From assembly GCA_013822425.1 (NCBI GenBank), contig PNKL01000024.1, forward strand, positions 1 through 35,163: DNA of 35,163 bases, written 5' to 3'. This DNA is from Gemmatimonas sp. (lineage in GTDB: Bacteria; Gemmatimonadota; Gemmatimonadetes; Gemmatimonadales; Gemmatimonadaceae). The number at the start of each line of letters is the position of its first letter. Within the stretch, counting starts at the first letter, position 1. The translations under genes and the position numbers were made by a program. A model generated the notes under the pieces. The model worked only from the letters and a program-made list of their open reading frames with translations. It searched no databases and had not been told where the DNA came from. Shown in pieces: positions 1 through 35,163 of this stretch.

Positions 1-68
1 CTTCCATGAAGCCGATTGCCGAGATCTTCACGAAGACCCCCACCTCTCGACTCGCCGGATGCACAGAA

Positions 69-92
69 GGCCGCCCGGATCACCGGACGGCC
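69..92 (-). terminator. Hairpin terminator of the sigma-factor operon
   Basis: A 10-bp stem (69-78 with 83-92) closes a 4-base loop about 20 bases past the stop of the 94-aa gene. The one non-Watson-Crick position is a G-U wobble if transcribed leftward but a C-A mismatch if transcribed rightward, which supports the minus strand. The U tract after it is short, so it may be a weak or Rho-assisted terminator. Bases 1-68 hold no gene I can support. Confidence 0.55.
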
Positions 93-112
93 CTTTGAAT
101 CCCGCGCGCGGT

Positions 113-397
113 TCAGCCCTTGTCGGGCAGTTTCGCGAGAATCTGCGCCGGTACGCTTGCCGGCGTCACCATCCGGCGGCGTGCGTTCGTCTCGGCCTCG
201 ACCTTCTTCCAGAAGGCCACTTCACGCGGCGCTGCGTCGAGCGCCGCTTCAGCCACCGGTTCGCCGTCCAGCCAGGCGTGCACCGCGTCGGAGATGCGCC
301 CGGTCGGCGCAAGCTCCTGGTCGGCCATCGGCGCTTCCTTGGGCGTGCGGGGCGCTCCCGGTTCGAGACCGTCGCGCGGATCAAGATCTTTGTGCAT
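113..397 (-). CDS. Small protein coupled to ECF sigma factor, candidate anti-sigma
   Basis: This 94-aa protein starts at an ATG that overlaps the sigma-factor stop codon as TGATG, so the two are almost certainly translationally coupled. It is acidic in its first half (motif ISDAVHAWLDGEP around residues 35-47) and basic towards the end (NARRRM). It has no membrane segment and no HxxxCxxC zinc motif, so it is not a classical ZAS anti-sigma factor. The position directly after an ECF sigma gene is where the cognate anti-sigma factor normally lies, so a soluble sigma regulator is the best guess. The function is inferred from context only. Confidence 0.7.
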   Translation of the reverse strand: MHKDLDPRDGLEPGAPRTPKEAPMADQELAPTGRISDAVHAWLDGEPVAEAALDAAPREVAFWKKVEAETNARRRMVTPASVPAQILAKLPDKG

Positions 398-963
398 CAC
401 TGGTATCGCTCCTCCAGCAGCGCCTGAAGCGCCTCGCGTGCACGGTGCACGCGCATCTTCAGGGCTCCCACGGTCGTGTCGAGCAGTTCGGCCATCTCTT
501 CGTACGACCGACCCTCGACGTGCTTCATCACGAACGCTTCCCGCAACGACGCAGGGAGCGCGGACAACGCGCGGTCCAGGTCGGATCGCAACTCCCCCCG
601 GTCGAGTTCTTCCTCCGGGGTCTCGTATCCAGACGCCTGATCGTCCTCTTCGTAACTCAGGTGGGTCCGGCGGATGTTCTTCAGCCAGTCCTTGCACCCG
701 TTGGCCACGATGCGGAAGACCCAGGCATCGAAGCGCCCGCGCACCTCGCCGAGGTGGTTGTACGCCTTGATGAACGAGACCTGCAGGATGTCCTCGGCGA
801 CATCCGGACTCCCCGTCATTCCCACCGCGTGGCGATACAGCGGGTCGCTGTAGCGCTGGATGAGAGCTCCGAAAGCGTTCCGGTCCCCGGCGAGCACGCG
901 GTCAATTACGGCCTGGTCCGCGTCGGCTTGCTCTTGCTGCGGCGAGGGCTGGGTCAGTTTCAC
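397..963 (-). CDS. ECF-type RNA polymerase sigma factor (sigma-70 family)
   Basis: This is a 188-aa extracytoplasmic-function sigma factor, which redirects RNA polymerase to stress or envelope promoters. Region 2 is visible in the stretch from RNAFGALIQRY to GRFDAWVFRIVAN, with a DILQVSFIKAY segment as in region 2.2-2.3. Region 4 follows as LPASLREAFVMKHVEG and an HTH ending TVGALKMRVHRAR. The frame is open upstream, but the GTG at 963 is preferred. It begins VKLTQPSP just before the conserved domain and has a TACACT -10-like box 6 bases upstream, which fits a leaderless transcript. The stop overlaps the start of the next gene. The regulon cannot be read from the sequence. Confidence 0.9.
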   Translation of the reverse strand: MKLTQPSPQQEQADADQAVIDRVLAGDRNAFGALIQRYSDPLYRHAVGMTGSPDVAEDILQVSFIKAYNHLGEVRGRFDAWVFRIVANGCKDWLKNIRRTHLSYEEDDQASGYETPEEELDRGELRSDLDRALSALPASLREAFVMKHVEGRSYEEMAELLDTTVGALKMRVHRAREALQALLEERYQ

Positions 964-969
964 GACGCT

Positions 970-1033
970 AGTGTAATGCCACACGCGCGCCGAGGACAGG
1001 CCCACCCCCACCGTCTGGCCCACCCCCACCGTC
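970..1033 (-). promoter_or_regulatory. Sigma-factor promoter with two upstream direct repeats
   Basis: Leftward, TACACT (970-975) ends 6 bases before the GTG start, consistent with a -10 box for a leaderless mRNA. Immediately upstream lie two identical 16-base copies (1000-1015 and 1018-1033; core CCCACCCCCACCGTC on the plus strand) with an 18-base period, reaching from just behind the expected -35 position. They could be an operator or an ECF autoregulatory site. No clear -35 hexamer is visible. Confidence 0.45.
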
Positions 1034-1101
1034 GCCCGGTCAGGCCACGCTGGGGTGTCGCGCAATTGAGACGAACCGACCGGCAACCGGTAACGCGGCG
1101 T

Positions 1102-2328
1102 CTACCGCGGCCGCGGGGGAATGGGGATCGCCCAGCCGTGCTTGTCGTTGAGTGCGGCGGCAATGCGGTCGGCAATCAGCTCGTGCCCGAAGGCCGACGG
1201 CCGGATGCCGTCCAGCGAGGTGGCCATGCCGAACGGCGCGTCGCTGCCGAGCATCCCGGCCGCGGTGAATGCCGGCGCCGCGAAGGGAATTTCACTCGAG
1301 AAGAGCGGCACGTCCACGTACGGAATCTGCCGCGTGTCGGCCGACGCCTTGATGGCGGCGTTGATGGCGGCGATGGTCTGCGCAATCAGCGCGGCGTCGG
1401 CCGACGTGAGTACGTCGTCGGCCTCGCCCACCCGGTCGGCGCATGAGAGCGTCTGCGCCACGCCCGCGGTACGCGCGGCGGCGACAAGCGGTGGGAGGAC
1501 CGCAACGGTGTTGATGAGGTTGGCGCTCCCCTGGCAGTCCGACGCAACGGCGAGCCCGTACGAGGCGAGCCCGGCACGCTGCTGCCAGAGCATCTCGCCC
1601 GTGCGCCACGCCGGCAGGGACATCAGCTGCGGCACGCCGATGAACACCGCCGGCGCCCCTGTGGCCTTCACGCTGTCGGCGATCGAGTCGAAAACAGGAG
1701 CAAAGACCGCCGCCGGCATCAGCGTCCACGCCGCCTTCTGCGTGTAACTCGTCCCGACGACGACCAGCCCCGAGGTGGCGGCGCGCATCACTTCGCCCGC
1801 GCCAAGCTCGACCGCCACGAGCGTCGGGCGCTGCTGCTGCATCGCCTGCAGTTGCGTCTGCACCGGCGGCAGGACGAACGGATACCGTGTCTGATCGAGC
1901 GACGCTGCCTGCGTGACGAAGGATCGCGGCGACGTATGCAGCGCATCCCAGGCGGTGGCTCCCGCCATCGCCACGTTATTGGCCGGCAGCGTGTCACTTC
2001 CGAGGCGGCCATTGCAGCTGGTCGCGCCGGCAACCACCGGACCGGCAAGCGTGCGGTTGAGCGAGAGCGGCGCCACGAGCGGCGGTGAGCACCCCGGCGC
2101 CTTGAGCGCCGGCACCCGGAACGACGCGTCCATGCGCGCGGCGAGACGCGCCGGCCACGACGTGATCTGCGATTCGTAGACGACGCCGCCGGACTGCTCG
2201 CCCATCGTGAGGCCCGTGCCGACCGCGACAAACCGCCGGAATGCCGAGGCACCTTCCGGCGCGGTCAGCCGGGCATCGCTACCGCAGGCGGTGACGACGA
2301 TCAGGGCGAGGAGCAGCAAGGGTCGCAT
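1102..2328 (-). CDS. Lipoprotein with SGNH-hydrolase-like fold, catalytic motifs degenerate
   Basis: This 408-aa secreted protein begins with a short hydrophobic leader and lipobox VTAC (Cys15), so it is predicted to be a lipid-anchored periplasmic or surface protein. The layout resembles GDSL/SGNH esterases. Block I reads FVAVGTGLTMG (33-43) where a Ser is expected at Gly39. The block III position reads ELGAGEVM instead of GxND-type. The C-terminal block reads DGIRPSAFGHELIA (373-386), with Arg where the catalytic His of DxxH is expected. The fold assignment rests on these weak motifs; if right, the protein has lost the usual nucleophile and base and may bind rather than cleave. The ATG at 2328 is chosen because it starts the signal peptide and has CATATT 7 bases upstream. 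Confidence 0.7.
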   Translation of the reverse strand: MRPLLLLALIVVTACGSDARLTAPEGASAFRRFVAVGTGLTMGEQSGGVVYESQITSWPARLAARMDASFRVPALKAPGCSPPLVAPLSLNRTLAGPVVAGATSCNGRLGSDTLPANNVAMAGATAWDALHTSPRSFVTQAASLDQTRYPFVLPPVQTQLQAMQQQRPTLVAVELGAGEVMRAATSGLVVVGTSYTQKAAWTLMPAAVFAPVFDSIADSVKATGAPAVFIGVPQLMSLPAWRTGEMLWQQRAGLASYGLAVASDCQGSANLINTVAVLPPLVAAARTAGVAQTLSCADRVGEADDVLTSADAALIAQTIAAINAAIKASADTRQIPYVDVPLFSSEIPFAAPAFTAAGMLGSDAPFGMATSLDGIRPSAFGHELIADRIAAALNDKHGWAIPIPPRPR

Positions 2329-2387
2329 CGCCCGAAATATGGCGAATTGCCGCGCCAAGATCGAAGTGGCATGCAAACTGGGCGGAG

Positions 2388-3491
2388 TCACGCCGTGAAC
2401 GCCGCCCATCCATGGGCGCGCACCAGCGCCCCGTGTTCGTCGAGCAGCGGCGGCGGCCGCCGTACCGCGCCGGGCGTCATTGGCGCCACGCCCGTGAGCG
2501 GTGAGGCCTCCACCGTGCGCAGCGCCTCGAGGACGGGCTTCACGACGCCGCATGGCACCCCCGCCGCATCGAGCGCGGACAGCCAGACTTCGGCGGCCTG
2601 CGTGCGTACGCGCTCCCGAATCGCGCCCACCACGGCGTCGCGATGCGCCAGGCGTCCGGCGTTGGTGCGATAGCGGTCATCCGACGCGAGGGCCTCCAGC
2701 CCGAGTGCCCGCACACAGGCGTTGTATTGCGCGTCACTGCCGACGGCGATCACGATGGGCCGGTCGAGCGCGTCGAAGAGCTGGTACGGCACGAGATTCG
2801 GGTGCGCGTTGCCCCAACGCGAGGCTTCGTGACCCGAGACCAGTGCGTTCTGCGCGACGTTCACGAGCGCCGAGACTGCGCTGTGCGCCAGGGACAGCAC
2901 GAGGTGGCGCGAACCGGCGTCCGGCCCGCGGTGCCGCGCCGCAAGTGTCGCGAGAATGGCGATCGCCGCATCCTTGCCCGCAATGACGTCGGCCAGCGCG
3001 ACGCCCACCTTCATCGGCTCACCACGCGGCTCCCCCGTGATCGCCATCCACCCCGACTCGGCCTGCACCACGAAGTCGTAGCCCGGCCGGTCGCTCGCGG
3101 CGCCGAACCCGGTGATGGTGCACCAGATGAGCTGCGCGTGTTCCTGGAGCAGTCGCGACGGCGAGATGCCCAGCCGCTCGAGACTGCCGCGCGGAAAGTT
3201 GTCGACCACGATGTCGGCGTCGGCAGCCAGCCCTCGGACACGCGACGCACCCTCGTCGGTGCTGAGATCGATAGCCACGGACATCTTGTTCCGGTTGACC
3301 GACAAGAAGTACGCGCTTCGGCCCGCTTCGTCGAACGGCGGGCCCCACCCGCGGGTGTCGTCTCCGGTGCCCGGGCGCTCGACCTTTATGACGTCAGCAC
3401 CAAGATCTCCGAGAATCATCGTGCAGAGTGGTCCGGCAAGCACTCGACTCAAGTCGAGGATTTTGATACCTGAAAGCGGATATGTAGTCAT
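2388..3491 (-). CDS. CaiB/BaiF family (family III) CoA-transferase
   Basis: This 367-aa family III CoA-transferase moves CoA between a carboxylic acid and an acyl-CoA donor. The N-terminal signature [13 protein letters not shown] (9-21) and [10 protein letters not shown] (31-40) are typical, as is the [17 protein letters not shown] segment (137-153). In [12 protein letters not shown], Asp168 aligns with the catalytic Asp169 of formyl-CoA transferase. At 367 aa it is a little shorter than many relatives of about 400 aa. The substrate cannot be told from sequence. It lies 59 bases upstream of the lipoprotein gene in the same direction, but no shared function is apparent. No Shine-Dalgarno precedes the ATG. 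Confidence 0.9.
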
Positions 3492-3750
3492 AATAGCGCG
3501 ATACTGTTCTTATTATGGCGTTGAAATATGGGAAATACCTAGATTTTTTTCGATAGAAGCGGAATCCCAGACGATCATTTCGGTCACCTTGATTATCTCT
3601 ACGAAAATCATATACTTGGCGCCGATCAATGGGCGAGCGCTCCGATGTGCTGTTTGCGGGCGCCCCCTTCCCCCACCGCGCACTGCTCGATGCGATGGGG
3701 TCTGACGCCGGCGCAAGCGGCCGGCGGCTCGAGCAAGGAGCACCGACGAA
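3492..3750. promoter_or_regulatory. AT-rich divergent promoter region
   Basis: This gap separates the divergent CoA-transferase and histone-like genes and is clearly richer in A+T than the coding DNA around it. On the plus strand TTGATT (3589-3594) and TATACT (3611-3616) are spaced 16 bases apart and form a good sigma-70-type promoter, giving a leader of about 130 bases. AAGGAG at 3735-3740 is a well-placed ribosome binding site for the gene starting at 3751. For the CoA-transferase a CATAAT box lies about 20 bases before its ATG on the minus strand, but no -35 match is clear. I see no gene here. Confidence 0.55.
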
Positions 3751-4347
3751 ATGACCGATAAGACCCCGGCCAAGCCAGAAGGTACCGGCACCGTGTTGCC
3801 GCGCCGGCATCCCGGCCATCGCGGCCAGGATGTGCGCGACGCCGTCGCCGAAATGGCCGCCAAGGCCGCCGAGATCTCGATGGAGGCTGGCAGCAAGATG
3901 GCGGCGGCGATGAAGGAAGTCATCAACGCCGCCGCCGGACTCACCGGGTTCGCCATCGAAAGCGCCCGCGACGTGGTGCAGTTCATGGTGCGTCGCGGCC
4001 AGATGACGCAGGACGAGGCCGACAAGCTGTTGCATGGCGTCGAGGAGGCCTGGAGCAAGAAGCACAAGGGAGCCAAGCCGCCGTTGAAGGCAGAGGCGCC
4101 CGCGCCCAAGGCGGCCGTCGCCGCCAAGGCAGCGCACGCCCCGGCACCCAAGCCGGTACCGCATACTGCACACAAGCCGGTCGCGAAGAAGGCCCCAGCC
4201 AAGAAGGCCGCCTCCGCAAAGAAGGCCCCGGCCAAGAAAGCGCCGGCCAAGAAGGCGCCGACCAAGAAGGCGCCGACCAAGAAGGCGCCGGCCAAGAAAG
4301 CCCCCGTCAAGAAAGCCCCCGTCAAGAAACCAGCGCCCAAGAAGTAG
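3751..4347 (+). CDS. Histone H1-like / PhaF-like lysine-rich DNA-binding protein
   Basis: This is a 198-aa two-part protein. Residues 25-105 form an Ala/Glu/Lys-rich helical region with a segment [20 protein letters not shown] (66-85) followed by TQDEADKLL. It resembles phasin-like or PhaF N-terminal domains, in which a coiled region is joined to a basic tail. Residues 144-198 are about ten KKAP-type pentapeptide repeats ([15 protein letters not shown]), as in bacterial histone H1-like and AlgP/PhaF tails that bind DNA without sequence specificity. A ribosome binding site precedes the ATG and a strong terminator follows the stop, so it is its own transcription unit. The likely role is nucleoid or granule organisation; no PHA genes are nearby to support the granule idea. 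Confidence 0.75.
4179..4344 (+). repeat. In-gene tandem repeat, 15-base units coding KKAPx
   Basis: The 3' third of the histone-like gene is built of 15-base units (AAGAAGGCGCCG-type) coding Lys-Lys-Ala-Pro plus Ala, Thr or Val. Such arrays change copy number by slippage, so tail length may vary between strains. Confidence 0.85.
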
Positions 4348-4373
4348 CGCCGGCGGCTTCCACGCGAGGCGAC

Positions 4374-4415
4374 GGGCGCGCACCTTCTTGGGTGCGCGCC
4401 CGTTCTCTCTTTCCC
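4374..4415 (+). terminator. Strong rho-independent terminator after histone-like gene
   Basis: An 11-bp GC-rich perfect stem (4374-4384 with 4391-4401) closes a 6-base loop and is followed by a pyrimidine/T-rich run (GTTCTCTCTTT). It lies about 26 bases after the stop codon. It also occupies the first possible start (TTG 4388) of the next gene, which argues for a start further downstream. Confidence 0.85.
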
Positions 4416-4423
4416 TGTTCCCC

Positions 4424-5590
4424 GTGCCATCCACTCCGCCGCCCCGCGGCGACGCCGTCGCCCTGACCAGCGCGCTCGTCGCGGTGGACTCCCGCAACCC
4501 ACTCCTCGTGCCCGGCGCACCAGGCGAGGGCCATTGCGCCCGCACGCTTGCCGAGACGCTCGACGCGTGGGGCTTTCGGGTGGCGCTCGTGGACAGTGCG
4601 TCGAACCGTCCGAATGTCGTAGCTCGCATTGGTCGCCCCGGTGGCCGGACGCTGATGTTCAACGGCCACCTCGACACGGTGGGCGTCGAGGGAATGACGC
4701 ACGCGCCGTTCGAGCCGGTGGTCGCGGACGGCAAGCTCTTCGGCCGCGGCAGTTGCGACATGAAGGGCGGGGTCGCGGCGATGTGCGCCGCGGCGGTGCA
4801 TGCGGCGGACGCGGGTCTCGACGGCGAGATCGTCATTGCCGCCGTCACCGACGAGGAGTGGCAGTCGGCGGGGACGGCCGCGTTGATCGCGCACGGTGTT
4901 CGGGCCGACGCCGCCATCGTCACTGAACCCACACGCCTCGCCATTGGCCCGGCGCATCGTGGCTTCGCCTGGGCGGTGGTGAACGTCCACGGTGTGGCCG
5001 CGCATGGATCCCGCTACGACGTCGGCCTGGACGCCAACACGATGGCGGGCCTGCTCCTCGCCGAACTCGATGCGTACCAGCAGGCCGTTCTGCCACGGCA
5101 TACACACCCACTGCTCGGCCGCGGGTCGTTTCACGCGGCGCGCATCAGCGGCGGGCTCGGCCTTTCGACCTATGCCGATGTATGCCGAGTGGAGTTCGAA
5201 CGTCGGACGCTGCCGGGGGATTCCGGCGAGAGCTTTGCCGCGGAGCTGCGGGACGGGTGCGCGCGCGTTGCCGCCCGTGACCCCCGCTTCCGCGCCGACG
5301 TCGAGGTGACGTTCGTGCAGGCGCCGAACGACGTCGCCGTGGATGCGCCCATCGTGCAGTCGCTCGCGCGCGCCATCGAGACGATTGAGGGTGCCGTGCC
5401 CGCCATCGAGGGCCTGTCGTACTGGACCGACGCCGCGCTCCTCTCCGCCGCCCGCATTCCCGCGATCTGCTACGGACCGGGCGACATTCGGCTCGCGCAC
5501 AGCGCCACGGAGTGGGTGCCGGTGACCGAAGTGCGGCGTGCCACGGCCGTGCTCGCGCAGACGGCTATCGACTGGTTGGGGGCGCCCTAG
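4424..5590 (+). CDS. M20 family ArgE/DapE-type deacylase/carboxypeptidase
   Basis: This 388-aa co-catalytic zinc hydrolase of the M20 family removes acyl groups from N-acyl amino acids or cleaves small peptides in the cytoplasm. Ligand motifs are complete: GHLDTVG (His82, Asp84), RGSCDMKGG (bridging Asp112), catalytic TDEEW (Glu144, Glu145), TEPT (Glu169) and a C-terminal RLAHSATEW (His359). The frame is open from a TTG at 4388, but that codon lies inside the terminator of the preceding gene, so the GTG at 4424 is preferred. The next gene starts directly after the stop. The exact substrate (acetylornithine, succinyl-DAP or other) cannot be decided. Confidence 0.88.
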
Positions 5591-5806
5591 GTGCAGCTCA
5601 CCGTAAAGCAATACGACGCCCTCGAGCATGCCATCTCGCGCGGCCACCGCATCTCCGTCTTTCGCCGCGGCACGGAGTTCCTCGTGATTCCCGAGCGGCT
5701 CGTCCTTCGGGGCCGGCGGGAATGCATCGAGGTGCGGCATCCCACGACCGGTGATCACCTGACGCTCTGGATCGACGAGGCCGACGCGGTGGAGATCGTA
5801 CGATGA
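5591..5806 (+). CDS. Conserved-looking 71-aa protein of unknown function
   Basis: I do not recognise this protein. It is a small mixed alpha/beta polypeptide (MQLTVKQYDALEHAISRGHR at the start, then FRRGTEFLVIPERL) without cysteines, membrane segments or signal peptide. The GTG start immediately follows the TAG of the M20 gene, and the TGA stop overlaps the ATG of the RNase H gene as ATGA. This packing between two real genes is strong evidence that it is translated. It is rich in Arg/His, so nucleic-acid or RNase H association is possible but not shown. Confidence 0.75.
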   Translation: MQLTVKQYDALEHAISRGHRISVFRRGTEFLVIPERLVLRGRRECIEVRHPTTGDHLTLWIDEADAVEIVR

Positions 5807-6414
5807 GCGCTGAGCTGGTGGCAGTGTATGCCGACGAGTCCTGCCTCGGCAATGGTCAAGCCGGGGACAATCCGGGCGCGGCCGGCGTGCTCATCGAATA
5901 CCAGCGACCCAGTGGCGTTGTGGTGCGGCGCGACCTCTGGGTCAGCGAACCGGCAACGACGAACAACCGCATGGCCCTGCGCTCCGTCATTGAAGCCATG
6001 CGCGCCATCGGCGCCAAGGGCGGGCGCTTCCGTGTCTGCTTCACCACCGACTCGCGCTACATCGTGGACGGCATGACGAAGTGGGTGCACCCTTGGGCGC
6101 GAAATGACTGGAAGCGAAAGACCGGCGCCATCGAGAACCTCGAGCTCTGGCACGCAGCGATCCGCGCCTGCGACGGGCATGCGATCGCCTGGCGCTGGGT
6201 GCGCGGGCATGTGGGACACGCGCAGAACGAGTACGCCAACCACCTCGCGACGCGCGCTGCGGCCGACCAGACGGTGAGCCGCGGGCTGGTCGAGTCGGCG
6301 TTCGACGCCTGGCTCGCCGCGTATCGCGCGCGCGGCGGGCGGGCCGGTGAACCGGCCGCCTTCCCTGATGGCGCGACTTTCGTGCCGAACGCATCTTTGC
6401 CTCGGATCAGGTGA
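5803..6414 (+). CDS. Ribonuclease HI-like protein with altered active site
   Basis: This 203-aa protein has the RNase HI fold, which cuts the RNA strand of RNA:DNA hybrids. YADESCLGNG carries the first catalytic Asp (11). TTDSRYIVDGMTKWV carries the third (Asp83) and the handle-type Trp region. RGHVGHAQNE holds His136, matching His124 of E. coli. Two canonical acidic residues are absent: TNNRMAL has Ala58 where TNNRMEL has Glu48, and EYANHLA has Asn146 where Asp134 lies. A tail of about 50 residues extends past the usual 155-aa length. It is translationally coupled to the 71-aa gene. It could be a weakened nuclease or a hybrid-binding protein. Confidence 0.85.
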   Translation: MSAELVAVYADESCLGNGQAGDNPGAAGVLIEYQRPSGVVVRRDLWVSEPATTNNRMALRSVIEAMRAIGAKGGRFRVCFTTDSRYIVDGMTKWVHPWARNDWKRKTGAIENLELWHAAIRACDGHAIAWRWVRGHVGHAQNEYANHLATRAAADQTVSRGLVESAFDAWLAAYRARGGRAGEPAAFPDGATFVPNASLPRIR

Positions 6415-6479
6415 GACGCGACGCCGGAGGAATGGAATGGGAACCTCGTGGGACTCTTGCGATGAAGGCGGCACCCTGA

Positions 6480-7190
6480 ATGGCTGACGAACTCGAGCGC
6501 CTGTTCCGTATTCTCGTTCGCCGCGTCCGTGACGTGCGGCCGGAGAACCTGTCACGCCCGTTTGAGGTGGCGGAGATCCTGCGCACCTTCGTGCCGTACC
6601 GTGCGCACCGCGCCGAGGTGGGCGTGGAGACGGCGGAAGACTACGAGGTCCTCCTGCTCCGCCTGCTCTCCGGCGAGCGCGGTTTCGTCTTCGCCGACGA
6701 CGCCATGCAGGAGGACCTGCGCCGCGAACTGGATTCGGGCAATCCGGACCTGCGCGCGCTGCACGCCTACGGCACCGCACGCGTCACGCTCGCGCAGCAT
6801 GCGATGCGCCAGGTGCTGGAATCGTTGCCGCCAACTTCCGCCGCGAGTGCGGAGGTGAGCCCCGCGCTCGACGCCCTGCAGCGGCGACTCCCGCCCACGC
6901 TGGCCGAGCTGGACGACGTGCTCAGCGTGAGTGGGGATCCCAAGCCGCGCACGCCATTCCAGGCCCGCGGGCCGGGCATTCCGGATCCGACGGCGGAGGC
7001 GGCGGTTCGCACGCCGCGTCCGGGATGCCGTTTCTGCGGTCAGATGCTCCCTGAGGGTCGCGCCGTGACGTTCTGCCCCCACTGCGGCCAGAACCTCAAG
7101 GTGCGACGGTGTCCGGGCTGCAGCGCGGAGGTCGACCCCGCCTGGAAGTTCTGCGTTACCTGCGGTCGCGCCTCGGTGACGACCCCCTGA
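6480..7190 (+). CDS. Double zinc-ribbon protein
   Basis: This is a 236-aa soluble protein. The N-terminal 150 residues are helical and charged and match no family I know. The C-terminus has two tandem zinc ribbons: CRFCGQ...FCPHCGQ and CPGCSAEV...FCVTCG, eight Cys in four CxxC pairs, as in the DZR class. Such ribbons usually mediate protein or nucleic-acid contacts. It sits 65 bases after the RNase H gene in the same direction and may belong to that operon. Start at ATG 6480; no strong ribosome binding site is visible. The specific function is unknown. Confidence 0.75.
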   Translation: MADELERLFRILVRRVRDVRPENLSRPFEVAEILRTFVPYRAHRAEVGVETAEDYEVLLLRLLSGERGFVFADDAMQEDLRRELDSGNPDLRALHAYGTARVTLAQHAMRQVLESLPPTSAASAEVSPALDALQRRLPPTLAELDDVLSVSGDPKPRTPFQARGPGIPDPTAEAAVRTPRPGCRFCGQMLPEGRAVTFCPHCGQNLKVRRCPGCSAEVDPAWKFCVTCGRASVTTP

Positions 7191-7283
7191 GCGCGCGCGG
7201 GCAGGAACTCTGGCACGCCCTCAGTCGTAGGGAAAACGAGCGAGCCGCAGCCGCAGTTGGCTTACCGACCGTGTCACACCTTG

Positions 7284-7305
7284 GCCCGCGCGCATTCGCG
7301 CGGGC
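7284..7305 (+). other. GC-rich hairpin just before the 7318 start codon
   Basis: A perfect 9-bp stem (7284-7292 with 7297-7305) with a 4-base loop ends 12 bases before the ATG at 7318. It lacks a U tract, so it is more likely a 5'-leader structure or the 3' end of the preceding message than an intrinsic terminator. Confidence 0.4.
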
Positions 7306-7317
7306 GCCGCACCTGCC

Positions 7318-8148
7318 ATGACGAATCCAACCACCCCCCCGTCGGACGACCGTTCGCTGAATCGCGCCGCACTGGAACGCGTGCTGGCGCGTGCGATGGA
7401 GCTGCACGTGCATGGCGAAGACTCCGACACGGCGCGCAGCGACCAGTTGAGCGAGTCGCGCGTGCTCGACATCGCGCGCGAAGTGGGCATCGCGCCAGAG
7501 GCGGTGCGGCAGGCCATCGCCGAGGAGCGGGCGCGCTCGCCGCTCGCGGCGACGCAGCGCGAAAGCGACGCGATGCTGGCCGACCCGACGATTTCGGCGG
7601 CACGCGTGCTCATCGGCTCGCCGCCGGAGTTGCTGGGCCGGCTTGAGGCGATCCTGATGCGGGACGAGTCGCTGGGGGTCATCCGGCGGTATGCAGATCG
7701 GCTGGTGCTCGAGCCCCGGCGGGGCTTGATGGACCAGCTCGCCCGCTCGTTCGACTTCGGCGGCAAGGGGTACTACCTGTCGCGCGCCAGCGAGGTGGTG
7801 GTGAGCGCCGGCGCGGTGGATGCGCGGCGCGTCCATGTGGCGCTCGCGGCCGACCTCGGGTCCGCGCGCAGCAAGCAGCTCGCAACCCCTGTCTGGCTGG
7901 TCGTGATCGGGGTGCTCGCCGGCGCGCCGCTGGCGGTGCTGACCGTGTATCCGTGGCTCGGCGCTCTCCCGCCGCTCGTGCTCGGCTGGCTCGGCTGGAA
8001 GTTGGCGCGCAGCGCCTGGCGGGCACTGCGCCGGCAAGCCCTCGTGTCGATGGAGCGGGTGCTCGACAAGCTGGAGTATCCGGACAAGCCGTCGCCCGCG
8101 CAGCAACTGCTCGATGGGCTGACGCGCGGCTTGCTGCCGCCGAAATAG
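7318..8148 (+). CDS. Small inner-membrane protein with N-terminal helical (HTH-like) region
   Basis: This 276-aa protein is of unknown function. Residues 45-70 contain LDIAREVGIAPEAVRQAI, which looks like a helix-turn-helix or SHOCT-like helical pair. The middle is a soluble domain with an Arg-rich strand pattern. Around residues 187-232 two hydrophobic segments (WLVVIGVLAGAPLAVLTV and LPPLVLGWLGW) form a membrane hairpin, leaving both ends on the same side. The ATG follows a hairpin. It may be the last gene of the 4.4-8.1 kb block. Gemmatimonadota carry similar small membrane proteins near stress genes, but I cannot assign a role. Confidence 0.7.
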   Translation: MTNPTTPPSDDRSLNRAALERVLARAMELHVHGEDSDTARSDQLSESRVLDIAREVGIAPEAVRQAIAEERARSPLAATQRESDAMLADPTISAARVLIGSPPELLGRLEAILMRDESLGVIRRYADRLVLEPRRGLMDQLARSFDFGGKGYYLSRASEVVVSAGAVDARRVHVALAADLGSARSKQLATPVWLVVIGVLAGAPLAVLTVYPWLGALPPLVLGWLGWKLARSAWRALRRQALVSMERVLDKLEYPDKPSPAQQLLDGLTRGLLPPK

Positions 8149-8236
8149 GGCGGCACGCGTCGCGCTGTGCTGCGGCGGCGAGTGCCTGCGTGGGCTCCAG
8201 ACCGCGCGAGCAGCGATCGCAGGGGAGGTCCCGCCA

Positions 8237-8357
8237 ACTGCCTTGCCACGGATTGCGCGGAGGGGGCGGATGCACACGGATACTGCTTCAGGGGGTTCTC
8301 CCAATAGCTGTATCCGTGTGCATCCGCCAACTTCCGTGAAATCCGTGGCAAGGTAGT
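8237..8357. repeat. Long imperfect inverted repeat, MITE/REP-like
   Basis: The arms 8237-8282 and 8311-8357 are near-perfect reverse complements at both their outer part (ACTxCCTTGCCACGGATT) and inner part (GGCGGATGCACACGGATA), with a divergent middle and a 28-base loop. The transcript would form a hairpin of about 45 bp. It encodes nothing and lies between two same-direction genes. It could be a non-autonomous miniature element, a REP-type repeat, or a processing/termination structure. Confidence 0.7.
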
Positions 8358-8433
8358 TCGCACTTCTCCTCTCTCATGCTTCGCGGCGTCATGGCGAACC
8401 AGTGTGCGGTGGCAACAGCACCTGCGAACCCGG

Positions 8434-8446
8434 TAGATTCTCGCAC
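8434..8446 (+). promoter_or_regulatory. TAGATT -10-like box directly before squalene synthase start
   Basis: TAGATT (8434-8439) ends 7 bases before the ATG at 8447, placing the expected transcription start on the A of the ATG. No Shine-Dalgarno is present. An almost identical GGTAGATTCnCGCA string precedes the deacetylase gene at 15293. Confidence 0.5.
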
Positions 8447-9502
8447 ATGCCCACCGCCGACTCTCCCGCGCGCGTCCGCGAAGCCGAGCGTTTCGGCCGA
8501 GAGATTCTGCCGGCGGTGTCGCGCACGTTTGCGTTGTCGGTCCAGCTGCTGCACGGCGAGTTAGGCCGCTCCGTGCTCTGCGCCTACCTGCTGTGCCGCA
8601 TCGCCGACACCATCGAGGATGACGGGCATGCCGCTCCCGAGGTCAAGGCGCGGCTACTCGGCGAGTTTGCCCAGTGCCTCAACGACTCGGCCACCGCCGA
8701 GGCATTCCCCGCGCGCGCAGCCAGCATTCAGGGCGATGCGGCGCACGTGACGCTGCTGCGCCGCACCGATCTCGTGTGCGTCCTGTTCCGGTCGTTGCCG
8801 CCGCGATCGCAGGAACGCGTGGGGCACTGGGTGCGCGAGATGGCGCGGGGCATGGCCGAATTCACCCTGCGGCATCCCGGCGGGCTCCGCATCCAGACGG
8901 TGGAGGAGTATCGCGAATACTGTTACTACGTGGCCGGCACGGTGGGGTGCATGCTCACCGAACTCTGGCGTGAGGATGGCCAGGTGCCCCCGGCGCGTTA
9001 CGACGCGCTGTGGGCGCGCTGCACGAACTTCGGCGAGGCGCTGCAGACGGTGAACATCCTCAAGGACATCGCCACGGACGCGGAGCGGGAGAACGCGATC
9101 TATGTCCCCGAGCGCACGCTGCAGGCGCATGGCGGTTCGCACGCGTCGTTGCTGGACCCGTTGCGCCTCGCGCAGAACCGCGCCGCCGTCGGCGAGTTCA
9201 TCACGCTGGCCTGGACCGACCTCGACCAGGCCTTCGAGTACCTGCTGCTGCTGCCCCGCCGCGCGGTGTCCATTCGCGCCTTCTGCGTACTGCCGCTGCT
9301 CTACGCGTATGCCACGCTGCGCGAGCTCACACGCACGGACGCCATGCTGCGGCCGGGTGGCACGGTGAAGATCTCGCGTGACGAGGTGAAGTCACTGATG
9401 GTCGCGGGACTGGCCGCCCTCTGCAGCAATGCGCTGCTGCGCCGCCTCGTCGCCTCGGTGCGGGAGCGTCCGTTTGCGCCGCTGGCCAGGCTGGCGGGCT
9501 GA
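8447..9502 (+). CDS. Squalene/phytoene synthase family (eukaryote-like squalene synthase)
   Basis: This 351-aa head-to-head prenyltransferase condenses two prenyl diphosphates (FPP to squalene or GGPP to phytoene). The opening VSRTFALSVQLL, first Asp motif DTIEDD (54-59), the YCYYVAGTVG segment and second Asp-rich site NILKDIATDAE are all present. The DTIEDD form and YxxYVAGxVG are typical of the ERG9/FDFT1-like squalene synthase branch, so squalene is favoured over phytoene. The ATG at 8447 is chosen over the upstream GTG 8402 because the family domain begins soon after it and a TAGATT box lies 7 bases upstream. The next gene starts 4 bases after the stop, suggesting an operon. Confidence 0.85.
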   Translation: MPTADSPARVREAERFGREILPAVSRTFALSVQLLHGELGRSVLCAYLLCRIADTIEDDGHAAPEVKARLLGEFAQCLNDSATAEAFPARAASIQGDAAHVTLLRRTDLVCVLFRSLPPRSQERVGHWVREMARGMAEFTLRHPGGLRIQTVEEYREYCYYVAGTVGCMLTELWREDGQVPPARYDALWARCTNFGEALQTVNILKDIATDAERENAIYVPERTLQAHGGSHASLLDPLRLAQNRAAVGEFITLAWTDLDQAFEYLLLLPRRAVSIRAFCVLPLLYAYATLRELTRTDAMLRPGGTVKISRDEVKSLMVAGLAALCSNALLRRLVASVRERPFAPLARLAG

Positions 9503-9506
9503 TCGC

Positions 9507-11159
9507 ATGACGACCACCACGGCATGGGATGACAGCGCGCTGCGTGCGCCTGACGGCTTCCGGGGCATCTTTCGAACGGATGATCACGTGCGCGCGATGT
9601 ACAGCGAGAGCGCGGGAATCGCACAGATCGTGCCGGATGCCGTCGCCGTTCCCGCCGACGCCGACGATGTGGTAACGCTCGTGCGATGGGCCGCCACGCT
9701 GGGCGTGCCGATCGTGCCGCGCGGATCCGCTACGTCCATGGCCAACGGCGCGCTTGGGCGCGGTGTGGCGCTCGACCTCTCCCGGCTCGACTGGATCGGT
9801 GCGGTCGATGCGAAGGGCGCGTTGGTGACGTGCGGCCCGGGCGCGCTACGCGACACGGTGGATACGGCGGCCCGCGGGCACGGGCTGCGCGTCGCGGTGG
9901 ATCCGTCCTCGGGCGCGTTTTGCACGATTGGCGGCATGGTTGCGACGAACGCCGCCGGCGCACGGAGCGTGAAACTGGGCGCGATGCGCCCCTGGGTGCG
10001 CGGCCTCGACTGCGTCTTCGCCGACGGATCGCGCGCCTGGGTGCGCCGCGGCGAACCGCGACCCAGAGTCGAGGCGTTGCGCACATTTCACCATGACGTC
10101 GCGCGCGACGTGCGTGACCGCGGTGCGTCGCTTGCCCGCCCCGGCGTCCGCAAGGAATCGAGCGGGTACGCGCTCGCCGACTACGCACGCAGCGGAGACG
10201 TGGTGGACCTGCTCGTCGGGAGCGAGGGCACGCTCGCCATCTTCGTGGGCATCGAACTCGCGCTGGCGCCGGTTCCGGCGGCGCGCACCGCACTGCTGGC
10301 ATCGTTCCGCTCGCTCGAGGAAGCCGTACAGGCCGCGGGCCACGCCACGGCGCTCGGCGCGAGTGCGGTGGAACTGCTCGACCGCACCTTCCTCGACGTG
10401 GTGCGCGCCGAGGCGTCGGCGCTGTCCATTCCGGCCGGCGCGGATGCGGTGCTCTTGATCGAGGCGGAAGGGGAGACACCAGCCGATGCCGACACGCTCA
10501 CCCTTCGGCTGGCCGACACCTGCCGGCAGGCGCGGGCTTCGCACGTGGTGTCGGCACCGGACGAACAGACGGCGGCTCGCATCTGGCGCATCCGGCACGC
10601 GGCGAGCCCCATCCTCAACGCGCTCGACCCGAACCTCGCGTCCATGCAGCTCATCGAGGATGGTGCCGTGCCGCCGGAGCGCTTTCCCGACTACGTGCGG
10701 GGCGTGCGCGCCGCGCTCGAGCGGCATGGGGTGCGGGGCGTGATCTTCGGCCATGCGGGCGATGCCCACGCCCACGTGAATGCGATGGTGGACGTTCGGG
10801 ACCCGGTCTGGCGCGCGCGGGCGCGCGCGCTGATGGATGACGTGACCGGGCTCGTGGCGCTTCTCGGCGGCACGCTCGCCGCCGAGCACGGTGACGGCCG
10901 GCTGCGCACGCCGCTGATGTTCCGCGTGTGGGACGCACGGGCCATGGCGCTGTTCGCGCGCGTCAAGCAGGCCTTCGATCCCGTTGGCGTCCTGAATCCG
11001 GGCGTGAAGGTCCCGCGGGCGGACGATGACCCGCTGGCATCGGTGAAATACGACCCGGCGTTGCCGCCCCTGCCGGCGGAGGCGCGCGCGGCGCTCGACA
11101 GAATTGTCCGCGAGCGAGACTGGGCGGCGTTTCGACTGGGCCAACTTCCCCACGCGTAG
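9507..11159 (+). CDS. FAD-binding oxidoreductase, GlcD / D-lactate dehydrogenase type
   Basis: This 550-aa flavoprotein is of the VAO/PCMH type. The FAD-binding half has IVPDAVAVPADADDVVTLVR, the PRGSATSMANGALG loop (71-84) and IGGMVATNAAGARS. The C-terminal substrate half ends with EHGDGRLRTP and FDPVGVLNPGVKV, typical of 2-hydroxyacid dehydrogenases (glycolate, D-lactate, D-2-hydroxyglutarate). The closest architecture is the N-terminal half of YdiJ-like enzymes, but the Fe-S/CCG domain is missing and no such subunit gene is adjacent, so the electron acceptor is unclear. It follows the squalene synthase gene by 4 bases, although a metabolic link is not obvious. Confidence 0.85.
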   Translation: MTTTTAWDDSALRAPDGFRGIFRTDDHVRAMYSESAGIAQIVPDAVAVPADADDVVTLVRWAATLGVPIVPRGSATSMANGALGRGVALDLSRLDWIGAVDAKGALVTCGPGALRDTVDTAARGHGLRVAVDPSSGAFCTIGGMVATNAAGARSVKLGAMRPWVRGLDCVFADGSRAWVRRGEPRPRVEALRTFHHDVARDVRDRGASLARPGVRKESSGYALADYARSGDVVDLLVGSEGTLAIFVGIELALAPVPAARTALLASFRSLEEAVQAAGHATALGASAVELLDRTFLDVVRAEASALSIPAGADAVLLIEAEGETPADADTLTLRLADTCRQARASHVVSAPDEQTAARIWRIRHAASPILNALDPNLASMQLIEDGAVPPERFPDYVRGVRAALERHGVRGVIFGHAGDAHAHVNAMVDVRDPVWRARARALMDDVTGLVALLGGTLAAEHGDGRLRTPLMFRVWDARAMALFARVKQAFDPVGVLNPGVKVPRADDDPLASVKYDPALPPLPAEARAALDRIVRERDWAAFRLGQLPHA

Positions 11160-11230
11160 GCGTCCGACCCTCACGCGCGGGCACCACCCGCAATAAATTC
11201 CCCGACTGCCACCCCCTCACCACGCCTCCG

Positions 11231-11986
11231 ATGCCGCAGCTCTACACCGAGCCCAGGGTCACCGTCCTCGCCCGCCCCGTCTTTACCGAGCCCGCGCACC
11301 TGCCGGTGCAGTGGCAGGGCGAGAGCACGGACGGCGAGCGGCTCGCGGAATTTGCCGGCCGGCTCTGCTACATGAGCCAGAAGAACCCGGCCGGCCGGCC
11401 GACGCGCGATTACCTGGAGAACATCAAGAAGCAGGGGCACGGCTCGGTGCTCGAGCACGCGAATTACTCGCTGCTGCTCGAGGGCATCAGCCGGTCGCTG
11501 ACGCACGAACTGGTGCGCCACCGCGCCGGCTTCGCCTATTCCCAGCTGAGTCAGCGCTACGTGGATGAAAGCGATGCCGCATTCGTCGTTCCGCCGGCCA
11601 TCATCGGGGACGATGCGCTCGTGGCGCAGTGGAAGGCGCAGGTGGAAGGTGCACAGTCCACGTACGTGGCGCTCGTCGAGAAGCTCATGGAGCGTTACGC
11701 CTGGGTGGCCGACAAGGTGCACCGCCGCAAGATGGCGCGCGAGGCGGCGCGCGGCGTGCTGCCGAACTCCACGGAAACGAAGATCGTGGTAACCGCCAAT
11801 GCGCGTGCGTGGCGTACGATGCTCGAGTTGCGCACCGGCGAGGGGGCCGAGCAGGAGATCCGCCGGCTCGCCGTGCTGGTGCTGCGCACGCTGCAGGCGG
11901 AAGCGCCGGGGTTCTTTGCGGACTTCGAGGTGTACACGGCCGCCGACCGCGTGGAGTCGGCGCGGATCTCGTACCACAAGGTGTAG
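11231..11986 (+). CDS. thyX: Flavin-dependent thymidylate synthase ThyX
   Basis: This 251-aa enzyme makes dTMP from dUMP using FAD, NADPH and methylene-tetrahydrofolate. The signature is seen at HELVRHRAGFAYSQLSQRYV, beginning around residue 93. The spacing between RHR and the second Ser is eight residues rather than the usual seven, as if one residue were inserted, while the SQLSQRYV part is as in mycobacterial ThyX. The EHANYSLLLEGISR segment and C-terminal PNSTETKIVVTANARAWR, with the substrate-binding NxRxW-type motif, are also typical. It is convergent with the EF-G paralogue gene, and the 3' ends are 28 bases apart. A TAAATT box lies about 30 bases before the ATG. Confidence 0.92.
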   Translation: MPQLYTEPRVTVLARPVFTEPAHLPVQWQGESTDGERLAEFAGRLCYMSQKNPAGRPTRDYLENIKKQGHGSVLEHANYSLLLEGISRSLTHELVRHRAGFAYSQLSQRYVDESDAAFVVPPAIIGDDALVAQWKAQVEGAQSTYVALVEKLMERYAWVADKVHRRKMAREAARGVLPNSTETKIVVTANARAWRTMLELRTGEGAEQEIRRLAVLVLRTLQAEAPGFFADFEVYTAADRVESARISYHKV

Positions 11987-12014
11987 GCCCAACCAGCGTC
12001 CGAATGGAGGTGGG

Positions 12015-14120
12015 CTATTCCTCCGCCTCTTCCTTCTTCTCCTTCTCCGCCTCCGCGATCACCTTGGCCGCGGCTTCGTGCGGCATCAGTTCGTACGTGT
12101 GGAACTTGTGCGTGAAGGTGCCGCGGCCCTGCGTCATGGACTGCAGCTTGGTGGCGTAGAGGTACAGTTCGGCCTGCGGCACGATGGCCTTTACCTTCGT
12201 CCCGAGTCCCTCGAGATTCTCGGACCCGAGAATCTGACCGCGGCGGCCCGAGATGTCGCCCATCACGTCGCCCAGATAGCCGTCTGGCGTCAGGATCTCG
12301 ACCTCGTGCAGCGGCTCGAGCAGCACCGGCCGACACTTGGGCGCGATGTTCTTGAAGGCAAGGATGCCCGCCATCTTGAACGAGGCTTCGTTCGAGTCCA
12401 CCGAGTGCGAGGAACCGTCGAAGCACTCGCAGATGAAGTCCACCACCGGGTAGCCGGCGAGAATGCCGCGCTCGGCCGCTTCCTGGACGCCCTTGTCCAC
12501 CGCCGGAATGTACTGGCGCGGAATCACGCCACCCTTGATGGCGTCCACGTACTGGTAGCCCGAGCCGCGCGGCGCCGGGCGCAGCTTCACCCAGCAGTCG
12601 CCAAACTGGCCGCGGCCGCCGGACTGCTTCTTGTGCCGTCCCTGCCCCTCGGCCGCCGCCGTCAGCGTCTCGCGATAGGCAATGCGCGGCGTCTTGAGTG
12701 CGGCGGAGACATTGAGCAGCCGCTTGAGCTTGGCCATCGCCACTTCGACGTGACGCTCGCCCATGCCGCTGAGAATCGTCTCGTGTGTCTCGGAGTCGTA
12801 GTGCGTTTCAAACGTGGGGTCTTCGTCGTGGATCCGATGCATCCCGACCTGCAGCTTCTCTTCGTCCGCGTGCACGGTGGCGCGCACGGCATAGGTCACC
12901 AGCGGCGGCGGGAACTCGATCTGCGGCATGCGGACCGGATGTTCCCTGGTCGACAGGGTGTCGTTGGTGTGGGTGTTCTTCAACTTGGCCACGCAGCCAA
13001 TGTCGCCGGGAAAGAGCCGCGGCACCTCGATGCGCTCGCGTCCCTGCGGGATCGACAGGTGCATGAGTTTCTCGCTCAGGTCACGCGTGGCATTGTAGAC
13101 TTCCTGCCCGTTGGCCACCGTGCCGCTGAAGGTGCGGAAGTACGTCACCTCGCCCACGTGCGGCTCGGTCATGGTCTTGAAGCAGAGCGCGGTGAACGGC
13201 GCGTCGTCATTGGGATGGATGTCGACCGTCCTGGCCCCTTCGGCACCCTTGAACGCCTTCTGCTCCTCCATCTCGTACGCCGACGGCATGAGCTGGACGA
13301 GAAAGTCGAGCACCGTGCGCACGCCCCATGTGAGCTGGGCCGAGCAACAGAGGAGCGGAAAGAGCTCCTGACGCTTCATGGCCTGCTTCATGGCGGCCAT
13401 CTCTTCGTCGCCCGGGATCTCCTCGCCGCTGAAGAACCGCTCGAGGAGCGCGTCGTCAGTGGCGGCGACCGCCTCGACCATCTCCTGATGGTACTTCTCG
13501 AAGCGGGCTCTTTCGGATTCGGGGATGTCCGTCTCGGTGTACTCGCCCGACTTGGTGCCGGGGGTGAAGATGTGCGCCCGCTTCGTAAAGAGGTTGATGA
13601 TCCCCTTGAAGCCGAGGCCAGCGCCAATCGGGATTTCGACCGGAACGACCTTGGAGGTGAGACGTTCCTTGATGGCCTCGTACGCCGCATCGAAGTTGGC
13701 GTGTTCCTTGTCCATCAGCGTCACGGCAAAGAGCACCGGGTCGCGGCGGGCGATGGCCTCGCGGAACATCCGCTCGGTGCCGACTTCCACTCCGGCTGCG
13801 GCGGCCACGGTGATGAGCGCGCCATCCGCGGCGGTGAGGCCGGCAATCGCGTCGCCCTGAAAGTCGAGGAATCCTGGCGTGTCGATCATGTTGATCTTGG
13901 TGTCACGCCACTCGGCGAATGCACAGCCAATAGCGATGGAAAAACCGCGTTCGACTTCCTCGGGAGAGGTCACCGTCAACGCGGTTCCGTCCTTCACCTG
14001 GCCATGTCGCTTGCTGCTGCCGGACACGAAGGCGAGGGCGTCTACCAGTGTGGTCTTGCCACTCGTCCCGTGTCCCACTACAGCGACATTTCTGATTGCC
14101 TCACTCCGGTACTCTTTCAT
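12015..14120 (-). CDS. Elongation factor G paralogue (EF-G-like GTPase)
   Basis: This 701-aa protein has all five EF-G domains. G1 is GHGTSGKTT (16-24) and G3 is DTPG (80-83). The switch region reads SPEEVERGFSIAIG. G4 reads TLMD (134-137) instead of NKMD, as in divergent EF-G-like paralogues, which may change nucleotide specificity or affinity. Domain IV has GRHKKQSGGRGQFGD, and the C-terminus ends in an acidic/lysine tail. It is a second, EF-G-like class rather than the housekeeping FusA of the str operon, since no rpsL, rpsG or tuf genes are adjacent. GGAGGA lies 6 bases before the ATG. The role may be in translocation, recycling or stress. Confidence 0.88.
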   Translation of the reverse strand: MKEYRSEAIRNVAVVGHGTSGKTTLVDALAFVSGSSKRHGQVKDGTALTVTSPEEVERGFSIAIGCAFAEWRDTKINMIDTPGFLDFQGDAIAGLTAADGALITVAAAAGVEVGTERMFREAIARRDPVLFAVTLMDKEHANFDAAYEAIKERLTSKVVPVEIPIGAGLGFKGIINLFTKRAHIFTPGTKSGEYTETDIPESERARFEKYHQEMVEAVAATDDALLERFFSGEEIPGDEEMAAMKQAMKRQELFPLLCCSAQLTWGVRTVLDFLVQLMPSAYEMEEQKAFKGAEGARTVDIHPNDDAPFTALCFKTMTEPHVGEVTYFRTFSGTVANGQEVYNATRDLSEKLMHLSIPQGRERIEVPRLFPGDIGCVAKLKNTHTNDTLSTREHPVRMPQIEFPPPLVTYAVRATVHADEEKLQVGMHRIHDEDPTFETHYDSETHETILSGMGERHVEVAMAKLKRLLNVSAALKTPRIAYRETLTAAAEGQGRHKKQSGGRGQFGDCWVKLRPAPRGSGYQYVDAIKGGVIPRQYIPAVDKGVQEAAERGILAGYPVVDFICECFDGSSHSVDSNEASFKMAGILAFKNIAPKCRPVLLEPLHEVEILTPDGYLGDVMGDISGRRGQILGSENLEGLGTKVKAIVPQAELYLYATKLQSMTQGRGTFTHKFHTYELMPHEAAAKVIAEAEKEKKEEAEE

Positions 14121-14186
14121 CCAGTCCTCCGCCGGTCATTTCGGCGAGCGTTATAGGTACGGGAGCATCCAATTAGTTCACGCGAA

Positions 14187-14210
14187 CGTCAAGGGTCGGC
14201 GACCCTGACG
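14187..14210. other. Hairpin upstream of EF-G-like gene
   Basis: A 10-bp stem with one bulged A (14187-14197 with 14201-14210) lies about 70 bases upstream of the EF-G-like ATG, next to a TATAAC box on the minus strand. It could be an operator or an insulating terminator. Confidence 0.35.
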
Positions 14211-14237
14211 CGGGTGTAGGGGAAGGAGGAGGGGAGC

Positions 14238-14375
14238 GGAACGAGGAGGGGGTGGAGGCGTAGGAACGAGGGACGAGGTATGGAACGAGGAGGGAGGTCT
14301 CGATCGCGCCAAGGATCGCCCTCCTCGTTCCACCTCTCCTTGTCCCTCGCTAAGCCTCTACCTCCTCCACGTTCC
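14238..14375. repeat. Large imperfect inverted repeat, 57-base arms
   Basis: The arms 14238-14294 and 14319-14375 are imperfect reverse complements separated by 24 bases. Within each arm the same purine-rich words recur (GGAACGAGGAGG at both ends of the left arm, ACGAGGGAC in the middle), so the arms are themselves repetitive. The region 14121-14437 contains no gene apart from this repeat, the hairpin at 14187 and the terminator at 14376. A miniature element or a long RNA hairpin is possible. Confidence 0.7.
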
Positions 14376-14412
14376 GAAAAACGACCACGGGCCCGCGACA
14401 AGCGGGCCCGTG
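14376..14412 (-). terminator. Rho-independent terminator of the 181-aa gene
   Basis: Read leftward, an 11-bp perfect GC-rich stem (14412-14402 with 14396-14386) with a 5-base loop is followed within 3 bases by a run of five T (complement of the A run at 14377-14381). It lies 26 bases after the stop at 14438. Confidence 0.85.
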
Positions 14413-14437
14413 TGAGGCTTGCGTTAACGCAATCGGG

Positions 14438-14983
14438 CTAGTTCTCGTCCGACTCCTGATCGAACGTCAGCCCTTCGGCCTCGCGCAGCACCGCGAGCAC
14501 GGCCTCCGAATTCGCCGCGTGCGTGGCAAAGGCCGGCATGGGCGTGAAGGAGAACGAGACCGCGCGGCGCGTTCCCTCGGGCCACTCGCTCATCAGCAGG
14601 CCGCCGACGAGCCGCCGGATCACCTGGCCGCACTCGCCCAGCAGCGCCTGGGCAGTCTCGGCCAGCACGGCCAGCGGAATCTGCAGGTCGCGGGTCACCA
14701 TCTGCCCCGTCATTTCGTCGCGCCAGGCCGCATCGCCAACCGCCCCGCGCTCCGGCCAGACGCCGACGTGCCGCACCGTGTCCACGCGATCATCGGCCGA
14801 GCGCCGCGATTCGAGCGCCGCGGCCAGCGCGAGCGCCAGCGACTCCGGGCTGGGAATGCCGTAGAGCGTCACCACGTCTCGTGACGGGCGTTCCATCGTC
14901 AGCGGCGAGGGCACGGAACTGACGTGCGCGAGCACGCTCGAGTGTTCGGGCGGCTGCTCCTCCACCATCACGAGAACATCCAT
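14438..14983 (-). CDS. 181-aa protein of unknown function
   Basis: I do not recognise this protein. It starts MDVLVMVEEQPPEH at an ATG preceded by a good GGAGGT ribosome binding site, one of the few clear ones in the window. The middle contains SLALALAAALESRR (helix) and a conserved-looking stretch from VGVWPERGAVGDAAWRDEMTG. The end is acidic (FDQESDEN). No signal peptide, membrane segment or cysteine cluster is present. It is flanked by its own ribosome binding site and terminator, so it is probably a single-gene unit. The frame is open further upstream, but the ribosome binding site decides the start. Confidence 0.7.
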   Translation of the reverse strand: MDVLVMVEEQPPEHSSVLAHVSSVPSPLTMERPSRDVVTLYGIPSPESLALALAAALESRRSADDRVDTVRHVGVWPERGAVGDAAWRDEMTGQMVTRDLQIPLAVLAETAQALLGECGQVIRRLVGGLLMSEWPEGTRRAVSFSFTPMPAFATHAANSEAVLAVLREAEGLTFDQESDEN

Positions 14984-15292
14984 GACACCTCCAGGGGGCG
15001 ATCCCTCATCCTGAACTACCTGCAAGGACCGCGCCGCGTCACGACGGGCCTGTCCCGAACGCGCCACGACCGTCCTCCATTGCGCTCGTCGCCTCTCACG
15101 CCTCCCACACCACGGACCGACCGAATCGCGGCAAGGTCACATGCCGCGATACCGACATGCCCTTCATGCACCGAGGCACACTGCCATGCTCCGCGCACAA
15201 CGCGCGAGTCGGCCGGCACGCGTCGATGACACGGGCGATTGCCTCGTCCGACGCTACAAAACGCATGACGCACACGGGTAGATTCCCGCATC
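14984..15292. other. Divergent intergenic region with perfect 9-bp inverted repeat
   Basis: This is a 309-base gap between divergent genes. It holds the ribosome binding site of the minus-strand gene (14987-14992) and a perfect inverted repeat ATCGCGGCA/TGCCGCGAT (15125-15133 and 15142-15150) with an 8-base spacer. It also holds a TAGATT box (15279-15284) ending 8 bases before the plus-strand ATG. The inverted repeat is placed as an operator for either gene could be. No open frame with convincing coding character was found. Confidence 0.5.
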
Positions 15293-16207
15293 ATGAGCTG
15301 CATTCGTCTTCTCGCGCTGGGGGCGCTGCTCACGGCGTGCCCCGCACTGTCGCAGGCACCAAACCCCAGCCTGCCCTTCAAGATCCCGATCCTCCAGTAT
15401 CACCTCATCGGTGACACGGACAGCCGCTGGAAGCGCTCGCGCGACGGTTTTCGCCGCGACCTGCAGCTCCTGTTCGACCGTGGCTATCGCCCGATTACCG
15501 TCGCGCAGCTCGTGGACCGGCAGTTCGACATCCCGCCGGGTACGTCCCCGGTGGTCATCACCTTCGACGACGCGTCTCCGGGACAGTTCTCGTACATCGA
15601 GCGGAACGGGACACTCGAGATTGACCCGAACAGCGCGGTCGGCATCTGGCTCGACTTCAGCCGCACGCACAAGGACTGGAAACAGCGGGCGACGTTCTGC
15701 CTGCTGCCGGCGGCTGCGGAGGGGCACGCGTTCTTCGGCGACACCGGGGTCGCCGGCCAGAAGTCCGAGTGGCGCTTTCCGAAACTGCGCTTCCTCGTGC
15801 AACAGGGCTTCGAACTGTGCAACCACACGCTGTGGCACGGCCGGCTCGACCGGCGGAGCGACGCGGCGGTGCAGGAGCAGATTGCGCGTGGGGTGCTGGC
15901 GGTAGACTCGGCGGTCGCCGGATATCGCGTACGCACGTTCGCATTGCCCCTGGGCCTGTGGCCGAAGAACCGCGCGCTCGCACAGGCCGGACGCTGGACC
16001 GATCCGAAGGGCGCGCGCACGGTGGCCTATCGCTTCGAGGCAATCCTCGAGGTGACGGGCGCAGTGGCCGGCACGCCGTACGGACCGGGCTTCAATCCGT
16101 TGTCTATCCCCCGCACCCAGGTGATCGGCGACAATCTGGCGAAGCTGCTCGATCAGATCGAGCGGGTGCGCTTCAGGCCGAAGTCGGCGCTCCGCCCGAG
16201 CACGTGA
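15293..16207 (+). CDS. Polysaccharide deacetylase family protein (NodB fold), exported
   Basis: This 304-aa protein begins with a short hydrophobic leader ending LLTAC (Cys16), a possible lipobox, so it is likely a lipoprotein or secreted. The NodB domain follows: PILQYHLIG, TFDDASPG (catalytic base Asp92, metal Asp93) and NHTLWH giving the HxxxH pair His178/His182. These are the metal-binding residues of carbohydrate esterase family 4, which removes N-acetyl groups from chitin-, peptidoglycan- or exopolysaccharide-type glycans. The substrate is not determinable. It is convergent with the helical-repeat gene, with stop codons directly adjacent (16207/16208). Confidence 0.85.
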   Translation: MSCIRLLALGALLTACPALSQAPNPSLPFKIPILQYHLIGDTDSRWKRSRDGFRRDLQLLFDRGYRPITVAQLVDRQFDIPPGTSPVVITFDDASPGQFSYIERNGTLEIDPNSAVGIWLDFSRTHKDWKQRATFCLLPAAAEGHAFFGDTGVAGQKSEWRFPKLRFLVQQGFELCNHTLWHGRLDRRSDAAVQEQIARGVLAVDSAVAGYRVRTFALPLGLWPKNRALAQAGRWTDPKGARTVAYRFEAILEVTGAVAGTPYGPGFNPLSIPRTQVIGDNLAKLLDQIERVRFRPKSALRPST

Positions 16208-16798
16208 TCAGCGGCGGGACCGCAGCGCTTCGATGGCCTGGTCGAGTGCGGCGCGCTGGGCGGGGTGAGGCGCCGTCTTCCGAAGCTGGGAGAACGTGTC
16301 GAGGGCGAGCCTGAGGGCCACCGGATCGTCCTCGGACGAACCGACCGATGCAGCGTTGTCCGCGAGGTTCGCGCGCGCGAGGTCGTCGTCGGGAAAGCGT
16401 GCGGTCACCTGCAACCAGCGCGTCATGCGCGCGCGCGGATCGGTCTCCGTGAGCGCCCACAGATGCCACGCGCCGCGGTGCGACGGGTCGGCGGTGATGG
16501 CGCGTGACGCAAGTTCGCCAACCACTTCAGGGCCGCGTCCGCTCAGCCAATAGGCGTTGGCCAGGCGCACGAGGGCGCGTGCGTGGCCCGGCTCGCGCTC
16601 GACCACGACTTCCATCAGGGGGCCGAGCACTTCGGGCATCGCCGCGTGTGCGTCGGCCGCCTCGAACAGCTCGTCGGTGGGCGACTGGTCGGCCAGCGCG
16701 GCAAGGTCGTCGAGCAGGCGCGGCACGTTCCCGGTTCCCCGATACGCTTCGACAATCGAGGTGAGTCGCGCTAGCGTGAGACCGCGTGGTGTATTCAT
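16208..16798 (-). CDS. Helical (TPR-like) repeat protein
   Basis: This 196-aa all-helical protein has TPR-like units: EREPGHARALVRLANAYWLSG, ITADPSHRGAWHLWALTETD and DDDLARANLADNAASVG. Such proteins are scaffolds for protein-protein contacts. There is no signal peptide. The ATG at 16798 is preferred to a TTG three codons upstream. TAAATT (minus strand, 16806-16811) ends exactly 7 bases before it, so the message may be leaderless. Partner and process are unknown. Confidence 0.7.
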   Translation of the reverse strand: MNTPRGLTLARLTSIVEAYRGTGNVPRLLDDLAALADQSPTDELFEAADAHAAMPEVLGPLMEVVVEREPGHARALVRLANAYWLSGRGPEVVGELASRAITADPSHRGAWHLWALTETDPRARMTRWLQVTARFPDDDLARANLADNAASVGSSEDDPVALRLALDTFSQLRKTAPHPAQRAALDQAIEALRSRR

Positions 16799-16832
16799 TG
16801 TTGCCAATTTATGCGGTTGGCCGGAGTGGTAG

Positions 16833-16872
16833 TGGGGCCAGAGGGTGGGGTCAGAGGGGTGGGGCCAGAGGG
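16833..16872. repeat. Three tandem 13-base repeats upstream of helical-repeat gene
   Basis: Three copies of TGGGGYCAGAGGG (16833-16845, 16846-16858, 16860-16872) are arranged head to tail, starting about 22 bases behind the -10-like box of the minus-strand gene. They are G-rich on one strand. They may be an operator array, slippage product or G-quadruplex-prone tract. Confidence 0.7.
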
Positions 16873-17258
16873 TTGCGCGAACGCCTCGCTCCCGCCATAC
16901 TCAACTCCAATCGGTACTGCGCACTGCGCACGCCGGTGAATACGCCCCTCCGCCTCTGCCGCTTGTTCGCGGCATGCGACTCCGGTGCTGAGCGCCGCGA
17001 GTGACGGTGTGTCCGTTCGACCCTGCCGGGCTCCGTGACGTTCCGTGGCCTGGGATGCCTAGGCGCCTTGAGCGCCCTGTCTCGTCCGATTTCAGCAAGC
17101 GTTTTCCATTTGGCGCGCCACGGGTGCGCGCAGTCCGTGGAAGTCACGGACCCTTGTCCCAAGAGGAAGCAGTTGGAGTGCCCACTCCCAGCCAGGCCGG
17201 ACCGCGTGCTCGCGGTTCAGGTCCCTATCGTTCTCGAATCAACACCACATACTGACGC
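16873..17258 (+). promoter_or_regulatory. Long leader region before rho
   Basis: This stretch of nearly 390 bases upstream of rho contains no gene I can support. Two small hairpins are visible: GGCGC/GCGCC at 17062-17076, and a perfect 7-bp stem GTCCGTG/CACGGAC at 17133-17151 followed by CCTTGTCCC. Rho genes in other bacteria are autoregulated through a long leader, so these may be part of an attenuator, but this is inference. No clear ribosome binding site precedes the ATG at 17259. Confidence 0.35.
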
Positions 17259-18815
17259 ATGAGCGAGAATCGTCGTCCTCGCCGTCGCGGCCGCCCAGCG
17301 CGTTCGCGCGGGCAGACCGCTCCCGAGTCCACCTCGGCCGAGCCCGATCCGTACCTCGACTCCGCCGCCCCTGAGGCACCGGCGGCAACCGAGGTTCCTC
17401 CCACAGCCGAATCAGCGCCGGACGATGCCTCGGCACCGCCGGCACCGGTCATCGAGGTCGCACCGCAGGCCACGCCCATCGAGATGGGATCGGCTGACGG
17501 AAACGGCTCGGGGCGTCCCCAACCCGACGGGCGGCGCGACGGACGCGACGGACGAGAGGGTCGAGAAGGACGGGAAGGACGGTTCGGCCGGCGCGGCCGC
17601 CGGCATCGTGGTCGCAATCGCGGCGGCGAGCCGAACCAGCAGCAGGGCGGAGGGGGCGGGGGCGGGGGCGGGGCGCCACCGCAGCCAATCGTCGCCGATG
17701 GCGACACGATTGGCTGGTACGACCCGTCGCGCGACGCCGGATTCATCCGGCGACCCAACGCGAGTTACCTGGAGGACCAGGGCGACGCGTACATGCCGGC
17801 ATACCTGGCCCGGCAGTACGGACTCCGCAAGTCAGACGAAGTGCGCGCCACGACGGGGCGCGACCACCGCGGGCGTTCCACCTGCGTGGACATCCTCTCG
17901 ATCAACGGGCATGATCCGGCCGAGGCGGCACGCCGCCCCGACTTCGCGTCGCTGACGGCGAGTTACCCCGATCGGCGCCTGACACTCGAAACCGGCCGGT
18001 CGGCAAAGGTGGGACCAGAACTGACGCGGCGCTGCATTGACCTCATTGCCCCCATCGGCTACGGCCAGCGCGCGCTGATTGTCGCGCCGGCCCGCGCCGG
18101 CAAGACCATGCTCCTGCAGGCCATCACCGAGGGCGTGGCGCTCAAGCATGCCGACGCGACCCTGCTCATCCTGCTCGTGGACGAGCGCCCCGAGGAAGTG
18201 AGCGAGGCCATTTCGTGGGGCGTCGGCGAAGTCATTGCCTCCTCGTTCGACCAGCCGGCGCGCCGGCATGTCGAAGTCACGGAGATGGTACTCGAGCGGG
18301 CGCGCCGCCTGGTGGAACTGGGCAAGGACGTGGTGATCGTGCTCGACTCGCTCACGCGCATGGCGCGCGCGCACAACACGGCGGAGCGCGGCACCGGACG
18401 CACCATGTCCGGCGGCCTCGACACGTCGGCGATGGCCAAACCGAAGGCGTTCTTCGGCTCGGCACGCAACATCGCGCCGGAGCACGGCGGCGGGTCGCTG
18501 ACGATCATCGCCACCGCGCTCGTTGAGACCGGGTCGCGCATGGACGACGTGATCTTCGAGGAGTTCAAGGGCACGGGCAACTGCGAGATCAAGCTGGACC
18601 GCGGGCTCGCCGAGAAGCGCATCTTCCCCGCCTTCGACATCGCGAGCTCCGGCACGCGCCGCGAGGAGAAGCTGTACAAGCCGGGCCAGCTCGACGCGAT
18701 CTACAGCCTGCGCCGCGGCCTGCAGCAGATGCCGCCGCAGGCAGGCATGGAGTGGTTGGTCAAGCGCATCGGCAGCACGCCGGACAACGACACGCTGCTC
18801 GCCGGGCTGTTGTAG
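17259..18815 (+). CDS. rho: Transcription termination factor Rho with disordered RG-rich N-terminus
   Basis: This 518-aa hexameric RNA helicase/translocase ends transcription. Residues 1-145 are low complexity: a basic start, an acidic Pro/Ala stretch, an RDGREG-type repeat (90-125) and a run of Gly. They stand where other Rho proteins have the Rho-N (SAP-like) domain. The primary RNA-binding CSD follows (IGWYDPSRDAGFIRRP, 151-166). The ATPase core has Walker A APARAGKT (276-283), Walker B LLILLVDERPEEV (302-314), the Q-loop/R-loop region around DSLTRMARAHNTAERGTGRTMSGG and a FEEFKGTGNCEI motif. The RG-rich extension may bind RNA or promote condensation, as seen in some actinobacterial and Bacteroidota Rho. 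Confidence 0.93.
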   Translation: MSENRRPRRRGRPARSRGQTAPESTSAEPDPYLDSAAPEAPAATEVPPTAESAPDDASAPPAPVIEVAPQATPIEMGSADGNGSGRPQPDGRRDGRDGREGREGREGRFGRRGRRHRGRNRGGEPNQQQGGGGGGGGGAPPQPIVADGDTIGWYDPSRDAGFIRRPNASYLEDQGDAYMPAYLARQYGLRKSDEVRATTGRDHRGRSTCVDILSINGHDPAEAARRPDFASLTASYPDRRLTLETGRSAKVGPELTRRCIDLIAPIGYGQRALIVAPARAGKTMLLQAITEGVALKHADATLLILLVDERPEEVSEAISWGVGEVIASSFDQPARRHVEVTEMVLERARRLVELGKDVVIVLDSLTRMARAHNTAERGTGRTMSGGLDTSAMAKPKAFFGSARNIAPEHGGGSLTIIATALVETGSRMDDVIFEEFKGTGNCEIKLDRGLAEKRIFPAFDIASSGTRREEKLYKPGQLDAIYSLRRGLQQMPPQAGMEWLVKRIGSTPDNDTLLAGLL

Positions 18816-18825
18816 GTTCGGATGG

Positions 18826-18855
18826 GCGCGCGACGGCCTGGAAGCGTCGGCGCGC
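18826..18855 (+). other. GC-rich hairpin after rho
   Basis: A stem of about 10 bp (18826-18835 with 18845-18855, one bulge) lies 10 bases after the rho stop. There is no U tract, so it is not a classical intrinsic terminator; it may stabilise the 3' end. Confidence 0.35.
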
Positions 18856-18918
18856 ATCGACGGCGCGCCGCACGCGAATACCGTTCGGCGAAACCGTTCC
18901 CATTTTGTAGAGTCGAGC

Positions 18919-19560
18919 ATGTACGAATCCTACGAGAGTACTCGCTTCACCTACGATCATCGACGGGCAGCCGTTTGGCGCGAGATTGTTGGGTGGCTCG
19001 AAGCGCGATTCGGCGTCCCGGAAAGCCTGCTGGAACTTGGAGCCGGTTACTGCGACGCAAGCAACGCCAGCAGGGCGCCGGTGCGCCTGGCGGTGGACAT
19101 CCGCGCTGAGTTCGTACGACATGCGGCCCCCGGTGTCCAGACTCACGTGGGTCCGTGCACGGACCTGCAAGGCGTCGAGCCAGCCAGCGTGGGCCAGGTC
19201 CTCGCGTCCAACCTGTTCGAGCACCTCACGCGGGCTGAACTCACGCAGACCATCGCAGCTATCCGGCGCTCCCTTGTGCCTGAGGGCTTGCTCGTTGTCA
19301 TCCAGCCGAATTTCGCCCTGGTGCCCCGCTCGTACTTCGACGACCATACCCACCTGGCAGAGGGCATCTTCACGGACATGAGTATGTCAGATTTCCTGTC
19401 GAGCCAAGGAATGACGATCATCCACCGGCAGGCCCGATTCCTTCCATTCACCCTAAGGCAGCGCATGCCCGCGCATCCGTGGCTCGTGCACGCCTACCTG
19501 CGCTCTCCGTGGAAACCTCTCGCCGGCCAGATGCTCGTCGTGGCGCGTCGGGACTCATGA
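18919..19560 (+). CDS. SAM-dependent methyltransferase (class I)
   Basis: This 213-aa methyltransferase has motif I as LLELGAGYCDASN (38-50) and a motif II-like acidic turn AVDIRAE. Motif III-IV appears as GQVLASNLFEHL, and LVPEGLLVVIQPN is the post-motif strand typical of type-11/type-23 methyltransferases. It leads an apparent operon with a GT2 glycosyltransferase (next start 1 base after the stop) and a membrane glycosyltransferase, so the substrate may be a glycolipid or cell-surface sugar. TAGAGT lies 5 bases before the ATG. The acceptor is not known. Confidence 0.85.
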   Translation: MYESYESTRFTYDHRRAAVWREIVGWLEARFGVPESLLELGAGYCDASNASRAPVRLAVDIRAEFVRHAAPGVQTHVGPCTDLQGVEPASVGQVLASNLFEHLTRAELTQTIAAIRRSLVPEGLLVVIQPNFALVPRSYFDDHTHLAEGIFTDMSMSDFLSSQGMTIIHRQARFLPFTLRQRMPAHPWLVHAYLRSPWKPLAGQMLVVARRDS

Positions 19561-19561
19561 C

Positions 19562-20332
19562 GTGACTGCTCCCGAAAGCAACTGGGCAGCTATCTTCGGA
19601 GCGTCGCTGGAGCGTCCGCTCCGGATATCCGTCGTGATGCCAGCGTACAACGAGGCAGAGGGCATCGGCGACGTGGTGCGCGGGTTCTTGGCGCATCCCA
19701 TGGTCGCAGAAGTGCTCGTCGCTGACAACGGCTCAACCGACGGCACCCCGGATCTCGCGGAACGGGCGGGCGCCCGGGTCGTGCATGAAACGAATCGCGG
19801 TTACGGGTTCGCTTCTCGTCGGGCATTGCTCGAGGCGAGGGAACCGTGGGTGATCATCACGGAGTCGGACAAGACCTTCGACCCCCAAGATGTCACCAAG
19901 TTCGCCGCATATCACGGACAGTTCGACGTGGTCTTTGGCACCCGCACGTCGAAATCGCTGATCTGGAGCGGCGCGAACATGGGGTGGTTTCTCCGCTATG
20001 GGAACTGGGCGGTGGCGAAGTACCTCGAGTACCTGCACAACGGCCCGTGCCTGACCGACGTCGGCTGCACCTATCGCATGCTCAGTCGGGAGGTCATTCG
20101 CGATCTCGCGCAATTCTGGCGGGTCGGCGACAGTAGTTTCTCGCCGGAGCTGATGGTGCTCGCAATTCGACGTGGATGGCGCTGTGTCGAGATCCCGGTC
20201 AACTACGGGAGCCGCGTGGGAACCTCGAAGATTACCGGTTCGAGAGCCCGTGCGTTCAAGCTCGGCTGCCGGATGATCTGGCTGGTCCTGCGCCTCCGTT
20301 TTCGGCGAGTGCCAAAGGCGAGCGCTGCGTGA
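19562..20332 (+). CDS. Family 2 glycosyltransferase, dolichyl-phosphate mannose synthase-like
   Basis: This 256-aa GT-A fold transferase uses a nucleotide sugar and probably a polyprenyl-phosphate acceptor. Its motifs are ISVVMPAYNEAEGIGDVV (22-39), ADNGSTDGT, TNRGYG, and TESDKTFDP at the DxD position (read ESD). LTDVGCTYRML is found in DPM1-like and PpgS-like enzymes. The GTG start is 1 base after the preceding stop, and the TGA overlaps the GTG of the next gene as GTGA. The likely job is to charge a lipid-phosphate sugar donor for the following membrane glycosyltransferase. Confidence 0.85.
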   Translation: MTAPESNWAAIFGASLERPLRISVVMPAYNEAEGIGDVVRGFLAHPMVAEVLVADNGSTDGTPDLAERAGARVVHETNRGYGFASRRALLEAREPWVIITESDKTFDPQDVTKFAAYHGQFDVVFGTRTSKSLIWSGANMGWFLRYGNWAVAKYLEYLHNGPCLTDVGCTYRMLSREVIRDLAQFWRVGDSSFSPELMVLAIRRGWRCVEIPVNYGSRVGTSKITGSRARAFKLGCRMIWLVLRLRFRRVPKASAA

Positions 20333-22086
20333 AACCACCCGCGCTCACGGCGGCGGTCGCTTGGAAGCTGGCGCTTGTCTTCGTGCTGGCGGCTGCGCTC
20401 TTCGCGGGATTCCGGGCCGCGACCCGGCCACTGATCTTCGATGAAGCAGAGTTTCGGCTCGTCGCGAACGGGATCGCCCGGCACGGCATTCCCGTCGCCA
20501 TGTCCGGTGAGGACGCTTTCCTGCGCGGGCTCGCGACAGAGAACCGCCACCTGGGGCTGTGGCATCCGCCGCTCTACACCTATCTCGTCGCCACGGCGTA
20601 CGCGCTGGCCGGGCATGCGAGTGACGCCGCAACCCGCTCGGTGGGCGCATTGCTGAACGTGGCCCTCGTGCTGCTCGTGGCGTGGCTGGCGCGCCGTGCG
20701 CTGCGGTCAGGGGGCGGGACCTCCGAAGCGGCGCGTGTCGCCCCGTGGCTCGCTGCGCTGCTGCTGGCCGGTAATCCGTTCTTCGTGCAGGGGGCGCTGT
20801 TCGCCGACATCGACACGGCCGCGCTGCCGCTGCTGACGACAGCGTGGTGCGGCGTCTTCTGGCTCGCCGACCTGCGAAGCCCCCCGACCCTTCGCGCCTG
20901 GGTGGGAGTCATCGCCGTGAGCGTGCTCTCGTTCTGGGCGAAGCTGACCACGCCGCCGCTGTGTTTCATCGCGCTCGGAGCGTGGTTCGCGGCGAGCCGT
21001 GAGTGGGACGCGCTGCGTCGGCTGGTAGTGGTAGGCGTCGCCGCGACGGTGCTGTTCGCCCTCACCTGGTTGCTCTATGCGTGGGCGGCGAACGTGCCGG
21101 CGGACGTCTTCGTGCGCTACACGTTCATCAATAAGACGCATGTGTACGGTGCGCATCTGAATGTCACGCGCATGACGTTGTCCACGGCGCGCCTGATCCT
21201 GTGGCTCACGCCTGCGCTGGTCGTCCTGTCCCTGGCCAGCATACCGGTCGCATGGAGGCATCGCCGCGAACAGGGCCTCCAGCTCGCGGCGATGGCCGCA
21301 TGCCTCGCGGCGGCCATTGGCGGGGCATACAGCCTCTGGATCGGCGCGGAAGTGACGAAGTACGTCGTGCCGGTGGTCCCGCTGGTCGTCATGGCGACCA
21401 GCATCGCGTTGGCGCCAGAAGCTGCAACGTGGTCGCCGCGCACGCTGGGGGCCATCGCTGTCGCAGCCATCGCGACCGCGGTCTGGCACGGCGTGGTCGC
21501 CGGGGACCTCTTCCTCGTACCACCGACGGCAGATCGCACGCTGGCGTCACGCGACTTCATGCAGCTGCTTCTCGATCCGCGGCTTCGCACATGGGCGACG
21601 GTTCCCTTGCCCGTCGTGCTGGTGCCAATGCTCTGGCGCCTTGTCGGCCAGCAGCGGTGGCACGACGCGCTCGTGCGGGGGGCCTTTGCCGTGATACTGG
21701 GCGGAGGGATGGCCCAGCACCTGATGTCGGCATCCACGCCGTATTCCCCACTCACCTTCAGGCCGCAACCGGATCTTGCCGCTGCCGCGGACACGCTGTC
21801 CGCGCGTTGTGACGGCGCATATGCCGTGGCACAGAAGGAGATCATCGTGCGCCTGAGCCCTGCCCGGTGCATGGCGATTGCCACCGACGGCGGCCCCGGC
21901 GCGATCCTTCACGAAGACAGTCTCGCGGCGCGCATCGACACCGATCCACGGATCCGCTGGGTTCTGTCCGCACGGTCGTACCCCCTGTTCGCGCACGATG
22001 GACCGGTCAGCGGGGTCCTGGCACGCCGGTTCGCGCTGGCCGTCGAGGTCGGGGACTACGTGTTGTTGGAGCGTCGGGTGCCCTAG
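20329..22086 (+). CDS. Polytopic membrane glycosyltransferase (GT39/ArnT-PMT type)
   Basis: This 585-aa protein has about ten or more hydrophobic segments. The first loop carries LIFDEAEF, and a second loop carries LWHPPLYTYL. These are the acidic DEA and HPPL motifs of lipid-phosphate-sugar-dependent GT-C enzymes. The GTG start overlaps the stop of the GT2 gene (GTGA), so translation is coupled. The stop TAG consists of the TA target site plus the first base of IS630-type element A. Excision in silico of all neighbouring ISs still leaves TAG, so the gene is probably full length. It likely transfers the sugar made by the upstream GT2 enzyme onto a surface glycan or lipid. Confidence 0.82.
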   Translation: MKPPALTAAVAWKLALVFVLAAALFAGFRAATRPLIFDEAEFRLVANGIARHGIPVAMSGEDAFLRGLATENRHLGLWHPPLYTYLVATAYALAGHASDAATRSVGALLNVALVLLVAWLARRALRSGGGTSEAARVAPWLAALLLAGNPFFVQGALFADIDTAALPLLTTAWCGVFWLADLRSPPTLRAWVGVIAVSVLSFWAKLTTPPLCFIALGAWFAASREWDALRRLVVVGVAATVLFALTWLLYAWAANVPADVFVRYTFINKTHVYGAHLNVTRMTLSTARLILWLTPALVVLSLASIPVAWRHRREQGLQLAAMAACLAAAIGGAYSLWIGAEVTKYVVPVVPLVVMATSIALAPEAATWSPRTLGAIAVAAIATAVWHGVVAGDLFLVPPTADRTLASRDFMQLLLDPRLRTWATVPLPVVLVPMLWRLVGQQRWHDALVRGAFAVILGGGMAQHLMSASTPYSPLTFRPQPDLAAAADTLSARCDGAYAVAQKEIIVRLSPARCMAIATDGGPGAILHEDSLAARIDTDPRIRWVLSARSYPLFAHDGPVSGVLARRFALAVEVGDYVLLERRVP

Positions 22087-23174
22087 TGTCGCGTCCCGGA
22101 AACAGCTTTACATAATCTCTCGATCTTCTGGAGAATCGAATCGGCCGTCGCAGTCCACACGAAGGGATGGGCGGACGGGTTGTACCTCTTTTCGAATCGG
22201 GTAATCGCGTCGACGAGTTCCTTGACCGAACGGAAGGAGCCGCGCCGAATGGCTTTTTGGGTGACGATGTTGAACCAGATCTCGACCTGATTGAGCCATG
22301 AGGCGTACGTCGGCGTGAAGTGAATCTGGTAGCGCGGCCGGGCCGCGAGCCAGCGCTTGACCTTCGCGTGCTTGTGCGTGGCGTAGTTGTCGACGATCAG
22401 GTGGATGTCGAGGTGGGGCGGCACATTGGCGTCGAGATGATTGAGAAACTGGAGGAACTCCTGATGCCGATGTCTGGGTTTGCACTGGGTCAGCACGGTA
22501 CCGCTGGCGATGTTCAACGCGGCGAAGAGCGTGGTGGTACCATGCCGGATGTAGTTGTGCGTCACGCCTTCGACGTAGCCCAACCCCATGGGCAAGAGCG
22601 GTTGCGTGCGTTCGAGGGCTTGCGTTTGACTCTTTTCATCGACACAGAGCACCAACGCATGGGCCGGCGGCCGGAGATACAATCCGACAATGTCGCGGAC
22701 CTTCTCGACGAAGAACGGATCGGTCGAGAGCTTGAACTGCTTCTGGCGATGCGGCTGCAGGCCGAAGGCCGACCACACGCGCTGCACGGTCGATTTCGAC
22801 AGCTTCGTTTCGGTCGCCATCGTGCGGCAACTCCACTGGGTGCTGCCATCCGTGGGACGCGTCTTGAGCGTCTTGCGAATGAGGCGCGTGATGCGTTCGT
22901 CTTCGATGGTGCGCGGCCGTCCGGGACGCCGTTCATCGTACAACCCCATCAGGCCCTGCCGTCGGAAGCGCTCGCGCCACACGCCCACCGTGGGACGCGT
23001 CACGCCCAACTCATCGGCGACGGTCGTGTTCGGCACGTCGTCGGCACAGCGCAGGACAATCTGCGCCCGCCGCACGAGATCGTGCCCCAGGGTGCGCGAG
23101 TGGGCCAGCGACAGCAGTTCCACCCGCACGTCCGGACTGAGGACCAAGGGTTGCCGCGGTCGTCCACGTGCCAT
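22083..23174 (-). CDS. IS630-family transposase (element A)
   Basis: This 363-aa DDE transposase has an N-terminal winged HTH pair (TVADELGVTRPTVGVWRERF, 51-70) with a GRPR hook at 85-88. Catalytic residues are Asp179 in CVDEKSQTQALER, Asp262 in LIVDNYATHKH, and Glu298 in the conserved TPTYASWLNQVEIWF. It looks intact. The ATG at 23174 has GGGAG upstream; an in-frame upstream extension lacks family similarity. The stop codon TAG is made of the TA target duplication plus a host base, so the element itself supplies no stop. Confidence 0.9.
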   Translation of the reverse strand: MARGRPRQPLVLSPDVRVELLSLAHSRTLGHDLVRRAQIVLRCADDVPNTTVADELGVTRPTVGVWRERFRRQGLMGLYDERRPGRPRTIEDERITRLIRKTLKTRPTDGSTQWSCRTMATETKLSKSTVQRVWSAFGLQPHRQKQFKLSTDPFFVEKVRDIVGLYLRPPAHALVLCVDEKSQTQALERTQPLLPMGLGYVEGVTHNYIRHGTTTLFAALNIASGTVLTQCKPRHRHQEFLQFLNHLDANVPPHLDIHLIVDNYATHKHAKVKRWLAARPRYQIHFTPTYASWLNQVEIWFNIVTQKAIRRGSFRSVKELVDAITRFEKRYNPSAHPFVWTATADSILQKIERLCKAVSGTRH

Positions 23175-23252
23175 GATAGGCTCCCGGTCAGTGAAGACGG
23201 GAGACAAGGTACCAGGGAAAGTGTATTTAGGCAAGGTATTTCAGGGACACTA
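22084..23252 (-). mobile_element. IS630-family element A with TA duplication
   Basis: TA dinucleotides stand at 22084-22085 and 23251-23252, as expected for IS630/Tc1-type insertion. The ends both begin TAGTGTC inward. After that the terminal inverted repeats align only with a 4-base offset (GTCCCGGAAAC against GTCCCTGAAAT). The element is about 1165 bases and holds one transposase reading to its left edge. Confidence 0.8.
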
Positions 23253-23259
23253 CACTGAT

Positions 23260-23589
23260 ATGACTGGGCTGGGGTCAAGGGGTGGTGCTACGAGAGCGCA
23301 TCGGCGAGACCTCTGAGGCACGTGGCGTTGGATGATGCAGTGGCGGTGAGCGGGAGAGCGGAGGCCCCTGGGGCGGCTTCGACGATTGATCCTACTGATA
23401 TACGCCGATTACGCGGTTGCCCGCGCAGCGCGGCAAGAATTGGATTCGTCCGGAGCTGGCTCATTCTAGCTGACACGGATTCCGTCACGGTCTCGACGTA
23501 CCGTATAGTGTCCCCGAGCATGCTCCTCATCGTGCCACAGGCGGCCGTCCGGTCCTCCACGTCACAGGGGTGAAGTCGACCCGTGGTGC
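23260..23589 (-). ncRNA. Candidate IS1111-type guide RNA (bridge/seek RNA) region
   Basis: 330 noncoding bases follow the IS110-type transposase stop up to the subterminal inverted repeat. In IS1111-group elements the target-specifying RNA is encoded here. A strong hairpin (TTGCC...GGCAA, 23417-23436) and an ACGGATTCCGT palindrome at 23475-23485 are visible and could frame guide loops. A weak 90-codon frame crosses the region but has no family match. The location is established for the group; the precise RNA ends are not readable. Confidence 0.4.
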
Positions 23590-24735
23590 TTACGCGGCCG
23601 TACGGACGGGCGCCGTCGCCCGCGGCGGCAGCTCGCGCATCACGGCCCAGAGAAAGCCGACGAGTTCCCGCGCGACGGCGACGACCGCGACCTGCGGGTG
23701 TTTCCGGTACGCGAGGTGTTGATACAGTTTATGCAAGCGATGCTGCGCCTTCCACGCGTGCGCAATGATCGACGGCGGTTGGCCGGCTTGACGGCCCTTG
23801 AGGTGCGGGTTCACCTGCGGCTGGTGGCGATAGCTCCAGGCCACCTGGATCAGCACATGGCGACACTGCGCGTTGCCGGCTTTCGTGATCGACCCTTTGC
23901 GCTCGCGCTCCCCGCTCGAGTCTTCGCGCGAAACGAGCCCCACGTAGGCCATGAGCTGTGTCGGCCGTTCAAACCGTCGCCAATCCACGAGCTCGGTCGC
24001 GAGCACCATGGCGGCCTGGACCTGGATGCCGCGGAAACATTGTAACCAGCCGACCGCCGTCGCCCAGGTCGGGGAGCACGCCAGTAAGGCAATCTGCCGG
24101 TCGAGTTCGTCCCGACGGGTGAGCTTGTATTCCAAGAGCGCGAAATATTCCCGGAAGACCATCGCGTCCTCCCCGGCCAGCGGCGACTGGACCGCGGCCA
24201 ACGTCCGCAGCCAGACCAGATGCTTGGCTCCCCAGTTCTTTCCGGCGCGGTAGACGAAGCCGCGCCGCGCCAGGAACTTGAGAATGTAGTGGCGCGATTT
24301 GAGAATCTCGCGCTGGAAGGTCTCGCGGCAGCGGACGACGTCGCGCACGCGTTCCTCGGCGACAGCGGGGATGCGCACGGGCGTCAGTTCGCCGGCGCGG
24401 TAGAGCCGCGCCAGTGGCACGGCGTCGTACTTGTCATGTTTCCGCTGGACCCCCGGCTGGATGGGGATGAGCGACGGGGCGATCACGTCGCAGGCGTACC
24501 CCCACTCCCGCAGCAGGCGGTACACGACGTAGCCGGCCCCGCTGGCTTCGTAGCACGTGCGGAGGGTTCCCTGTGTGGCCACGCGATCACAGAAACGGCG
24601 GAGCTTCCCCGCGTCGTTCGGCAATCGTTCAACGCGCGTCGGCGCGGCGGCGGCCTGCGGGAGCACGGCAATGGTGATCGACTCCTTGTGCACATCCATG
24701 CCGAGGTAAATAGTATTCGGGAGCGGGGATGACAT
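23590..24735 (-). CDS. IS110-family transposase (DEDD)
   Basis: This 381-aa DEDD transposase/recombinase has an N-terminal RuvC-like domain with the four acidic residues: Asp14 in YLGMDVHKESI, Glu63 in CYEASGAGY, and Asp101 and Asp104 in RKHDKYDAVPLARL. The C-terminal Tnp-20 domain shows YVGLVSREDSSGERERKGS followed by ITKAGNAQCRHVL, containing the SSG motif with the proposed catalytic Ser. The ATG at 24735 is preceded by GGAGGACC. The protein looks complete. Such enzymes use a guide RNA from the element's own end to choose target and donor. Confidence 0.92.
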   Translation of the reverse strand: MSSPLPNTIYLGMDVHKESITIAVLPQAAAAPTRVERLPNDAGKLRRFCDRVATQGTLRTCYEASGAGYVVYRLLREWGYACDVIAPSLIPIQPGVQRKHDKYDAVPLARLYRAGELTPVRIPAVAEERVRDVVRCRETFQREILKSRHYILKFLARRGFVYRAGKNWGAKHLVWLRTLAAVQSPLAGEDAMVFREYFALLEYKLTRRDELDRQIALLACSPTWATAVGWLQCFRGIQVQAAMVLATELVDWRRFERPTQLMAYVGLVSREDSSGERERKGSITKAGNAQCRHVLIQVAWSYRHQPQVNPHLKGRQAGQPPSIIAHAWKAQHRLHKLYQHLAYRKHPQVAVVAVARELVGFLWAVMRELPPRATAPVRTAA

Positions 24736-24858
24736 GGGTTGGTCCTCCACGAAGAGAGTGCGACAGTCCGACACGTCGCATGTGGCGCTGGTGACTCCGG
24801 TGAACACGGGGGAACTAATCCACGTGAACTCGGAGGGCCAGCCCAGTCATAACTCTTC

Positions 24859-26001
24859 TAGTACCTACTTGACATAAAGACCGTTACATGACATCTTCTG
24901 GCTCCTGGATGAAGGAGCGGTGTCATGCGCCATGTTGCGGTGGCGATCAGCCTCGCGCCCGAGGAAGCCGCCGTACTCAATCGGTGGGTGCGCGCTGGCT
25001 GCAGTCCGCAGCGGCAGGTGTTTCGCGCCCGCATCATTTTGGGGGCGGCGGCGGGCGAGGGAACGAACGCCATTGCGGCATCGCTCGGCACGCGGCCCGC
25101 TACGGTGAGCAAGTGGCGCACGCGGTTCGCCACGCGGCGGCTGGCGGGTCTCGCGGATGCGGCCCGCCCGGGGAAGCCGCGGCGGTACACCGAGACGACG
25201 GAGCGCCGGATCCTGGCGCAGCTCGATGAAGCGCCGCCGTCGGGCTACGCGCAATGGAACGGTCGATTGGTGGCGCGCGCGCTGGGGGATGTCTCCGCCG
25301 ACCAGGTGTGGACGATCTTGCGGAAGCACAAGATCGCCCTGGCGCGGCGGCGGAGTTGGTGCATCAGTACCGATCCCGAGTTCGCGCGGAAGGCCGCCGA
25401 CATCGTCGCCCTCTATCTGCACCCCCCGGAGAACGCCCTGGTGATTTCGGTGGACGAGAAGCCCCATATCCAGGCCCTGGAGCGGGCCCAAGGCTACCTG
25501 AAGCTCCCGAACGGGCGGGCGCTCACGGGGTTTGCCCATGAATACAAACGGCATGGGACGTCGACCCTCTTCGCCGCCCTGGCCGTCGCCACGGGGCAGG
25601 TCATCGCCGGACACTACCATCGCCGCCGGCGCGTCGAGTTCCTGGACTTCCTGAATCGCGTGGTCGCGGCCTATCCCGACCAGGAGTTGCACGTCATCCT
25701 GGACAACCTGAGCACCCACAAGCCGAAGCACGATCGCTGGCTCTCGCGGCACCCGCACGTCCACCTGCACTACACGCCCACCCACGCCAGCTGGCTGAAC
25801 CTCATCGAAGTCTGGTTCAGCATCCTCACGCGCGCCGCGCTCACCGGGGCGAGCTTCACGAGCGTGCGCCTGCTGCGGGACGCGATTGACCGTTTCCTCG
25901 AGGCGTGGAAGACGGAGGCCCACCCGTTCGAGTGGACCAAGGAAGTCGTGCATCAAGTCCCGGTCAAGAAACGTTACGCTGATTTACACAAGTAGGTACT
26001 A
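24859..26001 (+). mobile_element. IS630-family element B with 13-bp terminal repeats
   Basis: The element starts TAGTACCTACTTG at 24859 and ends with the exact reverse complement at 25989-26001. TA is at both edges (24859-24860 and 26000-26001). The inner length is 1139 bases. Its right TA is also the left TA of element C, so the two elements abut without any host DNA. Confidence 0.88.
24925..25995 (+). CDS. IS630-family transposase (element B)
   Basis: This 356-aa DDE transposase appears intact. Its HTH region is AIAASLGTRPATVSKWRTRF (49-68) and GKPRRY is the hook. Catalytic residues are Asp177 (ISVDEKPHIQALER), Asp260 (VILDNLSTHKPK) and Glu295 (TPTHASWLNLIEVWF). AAGGAG lies 8 bases upstream of the ATG. 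The stop TAG lies inside the right terminal repeat. It is clearly different in sequence from the transposases of elements A and C, so the three IS630 copies are separate types, not duplicates. Confidence 0.92.
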   Translation: MRHVAVAISLAPEEAAVLNRWVRAGCSPQRQVFRARIILGAAAGEGTNAIAASLGTRPATVSKWRTRFATRRLAGLADAARPGKPRRYTETTERRILAQLDEAPPSGYAQWNGRLVARALGDVSADQVWTILRKHKIALARRRSWCISTDPEFARKAADIVALYLHPPENALVISVDEKPHIQALERAQGYLKLPNGRALTGFAHEYKRHGTSTLFAALAVATGQVIAGHYHRRRRVEFLDFLNRVVAAYPDQELHVILDNLSTHKPKHDRWLSRHPHVHLHYTPTHASWLNLIEVWFSILTRAALTGASFTSVRLLRDAIDRFLEAWKTEAHPFEWTKEVVHQVPVKKRYADLHK

Positions 26002-27197
26002 GGTCTCCGACCGTCTGAATAGTACCACAGTGCAGGTGACGTGGGCGATCCGGGAATCGTCCTGATAGTATGCCACGTCACGCCAAGCCGTTTCGTTTGC
26101 GTCCGCGCGACCGGACGCAGTTGCAGGGGATGTTGCACCGTGGGGTCCAGCCGGTCCGGGTGGTGCTCCGCGTGTTGGCGTTGCTCCACTTGGACCGCGG
26201 CGTGCTGGCCCCGGAGGTGGCGCGCACCGTGGACCTGACCCCGGCCGCGATTCGACGGATCGCCCGGCGGTACCAGGCGGGCGGCGTGGCGCGGGCGGTG
26301 TTCGATGCGCCACGCCCGGGCGCCGCTGAAGTGCTGACGACGCTGGACAAGCAACGCATCATCGCGATGGCCTGCACGGCCCCGCCCCCCGGCGCGGCGC
26401 GCTGGACCGTCCGGCTGATTGCGGACGAGGCGGTGAAGCGCCACGTCGTGCCTCGCGTGGGCCGCGAGACGATCCGCATCCTGCTGCAAAGCCACGACCT
26501 GAAGCCGTGGCGGGAAAAAAATGTGGTGCGTGGCCGAGTTGACCCCGGACTATATCGCCAAGATGGAAGACGTGCTGGCCGTCTACGAACGGCCGTACGA
26601 TCCCAAGGAACCCGTGGTCTGTTTTGACGAGAAGCCCGTCTCGCTTCACGCGGACAAGCGCCCGCCGCACCCCGCCCGGCCGGGCCACGTGGCCAAACGC
26701 GATACCGAGTATGAGCGCTGTGGGACCGCCAATATCTTCGGCATCGTGGAGCCCAAAGCGGGGCGGCACTTCACCGTGGCGACCCCCGACCGCTCCGGCT
26801 TCCAGGTTGCGGTCGCCCTACGGAACCTGGTGGCCGCGTACCCCACGGTCCGCACCATTCATCTGGTCCTCGACAATCTGAACACGCACGGCGAGGCGAC
26901 GCTGATCAAACACCTCGGCCGCCGTGCAGCGCGCCAGGTGTGACGACGCCTCTCGGTGCACTACACCCCAACGCACGGGAGTTAGTTGAACCAGGCCGAG
27001 ATCGAACTCAGCTTGGTCACCCGGCAGTGTCTCGGGAAGCAGCGTATTCCCGAGTTGACCGCCTTGCAGTCCCATGTGGGGGCCTGGAATCGCACGGTCA
27101 ATCGGCGAAAGACGCGCATCAACTGGCGCTTTACCCGCAAGGACGCGCGGCGCAAATTCTCGTACACCACGAACGTTTCTAAACGGTCGGAGACCTA
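26000..27197 (+). mobile_element. IS630-family element C, decayed
   Basis: TAGGTCTCCGACCGTCT at 26000-26016 is matched inverted at 27181-27197 with one difference. TA is at 26000-26001 and 27196-27197. The inner length is 1194 bases. The transposase inside carries one frameshift and two stop codons, so the element can move only with help in trans. Confidence 0.88.
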
Positions 27198-27198
27198 G
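26070..27198 (+). pseudogene. IS630-family transposase pseudogene (element C)
   Basis: Codons from ATG 26070 encode the HTH part (LAPEVARTVDLTPAAIRRIA) up to LKPWREK. A run of seven A (26515-26521) then shifts the frame by +1; six A would give the expected WREKMWCV. The catalytic part continues from 26521 with VVCFDEKPVSLHADKRP and LVLDNLNTHG. Two in-frame stops follow, TGA at 26941-26943 and TAG at 26983-26985. Both are one base from TGG, and the second stands exactly at the Trp of HGSWLNQAE. The frame then runs on to RSET, and its TAG at 27196-27198 uses the TA duplication plus a host G. Confidence 0.9.
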
Positions 27199-27212
27199 TC
27201 AGCCGGCGTGTT

Positions 27213-28205
27213 CTACGAGCGCCACGACGGCGGAAGCTTTGCGCGCACCTCGATGTTCTTGAAGGCAACCGGCTGGCGCGGCCCATGCGTCTTTACCCAC
27301 GCCGCCATGCGCCCGATGCCATCGCGCAGCGTCACGTGGGGCTGCTCGCCGAAGATCGCCAACGCTCTCGAGTGGTCAGCGAAGGCGTGCACGACCTCAT
27401 CTCGCGCCGGCAGGTGCTCGATCACGGCGGGCACCCCGACGGCTCGCGCCACCTCTTGCGCCAACGTCAGGATGGTGTGGGGTTCATCCGCCCCCACGTT
27501 GATCACCTGCTGCGCCGCGCCGGGGACGAGCGGGGCCCTCGCGATCAGGCCCGCCACGTTGTCGATGTGCGAGAACGCCCGCGTCTGCAGTCCGTCGCCG
27601 AAGCAGGTCATGGGACGGCCCTGCAACACCTGATTGAGGAAGATCCCGACGACATTGCGGTATTTGTCGGCGATGTTCTGCCTCTCGCCGTAAACGTTGT
27701 GCGGACGGAAGATCACGTACGGCAACCCGAACACGTGATGCGCGGCGGCGAGGTCGAGCTCCACGGCGTACTTGCCAATGCCGTACGGGTCCTCGGGACG
27801 CGGTGTCAGGTTCTCGTGCATCGGCAGCTGATTGGCGCCATACACGGCAATGGACGATGTAAAGACGAAGCAGGCAGATTCGTGCTTGATCGCTTCATTC
27901 ACTAACGTCATCGATCCGACGACGTTGTTCTCGTAGTTGTATCGCCGGATGAAGTGACTCAGGCCTTCGGCGGCGTACGCGGCCAGATGATAGACGTAGT
28001 CGAATCGCCGTCCCTCGAACACACGGCCGATGAACGCGGCGTCGGTGACGGAGCCGCGCCTGAATGCCACGCCCGCCGGGACGTTCTCCTCGAACCCGCC
28101 GGACAGATCATCGACACCGACGACTTCGAAGCCTTCTGCCAGGCAGTGGTCAGCGACATGTGAGCCGATGAAGCCGGCCACACCCGTTATCAGAACGCGC
28201 GGCAT
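27213..28205 (-). CDS. NAD-dependent sugar epimerase/dehydratase (extended SDR)
   Basis: This 330-aa extended short-chain dehydrogenase acts on a nucleotide sugar, probably a GalE/UDP-glucose 4-epimerase-like or related C4/C5 reaction. The Rossmann loop is GVAGFIGSH (8-16), followed by the acidic VDDLSGG. Catalytic TSSIAVYG and YGIGK (Tyr/Lys) are present, then FRPHNVYGERQ. It is convergent with the methyltransferase-GT2-GT39 genes; without the four insertion sequences the stop codons would be about 15 bases apart. It fits a surface-glycan pathway. The precise sugar cannot be told. Confidence 0.88.
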   Translation of the reverse strand: MPRVLITGVAGFIGSHVADHCLAEGFEVVGVDDLSGGFEENVPAGVAFRRGSVTDAAFIGRVFEGRRFDYVYHLAAYAAEGLSHFIRRYNYENNVVGSMTLVNEAIKHESACFVFTSSIAVYGANQLPMHENLTPRPEDPYGIGKYAVELDLAAAHHVFGLPYVIFRPHNVYGERQNIADKYRNVVGIFLNQVLQGRPMTCFGDGLQTRAFSHIDNVAGLIARAPLVPGAAQQVINVGADEPHTILTLAQEVARAVGVPAVIEHLPARDEVVHAFADHSRALAIFGEQPHVTLRDGIGRMAAWVKTHGPRQPVAFKNIEVRAKLPPSWRS

Positions 28206-28601
28206 GCGATAAGAATAGCGTGAGGCGCGGCGCGGCGCTGGTGCGCCAGCGGGTGACCCGAAGCCTCCCGGATTGGTCGACGAACAGTACCAGCAGCAAG
28301 GCCAGCACCACCAGCAGCTGGACGTACCAGTGATCCCATTCGACGGGCACGAGGATCGACATCAGCGCCGTCATGAGCGCGAAATCCGGACCCAAGCGGC
28401 ACGAGACGCAATCGCCCGACAGCGCAGGTGGACTTCGCGCGCCATCTCCGCCGTCCAGAGCATGAACGGCGCAGTACGCGTGAAAGTCGCGTTATTCTGG
28501 TCCGCGGACCAGTTTGCGCGACGCCCGCATGAAGCCCGCGACGGCGAGCAGCACCGTGGCGAATAGCATCATTTGGTCGGCGCGCAGACGCATACCGTCG
28601 C
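28206..28601 (-). other. Gap with membrane-protein fragments, probable gene remnant
   Basis: Two short minus-strand frames in this 396-base gap encode hydrophobic segments. At 28492-28593 a 33-codon frame encodes MRLRADQMMLFATVLLAVAG and a basic tail. From 28374 a frame includes MSILVPVEWDHWYVQLLVVL and runs into the epimerase start. The second resembles the last membrane helix of an O-antigen polymerase/ligase-like protein. Together they look like the two ends of a deleted membrane gene, but a pair of tiny genes is possible. Neither has a clear ribosome binding site. Confidence 0.3.
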
Positions 28602-29987
28602 CTACGACACGCCGCCCGCTCCCAACTCTTCGAACAACGCCGCGATGGCGCGCATGCCAAGCTTGAAGTTGTCCACGCTCATCCATTCGTCCGGCGCGTG
28701 GGCATTCTCGCCCGGCAGGCCGAAGCCCATCAGGAGCACCGGCACGCCGAGGATACGCTCGAAGTCCCCGACCACCGGAATGGAGCCGCCCTCGCCCGTC
28801 ACTTCGGGGGCACGCCCGAACGCCGCCGCCAGCGCCTTCTTGGCGGCCTCGAACAGCGGCCCCTCGAGGTCGGCGCGCCACGGCTTGCCGCCGTGCAGGT
28901 GAGTCACCGTGACCTGCACACCCTTGGGCGCCACCTTGGCCACGTGCGCCTTCATCAGCGCCTCGATCTTCGCCGGATCCTGTTTGGGCACGAGGCGGCA
29001 GCTGACCTTGGCCATGCTCACGCCGGGAAGCACCGTCTTGGCGCCCTCTCCGGTGTAGCCGCTCAGCAGGCCGTTCACCTCGCAGGTGGGGCGCGTCCAG
29101 AGCTTCTCGAGTACGGTGAATTGCGGCTCGCCGCCGAGCGACGTCGCGCCCACCTCCTTGCGGAAGTTCTCTTCGTCGAACGGCAGCTTGCGCATGCCGG
29201 CGATGACGTCGGGCGGGAACGGCAGCACGTCGTCGTAAAAGCCGTCGATCATGATCTTGCCATTGGCGTCGTGCATCGTGGCGAGGATGCGCGCGAGGGC
29301 CATGGCCGGGTTCACCACGGCGCCGCCGTATGAACCGGAATGCAGGTCCTGCGCCGGGCCGCGCACGTTGATCTCAAAGTAGGCGAGCCCGCGCAACGAA
29401 CTCAGGATGCTCGGAATGCCCGGCGCGAACATGGACGAGTCGGAAATCACCACGCCGTCGCAGGCAAGCCGCTTTTTGTGCTTCTCGATGAACGGCGCGA
29501 GGTTCTCGCTGCCGACCTCCTCCTCCCCTTCGGCGATGACGATCACGTTCACCGGAAGCTTGCCGCGCACCTCGAGCATGGTCTCGAGCGCCGCGATGTG
29601 CGCGAAGAGTTGCCCCTTGTCGTCCACGCTGCCGCGTGCAAACAGCTTGCCGTCGCGAATGGTCGGCTCGAAGGCGGGCGAGGTCCACAGATTGAGCGGC
29701 TCGGCGGGCTGCACATCATAGTGGCCATACACGAGGAACGTGGGCGCGCCGGCCGGCGCCTTGCGCCACTCGGCCAGCACCACCGGGTGTCCGGGCGTCG
29801 GGCACGTTTCGACGGTGAAGCCCATCTTCTCGAAACGCCCGTGCACCCAGGCGGCGGCGCGCTGGGTATCGGCGTTGTGCTCCGCCTTCGCGCTGACGCT
29901 CGGAATACGGAGAAAGGCAAAGAGATCGTCCAGCAACTGCGCTTCGCGTTCGGCGAAGCGGTTTTCGAGGTCGGTCGCGATCGTCAT
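28602..29987 (-). CDS. M20 family dipeptidase
   Basis: This 461-aa zinc dipeptidase is of the carnosinase/CNDP-like M20 branch. Metal ligands and catalytic residues are visible: VYGHYDVQP (His89, Asp91), RGSVDDKGQ (Asp122), EGEEEVGS (Glu156/Glu157), SDSSMF and a C-terminal GENAHAPDEW (His). The dimerisation insert follows LHSGSYGGAVVNPA. It is likely cytoplasmic, releasing amino acids from dipeptides. The ATG overlaps the stop of the upstream glycosyltransferase gene as ATGA, so the two are co-translated, although their functions do not obviously match. Confidence 0.92.
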   Translation of the reverse strand: MTIATDLENRFAEREAQLLDDLFAFLRIPSVSAKAEHNADTQRAAAWVHGRFEKMGFTVETCPTPGHPVVLAEWRKAPAGAPTFLVYGHYDVQPAEPLNLWTSPAFEPTIRDGKLFARGSVDDKGQLFAHIAALETMLEVRGKLPVNVIVIAEGEEEVGSENLAPFIEKHKKRLACDGVVISDSSMFAPGIPSILSSLRGLAYFEINVRGPAQDLHSGSYGGAVVNPAMALARILATMHDANGKIMIDGFYDDVLPFPPDVIAGMRKLPFDEENFRKEVGATSLGGEPQFTVLEKLWTRPTCEVNGLLSGYTGEGAKTVLPGVSMAKVSCRLVPKQDPAKIEALMKAHVAKVAPKGVQVTVTHLHGGKPWRADLEGPLFEAAKKALAAAFGRAPEVTGEGGSIPVVGDFERILGVPVLLMGFGLPGENAHAPDEWMSVDNFKLGMRAIAALFEELGAGGVS

Positions 29988-31567
29988 CGAGACTCCGGTA
30001 TGGACGGTGTGGAATGCCCGGGCCAGCCGCCGCGCCAGTCGCGGAGCAGCCAGGCGCGCTGGCGGCCGAGCAGGAGACCGTGGGCGGTGCGCACCACGGG
30101 TGGCCCTTCATCAATGCGTGAAAAATACGGTGCCAGCGCCACGATGGGGGCCGGCTCGGCCGTGGACTCATCGAGCACGAGCACGAGGACATCACCGCGA
30201 ACGGCACGCAGCCGGAATCCGTCCCACAGGTCGTACTGGTTGCGACGCCCCCCGAGGTTGGTCGCAAAGACGCGGAGGGTGTCGGTGCCCGGTCGGCGAA
30301 GCGCCCAGGCAAGCTGCGCGGCGTGCTGATAGCGATCGGCTGCCACCCAGACGTTGCGGGGCGACGGCTCACCCCGCGCTGAATGCACGCCCGACCGCAC
30401 CGCGTTCGCGACGTCGCTTCCCACCGCATCCCAGCCGTACGCCTGGCTCACGGGATCGCGGCCGGGACGCAGGCCGAGCCGAGGGGCAAGCAGCGTGGCG
30501 GCGTCCACGTAGACCAGCACCACCAGCGCACCGCCCAGCCAGAGGCCGCCGCGGAGCCAGGCGCGTTGCGCGCCGTGCGCTGCTTCCACCGAGAGCAGGA
30601 GGATGGCGGGCAGCCAGGCGGCCGCCGGCCAGTTGGCCTCGACGTTCTTGCGCGTCGCGCTCCACACAAAGAACAGCAGCACGAAGACGCTGACCGTGGC
30701 GAGCAGGCGCATCACCGTGTCATCGCGTTGGCGCAGGGCGCGCCAGACCGCGCCAACGAGGAGGACGAAGAGGATGGGTGACGTGAGCCCCGCCTGCCCA
30801 CCGACGAGGTTCAGCTCGCGGGTCAGCACCGCTCCGAGTCCAGCCTGCTTGGGTGCGCCGAGCCCGTGGCCGAGCTGGAACACGAACGCCGCCCAGTCGT
30901 GCGTGGCGTTCCACCAGAGGTTCGGCGCCAGGATGAGCGACGCGATCCCGACCGCCACCCACGGACCAGGCTCACGGAATCGCGCGCGCAGCGGGGCGTA
31001 CAATGTGCACGAGAGCGCGATGGCGGCGGGAACAAGCACGGCCGTGTATTTCGAGAGCATCGCCACGCCGATGGCGACGCCGGCGATGCTCCACCACCGC
31101 AATGCGGCGCGCGACCGTACGGGCGACTCGAGCGCCTCGACGACCGCGTGCAGCGTCCAGGCGAGCGCACAGAACAGCGGGGCGTCCGGCGTGGCGAGCA
31201 CGTACCCGGCCGCCGCGAGCGGCAGGCAGGCGAAGATCAGCGAGGCCCACAACGCCGCTGCATCCCCGCCGAGACGGCGCGCCGTGCGAAGCAGGGCCAG
31301 TCCCGCGAGCCCGCCGGCCAGCACCGAGCCAAGCCGCACGCCGAAGGGGGTATCGCCGCCCAACGCCACCAGCCACGCGATGGCCGGCGGATGGTCGAAG
31401 TAGCCGGCGGCGAGCCGGCGGCTCCACTCCCAGTAGTACGCTTCGTCGTTCGTGAGCGGAACGAGTGCGGCCATGATCAGCCGCACCGCGGTGCCGGCCA
31501 GCAGGATCTGCCAGGCCCGGGTCCACGATTTGCCGAGGGACGAAGAGGCGGACTCGAAAGCGGTCAT
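29984..31567 (-). CDS. ArnT/PMT-like membrane glycosyltransferase (GT39 type)
   Basis: This 527-aa integral membrane protein has about ten or more predicted helices. The first periplasmic loop reads [16 protein letters not shown] and then [13 protein letters not shown], the DEAYYW and YFDHPP motifs of the PMT_2/ArnT group, which transfers sugars from polyprenyl-phosphate donors. Helices follow (e.g. [25 protein letters not shown]), with a soluble C-terminal part from about residue 380. It shares a 75-base divergent promoter region with the YyaL gene. Its target, whether lipid A, protein or glycolipid, is unknown. Confidence 0.85.
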
Positions 31568-31642
31568 GGAGCGGACGCGGGGATCAATACCGTTAGCTTG
31601 GAGAATCTACGCTCCCGCGCCCTTCCCCGCCCCACGGTCACC
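31568..31642. promoter_or_regulatory. Divergent promoter region, GT39-like gene and yyaL-like gene
   Basis: Within 75 bases a TAGATT box faces left (complement of AATCTA, 31604-31609) and a TTAGCTT box faces right (31593-31599). The first is the same TAGATT word found before the genes at 8447 and 15293. No Shine-Dalgarno is seen for either gene. Confidence 0.35.
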
Positions 31643-33676
31643 ATGCCCAACCGCCTCGCGATCGAGACCTCGCCATACCTCCTGCAGCACGCCAACAACC
31701 CCGTGGCGTGGCATCCCTGGGGCGACGAGGCGTTTGCGCGCGCGCGCGCCGAGGACAAGCCGGTCTTGCTGAGCGTCGGCTATGCAGCCTGCCACTGGTG
31801 TCATGTGATGGCGCACGAGTCGTTCGAGGATCCCGAGACGGCGACGCTCATGAACCAGTGGTTCGTCAACGTGAAGGTCGACCGTGAAGAACGCCCCGAC
31901 GTGGATGCCATCTATATGCGCGCCGTGCAGGCACTCACGCAGCAGGGCGGCTGGCCAATGACGGTCTTCCTGACGCCGGACGGCGCGCCGTTCTACGGCG
32001 GCACGTACTTCCCGCCCGACGACCGGCACGGCCTCCCGTCGTTCCGCCGGGTGCTCACGAGCGTCGCCGAGGCGTGGCGCACCCGACGGACCGAGATTGC
32101 GGACGGTGCCGCAGCCATGCTGCGCATCTACGACGAGCCGCGCGCGCCGGCGCGCGTCCCCGTCGGCCCGTCGCTGATGCACCGCGCGGTGCATGCCACC
32201 CTCGCCCGCTACGACCGGACGTACGGTGGCTTCGGCGGAGCGCCGAAGTTCCCGCCGACGATGACCCTGGACTTCCTGCTGCGGCGCTGGGCGCGCACGG
32301 ATGACAGCGCGCTGCTGGATGCGGTGCGGCACACCTGGGATCGCATGGCGCGCGGCGGGCTCTTCGACCAGCTGGGCGGCGGCTTTCACCGCTACGCGGT
32401 GGACGGCGAGTGGCTCGTGCCGCACTTCGAGAAGATGCTGTACGACAATGCGCTCCTCGTGCGGCTCGGCGCGCACCTCTGGCAGGTCACGAGCGACCCG
32501 CACGTTCGTGCGGTGACGGAGCAGACGCTGGCCTGGGTCGAGCGCGAGATGACGTCGCCGGACGGCGGTTTCTTCGCCTCGCTCGACGCCGACTCGGAGG
32601 GGCACGAGGGGCGCTTCTACGTCTGGTCGCTCGGCGAATTCCAGCGGGTCGGCGGCGCCGATGCCGGCCTGCTCGCGGCGTACTGGGACGTGACCGCCGC
32701 GGGCAACTTCGAGGGCCGCAACATCCTGTGGTGTCCGAAACCGGCGGACGCCTTCGCCGCATCGCACGCGCTCGACCCCGTGGCGCTGCACGCCGTCATC
32801 GACCGCGGCCGCGTCGCGCTCCTCGCGGCGCGCGACCGGCGCGAACGTCCCGCGCGCGATGACAAGGTCATTGCCGGGTGGAACGGACTGATGCTGCGCG
32901 GCGTCGCCGAGTGCGCGCGGGTCTTCGGCGGTCCTCGCTGGCGGTCGCTGGCGCTGCGCGCCGCCGGTTTCCTCGCCCGCACCCTCGTACGCGACGGCCG
33001 GGCGTCCCGTGTCTTCGCCGGCGGCCAGGCTCGTATCGCTGGATTCCTCGAGGATCACGCGGCGCTGGGCCTCGGCTTCCTGGCGACGTACGAACTGACA
33101 TTTGACCCCCGCTGGCTCGCGCAGGCGTCCGCAATGGCCGACGCCTGTGAACGGCATTTCTGGGATGAACGGGCCGGCGCCTTCTTCGATGCGGCGGCTG
33201 ACGCACCGCCGCTCGTGACTCGTCCGCGGGACACCTACGACAACGCAATCCCGTCAGGGACGTCGCTCGCGGTCGAACTGCTCCAGCGTGTCGCCGCCCT
33301 CGACGGCAACACTGCTCGCACGGCGCGGGCGCGTGACGTGCTGTCTTCGCTGGTCGAACCCATGGGATTGGCGCCGCTCGCTTTTGGGCACTTACTGGGC
33401 GCGGCGGATTTCGAGACCGACGGCGACGTGAGCGTGGTGCTCGCGGGAGACCCGGCCACGCCAGACTTTGCGGCGCTCGAGCGCGCGTTGGCGGCCTGCT
33501 ACGTGCCGTCGCTCGTGATCGCGGGCGGCCTTTCAGCGCCGCCGGCCCTGCTCGACGGCAAGCTGCCGATTGACGCGCGCGCCGCGGCCTACGTCTGCCG
33601 CGGCTTCAGTTGCGCATCGCCGACCGTGGACGTCGCCGTACTGGCGGCCCAGCTTGCCGGGGCAGGGCGAGGATAA
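31643..33676 (+). CDS. YyaL-type protein: thioredoxin-like domain plus six-hairpin domain
   Basis: This 677-aa protein is of the DUF255/spermatogenesis-associated 20 family. It opens with the invariant [19 protein letters not shown] (3-21) and has a thioredoxin-like domain with [12 protein letters not shown] (Cys50, Cys53). [14 protein letters not shown] and [11 protein letters not shown] follow, and the rest is an N-acyl-glucosamine-epimerase-like (alpha/alpha)6 barrel containing [13 protein letters not shown] and [13 protein letters not shown]. The length is normal for the family. Cytoplasmic, with unknown catalytic role. The ATG at 31643 is chosen because the family N-terminus begins there; the frame is open far upstream. 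Confidence 0.92.
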
Positions 33677-33679
33677 CGC

Positions 33680-33841
33680 TTACAGGTCCGCGCACGACTT
33701 GTTGATGTGCCGGCACTGCGTGCAGATCAACTTGCACTTGCGCCAGACGAGGGGGCCAGCACCGCAACAGTCGCAGGGTACGTCTTCGGCGCGTGGGGCT
33801 GGGCAGGTGCTTTCGTCCCTCGTGGCGTCGGACGTGGTCAC
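33680..33841 (-). CDS. 53-aa Cys-rich (zinc-ribbon-like) protein coupled to nadC
   Basis: The GTG start at 33841 overlaps the TGA of nadC as GTGA, and a 54-codon frame runs to TAA at 33680. The protein has eight Cys in 53 residues (13, 23, 25, 26, 36, 40, 43, 50) with core PCDCCGAGPLVWRKCKLIC, then TQCRHINKSCADL. This order of CxCC, CxxxC and CxxC with a strictly polar end looks like a small metal-binding domain, zinc or Fe-S. It is the last gene of nadA-nadC and probably translated by coupling. Any role in NAD synthesis, for instance metal or cluster supply to the Fe-S enzyme NadA, is inference. Confidence 0.8.
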   Translation of the reverse strand: MTTSDATRDESTCPAPRAEDVPCDCCGAGPLVWRKCKLICTQCRHINKSCADL

Positions 33842-34752
33842 TCGAAGTCGAGGGCCAGGTTCATGGCGGGCGCCGAATGCGTGAGCGCCCCCACCGAGAT
33901 GCGGTCCACCCCGGTCTCGGCGATGGCGCGCACCGTCTCGAGCCGCACCCCGCCTGAGGCCTCCGTCAGCACGCGGCCAGCCGCAATCGCCACGGCGTCC
34001 CGCATCATCTCCAGGCTCATATTGTCGAGGAGCACCGCGTCAGCCCCGGCGTCCACCGCCGCGCGCACCTGCTCCAGGTGATCGCACTCGATCTGCACGA
34101 ACGTGCCAGGAAGCGTCTGCTCGCGGGCGCGCCGCACCGCGACGGCGACGTCTCCATCGAGCGCGGCGAGATGGTTGTCCTTGACCAGCACCGCGTCGGC
34201 GAGCGTCGCGCGGTGGTTCGCACCGCCGCCGCACCGCACCGCGTACTTCTCCAGGCGCCGCCACCCCGGCGTCGTCTTGCGGGTGTCGACGATGCGGGCG
34301 CGCGTGCCGCGCACCATGTCCACGTACCGCGCGGTGAGCGAGGCCACGCCGGACAGGCGCTGCAGGAAGTTCAGCGCCGTACGCTCGGCGGCGAGCAGGC
34401 CCCGCGCGCGTCCATTGAGGAAGAGGACGGTCGCGCCCGGCTCGACGCGATGCCTGTCCTCGACGTCGACGCGGATCTCCACCTTGTCGTCGCACTGGCA
34501 GAAGGCGGCGAGCGCCAGTGGGACGCCGCAGACCGTTCCGGACTCCCGCGCCACGAGCGCGGCCCGTGCGCGGCGTGTCGGCAGGACGGTGGCGAGCGTC
34601 GTGATGTCGTTGGCCGCGTCGTCCTCGTCGAGCGCCGTCTTTACGAGGCGTGCGGCCTGCGCCTCGGTGAGCGGAAAGTCGGGGTCCCCGCCGGCGAACG
34701 CCGGCGCGTCCATCGCGGCGATCCGCCGCGGAGGCACGTCGCCCGGTGTCAT
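33838..34752 (-). CDS. nadC: Nicotinate-nucleotide pyrophosphorylase (quinolinate phosphoribosyltransferase)
   Basis: This 304-aa cytoplasmic enzyme converts quinolinate and PRPP to nicotinate mononucleotide, CO2 and PPi in de novo NAD synthesis. It shows AERTALNFLQRLSGVASLT, the active-site IVDTRKTTPGWRRLEKYAV and CGGGANHR, LVKDNHLA, and the PRPP/phosphate region QIECDHLEQV with AVLLDNMS. The ATG at 34752 overlaps the stop of nadA (ATGA), so it is translated from the nadA message. The small Cys-rich gene starts inside its stop codon. Confidence 0.95.
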   Translation of the reverse strand: MTPGDVPPRRIAAMDAPAFAGGDPDFPLTEAQAARLVKTALDEDDAANDITTLATVLPTRRARAALVARESGTVCGVPLALAAFCQCDDKVEIRVDVEDRHRVEPGATVLFLNGRARGLLAAERTALNFLQRLSGVASLTARYVDMVRGTRARIVDTRKTTPGWRRLEKYAVRCGGGANHRATLADAVLVKDNHLAALDGDVAVAVRRAREQTLPGTFVQIECDHLEQVRAAVDAGADAVLLDNMSLEMMRDAVAIAAGRVLTEASGGVRLETVRAIAETGVDRISVGALTHSAPAMNLALDFE

Positions 34753-35163
34753 TCGCCTGGGTCCACGCCCTCGGCCGCCACCGCCGGAGTGCCGCCGCCG
34801 ATGGACACCATGCGTTCGATCGCCAGTCGCGCCCGCGCGGCAATCCCCTCGGGGACGGTGATGCGGTGCTGCATGTGCGCCAGCGCATCGCGGACCTTTG
34901 GCAGCGTCGTCACTTTCATGTAGGCGCACGACGCCCGTTCGTTGGCTGCGAAGAAATGCTTGCCGGGATACGCCCGCCGCAGGCGATGGAGAATGCCCAC
35001 CTCGGTGGCGACGATGAAGGTGTCGGCGGGACTCTCGCCCGGTCGCTTGATCATTCCCTCGGTCGAGAGGATGTGCACGCCGCGCGGATCGACGTCGCCC
35101 GCGGAGACGGCCTCGACGACGCTTGTCGCGCACCCGCATTCGGGGTGAATCAGGAACTCGGCG
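34749..35163 (-). CDS. nadA: Quinolinate synthase NadA, partial (N-terminus beyond window)
   Basis: The C-terminal 137 codons of NadA are present; the gene continues past the right edge. NadA makes quinolinate from iminoaspartate and dihydroxyacetone phosphate with a [4Fe-4S] cluster. Seen here are FLIHPECGCATSVV (second cluster Cys region), HILSTEGMIKR, TEVGILHRL and ASCAYMKVTTL, whose Cys is the third cluster ligand. The first ligand lies outside the window. The stop overlaps the nadC start. nadB is not in view and may lie upstream. Confidence 0.95.
   Translation of the reverse strand, partial: AEFLIHPECGCATSVVEAVSAGDVDPRGVHILSTEGMIKRPGESPADTFIVATEVGILHRLRRAYPGKHFFAANERASCAYMKVTTLPKVRDALAHMQHRITVPEGIAARARLAIERMVSIGGGTPAVAAEGVDPGE

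Follow-up and report, generated by a model that had tools for sequence, protein, structure and literature searches.

A stack of four insertion sequences on CTAG targets, probably regenerated by insertion, with an IS1111-family element probably guided by RNA to the edge of an IS630-family element

The IS1111-family elements IS4321 and IS5075 insert in the terminal repeats of Tn21-type transposons, inside the 38-bp repeat. Members of this family are characterized by subterminal inverted repeats, by extensions of 7 bp (left) and 3 bp (right) beyond them and by a non-coding region downstream of the transposase gene (PMC11187229). This region gives rise to an RNA that guides insertion, in which a segment that pairs with the target's top strand precedes a segment for the other strand; the target of IS4321 is mentioned in the same source (PMC11187229), and the bridge RNA of IS621 is described in PMC11208160. 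Other insertion sequences are tied to the sequence CTAG. The preference of IS630 for TA within CTAG was reported by Tenzen and Ohtsubo (1991), as cited in PMC2170065. The large ORF of IS870 requires CTAG for its stop codon, according to the title of Fournier et al. (1993), a paper that PMC6471742 cites.

The locus considered here brings these traits together. The window, i.e. the whole stretch of 35,163 bp that was analysed, is one entire contig of a draft assembly (206 contigs, 3.57-Mb genome), which a comparison by phylum and the named relatives assign to the Gemmatimonadota or their vicinity. Between positions 22084 and 27197 it carries three IS630-family elements (A, B and C) and one IS110/IS1111-family element, with zero host DNA in between, which confirms what had been noticed in a sequence-only reading of this DNA (Table 1). 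TA dinucleotides occur at 22084-85, 24859-60, 26000-01 and 27196-97, each within CTAG. The limits previously given for B and C, namely a start of B at TA 24859, a common TA at 26000-01 and an end of C at TA 27196, are all borne out.

Table 1. Features of the insertion-sequence stack and of its convergent host neighbours, in order of position
Feature	Position	Strand	Basis or remark
Membrane glycosyltransferase-like gene	20176..22086	+	ORF list; TAG stop 22084-22086 = target TA + G of element A
CTAG, host/A junction	22083..22086		stop codon of both glycosyltransferase (+) and A transposase (-)
A transposase, 363 aa, intact	22083..23174	-	ORF and profiles; CTAG target gives stop codon
Element A, IS630 family, 1170 bp, IR GTGTCGCGTCCCGGAAACA / GTGTAGTGTCCCTGAAATA	22086..23255	-	NF033545 E 2e-80; IR; relatives
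IS1111-family element, 1603 bp	23256..24858	-	subterminal inverted repeats and extension lengths; NF033542 E 2e-56
3-bp extension of IS1111 element	23256-23258		
Subterminal inverted repeat, 14 bp, IS1111 right end	23259..23272		sequence
Predicted guide (seek/bridge) RNA core	23442..23536	-	comprises two stems, an apical stem and an internal loop that carries both guides
Predicted left target guide TCAGCTAG	23466..23473	-	ends in CTAG; flank match here = CTAG only
Predicted right target guide GGGACACU	23507..23514	-	complement of AGTGTCCC within the inverted repeat of A
IS1111 transposase, 381 aa, intact	23590..24735	-	ORF and profiles
Subterminal inverted repeat, 14 bp, IS1111 left end	24838..24851		sequence
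7-bp extension of IS1111 element	24852-24858		
CTAG, IS1111/B junction	24858..24861		TA of former A/B junction
Element B, IS630 family, 1139 bp, IR GTACCTACTTG	24861..25999	+	NF033545 E 8e-75; IR
B transposase, 356 aa, intact	24925..25995	+	ORF and profiles
CTAG, B/C junction	25999..26002		sequence
Element C, IS630 family, 1194 bp, IR GGTCTCCGACCGT	26002..27195	+	broken frame: one frameshift, two nonsense codons
CTAG, C/host junction	27195..27198		sequence
NAD-dependent sugar epimerase/dehydratase	27213..28205	-	PF01370 E 7e-48; convergent neighbour of stack

The glycosyltransferase-like gene on the left of the stack has no match in Pfam or NCBIfam, and its name is taken from the sequence-only reading and from gene context. 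When the flanks are joined without the stack they read ...GGGTGCCC-TAG-TCAGCC..., hence GTGCCC-TAG-TCAGCC, as had been proposed, and the distance to the epimerase stop, previously put at about 15 bases, is 14 bases. Removal of the stack does not, as had also been suggested, restore the TAG of the glycosyltransferase: because A starts with G, this codon (22084-86) is already present, and the stop exists with or without the stack. Before the stack grew, the empty site would read GTGCCCTAGTCAGCC. A search of 60 relatives revealed no empty site; their closest epimerase orthologues are only ~60% identical and have no adjacent glycosyltransferase.

The terminal inverted repeats of the three IS630 elements (15/19 in A, perfect in B and C with 11/11 and 13/13) are mutually unrelated. 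The IS630 profile NF033545 recognizes A and B above its cut-off and C in two sub-threshold pieces, since the frame of C is broken; this pseudogene has a surplus A in a run of A near 26519-26525, followed by TGA and TAG where TGG is expected. The TA duplication is seen on both sides of B and C, while A has its left TA, the right one now lying at 24859-60 because it was displaced by IS1111. Three of the seven IS630-type copies of this genome occupy this one site, and no second copy of A was found in the genome.

The boundary between A and IS1111 had to be revised. An end of A at TA 23251-52 is ruled out by alignment of the inverted repeats and by the ends of relatives: this TA falls within A's own repeat, and the end placed there aligns poorly, while GTGTCGCGTCCCGGAAACA and GTGTAGTGTCCCTGAAATA align without gaps (15/19) when A ends at 23255. 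Close relatives of A, 70-75% identical (L092, L095-L097), carry C-TA-GTGTnnTGTCCC or a close variant of it, with exactly CTAGTGTAGTGTCCC in L095. Of the segment 23253-24858 formerly assigned to IS1111, the right limit is thus retained and the start is corrected to 23256, and with A's corrected end the element has the canonical 7-bp and 3-bp extensions. The same correction leaves IS1111 inserted between the last base of A and the TA that belongs to A (24859-60), the only TA at the A/B junction. An A element arriving beside a resident IS1111 would have left a TA between the two; none is there, which indicates that A inserted before IS1111.

A further trait of A concerns translation termination. 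Its transposase gene lacks a stop codon within the element: the frame stays open up to A's last base and is terminated by the TAG of the target. Among 29 relatives examined, a target-supplied stop is found in 23, including a truncated copy (about 22/28), and in C the target TAG likewise ends the C-terminal frame. This borrowed stop codon shows the tight dependence of this IS630 group on CTAG. At the left edge of the stack, a single CTAG (22083-22086) stops two convergent genes.

CTAG is scarce in the contig. The window contains 11 sites, compared with 35 expected (3-fold depletion), of which six lie in the 30,050 bp outside the stack. Within the stack it is limited to the four junctions and one site in the IS1111 guide RNA; none occurs inside A, B or C. 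A, B and C share the CTAG-preferring trait, the TA lying within CTAG at all four junctions, and among relatives of A, C-TA-G was read by hand at 43 of 46 readable ends. Self-avoidance of CTAG by IS630 genes was considered and rejected: the transposase frames of relatives contain 5 sites in 30,474 bp, close to the rate of the contig outside the stack. A second IS630 stack is present in another genome (G078, locus L126), where an A-like element, an unrelated IS630 element and another A-like element are joined, with CTAG at the junctions (790, 2014 and 3189) and none inside. Stacking is not inevitable, since in two complete genomes, with 13 and 7 IS630-type copies, no two copies are adjacent.

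The IS1111 element encodes a DEDD transposase (PF01548 and PF02371 both above cut-off, in addition to NF033542). Its subterminal inverted repeat is slightly longer than the 11-13 bp usual in the family, and 334 bp of non-coding sequence extend from the stop codon to the end of the element. No second intact copy was found in the genome. A guide RNA fold is predicted in this non-coding region from an alignment and consensus of 16 relatives, with compensatory changes in 6 of 16 pairs; it comprises the conserved stems GGAG:CTCC and GCTCG:CGAGC, an internal loop and an apical stem. An Rfam search returned a single weak chance match only. Across 27 elements, the right guide lies on the loop's 5′ side and agrees with the right flank at 127 of 162 positions (77 with shuffled partners), and the left guide lies on the 3′ side and agrees with the left flank at 56 of 81 (35 with shuffled partners). 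The p value, <= 5e-5 for each, is indicative only, as it comes from a permutation that ignores relatedness, some of the 27 rows being near copies. The matches also shift together with the flanks between close relatives. Because of this covariation, which holds between close relatives too, the predicted guides of this IS1111 clade can be regarded as located, in conserved order and position and with the top-strand complement first. For the 14 AACG-type IS1111 relatives, attC was considered as a candidate target; a GTTRRRY box lies within 170 bp in only about half of them.

In the 3.57-Mb genome, GGGACACTA occurs in two places only, this guide and the inverted repeat of A. Complementarity between the non-coding region and the end of A exceeds that of 3000/3000 shuffles and of 2998/3000 random 24-mers taken from the contig. 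When read in the register common to its relatives, the right guide of this copy pairs with AGTGT, the first five bases of the target, and no further; the match over all 8 bases sits 5 bp deeper in A, at an inner TA. A longer pairing of 12-15 nt in the shifted register is not preferred, as it consumes conserved bases of the apical stem. The true best target may be an end of the CTAGTGTCCC type, which is absent from this assembly and is approached by other IS630 elements (L104, L105 and L118).

An independent example has been found in genome G350, from a different family. The IS1111 relative L071, whose transposase is 61% identical, lies after C-TA and directly before GTGTAGTGTCGC, the end of a ~160-bp IS630-type MITE, in the same position relative to TA as in the window. 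Its guide GCUACACU fully matches the flank in register, with one wobble. L071 and the window element are on separate branches of the tree, which requires two target changes with separate origins. A scan of 395 genomes for junctions between an IS1111 end and an IS630 end gave exactly these 2, and 0 matches in the control.

Taken together, the stack is likely to be the product of CTAG regeneration and of guide-RNA targeting of an IS630 edge, at a harmless place. IS630 elements of this type would insert at TA in CTAG, and every insertion would convert one CTAG into two, one per edge, because the element begins with G and ends with C. With so few CTAG sites in the contig and none within A, B or C, the borders of an insertion that is already in place and does no harm would be among the few sites where the next one is tolerated. 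IS1111 probably owes its position to its guide RNA, which in this copy would be made and used: the right guide would pair with the terminal part of the inverted repeat of A, and the left guide would contribute CTAG, the left half of every IS630 edge. Entry exactly between A's last base and its TA would not disrupt the repeat of A and would create a new CTAG at the opposite edge of IS1111. The stack would then be kept by selection for a harmless site. The sequence agrees with the earlier suggestion that insertion occurred repeatedly at one tolerated place.

Selection for a safe site could also have acted alone, all the elements, IS1111 included, having landed variously and survived only in the harmless 14-bp convergent gap, with no attraction to IS ends. 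The gap does lie between two stop codons, with that of the glycosyltransferase preserved, CTAG by itself is enough for IS630 insertion, and in complete relatives most IS630 copies stand alone. Such a process is possible, though doubtful in view of the location of IS1111 at the exact terminal base of A, the partial match of its guide to A's end, the similar location of L071 at another IS630-type end and the gathering of three of seven IS630-type copies at one site. The latter gathering and the existence of two independent stacks, in the window and in G078, could conversely be taken as signs that transposases actively favour IS ends, as the sequence-only reading had suggested; they might do so, for example, by inverted repeat binding or local hopping. 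This is quite improbable for the IS630 elements, given zero stacking among the 20 copies of two complete genomes; moreover, one IS630 transposase would not bind another's ends because the three inverted repeats are unrelated, and regeneration of CTAG accounts for the junctions without such a preference. No attraction to IS ends is needed for elements that use CTAG and leave it on both sides at every insertion. The part of the suggestion that concerns IS1111 finds support in its guide RNA and in L071.

The position of IS1111 at A's end might itself be due to chance or off-target insertion, with a guide built for another target, CTAGTGTCCCC, and an incidental partial match to A. In favour of this, the conserved register matches just 5 of 8 bases, and the other complementary bases are offset by 5 nt and include bases of the apical stem. 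It is nonetheless judged rather unlikely: any such target would still resemble an IS630 end, since L104, L105 and L118 begin with CTAGTGTCCT, TAGTGTCCC is found nowhere else in this genome, and L071 is fully matched at the same kind of end. The window being one contig of a 206-contig draft, a misjoining of the four elements during assembly must also be weighed. An artefact of this kind is hardly credible when A occurs once in the genome and IS1111 once in intact form, when CTAG is exact at every junction and when the IS1111 extensions are canonical.

If CTAG regeneration does account for the stack, insertion-sequence pile-ups would have a simple and testable reason, namely that the target site is copied at each insertion. 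It can be proposed, still tentatively and with somewhat less than even confidence, that the guide RNAs of IS1111 elements changed target on at least two occasions towards a conserved IS630-type edge (CTA followed by GTGT...), the CTAG edges of other transposons serving as renewable harmless landing sites. In this view IS1111 would insert just outside its partner's repeat and remake CTAG for further IS630 insertions, which would amount to a mutual relay between two unrelated families. The window element and L071, which branch separately in the IS1111 tree, would be natural examples of a programmable guide RNA aimed at the end of another transposon, and both are useful for studying natural target change of guides.

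Comparison with known systems places these observations in context. As in IS4321 and IS5075, an IS1111-family element is aimed at the end of an unrelated transposon; these elements insert inside the Tn21 repeat, whereas the window element lies just outside the IS630 repeat, between the repeat and TA, and leaves it intact. With the seekRNAs of ISEc11 and ISXne4 and the bridge RNA of IS621, the shared features are the downstream non-coding region (of IS1111 type), the 7-bp and 3-bp extensions, two guides for opposite strands in the IS1111 order, with the top-strand complement first, and natural retargeting between relatives; the differences are that the target here is an IS630 end and that guide use is deduced from covariation alone. 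IS630 of Shigella has in common with A, B and C the family, the TA duplication and the CTAG context, while the window copies are stacked and the A transposase gene lacks its own stop codon. IS870 of Agrobacterium belongs to another IS family than IS630. In IS870, too, CTAG supplies the stop codon of the large ORF, a trait found here in an IS630 group (about 22/28 relatives). Each of the single mechanisms is already known; what is new is their combination, the repeated retargeting to IS630 edges suggested by the sequences and, in a group of IS630 elements, a stop codon borrowed from the target.

The transposase gene of A-type IS630 elements has no stop codon of its own; the CTAG target supplies a TAG, as it does in 23 of the 29 relatives of element A examined (L092-L120), one of the 23 being a truncated copy. 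In another genome (G078), three IS630 elements are stacked independently of the stack in the window; all of the junctions examined there are CTAG, a motif that occurs nowhere inside the elements. Two of the four A-type copies in G089 (L127 and L128) adjoin palindromes, such as GCCGTGG...CCACGGC, which are perhaps terminator hairpins.

Among the IS1111 relatives, the copies L069/L072 and L076/L079 have an identical guide and different right flanks, which suggests loose targeting or insertion in trans. Another relative is adjoined by a MITE of roughly 160 bp with ends of IS630 type (GTGTAGTGTCGCAGAAGTCCCG). The window's own genome (G000) also holds a decayed IS1111 relative with a broken transposase gene and intact ends and guide region, ahead of which lies a small gene pair resembling a ribbon-helix-helix antitoxin and a RelE-type toxin, and an IS1111 relic reduced to its left end (CCTAGAAGTTATGACTGGGCTGGCC).

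Element C is a pseudogene, with one A too many in an A run and with TGA, then TAG, in place of the TGG usual in IS630 transposases.

Coordinates of the features described
Feature	Location	Position
TAG-supplying CTAG	window	22083-22086
A run, element C	window	26519-26525
TGA, element C	window	about 26943
TAG, element C	window	about 26983
IS630 stack	L126 (G078:C42)	1-3189
MITE	L071 (G350)	about 1041-1202
Decayed IS1111	L002 (G000:C37)	about 23600-24600
IS1111 relic	L004 (G000:C13)	59414-59451

What the first reader, a model, noticed from the sequence alone, without database searches (positions are those of the whole stretch)
23260..23589. Candidate guide RNA of an IS1111-type element
A 330-base noncoding tail follows an intact IS110-family DEDD transposase and ends at a 13-bp subterminal inverted repeat. 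In this group such a region encodes the RNA that pairs with target and donor DNA. Two hairpins are visible. The target here would be an IS630 junction around TA, so the guide can be tested directly against the flanking sequence.
Basis: partly seen in the sequence, partly recalled or inferred. Interest (0 to 1): 0.65.

Follow-up and report, generated by a model that had tools for sequence, protein, structure and literature searches.

The report
Guide RNA of an IS1111-type element
The noncoding tail of this bacterial jumping gene encodes a structured RNA that very probably tells its enzyme where to insert, and here it sits in the end of another jumping gene; the kind of system is already known.

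Summary
Window 23257-24859 (minus strand) is an IS1111-type element: DEDD transposase, perfect 13-bp subterminal inverted repeats, long 3' noncoding region. Rfam has no matching model, but 31 non-redundant elements (mostly Gemmatimonadota) share an RNA fold with compensatory changes. Two loops hold four short segments that covary, in one register, with each element's own right flank, left flank, right end and left end. This is the bridge RNA/seekRNA architecture, with IS1111 strand order. A model built on it found further copies; in the 17 usable ones guide 1 again fits the own flank (p=0.00065; 0.022 with a stricter end rule). In the window the element lies exactly between T and A of an IS630 target site, so it inserted after that IS630, into its terminal repeat. 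A relative with 61% transposase identity sits at the same point of an IS630-type MITE. The window guide pairs only 5 contiguous bases in the family register, although a 15-base complementarity lies 5 bases off; which register works is open. RNA production is not shown. Known kind; new are the target and natural covariation evidence for donor guides in this group.

The parts
23257..24859 (-). whole IS1111-type element, ends included
   Evidence: repeat pair and comparison of ends with relatives
23590..24735 (-). DEDD transposase gene from the conserved ATG (the listed ORF starts at a GTG at 24807)
   Evidence: weak alignment to IS621, E 0.013
24838..24850 (.). left subterminal inverted repeat
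24851..24859 (.). left terminal extension, 9 bp here (AGAAGAGTT; 7 bp in the relatives)
23260..23272 (.). right subterminal inverted repeat
23257..23259 (.). right terminal extension ATC (minus strand)
23273..23278 (-). TTGACC just inside the right end, possible -35 box of the circle junction promoter; TTGAC is conserved in most relatives
   Evidence: read; promoter role inferred
23351..23558 (-). conserved bridge RNA / seekRNA
   Evidence: model R1 hit E 9.3e-48 (the window is in the training set), structure
23503..23517 (-). 15-base complementarity to the right flank; contains guide 1 (right target guide, 23507-23514 in the family register)
23464..23473 (-). guide 2 (left target guide, 23468-23473) with possible handshake bases AGAA (23464-23467)
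23436..23441 (-). D2, donor guide to the left end
23394..23402 (-). D1, donor guide to the right end (23397-23402), with core AG and a possible handshake base
22086..23255 (-). IS630 copy whose terminal repeat is the target; its TA is split, A at 23256
24861..25999 (+). IS630 copy inserted later at the C-TA-G of the left junction
26002..27195 (+). third IS630-like copy with broken reading frame, nested at the same TA

Best explanation
The tail encodes, on the transposase strand, an RNA of about 200 nt with a target loop and a donor loop. In the target loop guide 1 pairs with the top strand just right of the insertion point and guide 2 with the bottom strand just left of it. [quoted passage not shown] The DEDD transposase uses these pairings to join circle and target. 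Here the target was CT|A-GTGTAGTGTCCC, the terminal repeat of an IS630 copy. Shown here: architecture, structure, covariation, order of insertion. Inferred from work on ISEc11 and IS621: transcription, RNA binding, circle formation, strand exchange.
For: Unbiased scan of 5136 column pairs puts the expected diagonals on top. Permutation of flanks among 31 elements: guide 1 z 9.2, within target class 7.3; guide 2 z 4.3; D1 z 8.1; D2 z 6.1. Register shifts of 1 to 3 bases remove the signal for guide 1, guide 2 and D1. In the 31, three lineages with a changed right extension (L062 AGC, L059 ACG, L071 AAC) carry the same change in D1. 19 pairs: 94.7% of 589 cells paired, 53 cells changed on both sides against 14.2 in shuffles. 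Further copies: guide 1 p=0.00065, n=17. Window: 15-base match, 0 of 4000 controls. The T|A of the IS630 target is split.
Against: No transcript was seen. In the family register the window guide pairs 6 of 8 (5 contiguous), and with G.U counted this does not stand out among the 31. L057 and L060 share one guide but have different flanks with 3 and 5 of 8 pairs. The stricter out-of-sample test gives only p=0.022 with n=13, and 0.053 for RF+3 to +8. L155 has right end ATT against D1 ATC. D2 keeps z 2.2 at a shift of +2. The window's left extension is 9 bp, not 7. Permutation does not remove shared ancestry. No Rfam match.
Confidence: 0.87

Rival explanations
1. The tail makes a target-only seekRNA of about 80 nt; the second loop is a precursor or processing part and the ends are recognised by the protein through the subterminal repeats.
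For: In ISEc11 an 82-nt seekRNA holding only target matches sufficed for movement (PMC11187229, sections read and passages).
Against: D1 and D2 covary with the element's own ends, and the donor loop sits between conserved helices 4 and 5; helix 4 itself hardly varies.
Confidence: 0.1
2. The guide is real but the IS630 end is not its proper target in the window; the insertion is an off-target or the guide is aimed at CT|AGTGTCCC sites.
For: Only 5 contiguous pairs in the family register; the three outer guide bases fit AGTGTCCC, which is not at the insertion point. The exact right end/IS630 junction occurs in 1 of 395 genomes, the window itself.
Against: A relative with 8 of 8 pairs sits at the same point of an IS630-type MITE; the window guide has the best mean run against 21 IS630 ends, 8.2 against a median of 5.5, though at least one of these ends (L094) was cut at the wrong place by the script.
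Confidence: 0.3
3. The 90-codon frame 23288-23560 is a gene and the conservation is coding.
For: The frame is open; tblastn finds similar stretches in relatives.
Against: No Pfam match; lengths differ modulo 3 and stops vary across relatives; paired positions change together.
Confidence: 0.02

Closest known systems
IS1111-family seekRNA elements (ISEc11, ISKpn4, ISPst6, ISPa11; PMC11187229)
   Same: 3' noncoding region, subterminal repeats, asymmetric extensions, RNA segment matching the top strand before the one matching the bottom strand; attC sites as targets of some members
   Different: transposase longer (about 380 aa against 330-350 given there); target is an IS630 terminal repeat; donor segments are visible here, while that study describes target matches only
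Bridge RNA of IS621 and predicted bridge RNAs of IS1111 members (PMC11208160, PMC11208158)
   Same: target loop and donor loop, two guides each, core dinucleotide, possible handshake bases
   Different: [quoted passage not shown] core AG on the top strand (CT on the other); RNA encoded at the right end
ISSfr2 of Sinorhizobium (NZ_CP023065.1)
   Same: transposase 40.7% identical, 10-bp repeat pair and 3' tail, R1 model hit E 3.9e-22
   Different: other guides and flanks; not in the 31
IS4321 and IS5075 (targets: terminal repeats of Tn21-family transposons)
   Same: IS1111-family elements that enter the terminal repeat of another mobile element (title of the 2003 paper in the reference list; paper itself not held)
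   Different: the host element is IS630-type, with a TA target site, not Tn21-type

Membership tests
IS1111 family | DEDD transposase with C-terminal Transposase_20 domain | tested here: met
   this does not separate IS1111 from IS110
IS1111 family | transposase groups with IS1111 and not IS110 references; 330-350 aa | not tested
   no reference tree was made; length is about 380 aa, outside the range given in PMC11187229
IS1111 family | subterminal inverted repeats of 11-13 bp, near perfect | tested here: met
   13-14 bp, 100%
IS1111 family | terminal extensions 7 bp left and 3 bp right | tested here: inconclusive
   3 bp right; 9 bp left in the window, 7 bp in relatives, given the boundary inferred from flanks
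IS1111 family | long noncoding region downstream of the transposase gene | tested here: met
IS1111 family | seekRNA in which the top-strand match precedes the bottom-strand match | tested here: met
   order and covariation; RNA itself not seen
IS1111 family | circular intermediate with abutted ends | not testable with these tools
   only TTGAC near the right end was read
Bridge RNA (bispecific) | second loop with guides to both donor ends | tested here: met
   covariation only; relatedness not fully removed
Bridge RNA (bispecific) | RNA bound to the recombinase directs recombination | not testable with these tools
   needs expression and assays
Rfam family | match to a curated RNA family | tested here: not met

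The most novel reading that the evidence does not exclude
A group of IS1111-type elements uses a strand-mirrored bridge RNA with four guides and handshake bases, and its target loop has been reprogrammed in nature many times, at least twice onto terminal repeats of IS630-type elements, so that one mobile element homes on the ends of another.
Probability: 0.55. Interest if true: 0.6.

Novelty: new member of a known kind. Interest (0 to 1): 0.45.

Why it matters
It gives natural covariation evidence, in an IS1111-type group, for donor guides that were predicted by inspection of a few elements (PMC11208160), while a short RNA with target matches alone sufficed for ISEc11 (PMC11187229). Whether the donor loop matters becomes directly testable, and the natural pairs of guide and flank are a source of targeting rules.

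Tried and rejected
Rfam at both thresholds: nothing. Coding reading of the 90-codon frame: rejected. My first D2 register, one base off, gave no overall signal (z -0.1); the register suggested by the scan was then used, so D2 is partly post hoc. Search for an uninterrupted site through the upstream gene: 1 of 11 genus genomes matched, the own one. Exact right end/IS630 junction elsewhere: 1 of 395 genomes, the window itself; 11 viral-contig stretches with the pattern were not read. The reading that the IS630 at 22086-23255 came second was rejected: the base before its A is C, so its TA would be missing. An ungapped repeat test for attC in the flanks found little; the attC reading of AACG flanks rests on my reading of gapped repeats.

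Full report
What was checked. The tail at 23260-23589 follows an intact IS110-family transposase on the minus strand and ends at a perfect subterminal inverted repeat. An earlier control had 2 of 1886 at 15 or more; its exclusion zone was narrower (20-mers starting at or before 23230 were kept), and I did not look at which ones these were.

Relatives. A scan of genome contigs gave 43 loci; 28 of 395 phylum genomes have a match at E 1e-60 or better; family searches had 12 of 179 and 6 of 121 genomes at E 1e-100, partly the same genomes. I examined 58 loci (52 after leaving out 6 duplicates, 6; one search also reprinted 6 earlier ones) and could place both ends in 35, the window included, choosing the repeat pair by eye where several were listed. 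The other 23 were left out because an end was lost, not recognised or at a contig edge, or because they duplicate another locus; two of them (L068, L074) were kept in the listing with the right end only. Collapsing near-identical RNAs left 31.

Covariation. All variable RNA columns were compared with all variable flank and end columns, 5136 tests. The strongest signals lie on the expected diagonals: RF+2 to RF+6 complementary to guide 1, LF-2 identical to guide 2, RE-2 identical to D1, LE+4 complementary to D2. Other column pairs with z above 4 also occur off these diagonals, probably through relatedness. With flanks permuted among elements: guide 1 203 pairs observed against 143.6 (z 9.2; within target class 7.3), guide 2 z 4.3, D1 z 8.1, D2 z 6.1. 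Shifting the register by 1 to 3 bases removes guide 1 (z at most 1.8), guide 2 (at most 1.0) and D1 (at most 1.3); D2 keeps z 2.2 at +2. Possible handshake bases: guide 2 with LE+3,+4 z 5.3; D1 with RF+3 z 6.4 overall but 3.1 within class. These depend on a few clades and are only suggestive.

Structure. Over 31 sequences, 19 pairs have 94.7% of 589 cells paired, against 32 to 49% in slid versions, and 53 cells changed on both sides against 14.2 in shuffles. Helix 4 hardly varies, so covariation says little about it. The window RNA alone folds with z -2.38.

Further copies. Model R1 finds the RNA in 45 of 394 class genomes, many of them sources of the training set, and a second, decayed copy in the own genome. 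I fetched 27 stretches; one with the guide and flank of L062 was set aside, leaving 26. A first rule for the right end accepted 13: guide 1 p=0.022, RF+3 to +8 p=0.053. A relaxed rule accepted 17: p=0.00065; the 12 of these with the scaffold anchor gave p=0.022, and 0.074 for RF+3 to +8. The support is weaker than in the training set; several copies are decayed and some guides are misplaced by the model.

Target of the window copy. IS630 relatives end in C-TA-GTGTNNTGTCCC or variants (four copies in one genome all read CTA-GTGTAGTGTCCCG). In the window the sequence outside the right end starts A-GTGTAGTGTCCCTGA and is preceded by the C of the element, while the far IS630 end keeps its TA. The missing T lies left of the element. 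Hence the element entered between T and A after that IS630. The left junction C-TA-G was later used by two more IS630 copies (24861-25999; 26002-27195). L059, with a transposase 61% identical, lies at the same point of a 163-bp element with perfect 24-bp terminal repeats, an IS630-type MITE by its ends, and its guide 1 pairs 8 of 8. In the window, guide 1 pairs 6 of 8 (5 contiguous) in the family register; with G.U counted this does not stand out among the 31. The 15-base match is shifted by five bases, made possible by the repeated AGTGT of the IS630 end, and would use bases of helix 3. I leave the register open.

Known kind. Siddiquee et al. (PMC11187229: abstract, introduction, first two of four parts of the results, the section on many targets, and passages) and Durrant et al. 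(PMC11208160: section 12 and passages) describe this kind of RNA in IS1111 and IS110 elements. Handshake guides come from the IS621 structure paper (PMC11208158, passages). Searches for IS110 with IS630 terminal repeats and for IS1111 with attC and IS4321 (search listings only) showed no listed title or abstract start about IS1111-type elements at IS630 ends; the library lacks most subscription journals and preprints. ISSfr2, a named relative, carries the RNA.

Noticed in passing
window 24859-27197: Two IS630-type copies are nested at one TA, the left junction of the IS1111-type element; the second has a broken transposase frame.
   Followed up: partly
window 22080-22088: The stop codon of the 636-aa ORF 20176-22086 overlaps the TA of the IS630 insertion, so the ORF end may be created by that insertion.
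   Followed up: no
L174 2439-2601: 163-bp element with perfect 24-bp terminal repeats beginning AGTGTAGTGTCGC, an IS630-type MITE by its ends.
   Followed up: partly
L006, L050, L062, L077, L082 right flanks: Many relatives sit next to AACG flanks that look like integron attC sites by eye.
   Followed up: partly
L004 1501-1543: A solitary left end of this element type in the own genome, without transposase match.
   Followed up: no
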